From Chytriomyces cf. hyalinus JEL632 (lineage: Eukaryota; Chytridiomycota; Chytridiomycetes; Chytridiales; Chytriomycetaceae): DNA of 64,000 bases. A model generated the notes under the pieces. It ran no database searches. It was not told where the DNA came from and saw nothing but the letters and a program-made list of their open reading frames with translations. Shown in pieces: positions 1 through 64,000 of the stretch. Position 1 is the stretch's first letter, and every line of letters starts with the position of its first letter. The position numbers and the translations under genes were made by a program. The stretch lies in NCBI GenBank assembly GCA_025435555.1, contig JAIWWG010000003.1, forward strand, positions 558,001-622,000. Reading direction: 5' to 3'.

Positions 1-751
1 TGATCCCATCGTTGCAACAGCCGCCAACCTTCCCAACAAGCGCCAAAAAATCATTCTTGACTGCTTTCAGTTCCTTTTCTGTGGCTCTGCACTTTGCCAC
101 TGCTGCTCTACAGTTGTCGTCGGCCTGAACACACGTGCGTTTTAATAAAAAAGTGAGGAGACCCAATTAAGTACGATCAAAAATCACCTCTCTCCGCAGT
201 TCCCTCAACTTGGTCAGATCAAACTCCTTGTCAACCAGTCCCTTTTTTAGTCGCGCAACTCTGTCCGACAGCGTGGAGTTGTCTGATCGGAGGATCGCAT
301 TTGCATCAACGGCACTGGCATGCGCCGAGTTGAGAGCATTCAGCGCCGTCACGAGCCGATGCACGAGGGGTAAAATAGAAGAATGCACGTGATCGAGGGC
401 CTCTTCCGAATCGAGCGAGTCCCTGCTGGACGAGTACCGCATTTGAGATCGATGTGTAGCTCCACCGGATGCAGCAAATTCAATAGGTTCGAAGCCGGCA
501 AGAATGAGCATGGAGTTGATTCTCTGCATTGAGGAGATGTTGGCGTTGTTTGAATGGTTTCGATCGGGTGATGAGTCTGGGGTAACTTTGGGAGTCATCC
601 GTAGCAGGGGTGAGTCTGATCTGAGTTTCTCGATGTTGTCCCCGAATTCGCTGTTGTCCGAATCCGAGTCCGAATCCGAGTCGCTGTACTCGCTGTAGCG
701 GTCAAGTGGGGATGAAACACGCTGCATCGGAAACATGTAATTTATCGGCAT
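1..751 (-). CDS. ADIP/SSX2IP-like coiled-coil protein, 3' part cut by window edge
   Basis: The gene starts with ATG at 751 and reads leftwards out of the window. The first exon encodes an acidic Ser-Asp repeat (residues about 21-34), a Ser-rich linker, a short globular stretch containing LAGFEPIEF, and then a coiled coil. The exon ends after LRELRRE at about 194; an intron (donor gtgatt, acceptor gttcag) leads to a second exon at about 126-1 that stays open and coiled (starts ADDNCRAAVAKC). The order of a short GF-containing motif followed by a long coiled coil resembles the ADIP family, which in animals sits at centriolar satellites and adherens junctions. A basal-body role would suit a flagellated fungus, but this is inference. 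A generic coiled-coil protein is the alternative. Confidence 0.5.
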
Positions 752-1060
752 TTTTAAATAGTTTTTTTAATACACAAAAAGTGAAATTAAAAGAATAATA
801 AACAGGCAAAACAGGTGTGCTGGGATATCCCGCATTAGCATTGCATGTCGTCAGTGATACACCCCATCAGGTGGAGTGGATGCCGTCCAAATTACGCGTA
901 CGTGCTTCCCATCAACCCCGTTGTAATCTCAGGGCTTGAGCATCACTTGCTCGCTTCAGAACCAACTACCCCTTTGGCCTCTGCTGTTTCGAAGCAAAGC
1001 GCGTTCTCTAAAAGATGTATCCTTTTCACAAGCTATATAAACGTAAAGATATAAACAGAG
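752..1060. other. Intergenic gap, no supported gene
   Basis: About 300 nt between two tandem minus-strand genes. It should hold the promoter of the left gene and the terminator of the RhoGAP gene. A 69-codon plus-strand ORF begins with ATG at 845, but it has no domain, intron or polyadenylation context to support it. Confidence 0.4.
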
Positions 1061-3672
1061 TCAATGCACCGCCCCCTGCTTCCCCTCTTGAATAATCACC
1101 AAACCGTTCAGATTCCCCGACTCCATATGCGCCACAGTCACATGCATCATCAACTGATGTCTTCCCCAGAATTTCAAACCGCAACCATCCCACTGACACG
1201 TGGACTCAATCAACGCTTCGTCCGCAAAATCGCCCTCATCCTCAGAAAACTCATCCAGCTCCTCTAGCCCAACCATGCTCGCCGTACTCTTCCTCCGAGA
1301 TGCCACCCCTCGTCTCGTTCCAAACCCAACTCCATCAAACGCACTGGCAACTTGAAGCGAATTTCCATCCACAAACCAACCTCCAGTCCCACTTCCAACA
1401 CTCATTGGATCCAACCCACTCCCACCCGCACCCACCAACCCAGCCCCCGTTGCAACGGCAACCGCCGCTGCCGCAGCCCCTTCACTCGCCTTCAACCCAA
1501 TCTCACTCACACTCCTCGCAAGCCCCCTCATAACTCCAGCAACAACATCCATCCGATACTGCGACGCGTTGTCCTTCACGACATTTAAAATACTGCTCGG
1601 TCGCCTTACACTTAACCGAACACTTCTGCGGCGTCCATCAGGTGTTTGTGAGTGATAGAAATCATCTTCATCTTCATTGTCGCTGTCGTATTCGCCAAAA
1701 ATTAAGTCGCCATGTGGTATCGCTGCTGCGGTGGGGGGTGGGGTATTGGGTCGACTGAATGCGGTATCGGGTGGGAGGTTGTCTTTGAACAGGGTTGTGA
1801 AATGCGCGAGAACGTCTGCTGTGAATTTGTGAGGATGCGTGTCTTGGAAAGTTTCGCGCGTTTCTGTTGAAGGGCGGAGGAGACAAGGAGTGATTGTGTG
1901 GACAAGTTGGTTGAGTTTTGACGGGGAGGGTGGGATGCTTGAAATGACTCTGTCACGTTGCAACGAGTTTGGGGATCAGTTTAAATGAAAACCAAGATTT
2001 TTGTCCAAGAACATCTGCCAATTTACTTGTGGAGAAGTCCTGCAACGAGTGTGAGTGTTTCGTAATGGGACACTGGGAGCGTAGTGAGAAGGTTTGACAC
2101 GGTCTTCAAGCGGATTTCCTCATCCTCCGGGACCACCGCCGAATCAGGGCCTGTTGCAGCTTTTAACGCACAAGTTCCACAAAAAAAAAACGATCGCAAC
2201 AAAAAAAGTAATAACCTGATGCAGTGTAAACCATCTTCAGAGTGTCATACAACTCATTCGTGATCAAACTCGCTGGCAGCTCCAACAAAAACAACTTCAA
2301 CACGCCAGCAACCACAACAGGACTCTCCCTTTGCACGCGACTAAAATGCAGGGATACACCTCCACAACTGGTGTTGGCTTCAGTCCTCAGGAATTGAATT
2401 GATGGCAGCTCGGAGCTACTCGCATCCAGCCACGCGTCAACGCCGCCTCGCATTCGTTTCTTCATGACCCCTTCATACAGAGCTGACACACAGGTGCGTA
2501 CAAGCGGGGGAACAGAATCGCCGGTCCACCGCTCAAGCTCTTCAAGCGAGAACCCAAACGCCTGTGAAACAGGCATCTCCAAAATCGGATAACAAAGTGC
2601 CGGTGTCCTCGCAGTTCCCGTCTGATAATCGCGGGCAATTGCAAAAGTCCCTGCAGCCGGGTCTGGACATTCGAGAATTGTCGTCGTTATTTCGCCTGAT
2701 GATGATGGATCGAGATTTGTCCACAGTTTCGCTTGATGCTGGATGGTGAAAATTTGAGCGTTTTCGAGAGCGAGGAAGGCTTCCTTGCAAACTTGTAAAC
2801 GCATGTGTTGGGCTTCTTGCGCGAATTGGCAGAAATCGGCAATATGGGATTCGAGCGCAGATCTCGCCTGCTCAGCTGCAGCGACCGATGAAATGAATTC
2901 CTTCTTGACCGAGGAAATATCCGAATTGCGTTGCTCGCATGAACGTTGGTAGGTGGCATGTCGGGAGTGCATCTCTTTAAGCGACTTTTGGAGAAAGTCG
3001 TGCGTCGAATCGACTTGCGAGCGTCGAAAGTCAACGAGCTGTCGGTACTTTGTGAGGTATGTCGACAGTGGATTCGCGACAGCCAGGATGAGCGTGTCGG
3101 CGTGTTTACGGTGCGTGAGGGCGGTCGATTTCATGATTGTGAGCCATTGGAGAGTTGGGTTTCGGATAGAAGAATAATGCGATCTGTCCGAACATGTGTA
3201 TAAGTAGCGCAGACGGTGTTTGAAGATGAAAGAAAATGAATCCTTACTGGAACGAGTCCAAGTTTGCTTCCATGTCCTCAATGGACTTTGCAACGGATTC
3301 CTCCATTTGAATACGCAGTTTAACCATCGCAAGCAGCGACTCCATCTCGCTGAAATGCATCTCAAACAATGCACACAGCTGCTTCACGCCAACAAGCGAG
3401 CCAAGCGATTCGGCTTGAACATTAGCCAACGGGATCGACGATTGATCCCTGCTTTTGAATGGCATCCAGAACACATTCTGATAGGATAAGACTGCCGTTT
3501 CTGCAAAAGGAGGCGTGTCGGAAGAGGGCGGGAGTGACCTCCTCCTGGAGGCCTTAATCTGTGAGCCAAGTCCGGCCAAGTCCGCTCCATCGAAACCAGC
3601 GCTTGGACCAGGGACGCTGTCGTTAGACCATCGCTGACTGGTCGAGGGTATCTGTCCAAGCGTTCTCTGCAT
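1061..3672 (-). CDS. Rgd2-type F-BAR/RhoGAP protein with C-terminal C2H2 finger
   Basis: Four exons are visible. Exon 1 (3672-3248) encodes a Ser-rich head and the start of an FCH/F-BAR domain (VLSYQNVFWMPF). After an intron at 3247-3184 (gtaagg...cag), exon 2 gives the rest of the F-BAR helices and enters the RhoGAP domain (SVPPLVRTCVSALYEG, then VVVAGVLKLFLLELPASL). Exon 3 (about 2160-2035) carries LPVSHYETLTLVAGLLHK. Exon 4 carries the RhoGAP end (TPCLLRPSTETRE), a low-complexity linker and a classical finger, C-x4-C-x12-H-x4-H. LELP, LPVSHYETL and LRP-type motifs match fungal Rgd2 RhoGAPs, which control Rho/Cdc42 GTPases at curved membranes. No GxYRxSG arginine-finger motif is visible, and a separate DEP domain is not obvious. 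The terminal zinc finger is unexpected for this family. Confidence 0.8.
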
Positions 3673-3783
3673 CGGAGCCTATCGGACTTGCTTTTTAAGG
3701 ATTTCTCTTTCAATTTTTGTGAGTGCGATTACCGATCACATTTTAAATTTCGATAAATAATATTTAAAATATTTCAGCGGGAA

Positions 3784-6412
3784 ATGTCTGCCGCATTTGA
3801 GATCCAAGTTCGTTTCACCCAAAACAGAAAAAGAGGACGCATTCAAACCAACACATCTCTCCCCTACAGAGACTGACGGGTCTCTTACGCGTCGAGACAC
3901 TCGATTTCGAAGAACCCGCATCAGACATTATCGAAGCACCCACCACAGCCACATTCACCCACCCGTGAGTCGCACTGCAACCAAAAACACACAGTTCAAT
4001 CATTCAAAGTGCACACCCGCCTCAGCATCGATTCCGACGTTCTTCGCCTCGAAAGCGAGCTAGACCGTGTCTCGCAAATGGTCGTCACGCTCGTCAAAGC
4101 AACGGCGCCGTACACGCTCGTGCCGCGTTCAGTTGTTTGGGATGCCATTCGAAATGGATTGGGAAATTCGAGTGAGCGATCCAGTTGTTTGTCCATTTGT
4201 TGTTGTTGAAAACAAAACGTGAACAAAGTTTACTCCACACAGATTTTGGCGCTGAAATTGGACAGTACATGGACGCAGTCGAATTGAGACCCGGGTCAAG
4301 ATTAAACCATGAACACATTCGTGGATTTTCAAAGAACGAATTTGAGGAGACGAAGGTGTTTTATGTACTTAGCGCCATCCATTCCACAACAACTGACGAT
4401 TTGATAAACAAAGACAGCCCTCGCGTTAGAACAGCGAAACCACAAGATTTTAAAACGCGACATGGTTGCTTTGGAATCGAGCTATTCCGCGTTGGTCGCA
4501 AACGTGAAATCCATGAATCAAACAATCTCACAGTTAGAAGAACGATGCACATTGCATTTGGATTCTAAAGAAACGGCAGAATTGAAACTGGCTTCTTGCG
4601 AACATGAATTGGTGAGTCACTTTTGAGTTTTGTTGAGATTTTTTTATTGTACGCTCAATTGTTTCCCTTTATCACGACCTCAGAAAGTGGCCAGAGAGAC
4701 GCTGGATCAGACGCGCGATGGGTATAAAATGCTCAGCGAAACATATGCGAAAGCTGCTGAAGCCAACCAAAAAAAGCTGCACCAGTTACGACACGCACTT
4801 GAAATGGTTCTCAAAGCAGTCATAATTCCATTCATGAACTTTAAACACATTTATTTTTATCCCACCCCCAGTCCCAAAAAGCGTCCATGCAGCGAACAGA
4901 CTCTGTCCAAGAACAAAAATTCGACGTCGAAAAGGAGCTGCGTCTTTTGAACGAAAAACACGACGCAGATGTCGCGCTGCTCAGTAAAATCAACGACGAT
5001 TTGCAAACGTTTGTGCTGCTGCAAAATATTTTTTCTCTAATTCAACTCAAATGGTTTTTTTTGAACAGCCAACTCACAAGAGCACTTGCAAATTACACTT
5101 CTCTCCTTTCATCGGCACATTCGGAGGACGAATGGATTTCAATGTATCGCTCGTCTTTGCATTAAAGCGCACTCAATGGACAAGTGTGCTTAAAAAGCAG
5201 AGTTGCAGGTCAACGAAATTGCGCAACGCAGAAATCAGGGCCCAAGAATCCCTCACACGCGCCAATGTGGCAACAGACACTTTACAAACCACGATACAGA
5301 AATATGCAGTCGTCACTGAAGAATACGATCGGAGCATGAAAGATTTGAAGAGTATGCGCGATCATGCTGCTCGAACAAAGTCGATTCTCGTTGCAAAGGT
5401 TTTTTTTGTTTATAGTTTTCCCCTTGAATGGAAAAGAGTTCTGATTGGTGGATGATGATTCTGCCACTTAGGATTCGATTATTGACCTCTTGTACGCAAA
5501 AAATGAAGTTCTCCAAGCTGAAAATACGGCAGTACTGGTCAAAATGAAGTCTGCAAAGTAAATACGCGCTCGCACAAGTTCAGACACTTATAGAACCCAC
5601 CTCACCCTCATTTCATTTAAAAAAAAAAAATTAGCGCAACAATCACTGCAAAGAAAAACCTTCTCCAAGACTACAAAACAAAACTCGAAGCCCTCATGTC
5701 AACGCTCTCGCCCATCCAAACCGCTGCCGCCGAAACACAACACTTTCAAGACACGAACCGCCGCCTGAAAGCTGAAATCAAAATCAAAGATGATCGGATA
5801 CGCGAACTCAAACAGAGATATGAAGAATTGGACACGTTTTTGAAGGAAAAGAGCGCATCGATGGAAATACAATCCATGAAACTGGACCATAAAATGCCAG
5901 CGCAGATTCGAAAATTGCGGCAGCATGTGGCTGAGGAGCAAATGCATAAAGAGCGTCTTGAGGAAGCGGTTATCAAGTGCTTTGAATATATTATTGATGG
6001 GTATCTAGGTAAATCAAAAAGAGGAGGGGAATGGAGGCCTGTGAAACCTGTGACTGGACCTGTTTCGAATCTCGACGAGCGAATGAATGAACTGTCACAC
6101 CAGGTGAAAGTCCAACCTTCCAAGACTTCCCTTTTGGATGCTAATCGCGCGTCCTATAATTTTTCGCTCAGTTTTTCGGAATGGAAGTGGAAGATATCTG
6201 CCTTCATGCAGTGCCTTCGATTGAAGTTGTGAAGGGAAGCGTTGCAGAAATGTGAGCGCCATATCTAGAAAACCATTTTTTTCAGGAGTCTCAACTGCTT
6301 TTTTTTTCGCAGCATGAAACGGTCCGACGTCAATGAAGCGTTACCAAAACTCTTGAAAAGCATTCTCAAGAAACACACATCCAGACGAGATTATTGCACG
6401 CCCATTCTTTAG
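3784..6412 (+). CDS. Long multi-exon coiled-coil protein, function unknown
   Basis: The start is ATG at 3784 (MSAAFEIQ), followed by an intron with acceptor cctacag and an exon reading RLTGLLRVETLDFEEP. Later exons carry heptad-rich segments in changing frames: SDVLRLESELDRVSQ (near 4030), ALESSYSALVANVKSMNQ (near 4470), VARETLDQTRDGYKML (near 4690), FDVEKELRLLNEKHDAD (near 4920) and KAEIKIKDDRIRELKQRYEE (near 5770). The last exons read FFGMEVEDICLHAVPSIEVV and MKRSDVNEALPKLLKSIL, ending TAG at 6412. At least eight introns are needed, and one junction near 3970-4015 could not be resolved. I do not recognise a family. A structural, cytoskeletal or centriolar protein is the natural guess from the coiled coil alone. 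Confidence 0.7.
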
Positions 6413-6506
6413 AAATTAAAGTTTAATTCCATTGGCAAAATCGTCCACCCCTCTAAATCATAGGGAAAAAAAAAATGCATGCTAGCAGCCGACATCATTG
6501 GCAAAA

Positions 6507-8479
6507 TCACTTGCATTCATAACGCTCCTTCAACACCTCCGAAACAGATCCATTCATGGGTTTCGCTTCATATATCCGATTCTTGATGTGGCAATGCCCC
6601 ACATCCGTTGCATTCATTGGTTTTTTGAGTGTCCAAGAAACACACTTTGAATTATGCTGACAATGTTTCCTACATGCGGATTCAGAGGAAATGTTGGGGA
6701 AAACTTGTAAAGCTTGTCCCGCTCGGTCCATGTTGTCTAATCGATGCGTTCCGGCGTAAAATGTGCTATACACTTCTCCGAGAGTGAGACCGCGCGTTTT
6801 GTTGATGGGATGTTTGTGTAGTTGATAGAATGTTTGAATCTTTTTTTTTTGATGATGGTGCTTGTGGAGATGAGGAAACAAGTGTGGCTAGCAGAAGGGG
6901 CAAAACAAAATTGGGACCCAAACCTGTTCCGGGAGAAGGTGGTGGAAAACAATGGGCTTTGTGCAAGGGTTGGACGGCCAATTGAACTAGTGAGAAAAAA
7001 ACAAAAGTCTCTTTGTCAGAGATCCTTTTAACTAATGCTGGGAGATGGGGGGCATATTTACCTCGTGGTTTGGACTGTATTCTCAGATGGAAAATTTGAT
7101 GGGTCAGCGTCGCAAGAAAATCAGTGGCAATCCGATGTAGTACGCACGCAAATTTTGAAAACGGTTCCACGGGAGCCCGCGTCAACAAGATTCCCGCTTC
7201 TTTCATGCAAATTGAGGTTCGAACATCTCCCGCTATTTATGCGAAAGATGTTTTTTTTCTCAGTTAACCTTCGGAAACCCGTCAAAAACCCGAGTTCTAC
7301 CAAAACAGTGGTGCAACTTTACGATGCAGAGATCAATAAATGGCTGAATACGGCGAACAGCTTCTTTGGACATGATGATGGCAGATCCGTGTGCTAAAAG
7401 AGATCAAGTGTGGGGGTTAGCGTTTCACTTTTTACTGCAATTTCCCAGTTTCACCAAATCTCGGCGCTTCATCAAACGTTTTAAAGCCGCATCCTGTAAA
7501 CTTGTTTGCAGCTCCAATGTAGTACGGCAGGCTCGAGTTGTATTCAGACAAGAAGTCATCCATATTGTCCATGAACAAATCTGTGAGTTGGGCAACCAAA
7601 AAAGAAACAGCATTTTGATCAACAACAAGTGGAACAAAAACGCGCAGCAATAATATTTACAAGAATCATCGTCAAGCAGAATAAACCATTCGACATTGGG
7701 AAACAGTTCGTACGCTCTTCTAATGCCTGGAATGTTCTTGTGCGCTTGGCTTTTGTAACCGTTTGTTGTCTTGTCTGGTTTGGAGTCCAGCAAGGACGCG
7801 CCGCGCTTCGAAAGCCGTGGAGGCAGAAATTGATTCTGATTGGACAGTTGCATTGGTGTCAATGAAATGTGCAATGCATCAGACAATAAAACCTGCTGCG
7901 ATCTTTCAACTGCTTTCAAAGCGCGTTCATACGATCCAGTCACAACATCTTGCATTTCGTACTCAGCGAGGGTATGTCCAGCCTCTTCGCCGATAAACAC
8001 CAAATTTTTGGCACCTGATTGTTGAGGTTAGTTGATGGAGTTAACAACGCATCCAAGTTCGCCCAACCTTGCAGAAACGAGAGAAGCTGCGATGCGCCTC
8101 GAGTCACGAGAACTTCAGATCCCGTCTTGACAATAAACGCGTACTCGGGCCATCGCTCGTCGGTCCGCCTGAAGTAAGATGTGAACAAACACAGCTCATA
8201 TACATCCACATGCAGCAGATCAAAACAAGATCGGATCAGACACCTGCCAATCCCGCTCTCCAGCTCCGCATCATCGTAGTTTGTAACCTTCGCAGCTTTG
8301 AGGCCGTGGGAGGGTCGACCGTCCCTCATTGTGTGGTCCAAGAGAACAACAGTCAGGGCCCAGATGAGGAGGAGCCCCGCCAGCCATTTGATGGACTTTG
8401 AGCGACGGATGAAGACGCTTCTTGAAGCTTCTTTGCCGCTGCTGCTCTGCCAAACACGCGTCTGCGTCTGTGGATCCAT
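6507..8479 (-). CDS. Fringe-like GT31 glycosyltransferase with C-terminal PAN/apple-like domain
   Basis: The protein begins MDPQTQTRVW and has one hydrophobic segment at about residues 29-48 (IKWLAGLLLIWALTVVLL), typical of a Golgi type II membrane enzyme. The lumenal part shows family-31 landmarks: NLVFIGEEAG near 7990, a spacer with AELFP-type region, then WFILLDDDSC (DxD metal/nucleotide-sugar motif, near 7680), YYIGAANKF (near 7520) and GSAIIMSKEAVRRIQP (near 7370). DVRTSICMKEAGI precedes FATLTHQIFHLR near 7100. The last exon ends in a Cys-rich unit (ACRKHCQHNSKCVSW, then CHIKN) that looks like a PAN/apple fold, which could bind carbohydrate or protein. At least five short introns are needed. 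Family members transfer a hexose to glycoproteins; the substrate cannot be told here. It is divergent with the HAM1-like gene. Confidence 0.8.
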
Positions 8480-8887
8480 CCAAAATCAAAACAAAAAAAT
8501 TGCGCGTTTGAACAGCAAAAATTTAAAAGAAACCTTAACCAACTCAAAACTAAATGCAACTAAAACGCGATGCAGCAAGTTAAAATGTCCAGTGAGTGCG
8601 CAAGTGTTTGTGTGGGACAGAAAAACTTGCGCTTTATTTTTATTTATTTTCCTTTTTTTATTTACTTTTTGAATGGGGCACTTAAAAGTTGTTTCTGCTC
8701 ACATGGTTTGGGTCGAGTGAGTCGGCTGAAACAAACACGCGAATCACACATGGGGGGGTATAAGACTCGGTGGCTGACGCTGGAAACACCCAAAATTAAA
8801 AATATCTCTGAAAACACACATTTAAAACCACCTTTTCCAAAAAGAGAACTCCACCTTCAACAATACACCAAACAAAACTATCCCCCA
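8480..8887. promoter_or_regulatory. Divergent intergenic region between GT31 and HAM1-like genes
   Basis: About 400 nt shared upstream region of two divergent genes. A possible TATA element (tataagac, near 8759) precedes the HAM1-like start by about 130 nt. No ORF here shows domain evidence. Confidence 0.35.
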
Positions 8888-11800
8888 ATGACTTCAACAA
8901 GGCTTGGCCCAGCGTCCATCCAGGTCCCCGCAAAAGACAGCAAGATCCAGACACACTACAGCGTCGGTCGCAACGCCGAGCTGGACTTCACCATCGAAGT
9001 GCCACAAAGAAACGCTTCCATCGGCAGCAAGCATGCACCAGATGCTCAGTCTCCCATCAGCCCCTTGACCATGCTCAACGACCCCATGCAGCCCCACAGC
9101 CCGCGGTACGCGTCCCAGGTTCCTACCTCGCCAATGTCCTCGGTGGCTCCATCGCTGTCGTCCATGGGCATGGACCCGTACACGCTTTTCCAAAGAATCA
9201 ATGCCGCGTTGACTGCAGCCAAGAATGGTAAAATGCCCACAAACAGCGAAGCCAGGCGCGTTTTGAAATCGATCCGACAACTTATGGCGTCCATCAAGGA
9301 GGAATCCAACTTGAGCCAAGATGGTTTGAATGTTATGGAGCAACTTGAGCAGTTAAGAGCGCGCTCCTTTTTTTTTTATGTACGGAGTCGGTACTTAAAC
9401 GTACATCTCAAGACTCACGCATGTGGGCGACGAGTTTATCAAAAAGCGAAACCCTGGCAGCCAGCTGCAGAACATTGTTGAGAACCTGACTTCGATGGTC
9501 CAGATCGAGTTGGACGACCCGAGCGGCATCTACCAATCAAAATCGGAACAGGTGCGCCAAGGTGAGCCAAAACTCTTTTTCACATTCGGACAAAAAGTTT
9601 AAATTTTAAAAAATTTCAAAAAAATGACCAGCCATCTCCTCTCTGCTCAAGACCTCTCTCGGCTCCCTCATGGCCAAGGACAAGTCCCAAAAGTTTTTGG
9701 TCTTCTTTCAAGTCCTTGCGCAAGTCTTTTACTCGGACGCCGCTGCGTTCTTCGTGACCCCTTCATCTCGCCAATCCGACGAGCGCCGTGACTCATCTCA
9801 TCAATCGGATGACCGTCGCGCTTCCTCTCAACAAGGTGATGACCTCCGTCAGGCCGGAGACCGTCGTCAAAGTGAGGGCCGTTATCCACCTCAGCAAGGC
9901 GAAGACATCCGTCAAGGTGAAGGCCGTTATCAACCTGAAAGTTACCGCCAAGGTGACGATCCCCGTCAAACTGGTGCTCGCTATAAACCTGGAGGAGATG
10001 TCCGCCAGACTGGGGCCCGCCATCATCCCGAAGATATCCTTCAAACTGGGGGTCGCTATCAACCTGAAGCCGTTCGTCAAACTGAGAGTCGCTCCCCACC
10101 CGAAGCCCTTCGTCAGACTGAAGGGCGTTATCAACCCGAAGCCCTTCGTCAAGCTGAATCCGGTTATCAAGCTGAGAGTCGCTTTCAACCTGGACGTCAA
10201 GCTGAAAACTTTCCTCAAGCTGAAGGTCGCTTTCAACCTGAAGCGCTTCGTCAAGCCGACTCTCCTCGTCAAACTGAAGGCCGCCGACAAGGAGGTGAAG
10301 AATTCCGTCAAGCGAAAGAATGCAGCCCAGATGACGAGCGCACTGCCAGTGACTTGGCGGCATCAACGCGTGCAATTGAAAAACGCCTGTCCGGAGAAGT
10401 GACCATCTCCCGCTCCACTGAACCGCGTCCCGTTGGTTCTTTTCCCCACGATTTTGACACAAGCGGTTCAGCCACTCTATTTGAAGGCAAGTCGCCGGAT
10501 ATTGGACGTGATACCAGCCGGTTAGTGAAACCTAAAGTGGATATTGTTTGATGGAATGCACTTCTGAGACTAATATGGCTTGATACTTATTTCAGAGGAG
10601 CGCTTCCGAACTTGCCCAGTAAAGGCGTCCGTCAAGAGGGACAGCAACCACAGCAGCAATGGCAGCAATCACAACAGCAGTTGCCGCAAGCACAGCAATT
10701 GCAGCAACAACAACCACAGCAACACTTGCAGCAACCGCCCCAGCAACAATCGCCGCAACAGCAGTGGCAGCAACCACAAAAGCAACCACAGCAACAGCAG
10801 TGGCAGCAGCAACAACAACAACACCCACACCAGCAACAACAGCAGCCACAGCAGCAGCAACAGCAAGGCATTCACCTGGGTTCAAGTGAAGACTTCTCCA
10901 TCTTTCCTGACATTGCTCAATCCATTTGGAAACAAATCGGTCCCACCCTGTCGCGCTTTATTTCTCCCGCACAACCTGATGTATTCGAGATTGTACGCAA
11001 CCGCGCTCTAAGACGCGGGACTGGAACCGTAAACCAATACACTCACCCCGCAGATACGTCGAACGAATGGCAGGAAGCTATGCAAGGATCAGATGCATCT
11101 CAATTCAAAGATCCGTCGTACCACGCCGAGGCGACAAAAGATTTCATTGATTTGGTGCATGCCTTGTGTGCCGATCCGCGGAACCATGAAGTGCGCCGCG
11201 ACATTTTGAAAGTCATTGAGAGTATTGGCGTTTTGGGAAAGTTTTGGATGGATATGGATCGGTTTACTGCGGCTGGTTACGATGACGACGACGAAGAAAC
11301 TGCCATCGATGCTGCGGGAAAAATGAGACTTGCGCTTTTGGAGTTGGGAGTGAGTTAACTTTCATGAAACTGTTTTGTGAGGGATGTTTCTGACAACTGC
11401 GCAACTGTTTTGATTTTCCAGAACTTTATCAGTCTATTTTCCCACAAGCCCATCGAACCACTCTTCAACTCCATGAAGGCCATTCACACCGTTGTTTCCG
11501 GCAAATTCAAAGAAAGCGACGCGTTCGCCGACTTTCTCCAACTCATGCGGGATAGTCTCACAGTACCCCCGGCAAGAGCTTCAAACTTGCGCAATCCACG
11601 TTTCTACAGCCGAGTCAAGGAAACTTCAGTGCAAACACGCGCATTCATGGAACGCCTCGTCCTCATGCCGTGTTCAGACACGGAACCTTCAACGCCGGCT
11701 GAGTTGCGTGATCCGTCCATCAGTAGAAAAAAGGAAGTGACTGTTGGAAACGAGATAGCCAACATTTTTGAAGAGTTGCAAGGCATTTGGTCTGCTATTG

Positions 11801-12872
11801 ATCAGGATGAAGTTATTTGTAAAGTTCGGGACACGTCTGGGAAACTTCTTGCAGCGCTGTTTGTAAACGGGTACGTTAAATACTGTTGTTTTTGTTTTCA
11901 ACTGTGGGCTAAATCTGTTTATTCAGTGACGGCTCGGTCGGCTTCAAGCGCGCACTGCTGAATGACTTGATCGAATCCATTGTACCCGTTGAGTGCCTAT
12001 TTCTTTATATTAGCTGTGCCATTGCGCTTTATTGAAACGACATGTAGATTATGAGCGACTTCAAAAACATCATCATCCCGTCCATCGATTACAAGGATGA
12101 AAATTGGCAGATTCACGTGGAAGATATGGTCATTTTCATGGAATCAGTTCTCCCGAAGCTATGCCAAGTTGAGGTGAGACTCGTCCTTCTATCTATTGCA
12201 GGTCTTCATGCCTTACCATTTCTCGCAACCAGCTTCAAAATTCCGTCATTTTTGGATTGAAGAAATCGATTGGAATAGCGTATGTCCAAAAATTGGAGCT
12301 GCAATTGTGAGTCACGCAATATTTATTCCAGTACTTGCCTTCATTGACGATGATCGCAAATATTGAACAGCCATCGCATCTTTGTTGATCTTCGCGACAT
12401 TCCCTTCTGGGCGAAAAAAGTAAGTGGAATGGCGCGAGTGGGAGAGCAAGGAAGGCTCGATCTGCAGGTAAGGCTCTTTTTTATTTTATTTATTTTTGTG
12501 GTGGCTGATTTCCGATATACTTGATCAGATTTTGGAGAGAGGAATCACAATCGTGGCCAATGTATCCGTCAACCCTGATCCGAAAGTGCTTACGAGCCCA
12601 ACTTTAGTGGCGAACCGAGTGGACGTGGATATTGGGCATGTGCATCTGAGGATCCACGGCACCAATAACGAGTTGAGTTAACAGTTTCCCTGTCTATATG
12701 TTCTCGATACTCAATACTCTACTTTTCGAAAACCAGCTCCTTGTACTCCACATTCAGCAGTCAGATTGTCGCGGTCATAAAAAAGACCATGAAGAAAGTG
12801 GTCGAAGCCGAGATTCTGGCGATGGTGGAGCGCCTGAATGTGCAGTTGAATAGTTTGAAGTCGATGTATGCG
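8888..12872 (+). CDS. HAM1-like lipid-binding (BPI/TULIP-type) protein
   Basis: Start chosen at ATG 8888 (MTSTRLGPASIQVP). Residues about 95-150 (LFQRINAALTAAKNGKMP...EARRVLKSIRQLM) match the N-terminal domain of fungal HAM1-like proteins. After LLKTSLGSLMAKDKSQKFL the normal fold is interrupted by a charged tandem repeat and a poly-Gln tract (listed separately), then resumes with FPDIAQSIWKQIGPTLSRF. The C-terminal half shows IIIPSIDYKDENWQIHVEDM, RIFVDLRDIPFWAKK, GRLDLQ and ITIVANVSVNPDP. This is the conserved HAM1 C-terminal domain, predicted to form a lipid-binding tube. The last exon encodes SLYSTFSSQIVAVIKK and stops with TAG at 12872. At least nine introns. In fungi such proteins are little studied; membrane or hyphal-fusion roles have been suggested for the namesake. 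Confidence 0.78.
9766..10330 (+). repeat. 36-nt minisatellite inside HAM1-like CDS
   Basis: About 10-14 diverged copies of a unit encoding roughly GRYQPEALRQTE (12 residues, 36 nt), with half-length variants such as QSDDRRASS at the 5' end. Because the period is a multiple of three, several other frames on both strands also stay open; those ORFs are by-products. The repeat adds a long charged, disordered insert to the protein. Confidence 0.9.
10632..10870 (+). repeat. Poly-Gln (CAG/CAA) tract inside HAM1-like CDS
   Basis: A run of CAG and CAA codons interrupted by Trp, Leu and Pro encodes a Q-rich segment of about 75 residues. It follows the intron ending near 10595 and comes directly before GIHLGSSEDFSIFPDI, where the conserved fold resumes. 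Mixed CAG/CAA use suggests an old tract rather than a recent pure expansion. Confidence 0.9.
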
Positions 12873-13077
12873 TAGCCGTTGTTTAGTGTTTAATTGTTTT
12901 GTTTGTTGGGCTTATGTCCATCTCTCGACGCTTCCTTGCTAATAAAACTGTATCATTATTGTATAACTTTCGTTGTTATTTTACAAACAAGTGATTTGCG
13001 AGGTTAGTTTTGATCAGCGGCAACAATGGGATCTGTTTGAAGATTACCGGGATTTACACTCCGCATTACTACGCCCA

Positions 13078-16042
13078 ATGCTTCTGACGCATCTCCTGCA
13101 GCTGTATGCACTGCTCACAGCATCACATGCACGGCCCGTGCGCCGCGGTGCTCCCGAGCACGCTCCAAACTCGCTGCGTTGCGCGTACCTCGTCAACTTT
13201 CCTTCAACAATCAACGGCCCCGCCTTTCTGAAACAGCATTTCGATGCCCACGCAATTGAGTACCAAGTTCGAGTCGCAGTCAACAACACGTTTGCAAACT
13301 TTGTTTCTTTCCAGATCCTCGGCCAATGCAGTTGAGGATTTTGAAAGTTTGGAATTTTTGGTTCAAGCTGGCTGACTAACCTTGCAATCCCTTCAAACGC
13401 ACAGACGCACCAGAACAAATCGAAACAATCCCATTCGCAAAAAGCTACTCCATCATTCGTGAACTCGATCGACCCGTCCTCATGTCATTCGAACCATCCG
13501 AAGCACAACCCAACCCCGAACTAATCCACTCCACCACCGGCGTCAACGAAGCTCGCGCAATCGGACTCACAGGAAAAGGTATCAAAGTCGCCGTAATTGA
13601 CGGCGGCGTGTATTATAAGCATCCTGCTCTCGGAGGTGGGTTTGGCCCCGGATATAAAGTCTCTGGGGGGTATGATTTTGTTGGGGACGCGTTTACGGGG
13701 ATGGGAACGTTGCCAGAGCCGGATTTGGATCCGTTGGATGACTGTAGTCGAAAGTCGCATGGTACGCATGTTTCTGGGATTATTGCTGGCGATGCGCGGG
13801 TGGTTGTTGAGAAAGGGTTTGTGCCTTCGATACCATGGACTGGTGTTGCGCCGGATGCGGAGATTTTGGCGTACCGAGTGTTGTGAGTGACGTGTATTTT
13901 GGAAGGTTCCCAAGCAGCTGAACTGACGTTACAAAAAAACCACAGTGGTTGCACAGGAAGCACCGCAAACGATTTGATCGCAGCTGCCATTTTCGCAGCA
14001 GCGGTAGACGGTGCGCACATCATCAACATTAGTTCGGGGTTCTTCCCGTCATATTCGGACGATCCGGACTCGATTGCCGCCGAAATGGTTGGAAAGGCCG
14101 GACATTTCGTCATTGCATCAGCAGGAAATGACGGGAAAGCGGGTCCGTTTGTGATTGGACATCCGGGAAATTCGCGCGGGGGTTTAGGTGTTGCGTCGTT
14201 TGATAATAGCGCTTCCAAGCACGCAAGCGTGGAAGTGAATGGAAAGGAATTTCCCTGTAACATGGGTCGAGTCGGACCGAAGTTGGAGTTTGGAAAAGAG
14301 TTTAGAATTGTTGTCAACAGTTGAGTTTTTTTTTTGAAGATTTCAAAAGACTGAAGTGAGTCTGATTCTGTTGCTCCGCAGACGCATATGCAAATCAGTT
14401 CAATCTCCAAAATGACGGTTCTGGTATTCCCTCAACGAATGCGACTGGAGCGGCTTTGCTGATTCGTCAGGGAAGCTATGGCAGTATAACAACTCGTTGC
14501 GACTTGGCGTCACGAGCCGGCGCAACTGCCTGCATTGTGTACGGAGCCACGGAGAAACTCGAAACCATTTCCGGCTCAAAAAAAATCCCAACAGTTTTCA
14601 TCCCCAACAGTGCCGCACAAGCCATCCTTGACATGATACACGCGGGAACCCTCACTCCAATCATTCTATTCCACAAACAAGGCATCATGCACGCAACAGG
14701 AACCATCAACACCCTATCCATATTCTCTTCACCGGGCCTCACGGATGACTTGTTCCTGAAACCGGATCTCGGCGGTATCGGAGGCCAAGTGCTTTCATCA
14801 ATCTCTCCAAACTCTGCCAAAATGAATGGATATTCTGAACGTTACGCAACATTGACGGGAACTTCAATGGCCGCCCCGTATGTCGCAGGTGTGGCTGCGT
14901 TGGTGTTGCAGCATCGAGGAGTCCATTCAATCTCGTTTCATGAGTTGCGCGGGTATCTTCAAAACACGGCGAGACCGGCGATTTTGGCCAAAACTCGGTT
15001 TTTACATTCACCGGCGTATCAAGGAGCCGGGCTTGTGAATGCGTATCAGGCTGCTGTTGCGACAACGTTGGTTCTGCCTTCTGCGATTTCGTTGAATGAT
15101 ACGGATAACTTGGAGCCTTACACGAGCATCACGATATATAACCGGGGTAGCGTGGATGTACAGTATACCGTGCGGATTCAAGATTCTGTGACGGTTAACC
15201 CATATTTGCCGAACGACGATTTCACGCAAGATTCGAAAACAACGCGATTCACGGCAGAAAACACTGGCCAACTGCAATTTATCTATCAGAACGAGCCAAC
15301 GCAGTCCATCTACCCAATCAGAAGTATTATCATACCGGCAGGTCAATCCGATACACTCTACTTCCGGGCCCAACCAGCCCAACCGAAATACAACGGCATT
15401 GCAATATACGGAGGCTATATTGAAATCAAAACCTCTATCGATGCTAACGCAACCATACATGTACCTTACGCTGGAGTCTCTGGGTCATGGCGGCAGAAAC
15501 CAATTTGGGTGCGATCATCCGCGTCGTTGCACAAGCAATGGGCGTCGAGGTACGGCATCCCATTCAAATCTACCGCCACAGGAATCTACCTCACGGACAA
15601 GTTCAACCCAGTCCGCGAAAACGCAGTCCTCAACTGCACGCAAGAAAGCATCCAAGTTCTTGCGCTCATTGGCTCAACGACCAAACATGCATTTGTACAG
15701 GCAGTATGGCAAGGGACTATTGTTGACGCTCTTTCTGAATATGGGTTTTCCGTGACAGCGCCTGTTCTTGTTCAACTGATCGACACCAAAACGCGCGCTT
15801 CTCGCGTTGCAGACTGGTACCGAGCATCGCGAAGCACTTTCCGGGCATCGCCATGCATTCAAGAGCCCACTGTATTTCAGTTCAAAGGGTTCGCTTATAA
15901 CCGCAACGGTCAGTCAGCGCGGTTGCCGCCGGGATCGTATAAACTGCTTTTCAAGGCTTTGAAGCCCTTTTCTCCAAAAGGAAGTACAGCGATTGTTGAT
16001 TATGATGTCGTTGAGACGGCCGTGTTTCATCTTGTTTATTAA
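13078..16042 (+). CDS. Secreted subtilase (S8) with PA insert and C-terminal beta-domains
   Basis: ATG 13078 is preferred because it gives a clean signal peptide (MLLTHLLQLYALLTASHA). A propeptide-like segment follows (RCAYLVNFPSTINGPAFLK). The catalytic Asp lies in VAVIDGGVYY (near 13600), His in SHGTHVSGI (near 13755), oxyanion Asn in ASAGNDG (near 14125) and Ser in LTGTSMAAPYVAGV (near 14865). Between Asn and Ser an insert of about 200 residues includes ATGAALLIRQGSYG and KKIPTVFIPNSAA, typical of a protease-associated (PA) domain. About 350 residues after the Ser form Fn3-like beta-domains. This is the architecture of Vpr/cucumisin-like extracellular subtilases. Introns lie near 13335-13410, 13885-13945 and 14323-14382. 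The role is probably extracellular protein digestion. Confidence 0.9.
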
Positions 16043-16246
16043 AAGGGGTATTAGAAATGGAGGACAAGTGAAGTGGGCAAAGGAACTTCCGTATATATAT
16101 TCTCTAATTATTTTTTCATATGGTATACCGTATGAACGAACAAGTAAACCAACCTGCCCCGCTTGCATTGAATCAAATGAGCAGCAATAAAATCAAATAA
16201 CACAGTGGCAAGTATCAACAAGAACTCTCACACTGCTCCTGCTCGA

Positions 16247-16558
16247 TCAAAAGGTGGCGGTATCTCCAGCGTAACCGCTGGTCTGATGCCAGGCGCGTGA
16301 TGTGAAGATGTTGCATTTTTGGCGACTTCGGTTTTTGTGTAAAGTTTCAAAGGGTTTCCGCACAAAAAAACTCTGTCAAAGGAAACCCAACACCAGGAAC
16401 AATCAGGCATTCTAGAAGCTCGGCATGTTGACCTGATTTCATTGCATCGAAGGGGTACCACTGGGACTCCAACAGAAAATCCTTACCTGAGCTCTTGTTG
16501 GTGTACGGATCCAGAAGACAGAAGGCGTTGTGTGCTGATCAGAATCAGCTGGCATCAT
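16247..16558 (-). CDS. Possible small two-exon gene
   Basis: On the minus strand, ATG at 16558 opens an exon reading MMPADSDQHTTPSVFWIRTP and ends at a good donor (gtaagg). About 120 nt on, the acceptor tttgacag restores an open frame reading SFFVRKPFETLHKNRSRQ up to a TGA at 16247. The product would be about 66 residues. Support is only splice consensus and reading frame; no family is recognised. The rest of the 600-nt gap between the subtilase and the first receptor shows nothing else. Confidence 0.22.
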
Positions 16559-16646
16559 AACCGTCAGTCACTCTAATTGGGGCGTAGTCACCTGACTGAA
16601 ATTCATCAAAGAGAAAAATAAACAAAAAAGATCAGAAAGCTGGAAA

Positions 16647-17858
16647 ATGAATGCGACTCAGCTTTTCCGCGCTACTACTGCGCCGACCTCAGCCACAGAC
16701 TACCCGCCACTACAGCAGCAACAGCAGCAACCCTTCCCCATCACACGCACGAACCTGTACGAACCGCGCACTATGCAGAACGAACCCAACTTTATCCTCT
16801 TTTACTACATCGACCTGCCCATCTTCGTCATGGGGACGCTGTTCAACGGATACATACTGCAAACCATCCTACGCAACTACAGTAGACTTGTGCGGGATCG
16901 ACTGGACCGTTGCGTGACGCTTCTCATTGGAACGTACTTTACGTGGAGTGTTGCGGCAACGGTGCAGTACTCTGTGTGGCTGTTTCATGCGAGCTCGTGG
17001 TTCTACCGCCTCAGCGCCATGAGCACGAGCATGCAGATTCTGCTTGTCTTTGGCGCAAACACGTTGATGGTGTGTTGCTGTTCATTGGTGTCACCCGAGT
17101 ATTAGTCAGCTACAATTTTAAACAAACACCAAAAACAGGCGCTCGAACGCTTCTTCCTCATCCGCGACTACTCGGTCCATCAGACCAGCAAACACATCAG
17201 CGGCGTCATTGTCTACATCGGCGTCATGTGCGGGATCATTGTCGCCGTGTTTGTCAGTAGTCCCAGCCACGATGCAATATGGCCGGCGCATCCAGTTGAA
17301 CAAACGATCTGGACCGTCACCATGCTTCTCAGCTTCATTGTCATGAGCGTTAGCATCGCTGTGCTGTACACGCTGACTTTCCGGTATTCATCAAAGATGC
17401 TGCGAGAAGCGTTCGACACCATGAAAATGACGGCTGGGAGTGATGCTATAGTTCATCCACAGAGGGCATCCATTTCGCATCTTCAACTGCAGCGCAAGAT
17501 TTTAAGCAAATGTTTTTTAATGTTTGGAATTGTTTTCTTTTCGTATGCGCCTGAGGCGTTGTCGTTTGTGCTTGTGGTGAGTGTTGATGTTGTAGTTGAG
17601 GATGGATCGAGGAAGGGACTAACGGCATTTCTCTTGCATTTAATAGAGGACGTTAAAGTTGAATCAGTGGGAGCAGCCTATTTTCTGGTTTCAGACCGTT
17701 TCGCGAGTGTTGCTCGTGTTGGATGTTCTGGTGAGAATGTTTCTGACTTGAAGGGGGAGGTAGTGACTGAAGGCAACTCTCTCATTCGCGAACAGGTGTC
17801 ACCAGCATTTGTTTTATATTTTATGACGGATATACGCAGAGCAGTTCTTGATGGGTGA
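16647..17858 (+). CDS. Seven-TM receptor-like protein A
   Basis: Start ATG 16647 with an N-glycosylation site (NAT) and a short poly-Gln near residue 24. TM1 begins at FILFYYIDLPIFVMGTLFNG. TM3 ends in a split motif: the exon finishing GANTLMV is joined, after an intron at about 17070-17139, to ALERFFLIRDYS, so an E-R-F stands where rhodopsin-like receptors have D/E-R-Y. TM4-TM6 follow. Two more introns (about 17577-17646 and 17734-17795) give RTLKLNQWEQPIFWFQTV, LLVLDVLVSPAFVLYF and MTDIRRAVLDG. The intron model is supported residue by residue by the paralogue 250 nt downstream. Predicted plasma-membrane receptor; ligand unknown. Confidence 0.8.
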
Positions 17859-18072
17859 TGAATGCGCGCGTAAGAATAAATTAATTGACAGTCACAAACC
17901 ATCTCTGGCAACTCAACAGCAATTACTCGCTCACACTTGACATTCATTAGTTGCTTTGAAAGACTTCCCAGAACGGTGCGTGCGTGGCCTTGGATGTGGG
18001 GGAAATTTCATAGCTGCGTGGACAGAAATTGACCCACAACCACAACCGCCACCACGGACGAAAGAGAGGAAA

Positions 18073-18114
18073 ATGAATTCGGCTGCTGCAAATCTATCAC
18101 AAAAAAGTACGTAA
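18073..18114 (+). promoter_or_regulatory. uORF overlapping the start codon of receptor B (TAATG)
   Basis: A 13-codon upstream ORF starts with ATG at 18073 and ends in TAA at 18112-18114. The final A is the first base of the receptor B start codon, giving TAATG. Such an overlap could allow termination-reinitiation. I tested reading the stretch as a tiny intron (gtacgt...actcag), but the phase does not fit. Confidence 0.4.
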
Positions 18115-19067
18115 TGCCACTGACTCAGTCCACGGCGGTGCTCGAAAACAAAACAACTGCCCCACCGCCTGGGAACCTCTACGAACGACGCACGATGCAG
18201 AACGAGCCCAGCTTTATCCTCTTTTACTACGTGGACCTTCCCATCTTTATCCTGGGCGTTCTTTTCAACGGATTCATCTTGTACAGGCTGGTGCCCAAGT
18301 CCAAGAGCTTGCTCAGCGAGAGGCTTGAGAGAGTCATGACACTGCTGTTTGCCGCCTACTTCAGCTGGAGCGTCGGCGCCACGTTCATTTACACGATTTG
18401 GCTGTTTCATGCGAGCGAATGGTTTTATAAACTCAGCGCCATCATCACCAGTGTCCAGATTGTGTTGTTGTTTGGCGGGAATACTCTCTTGGCCCTCGAA
18501 CGCTTCTTTCTCATCAAAGAATTCACTTTCGATCAAAGCCGGCCGTACTTTCTCGGAGCATGCTGCTCCATTGGAGCCATGGTGGGCCTCATCGGGGCGC
18601 TGTTTGTCTCAAGCCCTAGCTACGACGGCATCTGGCCGGCGAACCCTGTGGAGCAGTCCATCTGGACAGTGAGCATGCTGTTCAGCTTCATTGCAATGAG
18701 CGTTGCCATCGTAGTTCTGTACACGCTGACGTACCTGCACTCATCCAAAATGCTTCGAGAAGGCCTCGAGAAGGCCAAAGCGGCAGACCCGGTATTCGCC
18801 GACAGCTTGGTGCATATCCAGTTGGAGCGCAAAATTCTCAAGAAATGCTGTATTATGGCGGGCAGTTTGTTCATGTGTTATGTGCCGGAGGCGTTGTCGT
18901 TTATTCTTGTTCGCACGTTGCATTTGGATCAGAGGGAGCCTAGGCTGTTTATGTTTCAGAGCATTGCACGGGCGTTGCTTGTTTTGGATGTGATTGTTAC
19001 GCCGGCGCTGATTCTTTATTTTATGCCCAGTTTAAGAAGGGCCGTGTTTGGAGGGAAGGTGGTGTGA
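18114..19067 (+). CDS. Seven-TM receptor-like protein B, intronless paralogue of A
   Basis: A single open exon of 317 codons. It aligns along its whole length with receptor A: LYERRTMQNEPSFILFYY against LYEPRTMQNEPNFILFYY, WLFHASEWFYKLSA against WLFHASSWFYRLSA, and LLVLDVIVTPALILYF against LLVLDVLVSPAFVLYF. TM3 ends NTLLALERFFLI and the tail begins FMPSLRRAVFGG. The cytoplasmic C-tail is very short. The two genes lie head to tail and are plainly a tandem duplication. This copy lacks all three introns of A. The pattern of an ERF motif after TM3 and TPALILYF in TM7 supports a rhodopsin-like fold, but this is divergent from animal receptors. Confidence 0.85.
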   Translation: MPLTQSTAVLENKTTAPPPGNLYERRTMQNEPSFILFYYVDLPIFILGVLFNGFILYRLVPKSKSLLSERLERVMTLLFAAYFSWSVGATFIYTIWLFHASEWFYKLSAIITSVQIVLLFGGNTLLALERFFLIKEFTFDQSRPYFLGACCSIGAMVGLIGALFVSSPSYDGIWPANPVEQSIWTVSMLFSFIAMSVAIVVLYTLTYLHSSKMLREGLEKAKAADPVFADSLVHIQLERKILKKCCIMAGSLFMCYVPEALSFILVRTLHLDQREPRLFMFQSIARALLVLDVIVTPALILYFMPSLRRAVFGGKVV

Positions 19068-19091
19068 ATTTGTCTGGAGGGGGTGTGCACT

Positions 19092-19157
19092 ATGTTCCTT
19101 CTCTCCTTTCTATTTTCCTTCTCTCCTTTCTATTTTCCTTCTATTTTCCTTCTTTAT
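19092..19157 (+). repeat. Pyrimidine-rich tandem repeat after receptor B
   Basis: The unit ttccttctctcctttctatt is repeated about two and a half times with a shortened third copy (ttccttctatt). It lies just after the receptor B stop codon, in the probable 3' UTR. Confidence 0.85.
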
Positions 19158-19335
19158 TCCGTGCACGTATTTCCCCGCATAGCGCCGTAGCGCGTGTATA
19201 TACATAATGCATTCCCATCGTTGACGCCGTGGTTTGGTTGAAAGATCCTTCTCGAATGATCTCGCGAGTATTGATGTCAGGCACGCGCCCAATGAGATAC
19301 AGCTGCGTTCACTGTCCAAACACGTTGACTGCGGT

Positions 19336-19357
19336 TGACTCAAGAGTGACTCATTGG
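19336..19357 (+). promoter_or_regulatory. Paired TGACTCA sites plus ATTGG, upstream of first USP gene
   Basis: Two copies of TGACTCA (19336-19342 and 19347-19353), 11 nt apart start to start. The second runs directly into ATTGG, an inverted CCAAT. They lie about 120-140 nt upstream of the USP start at 19476. TGASTCA is the classical AP-1/Gcn4 bZIP half-site pair. The same sites stand before the other two USP genes. Confidence 0.5.
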
Positions 19358-19475
19358 CTGTCGTGTTTGTGCCGGATCAGGGTTTGCACCGGGAAAAAAG
19401 AGCAGTACAAAAAGCACGCCACATTCCCATTTTTCTTTCATCTCAACTTACAAACAAACCCAACCAACCTGAACA

Positions 19476-20187
19476 ATGCTCGCTCTTCACGCCAACTCCG
19501 TTGCTACCGGCGCTGCCCGTGCTTCCCTCTTTCATGAAATCGTCCTCGAGTCTGAAAACATCGATGCTGCTGCTGCCCCAACCAAACGCACCGTTGCCAT
19601 TGCTGTGGTGAGTTGAATCGGATCTCTCAGTTTTTGAAAGTCCGGCTTCTAACGTGACTTCAACTACTCAGGATGCCTCGCAGTACGCCCACCACGCTGT
19701 TCAATGGGCCCTGGACAACTACATCCGCCAAGACGATCTTGTCGCATTCATCAACGTCCGCACACAAGTGTATGTTCCAGCAGTGGGTCTGGACGGCAAC
19801 GCCAGTCTCGAAGTGGCCGAATTTGCCGAGGAGCGCTACATTGAAGACTCAAAGCAGCTTCTCGGATCCTTCATGAAGCTTGTCTCCCAAAAGGGATTCG
19901 TCAGCAAGGGTTTCTCGCTCGGCGGGTTCCAGCAGCGTAGACATGCAATTGTCGAGAAATGCACACAGCTGAATGCACATGTGCTCATCTGCGCATCTCG
20001 CGGCGTGAATGCTGTCTCGCGCGCGTTGCTTGGGAGCGTCACTGACTACTGCGCGCATCACTGCACGTGCCCAGTCATTGTTGTCAGACCCACGCGCAAG
20101 GAGCTCGACGCAATGACTGTGCCTGCACACCACAAGTACCCAGAGGCCATTCCAGTTCCTCCCAGTGCTGCGGTCAACAAGATTTGA
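19476..20187 (+). CDS. Universal stress protein family member 1
   Basis: Exon 1 (from ATG 19476) encodes a 45-residue head ending TKRTVAIAV. An intron (gtgagt...actcag) separates it from DASQYAHHAVQWALDNYI, so the intron falls exactly before the first USP-fold Asp. The C-terminal part, SRGVNAVSRALLGSVTDY, then CPVIVVRP, has the Gly-rich nucleotide-binding loop and last beta-strand of ATP-binding USPs. Small soluble proteins of this family are induced by stress; the precise function is unknown. There are two further copies at 32.0 and 36.1 kb. Confidence 0.9.
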
Positions 20188-20448
20188 TTAGTGTTCAGTC
20201 TCTAGATCTCTTTTTGAGCATTGCGTGCTCGTCTCTTCATCTATACAGTGTACTCTTTTGCCATTTGAATAAATATCCATTTTGACAGTAAATACCCTGT
20301 TGTGTATGCATGCATGCAGTTCAAGCACACTCACAGACAGTGCTTGGCCACACTGCTTGGCCACATCTCAGTTTGCCTGCTGCGTAAAATAAATATACCA
20401 ACAAATAAATATTTACGTTTTATAGACAAAAAGAAGGGTCAAAAAATC

Positions 20449-23157
20449 ATGTCTGAGAGCACAAAGATGGAGGCAGAACCCACGCCTGTCCAGACAGAAG
20501 CACCAGCTGGCCCCGTCGCAGCCGCCTCAGCCGTCCCAGTCGCGCATTCGAATGCAAAGATTGTTGAAGGTACTTCACCGTCGATTCAACAAATGTTCCT
20601 TAACTAAAAACAAAAAATAACTCCTTGTGCTCCCAGAGTTTCAGTACTTGCTCGAAAAGTCACAGCAACTGTTTGCGGGACTAAGGTGAGAAGAGGACTC
20701 CCAGTCACGCGGAGAGGAGGGTGTGAAGAGCGGAAGTCGTTGTGTTCTATTGCGCAGCGAGTTGCCCTTCTTCTCTCCTTTCAACCTTCCGGACATGAAA
20801 ACCGATTGAAAAATATGCTTCCTTGCCGTTATTATTCCACAAGGATTCGGATTTTTTTATTTACCCCCCGCGTTTTTTTTCTTCTTCTTCGTGCGCAGAG
20901 ATCTGCCCCCGACTGGAAAGAATTGGCAACCGTACTTCCAGCGCACATTTGAAGTCTACACGAAACTGTGGAAATTCCAGCAAACGCATCGGTGAGTTTT
21001 TCAGAATTTCGGTCGATTATAAATTTCTCACACAACCGTTCATGCCGCAGTTTGGTCCTTGAAAACAAGGACTTGTACGGACTCAAGCGTTATGAGATTG
21101 GTGAAATCGCATCCAAGATTGGGCGTGAGTCTCGGCAATTTTTTAGTGCATCGATGCACCGTGTTGACGATACCATTTTTTCTTTTAGAACTGTATTACC
21201 ACTACTATTTACGAACTAGTGAAACAAACTATCTGTACGAATCTTATGTCTTTTACGAAGCAATCCGCGAACGCCAATACTTTCGGGATGTCCTGGATGC
21301 CAAAAAGTATGTTTTTTCTCCAAACACTCGAACTACACTGGCCGATCATTTCACTGATGATTTCTATTTTAGCCCTCCACTTATGATCAAGAAGCTGCGT
21401 TACTATGCCCGTTTCATTGTCGTTTGCCTTCTCTTGAACTCGAACGAAACAATCAAAAAGTTGATGGAGGAACTCACGGGTCTGATTGACGAATACACAA
21501 AAACGTTTAAACCGAGCGACGGTGGCGAATGGAATGTGGTTCTCTCTGAAATCACCACGTTTTTGGAGGTATGCGTGTGTGGAGTCGAACTTGTTGCGGT
21601 TCAAAGATACCGAAAAAGACTGATTTTTATTTTATTTTCTCCACAGGCTGAAAAACGACTTACTCCCGTGAACCCGGAAGACCCAAGCGCTCACATCATT
21701 CCACCTCAATCTCGACTGCCCCTCAGCAAGCACACGCCGCTTGTTGTCCCCGGTGCAGATGGCGCACCCCCGCAGCCCAAACTCAAGCTGCAAGAAGCCA
21801 TTCTCGTTGGAAACTATGCGAATCAAATTAAATTCAGTGAATTGACGTTGGACATGTACCGCATGCTTCAGAGTCTGGAACGTGAGCCGAGCGTGTCTGG
21901 AAAAGGCGGAGCAATGGCGCCTCCGCAGCATGATGCGATGGCTGTGGATGGTGAAGCGGGTGGTGCTGGGGATGAGAAGGGGGTGTCGAGTAAACGATCG
22001 AATCCTCACAAGTATCTGTTGTATAGACCCACTCTTGCGCAGTTGACTTTGTACATTGCCACTGCTTTTAAGGTATATATTTTTTGTTTGTGTGTGAAAC
22101 TGTTTGCTGGAACGCCTCTTGTGCGGGTCTTTTTCTTTTCCAGGACATCAATGAGAACTCGGCGCTTCTTTTGTACCTCAGTGCAGATGGATCCAAGCGC
22201 CAAGGTGCAGAGACGTCAGGATACAATGGCGGTGTTGCGACAGCAGTCAATTACTCGCGCAGCAAGCCAGACAAGACGGACGCGGATCAGACGAACCTGA
22301 TTCACAGTCTCCACCCCGGAGATTTAGTTCCTTTCATGCGAAAACCTCTCTTTGTTGTCATTGATAGCACCAACAGTGCTGCGTTCAAGGTATTACCTGG
22401 ATCTCGCTTTTGTGTCCTGCATGTGTCCTCGCGCTCATGCATTTTTCATTCGTCGATAGTCCACACCCCATGTGTTTAACCAGGCGTTTGTTTGTTTAAT
22501 GAGCCCCGTTGAGTATCCCTCCACGTTGAAAGGTACACACGTGTCGATTTGCGTGGATTTTTCAAGCCACTCAATTTTTTCTGTTGCTGCCCAGACACAT
22601 CTCCAATCGGGAGCTTGTTTACTTTGTTTTTGAACAGTCCAATCAAAGGGTTTGCCTTCATCAACGACATTCCCGACACGCAAGTCGACACGTGGAGCAA
22701 ATGTTACCCCATCTTTACGCAGATGGAGAAAATGATATCAGACGCTTTCGACGCATCAACAACCTTGGGTGAGTTTTTATTATTATGACTGGTTTCTGGA
22801 AGTACGATCAGCAAAAAAATGTTAAAACATGTAAATGCACGGTATTCCCAGACAAGTCATTTAAGCGATTCCTGCAGGATGACTTTTTGAGGCAGATTTT
22901 GGTGCGATTTGCTGTGTGCAGTGGGTTGTTGTGTTCTCATGTTGGGTTTAAAGAAGCCAAGGTGACTATTTTTTCGTGTGTGGTTTTATACTGCAAGGCT
23001 GATATTTTTGTATTTTCTCAAGTATCTTCCATGCTCGGAGCCAGCATTGCCATCAGCTTCGTATTTGACTCCAGAGGTGATTACCAAGTTCCAAGAGCTT
23101 GTTGGGATCGCGAATGTTGCCCAGTCATACAACTTTACGGCGGATGCAGTGCAGTGA
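20449..23157 (+). CDS. SCAI homologue (suppressor of cancer cell invasion family)
   Basis: Start ATG 20449 (MSESTKMEAEPTPVQ). Following exons give EFQYLLEKSQQLFAGL, NWQPYFQRTFEVYTKLWKFQ, YGLKRYEIGEIASKIGQLYY, YESYVFYEAIRERQYF and LRYYARFIVVCLLLN. The middle part has KLKLQEAILVGNYANQIKFS and KYLLYRPTLAQLTLYIATAF. The end has KPLFVVIDSTNSAAFK, SPIGSLFTLFLNSPIKGF, QDDFLRQILVRFAVCSG and LTPEVITKFQELV. These blocks in this order are diagnostic of SCAI. In animals SCAI represses MRTF/SRF transcription and acts with 53BP1 in DNA repair. About ten introns; the stop TGA is at 23155-23157. The fungal role is not known. Confidence 0.88.
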
Positions 23158-23559
23158 TTTCCATTTTTCTCTTCTGCCTTGTTTTTTAAGGTGTGTGTGG
23201 TGTTTGACAAGGGTTCAGAATACATTTTCTCATGGTCCAAAGACAAATAGTTCGGGTTTGTTATGGTTGTGAATGAGAGAGTGACAGCAGGGATAAAATC
23301 CTGTTGTGCTAAACTCTTATGTTCTGTCGGTTCTCTAATACGTCTCAAGAGTTTATCTCTCAGTGTTCATAAATATAATTATCTTATGGAGAAGGGGAAA
23401 TATCGGACTATGAAAGACCAAGTTCATACAAAATGACAGTATGCCTGGTGAGTATTTGTCGCTTTTGCTGTTGTACCACTAAAAAATTGGAACCTTTCAT
23501 TGACTGAGAGGGTACAGAGTGTGCAGTACGTGTGAGTGTGAGAGGGAGTAGAGACAGAA

Positions 23560-24012
23560 ACCTCAGTCATGCAACGGACGGGCAGATTCACCGGTGCGTT
23601 CCAGACCGAGACGGAGGAGAAGGGGAAGGGAAGAGTGGGGGGAGGGGAAGACCAGCAGCGAAGAGTAATCTCCGTTGAGTTAACCACCTCTCTCCAAAGA
23701 AAGAGGAGGCCAATCGCATAACTGTGCTATATCGAACTGCCACTGCCAGTAACGGCGACACCGCCCCCGGTAAGACAAACAGGCACCCGTCCAAGTGGGC
23801 ATAGAAGGTGTCCCTCCATCTTCGCCGGCACGAATGCCTTGTTCTTTACGTCCAAGGAGGCGGGGGCATTCGGCTCGTTTCGCCAGGCTCTTTCAGCCGC
23901 TTGATCGGAGAATTTCCCACGGGCAGTAAGGAGAAGAGGCTGTGGACACTGTCTCCCGACAGTGTCCGGTGCGCTCAGTGTGTGGACCCGTTGGTCGATT
24001 CTTTCGTGCTGG
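23560..24012 (-). ncRNA. Candidate structured RNA, RNase P/MRP RNA-like
   Basis: No convincing protein gene fits this gap. Read on the minus strand it contains, in order: CAACGG (23993-23988); ACACACTGAG (23983-23974); a perfect 10-bp hairpin closed by the GNRA loop GGGA (23967-23944); GTGGGAAATTCTCCG (to 23906); a GGCA-TTCG-TGCC hairpin (23838-23827); GGAACGCACCGGTGAAT (to 23586); and CCGTTG (23577-23572). CAACGG pairs with CCGTTG (P1-like). ATTCtCCG pairs with CGGtGAAT (P4-like, one U-U mismatch). The hairpin sits where P3 belongs, and GGGAA before P4 recalls conserved region I. A TATA-like box is at 24046-24055, and T6 lies at about 23481-23486. The two weak points are that terminator, 90 nt beyond P1, and the lack of a clear P2. 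Telomerase or another RNA is possible. Confidence 0.45.
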
Positions 24013-24101
24013 TCTTAGAAGAAAAAGAAAAAGAAGGAAGTGCGACAATTTTTATGTGTTTCTGTGTTGCGATCATCGGGCCTTTTTGAACAAAACAGCG
24101 A

Positions 24102-27100
24102 ATGCTTGAACAGGACTTGTACGCGAAAACTGTTGACGCGTTTCAAAGCAAGCATCAGAAGTGGACGTGTGATCTGGTACGAGCAATATCCCCACAGACT
24201 GACCATCTCACGCACTTTAACAAACCAACCCAGTACAGCTGAATATCCACCGAGACGGATGCTTGCTAATGGAGCGAGTGTATGCACATCGAAGCTGCTG
24301 TAAAGCCATTCCCCAGGTTCTTTGACCAAACAAAACACAACTTTGCGTTGCTAAAAAAAACTGCAATTCAAAACAAGGCACAAGCCGATCTCGATGCCGA
24401 TCACGCGTCACGGCTGAAACGCGTGACAAACCAAGTCCTTAAACCAGTTGTGCGCATAATTCGCGAATTGAACCAGTTCCGCGAAACCAGCGTAGACACA
24501 GTTGTCGATATCCTCAGCGCAACTTCTCTCGCAATTAAGAACGCGAAACTGTCGGCGGGGCTGGATTTGTTTGTGATGGAACCGTATTTGGAGGCGCTTG
24601 CGAAATTGTTGCATTTGTTTGCGGGGCTGGATGCCATCAAAGATGTGAAGGGTGGAATGAAGAACGACTTTTCTTTGTATAAAAGGTGCGTTTTCTTCTG
24701 CGAATCTCTGTGGGGGTACATTTTAAGCGAGATTTTTCGTAGAACTCTGTCAGAAGAGAGTGCCGAGCTTCGCAAGGAGCACCAGTCGCTGTCCTTCTTT
24801 CTGGGACACTCAGATCAGTTTTGCGGGACATTGAAGAAACTGCTCCAGAACCACGTTCCCCGATACGAGATTATTCTGATCCATTTGATTGAGGCTGGAT
24901 GCTCGGCTGTTTCGATGCCGGATCCATACGCGTCGAAAGATACGTGGCTGAAGGTATTCATACTCTTCCATTTCTCAGCCGTCTCAAACGCAGAGACTCC
25001 TTTCCCAGGCTATTTCTGTTGCCATTTGCTTAGTTGATGGCAATACAAACGACTCTGACATAACACTGCGAAAAGACTTTAAAACAGCGCTCGTGCTTCG
25101 ACTGCTGAAGGTCGGTTTCTTTTTCTGCCAATGCATCTTAAAAACAGATGCATTTAATGATGTTAACTGTTGCTGCTCAGGCAAACCCCGTTGTTTGCTT
25201 CCTTCCCGATGCGTACACCGATTTACGCGCCATCTACCGCAAATCAATCCATTTTGTTGCCGCTGCTGACCGTGATGCATCCGCCACAGCAAAGACTGGC
25301 TTGAATCTGACAGGTCAGATGGAGCAACTAAACTCTGATTACGGCACATTTACGGCCACTTTGGATGTAATTCTGTTTGAGGTGAGTTCCATCGCAGATC
25401 TCCATTTGTTTTGACTTGTTGTTTCAAACGCAAGATTGCCCACGTTCGAGAATCCAAACTGTTGCGAGTGACTCCGGAAATCGGGGAAGCGCTGTACAAT
25501 GTTGCTGTGAACGGGCTCAAACTAGTCAACCGTTGCCGGGACTTGATTTTTAACCACCTCGCGCATAAGCTCCTTAGTCCTGCGAAAAGAGGGGTAGATG
25601 GGGTACCGGATGATGTCGAGGAATACGAGCTGGTTCGTACGTGTTTCCAGCACCACTGCAATCCAACTAACGTTGATACTTTATAAAGGCCATCCGGTAC
25701 AACTTGTCATCGGAAGATAAAACTGCTCTCGCTCAGGTTCCGAAAATGGCGCTTTGATATCTTCAGACAACCCACTCGCTCATCCCTTTTTCTTCTCGTC
25801 CACGCAATGTTCAGGCTATTTCGATTGCTAAATCCACCGTATTCGAGTTCAAAAACTTGGATCCACATCTCAACCAGCTCCTAGAAAACACGATCCAGTT
25901 TCGGATGCACAGACTTCTCGCCACAACAGTCACTGATGCGCTGGAACATGCGCGGAAAAGGGGAAAAGCGGTTCAAAAAGTTTTGCAAATGGCTCGCGAT
26001 TTGGGATCTGATTTGTGCGAAAGGACTGCGGCAGAGACTTGGAATTTACTTCTGGATGGGAGATGTCCGGTGTTTTCAATGCCGCAGGTAACTTTCATAA
26101 GAATGTGTCAACTGGGCCGCTGACTTACTGCAACACATACTCACAGCTCGAGTCATTGCGACTGCTTCTGGAAATTTGTGTGTCGGAAAAAACTATTGGA
26201 ATGAAGCAAGGGTTCTTCCATGAGCGGGATTTAAAGGCGACGCACATTGCCGAAATTCGCGCGTTTCTGATCGATGCCCGTGAATATGTTCAAGTGCTGG
26301 ATCTGAAGAGTAAGTTGAAGTGCGTTTATTCTATCAGGAGCTGACCCAGTTTTGTCCAAAAGAAACCACATTAACCTGCTCGAACTTTTCCAATCTGTGG
26401 TTCAAGGAGTTTTACCGAGATTTAAGCGACCAACCGCAGGTGAGAGAGAGAGAGGGAGATGCAGTCATTTTCTTCCTATTACTCTGTTTAAAATAGCCAC
26501 AGTTCTCAATCAGAGCGTCACTACCTTGGATACTGGCTGAACACGTCTTGAAATCCGATAACCCCGATTTGAAAAGGTTTCGACAATAGATTATTCCAAT
26601 TGGTTTGACTAGTACCTGACTATAAAAGTCGGTTTTCTCGGCTGAGCAGATGTTTACTGTTCCCGTTCGAAATTTACAATGATTGCTTCGATCGCGTTCT
26701 TGATGAAATGCGGTCTGCGCATTTGTACCATGAACTTGCGGCCGAGGTTTACACTGTTTTTGCGGAACTGGGATCCTATGAAATACTGACTTTCGCATTG
26801 ACTCGTTTGCTCCAGGCGCAAACTGGGTTCAACATGTTGATGGAACTGCTGGCTGAGAAACTGTACGGTCACTTCAAATGCACAGCTGCCCTGTATTTTC
26901 TACCGCCAGAATACAGCAAAGAACCTGACTCATTCTATCGCCTCAATCCGAATATCCCGATTTCAGCGTATGCTGCCGTTCTCTCCTGTCAAAACTACAA
27001 AGTAAACCACCACCGCTCAAAACAATCTTCGGCAACATTTAACACACAACATCTAAACAACAATAGTTACTCGACCAAACCATAAACCTCAGCACGTTAT

Positions 27101-28830
27101 TCGCAAAACTGTTTGTGAAGCATTTCGAAACCAACATAATCGTCTTGACTCAGCAGCTGCGTGTGAAGGGACTTGACCGCATTCTTGAAATGCACGCGCA
27201 GCTTCGCATCATGAAAAAGACTTACCATCTCATGTCGGAATACGTACCTTTTGATGTTAGCTTTGAAGCGGTTCTTGAATCTGTTGACTGGGAAACTGGA
27301 GAGTCACAAGTGATGGAGTGCACAGTGGGACATCTTGTCGAAATGATGCGAACACGTTCGTACGATTCGTCTTTAAATGCCTGGTAGGTTTTACTCCGCG
27401 CCATCTCATTAGTTGGATAGATGGCTTACCCTGCTGCAGGTCTTTGGATCCAGAACGTCGAGAACACAGTCATCCGCATGAAAGTCGAGTGCCGCATATG
27501 TATCAGTTTGGAAGCAGAGTAAGTTCAAGTCAGCATTAGTATTCTTATACTCTATTCTCACCTTGGATTCCTCAGGCTCTGAATCACGCGTTCCGACGAG
27601 AAATGTTGAAAACCCGACCGTGTATTGACCTGCGACATTTCTCTGCCCTCCGCGCAATTATCACATCCTTCAGATTAACTCTAGATCTCGTTGAAAAAGC
27701 CCTGTCGACCCGCTTGACCCAACACGTAAGCACCAGTCTCCATAAAACACTTCAACATTTACCTAATATCAACATGCGGGCGGCAACAGGTTGTTGAATC
27801 TCTGACCATACAAATGGAAGCACTGCACTCTATTCTTCCAAAGCATATGAAGATGCCTTCGTTTGAAATTGGTAGCGCCGGGGTATTTGATTACTTTAAA
27901 TCGAACCTGGAGTTCGCATTGTTGTCAGGGGACCGGATCTTGTGCTCACTGCTCATGCAGTCGTTGAAAGAGATTGGAAATGGCGTTTTGATTATGAAAC
28001 ATTTGACTGAGACCGTGGTAAGTTGCATCTTTTTTATGGTTGCTTTTTGGTTTTCGTGGGCTAAAGGTTTTTGGTAGAACATTCCGGATGCTCGAATTGA
28101 ATGCTTTCTTGAGAAAAGGGGCGGTCTTGTTGGTATGCTGAATTCATTGGATCTGCCCAGTTACGAGCACGTCCAGGTGCGATTTCAATGGTATAATATG
28201 GGACGGATCTAACCGACTCTCCTTGTCATGCAGAGAAGAAGCGAAATCATTCTCGCCCTTGAATCCAGGCTGCCGGCAGATTTCAAATCCTCGTCGCTCT
28301 TGGCCACTTTTCTTTCAAAACTGAAACTTGGCCTTATGACCGCCAACTCTGATTCTTCAGTCGTAGTCGGCAGCATGGATCTCAACAGCCGCGCGTTTTA
28401 CCGTATTTGGTGCTGTATTCAGTTTGCAAGCGCAGTTAAAGACGCAAACTTTTCCAAGAAACACAGTTTCGGCGCAGAGGTCGATTGGGCGGGGTAAACA
28501 AACTATTTTCTACTGTTCTCAAAGCATTGTATCAACTTGTTTTTTATTGTTAGAGAAACGATCCTGCATTTACTTGGCCAAGTCCACCACGCCCGCGTTT
28601 TTAGCTTCAACAACCATATGTTATCTGTCTTACGGGCTGAAGCAAGTGGCCTGAGGGCCACTTTGAAGAGTCATGTTGATAAATGGGTTCATCGGGGCGC
28701 GGTTCTTTTGGCTGATGAATCAACCCTTGAGAGTCATGTGCTTGTGTTCGTGGAGGCAGCTATTGCCAAAGGAAAGTTGGAGGAAGAAGTCGCGTTCGCA
28801 TTGAAGAGTGTTTTGCGTCAGTTAGTTTGA
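24102..28830 (+). CDS. CYFIP/Sra-1 (PIR121) subunit of the WAVE regulatory complex
   Basis: The 5' end is uncertain; ATG 24102 (MLEQDLYAKTVDAFQSK) is the best start seen. Diagnostic blocks follow over about 20 exons: RVYAHRSCCKAIPQ, FAGLDAIKDVKGGMKNDFSL, YELVRAIRYNLSSEDK, LWFKEFYRDLSDQP, SLPWILAEHVL, AEVYTVFAELGSYE, ILEMHAQLRIMKKTYHLMSE and, near the end, DLNSRAFYRIWCCIQFA and GAEVDWAG. These match animal CYFIP in order and spacing. CYFIP binds Rac1 and holds the WAVE complex inactive until Arp2/3 actin branching is needed. Several introns are 50-70 nt. One stretch near 26955-27110 is hard to resolve. The gene is divergent from the candidate RNA. Length fits a protein of roughly 1,200 residues. 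Confidence 0.9.
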
Positions 28831-28950
28831 TGCCGTGCCATGATAAATAAGAACCAGAATTTATTTTGCATTAGTTTTTGTACGCAGAAACTTGGAAAAC
28901 TTCGACGATTACCATACAACGATTGATTACCATTAAAACAAGGAAAAAGC

Positions 28951-30504
28951 TCATTCTTGCGGTACCATTTTCCCCTTTCCCTTCCAACTCGGATCATGCA
29001 CTTCCTCCAAACCTTCTTCCTGCCGACTCGCACGTACCAACGTATTCGGCCCCGAACACGACTCCGCATCACACGTATCCATCATACAAGAGCTGCTGCT
29101 GCACCCGCCACAATCTTGCCCCAAAAAGGTTTTCTCCTTCTTCAAAAGCGCTTCCTCAAATTCAAGCCGCGACTGCCGGATCGCTTGCAACAGTGCTTCG
29201 TCTTCATCGTATTCATCCGCGTCCATGCTGTAGTCGGGAACAGCGGTAAGTGCTGGTTGAGAAAGTTTCTGGGGGAGGATGCCTGGGTGCACGCGGGATT
29301 CTTGGAGAGAGAGTTCGAGCACTTTTTGGAGGGATTCCCATTCGGTGTCTTCTGGGTCTTGGAAATCGGCGGAAGAGAATTGCGGCTGAATTATTTTTTG
29401 TTGTTGTTGGGCGGGTTGTCCTGGTTCAGAAGTTTCCGGAGACTGCAGCTGTAGAGGTGCAGAAATGTTGTGTTCTTGGTTGGCAGGGGGTTGATGGAGG
29501 GTAGAAGCAGTGCCTTGGATATTTAAACTTGCCTGTATGTAGTTCAGTAAGCATAGTATCCAGATGCCCAAGGTTTCTAAAAAGGAGGCGTTTACGATTG
29601 GCAAAGGCTCTGATTTAAACAAGGGAGGTCCGTCCAGATTGAAATCAAATCCGTCGTCGCTGTCTCCAAAAATGTTGTCGTACGCGTCCGAGGAAAGGTC
29701 GTCCAGAAAGGACATAGCTTCATCATCGTCCAATTCGGCCTTGACTGAATCGCACTTCATTGAAACGGCAGGCTCGTTAGACTTTTCACTGGGCTCAGCC
29801 ATGATCACTTCGGGGATTTCCTGCTTGGATTTAGTTGGTAGTTAGAGTATGGAGTTGGTTAGATCCGAATCAGAGTATGGAGAGATGGGATCAGAGTAAA
29901 TAGCACTGTTCATGCTTGAAGTACTTAATCATCATACCTCTGCTTTCGCAGGCTCCACTTTCTCAATAAAAGATTCTGGCGCTTTGTCAAACAACCAATC
30001 ACGCACTTTTTGCTGCGAGTCCGATTTCCAAGTCTGCAAAAGTTGATCCTCCCGCAACTTCAACACATTCATTTTCTCTGGAGTCAACGGCTCCAAGCGC
30101 TGCTGCTGCATCGGCGCAAAGTCATGAATCTGCATTCCTGTAAATTGGGTCAAAGAGGATGACTTGCGATGCTTGTGTTTGGGAGTGGGCACTCGCAGAA
30201 TGTAACTGGACGACGAGATGAACGGTCTATCCTCGCTCTTTTTAAACGTGACTTTAGCTGGCGCCTTGTATCGGAATGGCGGCGTGCCCCACTCGGGTTC
30301 AATGCGCGGCGTCGTTGACGATGCTTTCGGGCTCGGCATAGGTGAATCGGCCCATTCCGATGTCGGGCCGGGACAGGATGTGGCAACGATAGTGTTAGTG
30401 GAGGAGTTGGAGGAGTTGGTGAGAGGAGCTTGTTTGATGAATGTTGGGTAGTCAGAGGGGATCGCAGTGGCTGGAATGTGGTCCATGGCTCTTGAGGTTT
30501 TCAT
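28951..30504 (-). CDS. Protein with two UIM-like motifs, function unknown
   Basis: Exon 1 (30504 to about 29940) encodes MKTSRAMDHIPATAIPSD, a Ser/Thr/Pro-rich region and a helical block TPEKMNVLKLREDQLLQTWK ending at VEPAKAE. A donor gtatga and acceptor tccaag join it to QEIPEVIMAEPSEKSNEP. The second exon is acidic, with DDLSSDAYDNIFGDSDDGFD, a Q/P-rich linker, and two helices that fit the ubiquitin-interacting motif: WESLQKVLELSLQES (near 29320) and DEALLQAIRQSRLEFEEA (near 29200). Each has an acidic or polar start, the A/V-xx-S core and a Leu-rich face. A short Cys-rich stretch (CGGCSSSSCMMDTCDAESC) follows. The UIMs suggest ubiquitin binding; nothing else can be assigned. Confidence 0.6.
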
Positions 30505-30746
30505 TTAGAATGTTTTTTGGTATGGCTGGTTTTGGTTGAGGCGCGTTCGTTAAGGGTCAGTTTTGAAACAGTCGAGCGGATTCCCCGCAAAGAAAAAAGG
30601 AGGCGCATTTCGTCCGTTTCGGAAACATATTTTTGTCCGAAAAAGGATTTTACAAAAATTGGAGTTAAAAGGAAGAAAGAACCAAGCTCAACCACCCTTC
30701 TCCAAAAAAATAATAATTAAGAAACTGCAAAATAACAACCCAAAAC

Positions 30747-31796
30747 ATGCAACGAACCCTCCTCCGAATGCCGTCCATCTTGACGAGACAAGTGCTGAAA
30801 CCCGTTGGAATGCGGTTGCCCGCTGCGTACATCCAGGTGACGCTCTCTAACTAACCCGCAATCACAACCCATCAAGCAACACTCAACAATTCATACTATT
30901 CAGAGCCGTTTCCTCGCCACATCCGAAGAAGGCCACGCGCTGCAAACACCCGCCCAGAGTTCAACCTTTCAACTCGACGAACCCCCCACCGACGCAACCA
31001 CTTCTCTGACGGCCTCGTTCGCAGGAGCGTCAACGGAAGCGTTTCCGCGTGAGGCTGCCGAGATTCTCATGGCGCCCATTGATGAGATTGATATCGAAAT
31101 TAAGCCAGGTATTTTCGCTGGTGGTTCACTTTTTTTTTATGTGGTGATTCACTCGTTACTTTCCTCAAATCCATTTTGCAAGATGGGCTTCTGTATCTCC
31201 CAGAGATCAAGTACAGACGTATTCTCAACCGCGCTTTTGGACCTGGTGCTTGGGCGCTCGTGCCACGTGGTCCACACACTGTTTCTGGTACGGTGCCTTT
31301 CCTTTTTTTCCCTAATCTGACATTATTCCAACCAACTTCTGATCCCAAATCTACAGCCAAGACTTTGTCGAGAGAATATGCGCTGTTTTGTCTTGGAAGA
31401 TTTGCATCCGTTGCTCGTGGAGAGCAAGACTTTTTCGATGCCGAGAACGGTCTGGCCACCGCGTCCGAAGGTATAGTTCCGCCCAACAACTTTTGCACTT
31501 TATGATGTGGTATTGTTCCAATTCTCGATTTCTTTTCAGGTGTGAAATCAAACGCAATGCTCCGTTGCTGCAAAGACTTGGGTGTCGCCTCTGAACTGTG
31601 GGACCCCACTTTTATTCGCGACTTTAAAGCGCGCAACTGCGTGCAAGTCTGGGGTGTCAGCAACTCGGGCATGAAGAAGCTGTTGTGGAGGCGCAACGAT
31701 CGCACCTTGGATGCGCCATGGAAGGAATCGGATGGCTCTGCAGCGTCGACAGCTTCCTCGTCGTATTCCTCAAACAAGTACACCAAAAAGTACTGA
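30747..31796 (+). CDS. MGM101: Mitochondrial genome maintenance protein Mgm101
   Basis: Start ATG 30747 ([20 protein letters not shown]), a basic, Arg-rich presequence suited to mitochondrial import. Exons then give [79 protein letters not shown] and [15 protein letters not shown]. These are the core of Mgm101, a Rad52-like ssDNA-annealing protein that maintains mitochondrial DNA by recombination. Four introns; the tail is Ser-rich and ends KYTKKY. It is well conserved with no missing core motif. The gene lies head to tail with the next USP gene. Confidence 0.95.
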
Positions 31797-31904
31797 GCAG
31801 GGTCTCTGTTGGAAGTGATGTTTTTTGTGAGAGTGTTGGTTTTTTTGTTTGTCGAAATGCTTGAATACAGTTGAGTGTCAGAGTAACGAATTGTTTGAAC
31901 CTTG

Positions 31905-31985
31905 GAGCAGTCAAGTCGGGATTCGAACCTTGGCATCCATGATGAGTCACACTCCATCATCGGCCAATGCGTGCTTAAAAGGACC
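31905..31985 (-). other. tRNA-like degenerate sequence
   Basis: On the minus strand the sequence contains TGGCCGATGATGG (A-box-like, about 31965-31953) and GGTTCGAATCC (perfect B-box, about 31929-31919) at tRNA-like spacing. The bases flanking the T-loop do not pair and no acceptor stem forms, so it is not a working tRNA. It overlaps the presumed USP promoter. Confidence 0.3.
31943..31968 (+). promoter_or_regulatory. TGAGTCA plus CCAAT, upstream of second USP gene
   Basis: TGAGTCAC at 31943-31950 and CCAAT at 31964-31968, about 70 and 50 nt before the start codon. This combination of an AP-1/Gcn4-type site with a CCAAT element resembles those before the other two USP genes. Confidence 0.45.
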
Positions 31986-32015
31986 GGTTTCCCACTCCTG
32001 ACAGCACAAACAATT

Positions 32016-32654
32016 ATGCCAAACATGTCTCATGCATCTGATAGCACTACTTCAAACAATGACAGACCCCACCGACTGGTAGCCATCGCAGTGGTAAGGA
32101 ATATCAATCGATCTATCCATCCATCCGTATCATACACCTCCCTGATCAACTCACCCCGTTACAGGACGACCTCACAATATCAGACCACGTAGCCGACTGG
32201 GCGGTCAGAAACTACATCCAACGTAACGACACAGTCCTCCTCCTGAACGCATACTCCACCTACTATACCCGCGGCGCATCCGTTTCACAACCGTTCGACA
32301 TATCGTTCCAAGAAGCCTCTGAACGCCACTCTCAAAACGTGTTGAGGCATTTTGCAAAAGCGTTTTCATTTGACGCGTTGGGATTTAATGTGCCCGTCAA
32401 GATGGTTTCGTTGCCCGGGGAGCCGAGGAGTGTGTTGATTGATGCGGTAAGATGATTTTTTTTGGACTTTTTTTTGGGCAAAGCACTAATGTTTTTATCA
32501 CTTGCCACAGGTGGACGAGATGGGCGCCAATGTGTTGATTATGGGATCTCGTGAGATGGGAACTGTTTCGAAAGCGGTTCTCGGGAGCGTGAGCGAATAC
32601 TGCGTGCGGCATTGCGAATGCCCTGTGATTGTGGTGCGACCGCCTGTGCAGTAG
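32016..32654 (+). CDS. Universal stress protein family member 2
   Basis: Start ATG 32016 (MPNMSHASDSTTSNN). Exon 1 ends HRLVAIAV, then an intron, then DDLTISDHVADWAVRNYI; the intron is at the same place as in the copy at 19.5 kb. A second intron near 32447-32511 splits the fold before VDEMGANVLIMGSREMG. The Gly loop SREMGTVSKAVLGSVSEY and last strand CPVIVVRP are intact, so nucleotide binding is likely. The N-terminal extension is shorter than in the first copy. TAG ends the gene at 32654. Confidence 0.88.
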
Positions 32655-32815
32655 AGAGTGAAAACTCTTTATCCCCATCACGTGACGGAATTTTTTATGC
32701 TCATTCACATGTATCAAAAATAAAATAAAAAAGCGTTGAACCAGTAATTCCAACAAAGTTATATAAGGTGTTATTGAAAGCAAAATGGAGAGGGTGATAT
32801 GAGGGGAGGCTATCT

Positions 32816-33025
32816 CTAAAGATTTCGAGATTTCAACGGTTGCTTCCTTGTCTTGTCAGCCAGTGCGTTTTCGAGGATCCAACTTGGCAGAAACATGTGC
32901 ACAAACAAAAGAACATAGCACATGAAACCGACAGCGTATCGGTTACTCAAGTTTCTTGTGCGCACGCATTTTACGATGCGATCCACCTGAGTGAGCCAAA
33001 GAATGAACTACATCAACAACAAGAA

Positions 33026-33066
<41 letters not shown>

Positions 33067-34072
33067 CTCACCACAAACTCCGTATCCATTGTAAAATACG
33101 AATCAACCACATTCTTTCGACTCTCTCTTTTAAACTCTTCAACATCAGGCTCCCCATACGCCGCCTTCAATTCCTCCGATGCAGCAAGAAACTGCGTCAT
33201 GAGCACACCCGAGCGATCTTGCGTGACAATCGGCGTTCGCGCAAAGAATGGTTCAATCGTTGTCACGTCGATTCCAAAGGGGGACAACTCGCTACGAGCA
33301 GCAAGAGTCAATGCGGAGCAAGCGTGTTTGGATGCGCTGTATGCGGCAAACATGGGGAACGGGATACGGGCAGAAATACTTGCGATTGAAATCAATCGTG
33401 GTTTGATTGTGTGGGATTGTACAGTTGTATAGCGGCGGAGAAGTGGTGTGAATGCGCGAAGCATGCGGAGGACGCCAAAATAGTTGACCTGCGGGGGAGC
33501 CATCAGCATACGAAATGACAGCGAAGATCAAAGTTGCAAACTATACCTCCATGATGGCCTTGTGTTGGGCCATAGGAAGCATCTCGATTTGGCCAATGTC
33601 GGCAATGCCAGCATTGTTGATCAGCGCATACACTCCAGACGATCCAGTTTCCCGCTCAATGTGTTCGAGAAACGCTGCGACCGATCCATCGCTTGTCACG
33701 TCCAGGGGGAGTGCCGTCAGACACCCAATCTCCGTTTTGACATCGACGGCAGCTCGCTCAAGTGATGCTAGACCTGGGGCAAAGCAAAAAAAAAAAAGCG
33801 TTCAGGATCATTCATGAGATCCCTCACACTTGACAGAATATGATACCCTCAGTGGTGTAGCAACCCGCGAACACGTTGAAGCCGAGCTTGGCCAGTGCCA
33901 GACTTGCGCCGTGACCAAAGCCAGTGTCGCCTATCAAAAGGGAGTGACAAGAGTGAGCAATCGGCAGCAGTAACAGCAGAGCACACAGCGAGTATCTGAA
34001 CTCACATCCAGAGATGACGACGGCGTGTCCCTTCAGCTGGTCGGTGCTCAAAAGGGAGTCAAAGGGAAACAT
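32816..34072 (-). CDS. Short-chain dehydrogenase/reductase, retinol-dehydrogenase type
   Basis: Start ATG at 34072 (MFPFDSLLSTDQLKGHAVV). The cofactor loop is interrupted by an intron: VVISG, then DTGFGHGASLALAKLG, giving TGxGxG-type glycines. ALINNAGIADIG (near 33610) is the NNAG motif. RLISIASISARIPFP and AAYSASKHACSAL (near 33340) supply Ser and the catalytic YxxxK. After VVDSYFTMDTEFVV an intron rich in TG repeats leads to the final exon VDRIVKCVRTRNLSNRY, then a hydrophobic segment (VGFMCYVLLFVHMFLP), like the C-terminal membrane helix of RDH/11-cis-RDH enzymes. Probable NAD(P)-dependent oxidoreductase of a steroid or retinoid-like alcohol on ER membranes. Substrate is not known. Confidence 0.85.
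33027..33062 (+). repeat. (CA)18 microsatellite in SDR intron
   Basis: Eighteen CA dinucleotides, read as (TG)18 in the SDR transcript. The repeat starts about 10 nt inside the intron, right after the donor gtgagttttt. TG repeats near donors can affect splicing in other eukaryotes. Confidence 0.95.
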
Positions 34073-34115
34073 GTGTAAAAATGTATTTGTTGCCACCATT
34101 TCCAACACGTCACAT

Positions 34116-34562
34116 TCACTGCTTCTTCTCCTTGTTGGCAGCATCGTCTCCTTGAAGCAGCATCCAAGTCACTACTGCCGAGGCCGTGTCCTGCAGCACA
34201 AACAAGCCAAAGCCAGTTGACACCTTGCCACTCAGAATCAGCCACATAAGCATGGCCGTGAAGCCAACCCGCGCAGGCACCGACGCACGGGCAAACAACT
34301 GGTCGCCACGAGTCGAGCGCATCTCCAGCCGACCTACAATCACGTAGTAGGCCCCCAGGGCAGTGGCCACCGCGTACGTCATTGTACAGAACTCGCTTTC
34401 GGAGCCGACGACGGCGCCGATGCTGGCGAGTCCGATTGCGCTCGTCATGCTGTCCGTCACGGTATGGAGCAGGCGGGGGTTCGTCATGCCAAGCACTCCA
34501 AGACCTGCCACGTAGCCTCCAAACGCGATGTTGAATTTCGAAGCACGAAGTGATGGAGCCAT
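34116..34562 (-). CDS. Small four-helix membrane protein, unknown
   Basis: A single exon of 148 codons starting MAPSLRASKFNIAFGGYVAG. Four hydrophobic stretches are visible at about residues 11-27, 42-55, 60-78 and 95-140. The C-terminus is charged (DDAANKEKKQ), as in small ER or mitochondrial membrane proteins with a cytosolic tail. No family is recognised. It lies 43 nt upstream of the SDR start on the same strand. The close spacing is typical of this window and does not imply co-transcription. An in-frame ATG, full-length openness and hydrophobic pattern support it as real. Confidence 0.65.
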   Translation of the reverse strand: MAPSLRASKFNIAFGGYVAGLGVLGMTNPRLLHTVTDSMTSAIGLASIGAVVGSESEFCTMTYAVATALGAYYVIVGRLEMRSTRGDQLFARASVPARVGFTAMLMWLILSGKVSTGFGLFVLQDTASAVVTWMLLQGDDAANKEKKQ

Positions 34563-34643
34563 TGTTTTGCTTTGTTTTTTTGTTGAACCTTCTCTTTCAA
34601 GTTTTTGTCATTTGAATATTTGTCATGTTTTATTTACACTTTT

Positions 34644-35588
34644 TCAGTTTCCAAAGTATCCAAAATGCGATGGAAGCCCTTGCTTCTTGTCCTTGTGTGG
34701 GCCGTTTCCTTGGTTGAAGTTGAACGGTGCCGGGTTTGCCTGCGCCTGCTGCGGCACGGGCGGCGCGATAGGTGCTGGCGCGTCCACGATTGGCGCCGCA
34801 ACTACTGGTGGTGCTGGCGGTGCTGGCTGCACTGGTGGGGATGGTGGGGAGGGAGGTGCCGGAGTTTCTGGAGTGGCTGGCTTCGGTGGTGCCGTTGCAT
34901 TGTCAGAAATGTCTGCTTTGTCGTTGGCATTCTGTGCAGGTGTTCGTACGATGGGTGCAATAGCCCCTTCGACCTTTTCTACCTTTTCTGGAACCGGTAG
35001 AACTTGTGGTACCGCAACAGGTAGATTCTTGATGATTTCATGAAGTTGAAGCGGCTTGGAATCGGTAGCAACAGCTGCAGCAGGTTGTTGTACCGGTGCG
35101 ACTACCGGTGACAATGCTTGTTCTTTAACTGGGGCAACGGGAATGGCGACGGGTTGGATGTTTGGGAGCGCGTTTTGGGCTGGGTTTGCCGCTGGTTTGT
35201 CTGACTTGCTTTCAACAGTTGGAACGAAAGGTTGCGTAACTTGTTGAGCCAATGCTGCTGCTGGTAGTGGTGGCGGCGCTTGCCCAGCATTAGGCTGTTG
35301 CGGCGACTGTTGTTGTTGAAGCTGTGGTGAAACTGGGTTGTTTGATTGAGGCTGTTGCGGGGCCTGGGCTGCGGGTGCGGGAACTGGTTGTGCTTGAGCT
35401 TTTCCAGCTGGCTGACCTTGAGCTTGCTGTTGCTGTAGTTGTTGGGTTGTTGGTGCTTGCTGTTGTACGTTTGAAGCTACCGAGGCGGGGCAAGGAGGCG
35501 TTGCAGGGACGCTCACGACTTTTTGTGGCAGTGGGGCACTCCACGCACACGCAAGCAAGGAAGACAGCAGGAATACTTGGAGTCTCAT
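34644..35588 (-). CDS. Secreted Gln/Pro/Ala-rich low-complexity protein
   Basis: ATG 35588 is chosen over the more upstream alternatives because it gives a signal peptide (MRLQVFLLSSLLACAWSA). The mature protein is almost all Q, P, A, V and N: for example QQLQQQQAQGQPAGKAQAQP and PPSPPVQPAPPAPPVVAAP. Only two Cys are near the start (PPCPASV is one). It has no domain. The end (GPHKDKKQGLPSHFGYFGN) is basic. A TATA box (TATAAAAGG, 35640-35632) lies 44 nt upstream. A cell-wall or extracellular matrix component is possible, but that is a guess from composition. Confidence 0.72.
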   Translation of the reverse strand: MRLQVFLLSSLLACAWSAPLPQKVVSVPATPPCPASVASNVQQQAPTTQQLQQQQAQGQPAGKAQAQPVPAPAAQAPQQPQSNNPVSPQLQQQQSPQQPNAGQAPPPLPAAALAQQVTQPFVPTVESKSDKPAANPAQNALPNIQPVAIPVAPVKEQALSPVVAPVQQPAAAVATDSKPLQLHEIIKNLPVAVPQVLPVPEKVEKVEGAIAPIVRTPAQNANDKADISDNATAPPKPATPETPAPPSPPSPPVQPAPPAPPVVAAPIVDAPAPIAPPVPQQAQANPAPFNFNQGNGPHKDKKQGLPSHFGYFGN

Positions 35589-36062
35589 CTTTCTAGTCTT
35601 TTCTGGGATGTGGAACAATTAATGAGAGGCGCCTTTTATAGTTTTTAACAATTCTCTCGCCGTAGTTTGTGCACTTAAATTGTCGTTATTTTTGGACGAA
35701 AGCGAAACAGAAAGTTGGAGTTTGTTTGTTTTGGATTTTACGTTTGTCGTTTGTTTCACTTTTTAAATATTTAAATAAAAAGTAAATATTTTAAATACTA
35801 CTGACGGAGAAGTCCGGGATGGATGGATCGGATCCAATAATCACAAGTTTGAAAGTGGCGTCGACCGGGAAAAAAAAAAAAAAAAGCGGCAAGTTTTTTA
35901 AACAACCCCGAACATGAGTCACAATTGGCAACCGACGAGCTGTGAGTCACAATGTGGCGCACATGAGCGTATAAAACCCAACACAGAGGGCACCAACCAT
36001 TCAAGCCATCCAACAAGCTACCCAACCAACAAGCTACAAGCTAAACAACAACCAACCTAAAC
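35589..36062. promoter_or_regulatory. Divergent promoter with two TATA boxes and paired TGAGTCACAAT
   Basis: On the minus side, TATAAAAGG at 35640-35632 serves the secreted Q/P/A protein. On the plus side, TATAAAAC at 35970-35977 serves the third USP gene, 86 nt before its start. Upstream of it TGAGTCACAAT is present twice (35915-35925 and 35943-35953), exactly repeated 28 nt apart, the first followed by TTGG (inverted CCAA). A 19-nt A-run lies at about 35870-35885. The TGAGTCA motif is a bZIP (AP-1/Gcn4) site. Confidence 0.55.
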
Positions 36063-36629
36063 ATGCACACCAGCAACTCTACCACTCTCCTCCGCAGCGA
36101 GCCTACCGATGTGCAACGCACAATCGCCATTGCCCTCGACGACTCCAAACTCGCCCAAGTCACCTTCGACCACGCCATGGCCAACATTATCCGTCCTACC
36201 GACCTTGTTGTCCTGATTCACGTTCAGAGCAACGATGCCAGCGTGATCCTGTCGGGGCTGCATCCATTGCACGACAAGGCCGTTGCCGATGCCCGTCGCG
36301 AAAGTGCCCATGCGCTTCTCAAGCACCATGCCGCGCGTCTCTCTGAAACCAAGATTGCTTTCACTGCCCTGTACCTGCTCGGACCCATCAAAGAAGCGCT
36401 TGTGCAGAAAGTGAACGAGCTGAAGGTCAACACTCTTGTTGTCGGTGCTGGCGGTATCGACTCAAAGAGACCAGCGTTCCTGGGCAGTGTGGCCGACTAC
36501 TGCATCCACTACTGCGAGTGCCCAGTGCTCGTCGTGAAGCCAACTTCTGAACAGATCAAGGACTTGCATCTGGCACCGGTGCAACCACCTATGAACGATG
36601 CCCCAACTGTGCTGAGAATGCCCATGTAG
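36063..36629 (+). CDS. Universal stress protein family member 3
   Basis: A single exon of 188 codons starting at ATG 36063 (MHTSNSTTLLRSEPTDV). RTIAIALDDSKLAQVTFDHA is the first strand and helix; the intron found at this place in the other two copies is absent. The nucleotide loop is GAGGIDSKRPAFLGSVADYC and the last strand CPVLVVKP. It has a 25-residue C-terminal tail after the fold. The shared site arrangement upstream suggests common stress control with the copies at 19.5 and 32.0 kb. Confidence 0.92.
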   Translation: MHTSNSTTLLRSEPTDVQRTIAIALDDSKLAQVTFDHAMANIIRPTDLVVLIHVQSNDASVILSGLHPLHDKAVADARRESAHALLKHHAARLSETKIAFTALYLLGPIKEALVQKVNELKVNTLVVGAGGIDSKRPAFLGSVADYCIHYCECPVLVVKPTSEQIKDLHLAPVQPPMNDAPTVLRMPM

Positions 36630-37007
36630 TTACAGCTACAATGCCCTCGTTTAACCTGTTTAAATTTGACTCAAAGAGCAATAAAATATCATAACCCGTT
36701 ACGATACTCTCTTGCTGTCTTGCTCTCTGGATGGACACCATGCTCTCTTGATAGAACTGCACTTAGATAAAGCAACGGCCAAGTAGTAGTGCTTATGTAT
36801 AAGCAATGGCCAAGTAAGTGGTTGGAAGATTTACACCAGCAGATAAATAAATAAAATCGATCCTCGGAGAAATCTCTTTTTTTTTTCTTCACCCAAAGCG
36901 AGCCAAAAAGTGAGTGCGCTGCTCCACCCACCTCCCTGTCCCAGCCCCACTCCAACCGCATGCCCTCCCAACTCCCTTTCTTAGCATCCATACTAACTCT
37001 CTTCCCC
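36630..37007. other. Intergenic gap upstream of PABP
   Basis: AATAAAATATCAT at about 36681 is a likely polyadenylation signal for the USP gene. The direct repeat (GCAATGGCCAAGTA / GCAACGGCCAAGTA, near 36774 and 36804) is the only other structure seen. No supported gene. Confidence 0.4.
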
Positions 37008-37080
37008 TTCGACAGAAAAAAAAAACCAAACCAGCTCCCCCCATAAAAAAACCCCAAAAAAAAACAAAACCCCTCCTCCA
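37008..37080 (+). promoter_or_regulatory. A-rich leader before PABP start
   Basis: Between 37014 and 37073 there are three A-runs of 7-10 nt, separated by C-rich bases, ending about 50 nt before the PABP start codon. In animals and yeasts PABP represses its own mRNA by binding oligo(A) runs in the 5' leader, so this is a plausible autoregulatory element. Confidence 0.5.
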
Positions 37081-37124
37081 CCAGTTTTAGTTTATCAACC
37101 CCAACAGTACCAGCTTCAATTATA

Positions 37125-39339
37125 ATGAGTTCCCCAGTCCAAGCATCTGTTGTCCCAGCCCCAGTCCCCGTCCAGCAAGGAGTCCCCGCTGGCATCGCAC
37201 CCTTGACCGAGGCTCAGCTCCCACCCGGTGGCGTTGTTATCGCCCCAACCCCACAGTCCTCTTTGTACGTTGGTGAACTTGGTGAGTCCATGCTCTTTGT
37301 GATGGGACTGTTTCGGGTTGTCAAAGCTGAAACACTCATCGAAATTGGCTTCTAATTCACTCCACGTCATCTCCCTTGTACGACAGACCCATCTGTCACT
37401 GAAGCCATGCTCTTCGAGCTTTTCAGTATGGTTGGCCCCGTCGCATCCATTCGTGTGTGCAGAGACACCATCACCCGTCGCTCCCTCGGATACGCTTACG
37501 TCAACTTCCACAACAACATTGAATCCGGCGAGCGTGCCATGGAAACCCTCAACTACACCGTCCTCAAGGGCCGCCCCATTCGCATCATGTGGTCCAACCG
37601 CGACCCAACCCTCCGCAGATCCGGAACTGGAAACATTTTCATCAAAAACTTGGACGAATCCATCGACAACAAGGCTCTCCACGACACGTTCAGCGCTTTT
37701 GGAAACATTCTGTCTTGCAAGGTTGCTCTCGATGAAAGCGGCAACTCAAAGGGATACGGCTTTGTCCACTACGAAACGCTCGAGTCTGCTGAAAGTGCCA
37801 TCAAGCACGTGAACGGTATGCTTTTGAACGACAAGCAAGTCTTTGTCGGACTCCACGTTGCCCGCAAGGAGCGCCAGAGCAAGATTGATGAGCTGCGTGG
37901 ACAGTTCACCAACATTTACTGCAAAAACTTGGACGAAGCTGTCACGGACGAGCAATTCCAGGAAATGTTTGGTGCCTTTGGTGTCATCGTCTCTGCCGTT
38001 GTCTCTCGCGACGAGGCTGGAAAGTCTAAAGGATTCGGTTTCGTCAACTTTGAGCAGCACGAGGATGCCCGCAAGGCTGTCGAGGAGATGCACGAGAAGG
38101 AGATTAACGGAAAGCAAATCTACGTTGGCCGTGCCAAGAAGAAGGCTGAGCGTGAAGAGGAGCTTCGCAAGGAGTTTGAAAAGTCCCGTGAGGAGAAGAT
38201 GAACAAGTACCAGGGTGTTAACCTTTACGTCAAGGTGAGACATTTGTCATAACACCGAAATGGGTAGTTTGTTTGATTCTTATCCATTTGACTTCTTGGA
38301 CATAGAACTTGGACGAGAGCATCGATGACGAGTCCCTGAGAGCCGAGTTTGCTCCATTTGGAACCATCACTTCTGCCAAGATTATGGTTGACGATGCCAA
38401 GAACATTTCTCGTGGATTCGGATTTGTCTGCTTCTCTTCCCCAGACGAGGCCACCAAGGCTGTCTCGGAAATGAACGGAAAAGTCATCAACGGAAAGGTG
38501 GCGCGCTATTTCACTTATCGCTCTCCATGCTGCTTTTTACTCAACGATTCAAATCCTCTTTGCAGCCAATTTTCGTCGCTCTCGCACAGCGCAAGGACGT
38601 TCGTCGTGCATACCTCTCCAACCAGATGCAACAGCGTGCCCAGATGCGCATGCAGCAACCCATCCCTGCTGGATTCCCAGGAGTCTTCTTCCCACCGCCC
38701 AACGGTATGGTCCCACCACAGCAGCAGCGCGGTGGATTCTTCCCACCAGGTCAAATGGGCGGACCCCGCCCACGTTGGGCTCCTAACGGACAGATCCCTG
38801 CCGGTTTCCCCAACCAGCCCATGCCAATGGGTCAATTTGCTGGACAGCCAGGCCGTGGTGGACCAGGTGCCCGTCAGCAGCCAGGCCGTGGAGCCCCAAT
38901 GGGTATGCCAGCCGGTGGCCCTCGCCCCAACATGCCCCCCAACGGACAGATGCAGCCAACTCGTGGCGGCCGCGGCGGCATGGGAGGACCTGGATACAAG
39001 TTTGGTCAGAACGCCCGTAACATGCCCCAACAGCAGCCAATGGTTCCTGCCGGAGGCCCAGCCAAGCCAACTCTGAACGCTGCCACTTTGGCCTCTATGG
39101 CCCCAGAACAGCAGAAGCGTATGCTCGGAGAGGCCCTCTTCCCCATGATCCAGCAGCAGAGCCGCTCATTGGCCGGAAAGGTCACTGGAATGCTTTTGGA
39201 GATGGACAATGGAGAGCTTCTTCACTTGCTTGAGAGCCCTGAAGCCCTTTTCGGAAAGGTTGCTGAAGCCGTTCTCGTTTTGGAGGAGCACATGCAAATT
39301 GCTCAAGCCGAAGGTGGCAAGCAAGCTGAGGAGAACTGA
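37125..39339 (+). CDS. PAB1: Cytoplasmic poly(A)-binding protein
   Basis: Start ATG 37125. The N-terminus is Pro/Val-rich, then four RRMs: RRM1 begins SSLYVGEL (split by an intron after GEL) and has [11 protein letters not shown]2 NIFIKNL with [11 protein letters not shown]3 NIYCKNL with [11 protein letters not shown]4 NLYVK, intron, [11 protein letters not shown] with RGFGFVCF. A Met/Pro/Gly/Gln-rich linker contains RGGxG repeats. The end is a PABC/MLLE domain ([28 protein letters not shown]). It binds mRNA poly(A) tails and supports translation and mRNA stability. Three introns; the second is near 38235-38305 and the third near 38498-38565. The length is about normal for the family. Confidence 0.97.
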
Positions 39340-39983
39340 TTTTTTTACCGGGGTTTGGCGCTTGTTCATTACTGCTATGGCTTTGCCGTCATTTGATTTA
39401 TAGTGATCTTTTTTTTTACGGTTTGTGAGAGTTTGGGTCTCTGTCTTTTTGTTTTTTTTCCTCTGTTGCGTCCACGCTGCGTCTGCTGAATTCCAAAGGG
39501 GGGAGTGAGGTTTGACTTGAAAAAAAAAAAAAGGAATAAATTTGTCTGGCTTTGGTAACTGTTTTGGGTTCTCGTTTTTTCATTGGACGGTATTTCCTTC
39601 GGTGTTTTCATTTCCTCGTCTGAACCAAGGATGCATTAGCGGCTCTATCACGGTGAACGCTTTATGATTGGTGAAGATGTTGTCTGCCTCTCGTTTCTCT
39701 CATCTGTCTCCTTGATAGATCCACAGACGCGTGGATGCTGGATGGATGTATGCATGCACGCATGGCCAGACAGCTTGCGGGATTGGCGTCACGCAAGTGG
39801 CACGCGTCGGACTTGGCTCCACGACAGTCGTCACGATTTGTGAGCAACCCTTGTGCTTGAAAAAAAGTGCAATTTTTTTTAGTGACGCCGATCACAGCCC
39901 CCATATCGGCTATAAAAGACATCATCCCCGCACCTCTCTTCCTCCCATCAAAAAGCACACGACCGAAAACACCTAAAAACAAA
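39340..39983. promoter_or_regulatory. Intergenic region with TATA box for downstream gene
   Basis: The first 250 nt are T-rich with runs of T and A, the likely PABP 3' UTR (AATAAA near 39535). A good TATA box, TATAAAAG, lies at 39911-39918, about 66 nt before the next start codon. No other gene is supported. Confidence 0.5.
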
Positions 39984-40982
39984 ATGGTACCCTCGCAAGA
40001 CTCGACTCCTCAGCCAACCGATGCCGCCGTTGTCCCCAAAACTGAACTTCAGGTGTCTCGCACAGCAGACGTGGAAACCAACTTGACTGTTCCTGCCACG
40101 CATGAACAAACAGAGCCAATCACAGCAGATGCGAGCGTGGCGTTGACTGTTCCAGTCACTGCTGATCAAACGGTTCCAAGCACTGACGCGAGCATCAACC
40201 TGGCGGTTACTGATCAAACGGAACCAACTGAAGTGGTCCTCACTGAGTCAATGGGTCTTGAAACGCAACCCCAGCCTTGCGCGACTGCTGAATCTCCTGA
40301 ACTTGCCGCAAGCGGACCATCCAAGACTTCCGTGAACAATGAGGAAAAACCCGCTCGCGTGCAGACCTCGCCTTCCCGCAAAAAGTATGAGCCGGTGGTG
40401 ACAAGAATTCCCAGAAAAAGTGGCACCAAGAAATCACAAAACACTGCTTCTCACAGCGATGGAACGAGTTCCTCATCCACTTCTCCAGTGAGACCCACTA
40501 CTCCAGTCCAAACTGATTCTGCCACCGCCAAGAACAATCTTGAGAAGCATTCGCCGCGGTCAAGCCGCGGAAAATCCTCCCCACTTTCCAAGTCTCAACG
40601 CAAGATGCCAAAAGCTCCCGCAAGTCCCAAGTCTCAGCGTGAACCAAAGACTCCGACAAAGCCGAGTCGCAACAAGGTTGAAAATGACCTGGCGTCTGGC
40701 ATGAGAAATCTGAACGTCAATCAAGGCAGCTCCTATCGCCAGTCAACCCCAGTTTCCATCCCAAGGACCCCGGTGCGTGACAACAGCCTGCGTTATGATG
40801 TGGATCGAAACAAGTCTGCCTATCAGGAACAGATCAACCCCTGGTCGTACATTCCTTCTCCCGATAGTGTGATTGTGAAGAGAAACGGCGTGGAGGCAAA
40901 GTACAACAATATCAAGTATCCTGCTGCGTACTTGGCCAAGATTAGAGCCACGGATCGTTATGCCCATTGCTGGGCCGAATGA
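39984..40982 (+). CDS. Disordered Ser/Pro/Lys-rich protein, unknown
   Basis: One exon of 332 codons from ATG 39984 (MVPSQDSTPQPTDAAVVP). Residues about 25-85 hold loose repeats built on ADASVALTV and TDASINLAVTDQTEP. The middle is highly basic and Ser/Pro-rich with many SP and TP sites (SPRSSRGKSSPLSKSQRKMP), suggesting phosphorylation. The C-terminal block NPWSYIPSPDSVIVKRNGVE followed by KYNNIKYPAAYLAKI is the most protein-like part and may be conserved. No family is recognised. A relative with the same start and repeat is at 43.1 kb in degenerate form. Confidence 0.65.
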   Translation: MVPSQDSTPQPTDAAVVPKTELQVSRTADVETNLTVPATHEQTEPITADASVALTVPVTADQTVPSTDASINLAVTDQTEPTEVVLTESMGLETQPQPCATAESPELAASGPSKTSVNNEEKPARVQTSPSRKKYEPVVTRIPRKSGTKKSQNTASHSDGTSSSSTSPVRPTTPVQTDSATAKNNLEKHSPRSSRGKSSPLSKSQRKMPKAPASPKSQREPKTPTKPSRNKVENDLASGMRNLNVNQGSSYRQSTPVSIPRTPVRDNSLRYDVDRNKSAYQEQINPWSYIPSPDSVIVKRNGVEAKYNNIKYPAAYLAKIRATDRYAHCWAE

Positions 40983-41072
40983 CGGGCGATGGGAATTTGA
41001 GAGCAAAGCAGCAATTTTTGAGTGCCATGTTTATCGTCTTTTTGAGTGGAGAAAAACACATAAATAAATGGA

Positions 41073-41344
41073 ATGAACACAGAATGGAGAGTGCGTGAAA
41101 CAATCGAGTTGGAGTTTTGGAGCATACGGCAGTGGTGTCTCGGGCCTTCCAGTCACAGCCAGATGATATTTATCGACGACATCTTTCAAACAACTCGTGG
41201 TCACATCCTGGATTTTCCTTGTGGGCTCCATTGCAACACATCATGGGCCATGAACACCCGACATTTGCTGAGTGGAAAAACGCCAAGCAATCTACGTACA
41301 CAACGGAACTGTACAATACGCGTTGTTTCAAAACAGGTGTTTGA
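41073..41344 (+). CDS. Possible small two-exon gene
   Basis: ATG 41073 (MNTEWR) followed by donor gtgcgt; after 67 nt the acceptor cttccag restores an open frame, SQPDDIYRRHLSNNSWSHPG, up to TGA at 41342-41344. AATAAA starts directly after the stop. The product would be about 69 residues with several Trp and His. No family is recognised. Evidence is frame, splice consensus and the polyadenylation signal only. The rest of the gap from 40983 to 41553 shows nothing. Confidence 0.28.
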
Positions 41345-41553
41345 ATAAAATACTTGGTAAACAGTACGAATTCGCACTACATTGAAGGCAGACTGCACAT
41401 GCACCCCAATCAGATAAATTTGTTTTGTTTGGTTTACTCTGAAATTCGCAAATCCGCTTTGCACAGCCCCCACTCAATCATCGCCGACGCTGGTTTCACG
41501 CTCAAAGACGCCCATATGCACCTCTGGATCCTCCATGGAATCATGTTTAAGTT

Positions 41554-42917
41554 TCAACCGACTTTCCTACTACTTGCACCATGGCTATCTGTACCAGACT
41601 TGGAGGCGCCTTCATTCGGGTCAAGATCAAAAGCTGAATTTATCTCGACTTGGAGATCCGAGTTTTCATGTTTGAATGATTTGCATTCGCGCTCAAAATG
41701 GGCCACGAATTCCTTGTGCAGATGAGCAGGAACGGCTTTTGTTCTCCCCGATTGTATTCCAAGTTTTGCGTTAAACTTGCCTGCAATCCCACGCAACGTG
41801 GAAAATGTCGGCCGGTTTTCCAAAAGATTCTGTTTGATGTATGAACGAGGGTGTGCAGTTTTCAAAATACCTTTCCGTTGTGTGCTTGCATCTGCTTTTG
41901 ACCGAGTTGTCAAACCTTCAACAGTTGGGAGATAGGCGCTACCTCCTTCACTGCCATCATCAGAACAAGAATCGGTTCTGTAAAGGTATAAATCGAATAA
42001 ATTGTAAATTAAATCGTCCAGCTCTCAAATCTCTCCTTTTGTACTTACTCTTTCGTTTTGACGGGACCCATTGGAGCAGATGGCAAATTTGGAGAGGTAT
42101 TCAGCACATCCGTTATCGCGTCGCATACTGTAGACCACACTGATTTGAAGGAGCCAACTTGTTCAGGTTTGAGGGTAGCCGACTCAGTTCTCAAAGCAGA
42201 CATGCCGTCCATGCATTGAGTTTCCCGGTCTGCAACAACACTGGCAAGTTTAGATTTGACAGCATGCAACTCCGATTTCAAAGCAAATATGTCGTCCACG
42301 TGGTCAGAATTCATGGCCTCCACCACCAATTGCAAGGCAGAAATGATTTTCGTGTGTTGAAGTTTCAAGGCAGCTTTCAATGCTGACATTTCATCCGTGT
42401 GTCGTGCTTGAAGAGCAGCCATCATTGCTTCCAAATCAGAAGACGAGAACAACGAGGCAGTGCCAGATGCTCCAGTCAACTCTTCCAGTTGCTTCGTGAT
42501 TCGACCATGATCAACACAAAGTGATTTCAATTTTTTTCTCAAGAAGTCGCGGTATTCTGTGTCAGTTGTTGCCATTTTGTCTATGCAGGCCTGCATCTTG
42601 GAACTTAGCTCCTTCTGTTGCAATTTCAAAGACTGAACTGACTGTTGAGGCTGTTGTTGGCCCGCCGGATGTACTTGTTGCTGCTGCTGTTGTCGCAGGT
42701 CCTGGCGATGCTGCGTTTGCATTTGCGGTTGAAACGGTTGCTGTGGTTGCGGATTTATTTGCTGTGGTTGTGCTTGTTGTGGGTGCGCTTGTTGTGATGG
42801 TGGTTGCGTTTGTAATTGTGCCTGTTTTAGTTGCTGTTGCTGTTGTTGCTGATGTTGCTGATGTAGGCTTGTTTGAGGATGAGATAGCTGGTGTTGTTCT
42901 TTTCGTGAAGGCCGCAT
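41554..42917 (-). CDS. Gln-rich coiled-coil protein, unknown
   Basis: Start ATG 42917 (MRPSRKEQHQLSHPQTSL). The first 95 residues are mostly Gln with Pro and His. Residues about 95-260 are helical and charged, with two similar blocks: SDLEAMMAALQARHTDEMSA and HVDDIFALKSELHAVKSKLA. The exon ends GPVKTKE; an intron at 42048 to about 41978 joins it to TDSCSDDGSEGGSAYLPTVE. The second exon is basic and ends SHGASSRKVG. Codon use and exon structure look normal, but no family can be named. The Q-rich head could be an activation or aggregation-prone domain; the rest may self-associate. Confidence 0.6.
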
Positions 42918-43120
42918 TTGGTGCGGGTTGGTGGCGCGGGTGGTTTTGTTGTTGCCTATTTCAAGGGCAATTTTATGTTAAAATGTCAATAGTGTTGAAC
43001 AGGAGCCCTGTCGCCATACCCAGCCAAGCGTGCTAGGTGAGGCTCAATGAAGGATACTTAAACGCTCCCTGCCCTCCGTCCATCTTCCCAAAAAAAAACA
43101 CACCACTTAAAAAACTGAAT

Positions 43121-43411
43121 ATGGCTTCCTCGCAAGGAACTGCAGGCCCAATAACTGAACTGCATGCATCTCGCACGAATGCGCGCATCAACTTTGCGGT
43201 GACTGCCATGGTTGACCAAACGGAACGAAGCACAAATGCTGGCATCAACTTGGCAGTCACTTCATCGCGCGTAAATGCAAGCGCCAACTTAAGAATCGCT
43301 GCGACTTCCACAAAATGCAAATGCAAGCATCAAATGGGCAGTTGCGGTCGAGGTTTGGATTTTGGTTTGAGTTACCGCCGATTTCTTTTTGAGTGCTTCC
43401 TTTTTGATTGA
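43121..43411 (+). pseudogene. Degenerate relative of the gene at 39,984
   Basis: The start MASSQGTAGPITELHASRTN matches the MVPSQ...TELQVSRT start at 39984, and the leader bases are similar. It then carries repeats on the theme NAxINLAVT: NARINFAVT, NAGINLAVT and NASANLRIA. A fourth unit (NASIKWAVA) is present but only in another frame, after a frameshift near 43315. The annotated frame runs on into a Cys-rich, unlikely tail (KCKCKHQMGSCGRG) and stops at 43411. The basic Ser/Pro part and the C-terminal block of the full gene are missing. So this appears to be a truncated, frameshifted copy. Confidence 0.55.
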
Positions 43412-43487
43412 GTGCCAAATTTTCTGAGCCTTTAAGTAAATAAAAACAAAGTAAATATTTTCGATAAATATAATAACTCGGAATATA

Positions 43488-44986
43488 ATGCAACGGAGAG
43501 TTGTCGTGACTGGCCTTGGCGCTGTGACGCCTCTCGGTGTTGGGGTAAAGGAGACATGGACGCGGCTTGTTGCGGGCGAGTGTGGCGTTGTTTCTGTTGC
43601 TGGAGAGAACGGGTTCGAATCGATGCCGTCGCAGGTGGCTGGGCGGGTGAAGGGCTTCGATGCTTCCCAGTGGGTGCCCAAGCAGGTGAGTCTATTGGTT
43701 TCATAGTGAGCCTGTTTAAAACGTAACCCGTGCTCTGGTTCACAAGGACACTTCGAAAACCACCCCGTTCATGCACTATGCGTACGCTGCTGCGCAAATG
43801 GCGCTGACTGATGCGAACTGGTTCCCAGCAACTGACGCGCAAAGGCATCGATCGGTGTGTTTCTCTTTTCGAGTGATAACGTCCGAAAATACTTTCTAGT
43901 AAACTTGCGTTCGATTATCCAGGGCGTGTGTGTAGGCTCGGGAATTGGATGCATCGATGAAATCGCTTCAACTGCTTTGAGCTTCCATGAAAAAGTAAGG
44001 TTGAAACCCAATATGTCCATTCAGAAAACAAACACAAAAAAAAACAAAAGGGCCTTAAACGCGTATCCCCCTTCTTTGTCCCACGTACCCTCGTCAACAT
44101 GGCCGCAGGAAACTTGAGCATCCGTCACGGCTTCCAAGGCCCAAACCACTCAGTCTCCACCGCTTGCGCTACCGGCGCACATTCCATTGGAGACGCGTTC
44201 CGCTTCATTCAGTACGGAGATGCAGATGTCATGCTTGCAGGAGGAACCGAGGCATCGATAACGCCGCTCAGCTTTGCGGGATTTTGTCGCGCAAAATCTC
44301 TCGTGACTAAGTTTAATGATCGGCCAGAGGAAGCTTGCCGTCCGTTTGATGAAGATCGGGATGGGTTTGTCATGGGAGAAGGAGCTGCTGTGCTGTTGCT
44401 CGAGGAATATGAACATGCGAAAGCGAGAGGGGCAACAATGTATGCTGAAGTGCGCGGGTACGGATTAACTGGAGACGCAAATCATATCACAAGTCCTCCG
44501 GAGGATGGGAATGGTGCCGCCAGAGCCATGAAGAGGGCATTGGAGACTGCGGGCATGGGACCGGAGGACGTGGATTACGTGAATGCGCATGCAACCGGGA
44601 CAATGCTTGGTGAGAATTGTTTTCGACTTTTCACACGCTGAGACGTTCGACGTTCTTTTTTTCGTTTCCAAGGGGATCTGGCGGAAACTCGTGCGATTCA
44701 ATCCGTCTTTGGACCAGACAGCAAGGTTGCCGTCTCTTCTACCAAAGGCGCAGTAGGCCATCTACTCGGCGCCGCCGGGGCAGTCGAAGCATTATTCACA
44801 CTCCTCGCGGTGCACCACGACATTATTCCACCCACCCTCAACCTCAACAAACTCGGACCCGAGTTTACGCTCAACTACGTGCGTGGAAAAGAGTCGCTGC
44901 GCGGGAACCCTGTTCGTGCCGCAGTTTCAAACAGTTTTGGGTTTGGAGGAACAAATGCGTCCTTGGTGTTTTCAAAAGTGAATTGA
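43488..44986 (+). CDS. CEM1: Beta-ketoacyl-ACP synthase II, probably mitochondrial
   Basis: Start ATG 43488 ([17 protein letters not shown]). Introns near 43685-43745, 43857-43920, 43996-44058 and 44609-44672. The condensing-enzyme active site is complete: Cys in [13 protein letters not shown] (near 44165), His in [10 protein letters not shown] (near 44585) and second His in [13 protein letters not shown] (near 44755). [15 protein letters not shown] closes the fold. The enzyme elongates acyl-ACP by two carbons using malonyl-ACP. As fungi use a large multi-enzyme FAS I in the cytosol, a stand-alone KAS usually belongs to mitochondrial FAS II, which supplies lipoate precursors. The presequence is hardly visible since VVVTGLG begins at residue 5; an upstream exon is possible. 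Confidence 0.92.
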
Positions 44987-45129
44987 GAAATAAAATAGCT
45001 TCATTTCGCTGATGTATTAATCTTCTTTCTGAGCCCGTGTTATTGCCATCCTTTTCTCTCTGCCGTCAAATTGGTGGCTTGTCGTCACCATTTCAAAGTT
45101 GGATAAATAATTCAAACACACACATCAAG

Positions 45130-45558
45130 ATGAGCGGATGGGACGCAGACCTGCAGCCCGCAAACAAGACAAAAGCTACCGAGACAAAGCCATGGACCAT
45201 TCGCACAGACAGCGAGGTGCACGTGGCCGATCTCGAAGCGCGTCTTGAAACACTGCGTCACTCGAGCAGCGATGGATCGGGCCCCGCAAAGAGTGCGGCG
45301 CAGACAAGCAAGTACGGCTTCGACTCGTACCAGATGGAGGTGGAGGGGCTAACCGAGGAGGGAGAGTGTCTGATACAGCAGGAAGGATCCGAGGGAGATG
45401 CGTCCGACGGAGGGGTGGAGGATGACGATGATGAGCGCCGGGACGAGCAGCTGCCGCTCCTTGCTGAAGGCGGTCAAGAGACTGCGGGCAGTGGCATTGG
45501 TTGTTGGTCGTGTTTCTCTTGTTTTTACGCGTGTTTTGGTGCGCGGCAACGGATATGA
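45130..45558 (+). CDS. Small acidic protein with Cys-rich C-terminus
   Basis: A single exon of 142 codons from ATG 45130 (MSGWDADLQPANKTKATE). The middle is acidic (SEGDASDGGVEDDDDERRDE) with a short predicted helix (VADLEARLETLRH). The tail contains five Cys separated by aromatic residues: CWSCFSCFYACFG, then ARQRI. Such a tail often becomes S-palmitoylated and anchors a protein to a membrane. No family is recognised. Polyadenylation signal (gaataaat) occurs about 30 nt after the stop. Confidence 0.55.
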   Translation: MSGWDADLQPANKTKATETKPWTIRTDSEVHVADLEARLETLRHSSSDGSGPAKSAAQTSKYGFDSYQMEVEGLTEEGECLIQQEGSEGDASDGGVEDDDDERRDEQLPLLAEGGQETAGSGIGCWSCFSCFYACFGARQRI

Positions 45559-46167
45559 ATGAACCACATTGTCTCTCAGTCAACTGAGTGTGAATAAATC
45601 CTCGTCTCCGCGTTTATTGCAATGGTGCAAGAACAGCCAACAAAAAGTCAAAAAAAACCAAATCAAAAGAAAAAAAAAGTACGGTATACTGCCCCACTGC
45701 ACAAGCTCCGTCCGTCCGAAAAGAAGGTCATCGATCCGTCCGATACCGTCAAGGCCCCGTCTCAGACGCACGCAGTCACAGCAGAAGTAGCGTCACGCCG
45801 CATGAACTTTCGTAAATCAACATTCTCCGTCCGTCAGTCCGTCCGTCCGTCAACAATCAAACACCGAACCCAAAATTTGTTTTTTGAGGAGAGTAAGAAA
45901 AGGTGCAATCGTTAACAACTGCAGTCGTTCCAAGAGATACGGCAAGCAAGGATGAACGGAAGGAACAACACGGGAAAACAAAGAGCGAGGGACAAGGAAA
46001 ACGAGAAGGAATAGACGGCTTGATGTATCGCATGCGATAATCAAACGCGACCATCCCTTTGAGAAAGAAACTGAGGTCCGAAGGACCCAAATAAACAAGC
46101 AAAAAGAAAAAAAAAAAGAGAAATAAGAAAAGAAAAAGCGGGGTATCGCAAGACAGATACGACGAGC
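45559..46167. other. Intergenic region with TCCG repeats
   Basis: Contains repeated TCCG/CCGT tetranucleotides (about 45707-45718 and 45826-45852) and A/G-rich stretches. A Lys-rich 97-codon ORF with an ATG (45622) lies here, but its composition follows A-rich DNA and nothing supports it. It holds the 3' ends of two convergent genes. Confidence 0.4.
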
Positions 46168-46988
46168 CTACTCTCTGGCTGGTTCATCGTGATGGCTGCG
46201 AGCAGGAGATCCATTTTTGGAGCGCACTTCTCTGTCGACCGAAGCTTCTCTCACTCCCTCTCTGCTGCCATTTCTGACTCTGTCGTTGCTGAGTTCCCTG
46301 CCACGCTCTCTGCTAAGATCTCTGCTTCCTTCCCTTCGCTCCACCGAACGACCCCCTCTGACCTCCTCTCTTCTTCCTGCACCATCTCTCGAGAGTGACC
46401 GTTCCTTCACTCCTTGAACCATACCGCCGTCTCTCTCTCGAGAGGGAGACCGCGAAAAGCGTCTTCCTCTCGCAGGAGGGGGGATTGGAGATCTGGATCT
46501 AGATCTGCGCCTGTGGCCCCCGTGCCTGTCATCACGGTCGTCGTGTCTCCAGGATCGGGAAGGCGCTTGTTTTGCCCACTGTGAATATATTCGGAGATTT
46601 GTGTGTTTGAGTCCAAGAGCAAAAAGCAGTCATTGTGCATCATCCAACCAAGGAAGGATGCGTTGGGTGTTTGCCAGAGAGAGTACCTGCAGAGACAGAG
46701 AATGACCCTCAAAGCGTGCCCCTTGCATTTCATAGTATGCATCGTCTGCGTCTCTGTAGTCTTCAAACTCGACAAAAGCAAAGCTGCAAGCGCAACGTCG
46801 AACTAAGTAAAATAAAAATGAAAATGAAAACGAAAATCATATGCTCACGCTTTCGCAGAAGAGCTCTTTGGAGCGGGGATGTCGCAGCGCACAAGTCGTC
46901 CAAACCTTTCAAATTCGTAGGCGAGGTCCTTTGCACGAGTGCGTTGCGAGAAACCGGCGCAGAAAAGAGTTGTTCGGTCTCGAGGCAT
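46168..46988 (-). CDS. SR-type splicing factor (one RRM plus RS-like tail)
   Basis: Start ATG 46988 (MPRDRTTLFCAGFSQRTRAK). RNP2 is TLFCAGF; the fold continues LAYEFERFGRLVRCDIPAPK; after an intron, RNP1 is FAFVEFEDYRDADDAYYEM. A second intron (about 46686-46581) leads to WAKQAPSRSWRHDDRDDRHG and a tail rich in RS, SR, ER and DR (RRRSRSRSPIPPPARGRRF). This is the layout of an SR protein that binds exonic enhancers and recruits the spliceosome. The tail has more R-E and R-D than pure RS. Given the intron-dense genome this is a housekeeping gene. Confidence 0.85.
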
Positions 46989-47080
46989 TTTTTCGGTTTT
47001 TTTTTTGCTTTTACTTCATCGAGTCCACGTTTTAACTTTACGTAAATATTTCCATCCTGAATAATTGAAAACAAGCAGTC

Positions 47081-48326
47081 ATGCGCATTGTTATTGGCAG
47101 TTGGAGTCATCGCGTTGCTATTCTGGAAGCGAATACCGAGAAAGGACTGCTTCAGGTGCTTGGAGAGAAGGAGCTTGTTGAGAGGCCGTCGTGGCTGTGT
47201 CGCGCGACAATGGGAGACACGGACTGTGTCGTGGCTTGCAGTGAGAAGGGAGAGGGCTCCGTGGCCATTTACTCCCAGGATGGATTAGACCAGTGGCTTG
47301 GCCTCAAGAGCGCGGATTCAACGCATGAACTTGTTCGTCCCGTGCTTCAGTTTAACTCTCTCGGCAGTGATCCGTGCCACTTTATCCAAACAAGAGACGG
47401 TACCGCAATCCTCGTAGCAAACTACAACGGCGCCAACGTACTCAAGCAGCTCCTCCACCAATGCGATGATGCAGGTTAGCACTTGAATCATGAATTGATG
47501 CTCCTTTATCTCAGTTCTGATATCATTTCACCCCAGCGCCTCTTGAAGCCCGCTTCTCGCACATTCCTTGCGGCCCGCATCCGCGTCAAGAAGCTTCTCA
47601 TCCGCATATGATTACTTGGAATCGTTACGAGCCCAAGGACTCTGCCCGCATATACGTTGTCGATCTTGGGACAGACCGCATCCATGTTCTCGACCAAGCT
47701 TCATTTGAAATCATTGATTCGCTAAGCCTTCCACCAGGCTCTGGGCCGCGTCATATCGCCTTCCATCCCGATGGTATGACTTGGAATTACTGCAAAGGGC
47801 GAAGCACTTGCAACTGACCACCTCTTAATGCGCAGGAATCCATGCATATGTTGTCTTTGAACTCACATCCGAAGTTGCCGTCATTTCAGTCCAGCCAAAC
47901 GCAATGCGGGTTCTGTCACAGCACTCGTTTATTCCACACCACGTCACAGAGTCCACAGCGAAAAATGGAATGCTGGGAGCAGCCATTCTCCTGTCGCCGG
48001 ACGCGAGGTTCTTGTACGTGTCGAACCGCTTCGATCCAACCTCTGTTGACACAATTGCCATTTTCCGAGTTCGTGATGACGCCCAGTTGGCAGTCTCCCA
48101 AGATGGTACAAGCAAACAAGATTCGGCAGTGTCATGGGTTGCTACGGGTGGTCCAATTGCGCGTGGGGTGGCCATATCTGAGAGTGGACGCTGGCTTTGC
48201 GTTGCGAATCAGGGCAGCGGAAAAGTTGTATTATTTGAACGAAATGTAGATACTGGGGCGTTAACGATGTCGTCGAGTGTGGAGTTGGGTGCTGACTTTG
48301 TTCCAACGTGTTGTTTGTTTCTCTGA
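47081..48326 (+). CDS. Lactonase-fold (6-phosphogluconolactonase-like) beta-propeller protein
   Basis: Start ATG 47081 (MRIVIGSWSHRVAILEANTE). Two introns, about 47475-47537 and 47775-47835. Repeated blade motifs are typical of the lactonase propeller: ILVANYNGANVL, SGPRHIAFHPD, HAYVVFELTSEVAV, LSPDARFLYVSNR and ESGRWLCVANQGSGKVVLF. CGPHPRQEASHPHMI includes the usual His. The family includes bacterial Pgl and fungal muconate-cycloisomerase-like lactonases (cyclic ester hydrolysis). Substrate is uncertain; it need not be the pentose phosphate enzyme. The length of about 370 residues is right for seven blades. Confidence 0.85.
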
Positions 48327-48380
48327 AGTAAAATAGTGTGAAGATGAAGAATAAGAATATTTTTCATAAAAAACAGAAAG

Positions 48381-49451
48381 ATGTCCAAACGACGAGTAAG
48401 CGGTCTCCTTGACGATGCACTGCTCGAACAAGAGGCGGACTCCGATGCCGCCGAAACTCGTATCAGCGACTCTATTCTGATGGAGCGATTGGCCTCGTTC
48501 AAGATAAGTACAACTACTCTTTCGGCAAACTCAACAACACCAATCAACACTCGCAACGTATCCTCACGAGTGGCAGTGGTTCAACAAAGACGACTCCATC
48601 TGCGCACCCGTGTGTGCTTCTCTCGGATGGACATGCACTGGGATCAACCAGCTCACATGCCGCAAATGCAACGCAACTTTCACCCATTCCACAACTGCAT
48701 CCACCGATAACAATAACGACGACAAACCCAAACACGCTCAAACTTGCTCCTTCAACAAAACCAACTCATTTCCTCTTTCCGCATACGCTTTCCCTGCATG
48801 CACTCCATCCATACACGTCCAAGCTGCACGCGTGCGTTTCAACCGTCTCTCGAGCCTGTCTACACCCATACGCGTCGCACGTGCCCAACCTACGTCAGAG
48901 TCCGCTTTAAACGCCGCAAACTCGATCGAAACTGGCCGGGTGATATTGGCACTGCACGGATGGGAACCGCTTGACACGTCTTTAAAATGCCACCTGTGCA
49001 CACGCGTCGTGCGTACTCTGAAATATACTTCAACCGATACAGACTCAGAACCAGCTGCCTTCGATCCAGTATTGGAGCATCGCTGGTACTGTCCGTGGAT
49101 CCACACTTTTGAAAGCGGACGAGAAACGGGTGTTGAGGTTGTACGTGATGCATTAGAACGCGTGTATGAAGTTGATTCGGAGGATGCGGAATTTCTGGGA
49201 TTGGTTCGAAGACGGTGGGAGAGTGGGACATCGGATGGGGCGGTGACTCCTGCGCGTCCTCGCAAAAAAATGGCGTCGTCTCCGGCGGTTGGGAAGGAGC
49301 CTGGGAGTGGTTTGAAGGAGGGATCGATTGACATGAAAAGTGTGAGTCCGCCTTTGTTGTTTGTTTTCCAATCATGGTATTGACTCCCTTGCACGCATAG
49401 GTCCAAGCTGCTCGAGCTTCACTGAAAAGTCTATTCCAAGATTTGGAGTAA
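48381..49451 (+). CDS. C3HC zinc-finger protein, NIPA/ZC3HC1 (Rsm1) family
   Basis: Start ATG 48381 (MSKRRVSGLLDDALLEQEAD). The head ends LMERLASFKI. An intron of 82 nt (48508-48589, gtacaa...acaaag) restores the frame with DDSICAPVCASLGWTCTG, then INQLTCRKCNATF and a His of the first C3HC module (CxxC...H...C). The second module has LHGWEPLDTSLKCHLC and HRWYCPW, the normal end of the family. A last intron (about 49340-49400) leads to VQAARASLKSLFQDLE. In animals the family member binds the nuclear basket (TPR) and has been linked to SCF ubiquitin ligase; yeast Rsm1/Pml39 are linked to RNA export. Confidence 0.8.
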
Positions 49452-49611
49452 ATGCTTTGCGGTGACGTAATAAAAAAGACGGGCCATCCCGAAAGTTGCG
49501 CATATCAGATAATGTGTATTGACAAAAAAAAAAGCAGTTCAAAACCATCTCCACAACGTAACCCCCAAATCCAAACCCACACAAGATGGACTCCAAATCC
49601 CCCACCGACTT

Positions 49612-51552
49612 TTACTTTACCAACGCAGCAGCCTCTCGCTCACGCTCCTCCTCCTCAAACTTGACCACATCAGCGCGGCCCTTGACTGGGTCCGAGTACT
49701 GGATGATGACGAATCCCGCAATGGAGATGACGGTACACGGGATAAAGGCAATGTAGTCAGCGCTTCCACCTGAAATAGCTGTGATCAAAAAGTTGACGAG
49801 GGGGCCGACGAATGCAGAGCATTTGGACATGATTCCAAAGAGTCCGAAAAACAGGTACGCTTTTTCTGGGTGGTTTGAAGGAAGCAGTGTGCTGTGTGAG
49901 ACGGGAAGATTTTTAAGATCAAAGTTAACTCAACTGGCAGGGATCAAGTCGGTCAAGTACGTGTTCTGGAGTGCCCAGAATGGTGCATAAAACAGTCCAG
50001 CGCCAATATTGTAGAACCAAAACTCCGCTTTGGATTTGTATCCCAAAGTCTTGGAGAAGAGACCAACGATTGCCCACGAGTACATCAAGATGGTGGTAAC
50101 CACGGAGGCCTGGAGCATGACTTTGGTGGGTAGTCTGAACTGCTTTTGGACGGCCCAGAAAATAAGACATCCCAACATGGAACTAAAGGCCTGCGCAAGG
50201 TTGAACAAGTTGGAGTTTAAAACGTTGTAGGAGATGTATTGGCCTTGCAGGTTTCCGAGGAGGGTTCCGCACGAGTTGACACCGTCACAGTACAAAAAGT
50301 ATCCGACAAAGTACCTGGAGTAGATCTGTCAAAAAACGATTGTGGCAGAATATACTTGGCGAAACTCACCACCACACTTGTGGAAGCTTCTTGGCCAGTT
50401 TCAGTGCCTCACCAGCCTGTCTCAACCCTTCCGTGTAAATGTTGACGCCAGCCGGGATTTCAGGCCCCTCCCTTTTTTTGTCCAACAAAAAGTACGGAAC
50501 AGCGAAGACTAACCAATACGCCCCAAACAAGATGGCACTCGCGTTGTAGGTCCAGTAAGTCTGTCCAGCATCCGGGTCTGGGTTCAGCATAAAGATAATG
50601 CCGAGGTAGATCAACAACGGCACAGCCCAACCAATGTTGGACCAGTAAGTGGAAATCATGGAAATGCGGGACCGCTGCAGCGCAATTTCGTCATCAACTT
50701 CCTTGACTGTGGCGCCATCGTCAATCTTTTGGTACACGGACGGCATGTGCTTGGCGAGACGTGGGAATGCTCCAAAAAAGAAGGACAGGGACATGTTGTA
50801 CGTCAGCAGTGTGAAGAAGAGCAGTACTGTGGACAGGATCCAGGACCCGTTCTCCACATCCACAAAGGCGAAGCAAAAGTGAAGGGTGATGCTGACGAAG
50901 GTGGACCAGAACAGAAAAGTTCTTCCGTACACTGTTTTTGGGTGGCATCGCGTTTTGTTATGAATGCATGAAACAAGTGACTGCCAAAGACCGACTTACA
51001 TTTATAGTCGCCAAGACCGCCAAGAGAAATGAGGACAAAAGCGACAACAAGTTGGGCGAGGCCCGTTCTCAGCAAAATAAACGAGACGAGGGGCATTTGC
51101 GATGACCCGTAACCGACCATGCTGTGTTGTGTGGCGTGTGTTAACATGGAGCGTTTATCCCAGCGCATCAATAGAATCGACTAACCAAGTCCGTGTAGAG
51201 GGACCGCAGCTGGCGTCTTCCGGGAATGCCTGGTCAGCAGGCAAAGTGGCGTTGTACTCAATAAAGTTTTTGTCGGCGTGCATGTTGGCCATTTTGTCAA
51301 CGAGTCCGGCGAATCCAGAGTTTGGACCGCCTCCGTTGTTTCCGTTGTAAAAAAGGTAGTAAGACCTAGACCAAGAGGAGTTAATGTACGTGGCTATGCC
51401 TTCCGGGAAGACTCGCACCACAGCTCGAAGGCACCAACGACAGCGACGGAGCGCATGTAGTCAGCCGGGTTGGCAATGGCATTTGGCTTGTAGGCAGCGT
51501 CGGAGGGGATCTCGACTACTTCGGTCTTCTTCTCGGGATCAGCTTCGGACAT
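49612..51552 (-). CDS. Atg22-like/MFS multi-pass transporter
   Basis: Start ATG 51552 (MSEADPEKKTEVVEIPSD). Exon 1 ends AFELW and is joined by an intron (gtgcga...gtctag) to SYYLFYNGNNGGGPNSGFAG. A lumenal loop with NAT follows, then segments PLVSFILLRTGLAQLVVAF, FLFWSTFVSITLHFCFAFV, ILSTVLLFFTLLTYNMSLSF and about nine more hydrophobic spans. LGDYKC after TM3-4 and AFPRLAKHMP fit the Atg22/MFS pattern. Exons break near 51160-51120, 51000-50935, 50395-50315 and 49930-49855. In yeast Atg22 releases amino acids from the vacuole after autophagy. Assignment to Atg22 rather than another DUF/UNC93-like MFS branch is moderate. C-tail is Glu/Arg-rich. Confidence 0.7.
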
Positions 51553-51980
51553 TTTTGGGGGTCCTTCTGTGTTTGTTCCCGGAAAAAGACAGCGCAATTT
51601 GAATGCTTTCCAGCATCCAAAAAATTGTGGACAATTTTCTGAAAAGAGCTCAAGCAAATTTTTTGATTTAATCCTTGGACGGCCAATTGACATGTCTGAC
51701 ATGTGCACCCGCAGCGCTTCACTGGCATGCGCCGCATCATGCGAAGGCTTATTTGATGCGATCCCTTCTTTGTGAGCAGCGGCGACCGCCACGTGGTGCG
51801 TCCTGTGACGTGTCAGACGGGACGCACGGCTCAAGCGCCACTTCACCAAGTCTGAATCACCACTTGGCACAACAAAAATGCAATTTTAGATACGCGCATG
51901 TCAGCCTCCCTTTGACCCGCATCACACAAGGGGTGGGTGGGGCATTCAATTTTAAGCATTTTCAAATATTTTTCTTTTAA
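51553..51980. other. Intergenic gap, no supported gene
   Basis: Holds the promoter of the transporter gene and the 3' flank of ALG1. Short open frames are present on both strands, but they have no domain or polyadenylation context. Confidence 0.4.
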
Positions 51981-54063
<2,083 letters not shown>

Positions 54064-54135
54064 GGATTTATGGAAAAAGAAATAGGCAAATAAATGCCAC
54101 AATAAATGCCCCAATGATCAGAATAGAGGAAGAAA

Positions 54136-54143
54136 TATAAAAG
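54136..54143 (+). promoter_or_regulatory. TATA box
   Basis: TATAAAAG, 39 nt upstream of ATG 54175 of the orphan gene, in a short gap divergent from ALG1. Confidence 0.45.
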
Positions 54144-54174
54144 AGAAATTTGTTTGTTTGCTCAATAAGATTTC

Positions 54175-55064
54175 ATGGTGAATGCCGTTGGAGACGGGGT
54201 TCTGCGTGTGTACGGGTGCCAAAAAGTCACGACCCTCAGCTGGGTCGAGTTCTCTCCCTTTGATGATTTACTAATCATACTCTTTCCAAAACTGTCAGAA
54301 TAATGGTTCCGAGAAACAAAAGGCAGCAGTTCGTAGCTATAATGGCACCGATGCCTTTTACGCATCATTGAGAAAGCACAACCAGACTCGCAAAGACCGA
54401 GCAGATTCGACTGGGTCAATTGTGGACTTCCTTACAACAAACAAAGAATTTGTGCTTAACACATTGAACTTGTTACACGCAAAAGTAGCAGCGCATGATA
54501 CTGAGTATGACGCACGCAGTGCAAGCTATGCAGATGAGATGTTGATCAGGGAGTTTTGTGTTATGGATTTGGAAACAAAGGTTTGCTTGATTTTTGTAAA
54601 TCCTCAGCATTCGCCGACGACTTGGAGAGAATCGTATTGACATTGACCCTCCGAACCCTGCATGGGCAACTGTCAAACAGCAGCTTCTCGATTTTGACGC
54701 CAAACACAATCCTGACTTCTACATTGCATACAAAAAGCCAAATCATGACCGAAACCGCTGGGAGACTATCCTTGGACCAACGGATTACATGAAGCTGAAG
54801 CACAAGTTCATTGACTTTCAAAAGACTTTTGTCAGCCCAATCACAACTCTCTCGAATCAGTCCACCAGCAAACAAATGTACTTGCCTGGGTGTGAACTTA
54901 CTACATTATACAAATATCTGTTCATGAAATCCCTTCTTGAGCAACAACTTGAACTAAGTCTGTTTCCTGTACTTGGTTTTGCAGACAACCTTGATGTCCA
55001 CGAAGTAGCGAATTTGTTTTTGATTTGGAAAGTTGTATTGACCAAAAGTGATAGTGATGAATGA
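54175..55064 (+). CDS. Orphan gene, function unknown
   Basis: ATG 54175 opens MVNAVGDG. The likely model needs two introns: about 54199-54296 (gttctg...tgtcag) leading to NNGSEKQKAAVRSYNGTDAF and YASLRKHNQTRKDRADSTGS, and about 54580-54628 (gtttgc...ggagag) leading to NRIDIDPPNPAWATVKQQLL. The protein would be about 270 residues. Middle part is helical (VLNTLNLLHAKVAAHDTEYD). Later parts read YIAYKKPNHDRNRWETILG and KLKHKFIDFQKTFVSPITTL, ending VLTKSDSDE. No family is recognised. The donors are weak, so a broken gene or captured mobile fragment cannot be excluded. Confidence 0.4.
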
Positions 55065-55621
55065 CAGTGGCTCCTTGGGTTTCGTGGTTGTGACAGATGC
55101 AATGATGTTTTGCTTTTAAGAGTTCGTAATAAAATAAGACTTTTCCCTGCACAACATTGTTCCAGAGTTCGGATGGTTTTTGTGCAAAATCTTATCCAAA
55201 AAGTTGGGCTCAAGCGAGCTTGGGAGCAATCATTGGGGTGATGAGTCTGTCAAGGGGCCAGAGCGGTTGTGGCCCGATGGAAGACCGTTGGCTGTGGGGA
55301 TTTTTAAAAAAAAAAAAGAAAAGAAGTAAGAGAAGCAACATATCAGCGTAAATATATTTTCTGTTTTTTATTTATAAAATACGTCGTTAATTCATGCTGG
55401 CTTTTCTGTCATTTTTGTTTTTGGAATGAGATTTACCGTTTTTTCATTGGGTGGTGTCCCCATTTCTCATTCAGTCTCCCAAAACATTCAACCGCATCCA
55501 ACACCCCACATCAGCTACCTACCATCCTCAAAGCAGCCTCCCCCATCCCACTGCAACTGCCTCCGCCCTGCACACAGACCCCTGCCACATACACTCACAG
55601 TACCTCACATCTCACGTTCAA
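55065..55621. other. Intergenic region before receptor C
   Basis: AATAAAATAAG near 55128 is a possible polyadenylation signal. An A-run is at about 55306-55320. From 55440 the plus strand is open into the receptor frame, but the in-frame ATG at 55622 is the natural start and the upstream part is low-complexity, C-rich leader. Confidence 0.4.
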
Positions 55622-56740
55622 ATGCCGTTCAACAGCACCAGCAACAGCTTCAAGGTACCCACGACCGCCCCTACAAATGCCACCTTCAGACACGATAGCT
55701 ATGAGAACGTCGAAGCTGTCAAGAACATCATCAGCCCAAGCGGGGACCTCACAGACGTGCCCTTCGCCATCTTCCCAATCTACATCCCAAATTTTGTCGG
55801 AGTAGTTCCAATCTTTTTGGTAGGCACATTCTTCAACGGCCTCATTATGGCCACGATCCTGCTCAACAGAAAGAAGCTGCTCGTTTCAAGACTGGACCAA
55901 TTCATGTTCTTGCTCATTTTCGTGTTCTTTCTTTGGTCTGTTGCCTGCTTCGTGGAGTTTTTCGCGAATCTGATCGGCATCTCGGTGCAGGGCTACATTG
56001 CCGAGGCCATCATATCCAGCTTCTCGATCGTGATGATCTTCTGCGTGAACCTGCTTCTGGCACTTGAACGCTACTTTCTCATCATGAGCACGCCCGAATA
56101 CCTGTGCGAACGAATCATTACCGGTCTTATTGTCCTCGTTGGTGTGTTGTGTGGTTTGATTCTGGGCATCTTTGTTCGCACAGCCATTGACATGGACCAT
56201 GCTGAACTGGTCGAGTCATGGAGCTTGACAATGTACGGAGCGCTGTTGCTTATCTCCACCGCCGTGGTGGTTGTATACGTGCGCACGTATTTCCGGTCAT
56301 CGCGGCTCGTTCGTGAGTCTCTCGGCTTGTCAAAAAAGAAGGGCCTAGTTGCGCGTATTCGGACAAACCATAAAAACAAACACGGGGACAACGCAACCGG
56401 CGACAGCGTGTCTGAATCAGAATCTGGCGGCATGGACGGTGTTAGCGTTGCAATCGAGCGACGTATCCTCTTCAACTCAATTATCATGGCGAGCAGCTTG
56501 ATTCTGTGCTACTTGCCTGGAATCATTTTACAAGTCATTCCGAATGTGCTGCATTTGAGTCCGGAGGTGGCTGTGTTTTGGTCTAATGTGTCTGAAGTTT
56601 CCTTGTCGCTGGATGTGCTCATTACGCCCGCCCTGATTCTGTACTTTCGGAGGGATATACGCGAGGTATTGCTTGGGTATTACATCGGGATGCGGCAACG
56701 GGTGAAGGTGTTGAGGGGTCAAGTGGATGAGGCGGTTTGA
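55622..56740 (+). CDS. Seven-TM receptor-like protein C
   Basis: A single exon of 372 codons from ATG 55622 (MPFNSTSNSFKVPTTAPT), with N-glycosylation sequons NST and NAT in the 65-residue N-tail. TM1 is VPIFLVGTFFNGLIMATIL; TM3 ends CVNLLLALERYFLIMS (E-R-Y). TM5 is YGALLLISTAVVVVYVRTYF. Loop 3 is long and basic (KKKGLVARIRTNHKNKHGD) with a Ser-rich stretch. TM6 is MASSLILCYLPGIILQV; TM7 is SLSLDVLITPALILYFRRDI. The C-tail is about 30 residues. It clearly belongs with the other four receptors by these motifs but is not a close copy. Class A-like receptor; ligand unknown. Confidence 0.82.
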   Translation: MPFNSTSNSFKVPTTAPTNATFRHDSYENVEAVKNIISPSGDLTDVPFAIFPIYIPNFVGVVPIFLVGTFFNGLIMATILLNRKKLLVSRLDQFMFLLIFVFFLWSVACFVEFFANLIGISVQGYIAEAIISSFSIVMIFCVNLLLALERYFLIMSTPEYLCERIITGLIVLVGVLCGLILGIFVRTAIDMDHAELVESWSLTMYGALLLISTAVVVVYVRTYFRSSRLVRESLGLSKKKGLVARIRTNHKNKHGDNATGDSVSESESGGMDGVSVAIERRILFNSIIMASSLILCYLPGIILQVIPNVLHLSPEVAVFWSNVSEVSLSLDVLITPALILYFRRDIREVLLGYYIGMRQRVKVLRGQVDEAV

Positions 56741-57044
56741 AGACAGATTTCTCCTCGCGTTTCCCTTTTTTTGTGTTCTCATTTTCATGTGTTATATGCG
56801 AACAGTTCAGAAAATAATCTCTATAATGCTATTGCGTGGAGGCACTTTCACTTGATCCGGAGTTCCCAAGCACCGGATCACCAAATATCGCGCATTTTCA
56901 TTGCTTTTCTGGGCTAATGAACGCCGAAATGAAAAATAATTGAACGCCGTTATTACCTGAAAATTCTCACACACAAGACAACCGTTTTAAAGGGACAACA
57001 ACAGTAACCTAAAAACCAAAGCAGCGTGCGAGAAACCAGCCCCA
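56741..57044. other. Intergenic gap, no supported gene
   Basis: Contains a short inverted repeat based on CCGGAGTTCCCAAGCACCGG at 56855-56874. No ORF is supported. Confidence 0.35.
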
Positions 57045-57278
57045 ATGCCAACATACCCATCCACCGACACTCACCACTATCCATCAACTGCAACGGCACC
57101 ATCACATGTCGCGTACTACCCAAGACGCTTCTCGAGCATATTTGCTTCCTCCGAGTTCAACCAGGGCCGGTTGCCGCATGCGCCGTACAGTATCGAACCA
57201 GCCGCGATGTTTGAGCAGCAGGGGCCTCGTTCGGCTGCGTTTGACCCGTCGTTTAAATCGAGGTTTTCACGTCGGTGA
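57045..57278 (+). CDS. Small Tyr/Pro/Ser-rich protein
   Basis: One exon of 77 codons from ATG 57045 (MPTYPSTDTHHYPSTATA). It continues HVAYYPRRFSSIFASSEFNQ and ends FDPSFKSRFSRR. AATAAA occurs about 30 nt after the stop. It has no signal peptide, Cys or domain. The ATG, stop and polyadenylation signal make a small gene plausible; conservation is unknown. Confidence 0.4.
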   Translation: MPTYPSTDTHHYPSTATAPSHVAYYPRRFSSIFASSEFNQGRLPHAPYSIEPAAMFEQQGPRSAAFDPSFKSRFSRR

Positions 57279-57781
57279 AAAAAATCTGTTCTTTGTCTTG
57301 CTCCTGTGAATAAACTTCAATTGCCTTCTTCTGTTATGAGTTGGATCCATTTCGTTTTATTCCGATGCAGGAAGCGTGAAGTTTAGAATCCACTCGCAAA
57401 AAGGGCTGCTTGATGGGCTGGCAAGGTTGGAGATACCTGGAGTCGAAGTGGGATGTTTGATAGGGGCGAAGGTCATTTCATCCGCATCTTTACACAGCAA
57501 AACCATCACGAAAACTGCACATACGTTTCATGGAATCATTGACAAGACTCCATATGCGGTGCGTGAGAAAGCCAATGAAATAAATCTGAACACATGACTC
57601 CAAAAAAAAAACTCCCTTTCTGACCAGTCACACACCTGCGCTGAGATATATCAGGTGGCATGTTCAACAACCAAAATGGGATTTATGAAAAAAGACATAG
57701 TTCAATACGATCCGCCGTCCCCCATTACCCCTCACCAATCATGCTTTTTTTTTATAAAATGTGCCCCTTTTTTCAAAACTC
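57279..57781. other. Intergenic gap, no supported gene
   Basis: A 73-codon plus-strand open frame (57376-57597) lacks an ATG start. I could not link it to the small upstream gene by a plausible intron. The final 100 nt are the 3' flank of the deubiquitinase gene. Confidence 0.35.
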
Positions 57782-60328
57782 TCATGCTCCTTCGGATGAG
57801 TCTACGTGCTCGTAAAACAAAATATACGCTTGTTGCTTCAACACCTCCTCCAACGTAGTCAACTTGACAACCGAATCGCTTGCATAGATCCAAAACTCCC
57901 TCCCCTTCACAACCGACGTGAAACTTTCAGGCAACTCCACATCATCTGGAACTTTTACGCGCACATACGCTACATAATGTCCGCCAAACAAGGATCCCGC
58001 ATGTACAACGACTCCGTACAGTCGGTAGAGCCCGTTGTTGACGTTTCTCCACTGCGGCGCAACTACAACATCCTCAGCGACGGCAGGACCGCCAGTCGAA
58101 CTTTTGCGCATCAGTTTTTCGACAACTTCATCGGGACTCAGGTACATGCCCATATCCAAAATTTCATCAAACGCAACATGAACATCGAGTTTCTTGGACC
58201 TCCCAGAACTTCCAACGCGTTCAAAGCGCTTTAAATGCAGCGCAAGGACTTTCGGGAATTGGTGAATCAAATATCGTTTCACTCCGTTCGTTAGAATCTG
58301 AGGCTTTTTGACTTGTGGCTGCGGAGGTGCCATGCTGCTTGTTAACGGAATATGCTGTGTTACAGTGTCCAATGGGAGTGTATCTTCAACGACCAAGCTA
58401 TCATCCAAGTCTGAATCAGCTTCGTCATAGTTTTGGTCAAAGTTCACGACCACAACATTGCTATTATCGGAAGTATCGCTCAATTCGTCGGTGAGAAGGT
58501 CAGCCGTATTTGGTGTGAGATTCAGCTGGACAGGTCTCGAAGACTGCGTTTCAGCAGATAAATCGGGAGTCGAAGCGTTTGGAAAGCCGGTTGTCGTTGG
58601 CGGAAGCCCGTTACATTTTTCGCACACTAATCCGTTGGATCCCTCCAAAATATCACAAGATAGGAAATTTTCGAGGCATTTTGCAAGCGATAAACTTTTC
58701 GAAGTTGGTTGAGCAACACTGCCTGCGGGAAGACCTTGCTGCGCAGACACGGTATCAATTGCTCGAAAAAGCCGCTCCGTGAGTTGAACTTGTGCGGCAT
58801 TCCTTTGTGGTGGAGATGCGCTCGGTCCTGGTTTCAAAAGGTTTGATTCACTTTTGGATAGTTTTGGGTCCGAGACGGACAAAGACATGTTGAGTTTCTC
58901 AATTGCAGCCTCTAAATTCGAATCCGAATTGATCTGGAATGGACTTGGAGGTCTTGAGTTTGATGGAGTGGCTTTTTTGGAGCCGGATGGTGTCAACTTG
59001 TTGACAAGTTTCATCATCTGGAAAAACGTGGATAAGGGAATAAGGGAGCATTAAATTCAACCATGACGAAAAAAACACCAAACATACCCCTTTCTTTTTA
59101 TCGCTCGAACTTTCTCCCGCCATAATCAAGGACAAACTCAAGTCGAGAAACTCTTCGAACCGATACGTAACACTGCGACAAGATGCGCACAACACAACAC
59201 TCACAAGTTTGCCCCCAAACACAGTATCCACAAATATGCTTCCAAAATCCGCACACCCCGGTTCACCCATGCGGATTTCTTTTCCATTCTCATCGCGCGG
59301 CGTTTGCTCATCTTTAATTCCTCCAAGCAAGGTTCGAAGCAATTCGTGTGCATCTTGTTGTCCCATCGACCGATATATTTCAAACTTGGTTTTCAACTGC
59401 GTAAACACGCCGACAGGGCTGACTGTCGGTGCGGTGCCACTTCGAAATTGGATCTTGACAACGTTCAAAAAATTCAGAAACGCTGCAGCAGAATGTTTTG
59501 TTTTTCAGTCATTTTCGCAGTGCATTCAGTACCGTCACGCAGGTCAGATACCTTTCGAAAGTGCTTTAGGAACAACATCGTCCACTTTTGGGCCTGGCAG
59601 AGCCAATCCGTTTTGATAATATGGCGTCAAAGCGTCCGTGTAAACCATGCACTGCATCACGCTGTTGAAGAAGCACGTATTCCCAAGATTCAAAAGTCCC
59701 GGCGACGGTGGTTTAATTTTCGTCTTTTTCGAGAACGAAGCCGTCAAGTCTCTTGTGTCTGTGGGGGACGGAAAGCGTCAGCGATAAGAAAATAATAAAT
59801 AAACCTTTGCCAATTAACGCACCGGCCTTTGGCAGCATTATCACTTTCTTTGCAGATGAAGACGAAGCAATCAGCGCCTTGACCTCTGCCACCAGTGGAT
59901 TCCTCAATCCCTCATGAACGACAAAGTCGTCGCATTCATAGCACCACACTTGCGGCGTGCCTTGGTTGATGGACGCAACAAGACAATGCGTTTCCTTCGA
60001 AAGAGAGTCTTTTGCAGATTTCCAATGCTCCAAGGCGTGTTTTGCGTCGGAGGAACCACATCCAATTAGCCCGCACCGCAGACAAATCCACAACGCATTC
60101 TCCGCATTCGATTTGCAACTCTTAGCATTGCAAAGTTTTCAACAAGGTTTGGAGAGTCAGCTCGTGGAAGGGATAGGATAGTTCATAATCAGTGCTCACC
60201 CCACACTTTGCCCGCGACAGTGAGCCGGACACCGTTTTCGACAACTTGCGGATGTTGACGCCGGTTGCCAGATGGTTGCACTTGCGTACCGGTGGGAGCA
60301 ACGACCCCGGTCCGTCCAACATGTCCAT
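57782..60328 (-). CDS. Ubiquitin-specific protease with ZnF-UBP, USP16/USP45 type
   Basis: Start ATG 60328 (MDMLDGPGSLLPPVRKCNHL). The ZnF-UBP domain spans exons 1-2: CNHLATGV, then WICLRCGLIGCG, HALEHWKS, THCLVASI and WCYECDDFV. The catalytic domain has the Cys box LLNLGNTCFFNSVMQC (near 59690), GQQDAHELLRTLLGG (near 59360), CASCRSVTYRFEEFLDLSLS, and the His box VVVHAGSLFGGHYVAYVR (near 57960) with WIYASDSVV. Between them lies an acidic disordered insert (VVNFDQNYDEADSDLDDSLV). It removes ubiquitin; USP16 acts on histone H2A and ribosomes and USP45 in DNA repair. Introns are near 60190-60110, 59820-59755, 59555-59485 and 59095-59015. The catalytic motifs are complete. Confidence 0.92.
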
Positions 60329-60394
60329 CTCCCAACAGTGGATAAATTTACTTTTAATGATGTTTAAATAATGAGCAAGGTCCTTCCGCTTTTG

Positions 60395-61392
60395 TTATGA
60401 CAGTTCATAGCTGGATGTGGACGAGCCTTGCGGCTTCCAGTTCGGAGGCATCCCATATACTTTCTGCACAACGCGCGGCAGACGGTCCCTGATGTCCGAG
60501 CTGAACCAGCAAACAAGCACAGGCGCCACAACCACATCCGCAGCAACTCCAAAATCACTAACCACTCGAAACCAAAACGTGGTTGTTTCTCCCAACGTCC
60601 ATATTGACTGCACAATCTGATAAATCAACTTTGGAACGTAACAAGCCGTCAGACTCAGTGACATGACGATGCACCGTTTTATGAGCCGCTTTTGAAGAAC
60701 TTCTGACTCTGAAATCCCGAGACTTTCGGCTAGCTTTTGAGAGGCGTAACGGTAGCAGCTAAAGTATAATGCGGACATGGTGACGAGTGTGAAGATGGAA
60801 CCAGAGGCAATGAGAAGAAGCCAGATGGTCTTCTGTGGCTCGTTCTGCGGACTGACCAAGTCATACGTGGGCTGTGTGCGATGCCAGTTAGGAAGTGACC
60901 AGTTCATAGAATCAAGAAACAAGTGCATACCGACGTTGCGAAGAGAGACAGAATTGCGACTATCCACGCAGTGATCCAGACAAAGACTCCCACAAAGAGG
61001 GACCCGCCTCCATTCGGAAACAGATCCTTGCGCACGAGCACGAACCGCTCAATGGCAATCAACAGATTGCACAGAAAGATGCAGATGGCGAACGAAGACA
61101 GGCACGCCGCAACACACCGCCAAAACACCTGTGGCCCGTAATGCAGCGAGACAAGATACCGTATGGACTGGAACGAGGACCATGCAAACGTGACAAGCAT
61201 CAGGAACAGAATGATTCGGTCGAGCCGGATCTTGGTGACCTGGTGCCGCAGAATGACCATTGAGATGTAGCCGTTCATGAGCATGCCGAGGAGGTAGACG
61301 GGCACGTTGAGCGTGTAGACGGGCCAGAAGAGCGGGTCGCTCTCGGGCGACTCAGTCCAGTAGGCAAGATATTGCGATGGGTCCGCAGCCAT
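60395..61392 (-). CDS. Seven-TM receptor-like protein D
   Basis: Start ATG 61392 (MAADPSQYLAYWTESPES). TM1 is LNVPVYLLGMLMNGYISMVI; TM3 ends CNLLIAIERFVLVRKD (E-R-F). After TM4 (WITAWIVAILSLFATS) an intron of about 60 nt (gtatgc...cacacag) joins to PTYDLVSPQNEPQKTIWLLL. TM6 is VMSLSLTACYVPKLIYQ; TM7 is VAADVVVAPVLVCWFSSDIR. The tail ends SSTSSYELS. It lies next to receptor E with the same strand, intron position and extracellular loop 2 motif, so they form a second tandem pair. Confidence 0.82.
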
Positions 61393-61523
61393 CTTCCAAG
61401 GAAATTATAAATTTTTCATGATTGAACAATATCAAACAGTAAAACGGGTTCAGACTCGCGACTTATTATATTCAAACGTTCTCCCTTCTCTACCCTTTTG
61501 ATAATATACAGCTTGCTCATCTC

Positions 61524-62543
61524 TCAGTAACTGATGGACGACACCGTCTCAAACCCATCATCCTCCTCCTCCTCTTCCACCTGCGCCAGCGACTTGTCCG
61601 AAGGCAGATTGGGCTTCCTCCGAAACGACGTATACAACACGGACCGAATATCCGCCCGGAAATAACAAATCAACAGCGGAGTGACAATCGAATCCAGCGA
61701 AACAAAAATGTCCGCAACAACCCTTGCCCAGAACCACGTTGCGTCTTCCAAAGGGACCGCCTTTGCCACGGTCCATAGAATTGTCGCTGGTAGGTAGGCA
61801 ATATACAAGGTAGAAGACATGAGCAGACAGTTCCAGAGAACGTGACGCTCGTTGCGGCGGCTAATATCGCTGTTCTTGGTGTCACGTCGCAGCGTGCTGG
61901 AGGTGTGCAGGAAGGTGCAAGTGTACAAGTAGGACACAATGATCAGAGTCACGATGCCGCATCCAGGGTTCAGAGCCAGCCAGATGGAGTTTTGCAGTGG
62001 CAGCGATGGCGACATCAAGTCTTCGGTTGGCTGTTTTGAAGATTAATTTAAGCACGCCCAGTCTTCATGAAACAGCAACTCAACTGAGGTTGTAAACACT
62101 GCCAAGTTCCCAGCCAGAAACAACACGCACGACAGCATCACCCATCCAACATACCCCCGATTCGAGTCGTACGTGGCCTTGTCAAACAGGAGAAAGTTGT
62201 ACCGCTCAAACGCCAACAGCAAATTGAAGTGCAAAGTCATTATGACGAAGCAGCATGTCCCGCACGCCACTACTTGCCAGTACGCTTGTGATCCGTAAAA
62301 TAGGGCACCAAGATGCATGGAGACAATGAACAGTCCGAAACAAAAGAGCACGCTGAGTAGAAGCGCCATGATTTTATGCATCCGAGTCACCAGCAGTTTG
62401 GAAGGGACTCGGAAGATGGCGGCAAGCAAGGTTCCGTTCAGAATCAGGCTCCACAGATAGATGGGAATGATGGCATAGTAGATGAGTGGAAACAGAGCGT
62501 TCGTTTCGGGGCGGGACGCTGTCAACGGTGGTGTCCTAAGCAT
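61524..62543 (-). CDS. Seven-TM receptor-like protein E
   Basis: ATG 62543 (MLRTPPLTASRPETNALF) is preferred; the open frame upstream lacks an ATG. TM1 is IIPIYLWSLILNGTLLAAIF; TM3 ends LHFNLLLAFERYNFLLFD (E-R-Y). TM4 ends LAVFTTS; an intron (gttgag...aaaacag) joins to PTEDLMSPSLPLQNSIWLAL, exactly as in receptor D. TM6 is LLMSSTLYIAYLPATILW; TM7 is VSLDSIVTPLLICYFRADIR. The C-tail has an acidic stretch (VEEEEEDDGFETVSSISY). Two exons. Together with D it defines a subfamily marked by PTxDLxSP in loop 2. Confidence 0.82.
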
Positions 62544-62648
62544 TTTGGACTGAGAGGCTTGAAAATCTTGTTGCGAAACTGGTTTTTGGCAAAATACATT
62601 TTCCAAGCGCAACCCTCAAAAAACTCATTCGGCAATATATTTTAAAAT

Positions 62649-64000
62649 CTAGTGGTGCCCTCCTTCAATCTCCCTCGCAATGGCTGCTTCCAAATCAAAG
62701 TCTTCTATATCTTCATCATCATCGCCGGATTCATCCACCGAACTGACATCCTCATCCTCTTCACTCTCTTCAAGCACATCCTCATACGCTGGCACTGCCC
62801 CCCACCGCGGGGTATCTTCGACACCATCAAACCAGTACCCACTCGCAATAGAATCCATCGACATTCTTCTCCCCATATTCCGGATACTTCTCGGCCTGCT
62901 GAGACTATCCTCATAATCGTCGACATCTTCACTCTCACTCGATTCCAATAGTGCGTCAACGTATCCAAAATCATGCAGTTGCTGCTGTCGCTGATATTTC
63001 TCAACAACAAAGTTGCGAGTCACTTGGGGAAGATTCATGCCTCCTCCGTCTCCATCACTGTCTTCGACAAAGGTTTGACTCAATTCTGAAACAAGAGCTG
63101 CGTCCGATCGTTTTTGCTTTTTTCTGCTAATCGCACTTGTTGCGCGACGTGTTTTCGTTGGCGTTGAGATTTCAGATGGAATCAGTTCGTCTATAAACTC
63201 GAGCGCGTCTTCTTCTTCTTGCCCAGAGTCACTGTCGCTGAACCAAACAAGCTCATTTTCTTCATCCTGAACTGATTCATTTGTGTTTCCTTGCTCAATC
63301 TCCGAAGCTTCTTCTGGTACAATTCGGATGCGGTTTTTCGACGCGTGTTTCAAAAGAATTCGTTGCTCTTGAGACGCAATTTCAACGCTTAAAAGGCATG
63401 CCGGGATTTGAACTGAAACTAGAAACACGTTTTCCGGTGTCAAATCGCACTGATTCGACAAATGAGCGGTTGCGTTTGGATGAACGGGCGGGGGGAATAC
63501 GGATGTAATGCTGCTGAGCGCATTTTCTGGAAACAGTGATTTTAAGGCTGGAGATGGTCCACACACGAGATAGAGGCCAATGCACTTCACATATGCGAGA
63601 TCGTACGTTTCATCTAATTTTTTTTTTTTTTTTTTTTTTTGTTTACTTTCGGATTGAGCGAAATTGCGGAAACAGGTTTCAGCGTTCCATGTCACCACAA
63701 GCTTACCATTCACATCTTTTGAGGGAATCAGTCCAACGGGCGCATGAAATTGCGTCCACCATTTTCCTCGATCATGCCATAATTCAGAGTCACCATCCTC
63801 TTGCTTAGATCTGCAAAAAGTGGTATCGTATTCATAACCTTTGTCTTGGCAACCAAAAAAATGACACAAATTTCCCCTCACCTAATCTCAAGGATATAAT
63901 GCACCAGCTTATTCCAAGTCCAAAAATCACCTTGAACAAAGTCAAGCCGCCGTGCCAAAATCCCCATAATTTCCAACACAGCCGCAATCCATGGAGACGT
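62649..64000 (-). CDS. Partial gene with acidic C-terminus, unidentified
   Basis: The 5' part lies beyond the right edge. The visible first exon (64000-63882) reads TSPWIAAVLEIMGILARRLD and DFWTWNKLVHYILEIR. An intron (gtgagg...tttgcag) leads to SKQEDGDSELWHDRGKWWTQ and FHAPVGLIPSKDVNGKLVVT. After an A-run the frame continues DETYDLAYVKCIGLYLVCGP. The last 230 residues are largely acidic and disordered (DSDSGQEEEDALEFIDELIP, ESEEDEDVSSVDESGDDDED), ending DLEAAIAREIEGGHH. I do not recognise the family. The acidic tail is common in nuclear or nucleolar proteins. Confidence 0.55.
63616..63640 (-). repeat. A-run (about 22 nt) in partial gene
   Basis: On the coding strand the run lies between gtaaac and attag. 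Read through, it encodes a Lys run (SKQKKKKKKKLDE). Removed as a 36-nt intron, it gives SENETYDL. Both keep the frame. Confidence 0.85.

Follow-up and report, generated by a model that had tools for sequence, protein, structure and literature searches.

A predicted RNase MRP RNA gene between SCAI and CYFIP in the chytrid Chytriomyces cf. hyalinus

The locus and the covariance-model match

RNase MRP is a standard eukaryotic enzyme that cuts ribosomal RNA precursors. The window analysed here is a stretch of 64,000 nucleotides from the genome of Chytriomyces cf. hyalinus JEL632, in which an earlier note had proposed, from the letters alone, an RNA gene of either RNase P or RNase MRP on the minus strand, lying between SCAI and CYFIP. 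What surrounds the proposed gene? Pfam supports both neighbours. SCAI is represented on the plus strand by frames at 21023-22300 (PF12070, E 1.4e-76) and 22513-22788 (E 2.3e-8), and by a third plus-strand frame at 22773-23189 that, with 20.9 bits, falls short of the cut-off of 25. On the other side, the plus-strand frame 26609-27085 matches FragX_IP of CYFIP (PF05994, E 2.4e-8), and a plus-strand frame closer to the RNA gene, 24270-25037, matches the CYRIA/CYRIB Rac1-binding domain with 18.9 bits (cut-off 23.1) and also Nop52, both under the cut-off. If the start of CYFIP lies in 24270-25037, the RNA gene and CYFIP are arranged head to head. Further away on the plus strand, two similar frames stand in tandem, 16596-17858 (with a stop or an intron at 17105) and 18033-19067; they share the motif TMQNEP.FILFYY and look by eye like multi-pass membrane proteins. 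ARAGORN, run with bacterial settings, found no tRNA in the window.

The check that the note had proposed, a covariance-model search, gave a clear answer. An Rfam scan of the whole window matches RNase_MRP (RF00030) to 362 nt of the minus strand, 24013-23652, with 71.9 bits (E 5.6e-18) against a gathering score of 50 bits. The match covers the model at full length, from position 1 to 266 of 266, and is the only Rfam match in the window above its gathering score. It bears out the strand that the note had given and one of its two candidate families. Its ends are the bounds of the Rfam match and not mapped transcript ends; on this measure the gene stops about 80 nt before the 3' end that had been claimed. 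Because of this match, the minus strand of 24013-23652 almost certainly encodes the RNA of RNase MRP, and the gene is, as judged from its sequence, an ordinary one of a known family. How far can the score be trusted? The same model found a match in one of 14 control genomes, that of the bacterium Thermotoga maritima, under the cut-off, so weak RF00030 scores alone would mean little. In the chytrid genome itself (37.8 Mb, 242 contigs) RF00030 matched once, with 24 of 341 candidates scored, and a DNA search with a 501-base query found only the window's own copy. A permissive Rfam scan of 22800-24600 also returned a weak match to HtrA_thermometer (17 bits, gathering score 52).

The folded RNA

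The minimum-energy fold of the 362 nt reaches -149.2 kcal/mol, compared with a mean of -125.0 (sd 5.8) for 100 dinucleotide shuffles (z -4.16), and none of the 100 shuffles folds as low. The element as a whole is thus far above chance. P1, P3a, P3b, P4, P8 and P19 are all present in this unconstrained fold, while P2 and P5 are absent from it; P2 cannot appear in a nested fold because it crosses P4 as a pseudoknot. The individual pairings proposed before the covariance search fare less well when taken by themselves. The letters of CAACGG (23993-23988) and CCGTTG (23577-23572) are there, as are those of ATTCTCCG (23913-23906) and CGGTGAAT (23593-23586), which form seven of eight pairs, but neither pairing stands clearly above chance. 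A count of perfectly complementary 6-bp pairs separated by 300 nt or more gives nine for 23560-24060, and an average of 4.9 (sd 2.9) for 300 mononucleotide shuffles.

Both assignments give way to others within the Rfam match. P1, which the note had drawn as CAACGG/CCGTTG, is instead formed by CCAGCA at 24012-24007 and TGCTGG at 23657-23652; all six pairs form, and in the free fold a bulged continuation adds five more pairs, extending the helix to 24001 and 23663. The 3' strand of P4, for which CGGTGAAT had been put forward, is CGGAGA at 23674-23669 on the CR-V side, and it pairs at six of six positions with TCTCCG at 23911-23906 in CR-I, in the Rfam alignment as well as in the free fold. The 5' strand lies within CR-I itself, GGGAAATTCTCCG at 23918-23906 (RNA GGGAAAUUCUCCG), which aligns to the Rfam consensus GGGAAAGUCCCCG and contains at 23918-23914 the GGGAA that had been expected before P4. 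The note had seen no clear P2. One exists: AATCG at 24000-23996 and CGATT at 23716-23712 form five of five pairs, in the same register as the P2 of the Rfam alignment, and the 3' strand begins one base after CR-IV.

Do these helices hold where the letters differ from the family? Paired changes were counted by hand, for this one sequence against the printed Rfam consensus line only. On that count five of the six P2 pairs of the RF00030 model form, four of them with both sides changed, and the sixth does not form; in P4 all five core pairs form, one carrying a double change (C-G to U-A) and one a change on a single side (G-U to G-C). P5 is less certain. An ATC directly after P4, at 23905-23903, could pair with GAT at 23733-23731 (three of three pairs, two of them changed on both sides), but this partner was picked by eye and could be due to chance. 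Of 10000 shuffled versions of 23745-23724, 3460 contain a GAT, and the hand-drawn helix sits three columns off the consensus GUC of the Rfam alignment.

The P3 arm occupies 23990-23920 and was located by motif search, local fold and free fold. It has the form of two helices around an internal loop, which the available text of the 2007 survey PMC1796607 gives as a feature of MRP RNA. P3a pairs 23990-23986 with 23924-23920, and P3b is the 10-bp hairpin with a GNRA loop that had been noticed from the letters, found at 23967-23944 with the loop GGGA. On the internal-loop side stands ACACACTGAG (23983-23974; RNA ACACACUGAG), likewise as it had been described. After P4 comes P8, a GGCT-GAAAG-AGCC hairpin at 23898-23886 recovered by motif search and by the folds, with its GAAAG pentaloop at 23894-23890. 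The S-domain follows at 23885-23735, with P9 and a long P10-P12 stem (local fold -61.3 kcal/mol); its Rfam alignment has many non-standard pairs, and the exact pairing is uncertain. The GGCA-UUCG-UGCC string reported as a hairpin is indeed present in this domain, at 23838-23827, but the minimum-energy fold pairs most of its bases with 23782-23792. CR-IV, AGTTAT (RNA AGUUAU), is identified at 23723-23718 by the Rfam alignment and by motif search, and in the free fold it is paired with nearby bases. A P19 hairpin at 23711-23682, seen in the full fold and in a local fold of 23711-23676 (-17.1 kcal/mol), completes the set.

Promoter and terminator sequences

Which polymerase would transcribe this gene? 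Polymerase III is thought probable for MRP RNA across eukaryotes in the available text of PMC1796607. Upstream of the gene there is no TATAWA box within 100 nt. The TATA-like sequence reported earlier, CATAAAAATT, is present, but one base away from where it had been placed, its true position being 24056-24047; it supplies a CATAAAA at -43, counted from the matched 5' end, and is a weak candidate for a TATA element. Downstream, no run of four T occurs within 60 nt. The T6 run that had been pointed out does exist, at 23486-23481, and is the first run of at least four T on that side; the distance from the matched 3' end to its start is 166 nt, and its role is doubtful.

Other small RNA genes of the same genome offer a comparison. 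U6 has six genome matches (47 of 2176 candidates scored) and U2 has 11 (46 of 767), several of them sharing contigs; for U2 the promoters compared are those of the eight matches, of 11, that have loci. The U6 loci carry TATAAAT at -52 in five of six cases and end in T5-T6 in all six; the remaining copy (L008) is without TATAWA within 100 nt upstream. The U2 loci carry TATATAA at -35 or -36 in all eight compared, and seven of the eight have no T4 run within 60 nt. The MRP gene is without a TATA box like that of the U6 or U2 loci, and in lacking a T-run it is closer to the U2 loci than to the U6 loci. In yeast, NME1 may be transcribed by polymerase II.

An snR80-like sequence lies on the minus strand at 23533-23400 and contains the T6 run. 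The match to snR80, a box H/ACA snoRNA, is sub-threshold (22.6 bits, gathering score 40, E 1.5). Its fold has two larger hairpins with ACAACA between them at 23474-23469, which we take to fit box H; the first two bases of this ACAACA are paired. The region is not accepted as a gene, being under the gathering score and no more stable than its shuffles (fold z -0.07). Could the MRP RNA nevertheless be cut from a longer precursor, probably a product of polymerase II, which would also contain an snR80-like snoRNA at 23533-23400 and do without polymerase III termination at a T-run? This is a long shot; if it were true, two RNAs of rRNA maturation would come from one transcript.

RNase MRP, RNase P and the protein partners

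The RNase MRP reading has to be weighed above all against nuclear RNase P RNA (RF00009), whose catalytic core P1-P4 with CR-I, CR-IV and CR-V is the same. The two families belong to one Rfam clan, and a lower-scoring match of that clan does overlap the gene; within the clan the MRP model scores higher, and the other match was dropped in its favour. What, then, distinguishes the two RNAs? In the available text of PMC13184271 (2026), conserved MRP features that differ from RNase P are a 3-bp P5 adjoining P4, a P8 pentaloop GARAR and a CR-IV of six nucleotides, whereas P RNAs have P7 and a CR-IV of eight. Two of the three MRP features are found here: the GAAAG of P8 is a GARAR pentaloop, and CR-IV, aligned to the MRP consensus, is six nucleotides long and not eight as in RNase P. 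The available text of PMC1796607 likewise describes MRP RNAs with GARAR, and with AnAGUnA placed 0-3 nt before 3'-P2; ACAGTTAT matches this motif, and ACAGUUAU stands 1 nt before the 3' strand of P2. According to the same source some ascomycete fungi and some protists are without GARAR, so that finding it is informative, and failing to find it would not have settled the matter. A search for an RNase P RNA elsewhere in the genome gave no match, and this shows nothing either way, since scoring covered 15 of 2794 candidates and none of the control genomes matched. With the pentaloop and the short CR-IV both on the MRP side, RNase P RNA is a highly improbable identity for this gene.

Might the gene be a decayed copy instead, or no RNA gene at all? 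The weak TATA element and the missing nearby T-run are what a pseudogene of the MRP RNA gene could be expected to show, but this is the sole copy found, and P1, P2, P4, P8 and CR-IV look intact, which makes decay more improbable still than RNase P. The other possibility is that the sequence belongs to a protein gene or to the untranslated part of SCAI or CYFIP. Four frames that run from stop to stop, 85-100 aa long, do overlap the gene; the two of the four that were searched, 23727-24014 and 23424-23726 on the minus strand, gave no Pfam hit at E 0.01. Set against the strong structural match to RF00030, a protein-coding or untranslated origin is vanishingly unlikely.

Compared with RF00030, the RNase MRP RNA family, whose members treated in the available text of PMC13184271 are human RMRP and S. 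cerevisiae Nme1, the chytrid RNA covers 266 of 266 model positions and has P1, P2, P3a and P3b, P4, P8 with GARAR, P19, and the conserved regions CR-I, CR-IV and CR-V. It differs in its length of 362 nt versus a model of 266 positions, with insertions in P3b and in the S-domain, in its uncertain P5, and in having no T-run near the 3' end. The gene can be annotated with confidence as encoding an MRP RNA, and its core looks intact. A narrow literature check found no paper on MRP RNA in Chytridiomycota. The gene is an ordinary one, and its value lies mainly in annotation: one well-supported MRP RNA is added, and its genome encodes SCAI, CYFIP, POP1 and a NEPRO/Rmp1-type protein as well.

Family and fold are shown by comparison of the sequence, and expression, assembly and cleavage would be expected to follow the family. 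The product would be the RNA subunit of RNase MRP. Its catalytic domain would consist of P1, P2, P3, the pseudoknot core at P4 with CR-I, CR-IV and CR-V, then P8, P19 and possibly P5, and its second domain of the long S-domain stem. Together with POP1 and other proteins, including a subunit of NEPRO/Rmp1 type, the RNA would cleave the first internal transcribed spacer of precursor rRNA.

Are such partners encoded in the genome? A genome profile search finds POP1_N in two stretches of a single contig, with E-values of 1.9e-17 and 1.9e-13, each of them above the cut-off score. NEPRO is, in the available text of PMC13184271, the MRP-specific subunit corresponding to yeast Rmp1. The contig of the window carries, at a distance of about 190 kb, an exon that matches NEPRO_N with 30.6 bits, over the cut-off of 24.9; the same exon reaches 24.6 bits against RMP1, under the cut-off of 27. 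In the RMP1 search one control genome, Escherichia coli, also matched under the cut-off, and the match to RMP1 therefore carries no weight by itself. Searched against PDB, the NEPRO-like exon hit immunoglobulin J chain and an interferon, seven times in all and always weakly (E 0.27 to 0.54); these hits are taken as chance. Among other RNAs of the genome, U3 has one match of 30 bits, under the cut-off of 34, and SRP RNA has none with the metazoan model RF00017 (26 of 574 candidates scored). The frame after the NEPRO_N exon matches NEPRO_N weakly (14.6 bits) and is taken as the following exon; these NEPRO/Rmp1-type frames stand at 996-1737 of locus L018, near 390 kb of the window's contig.
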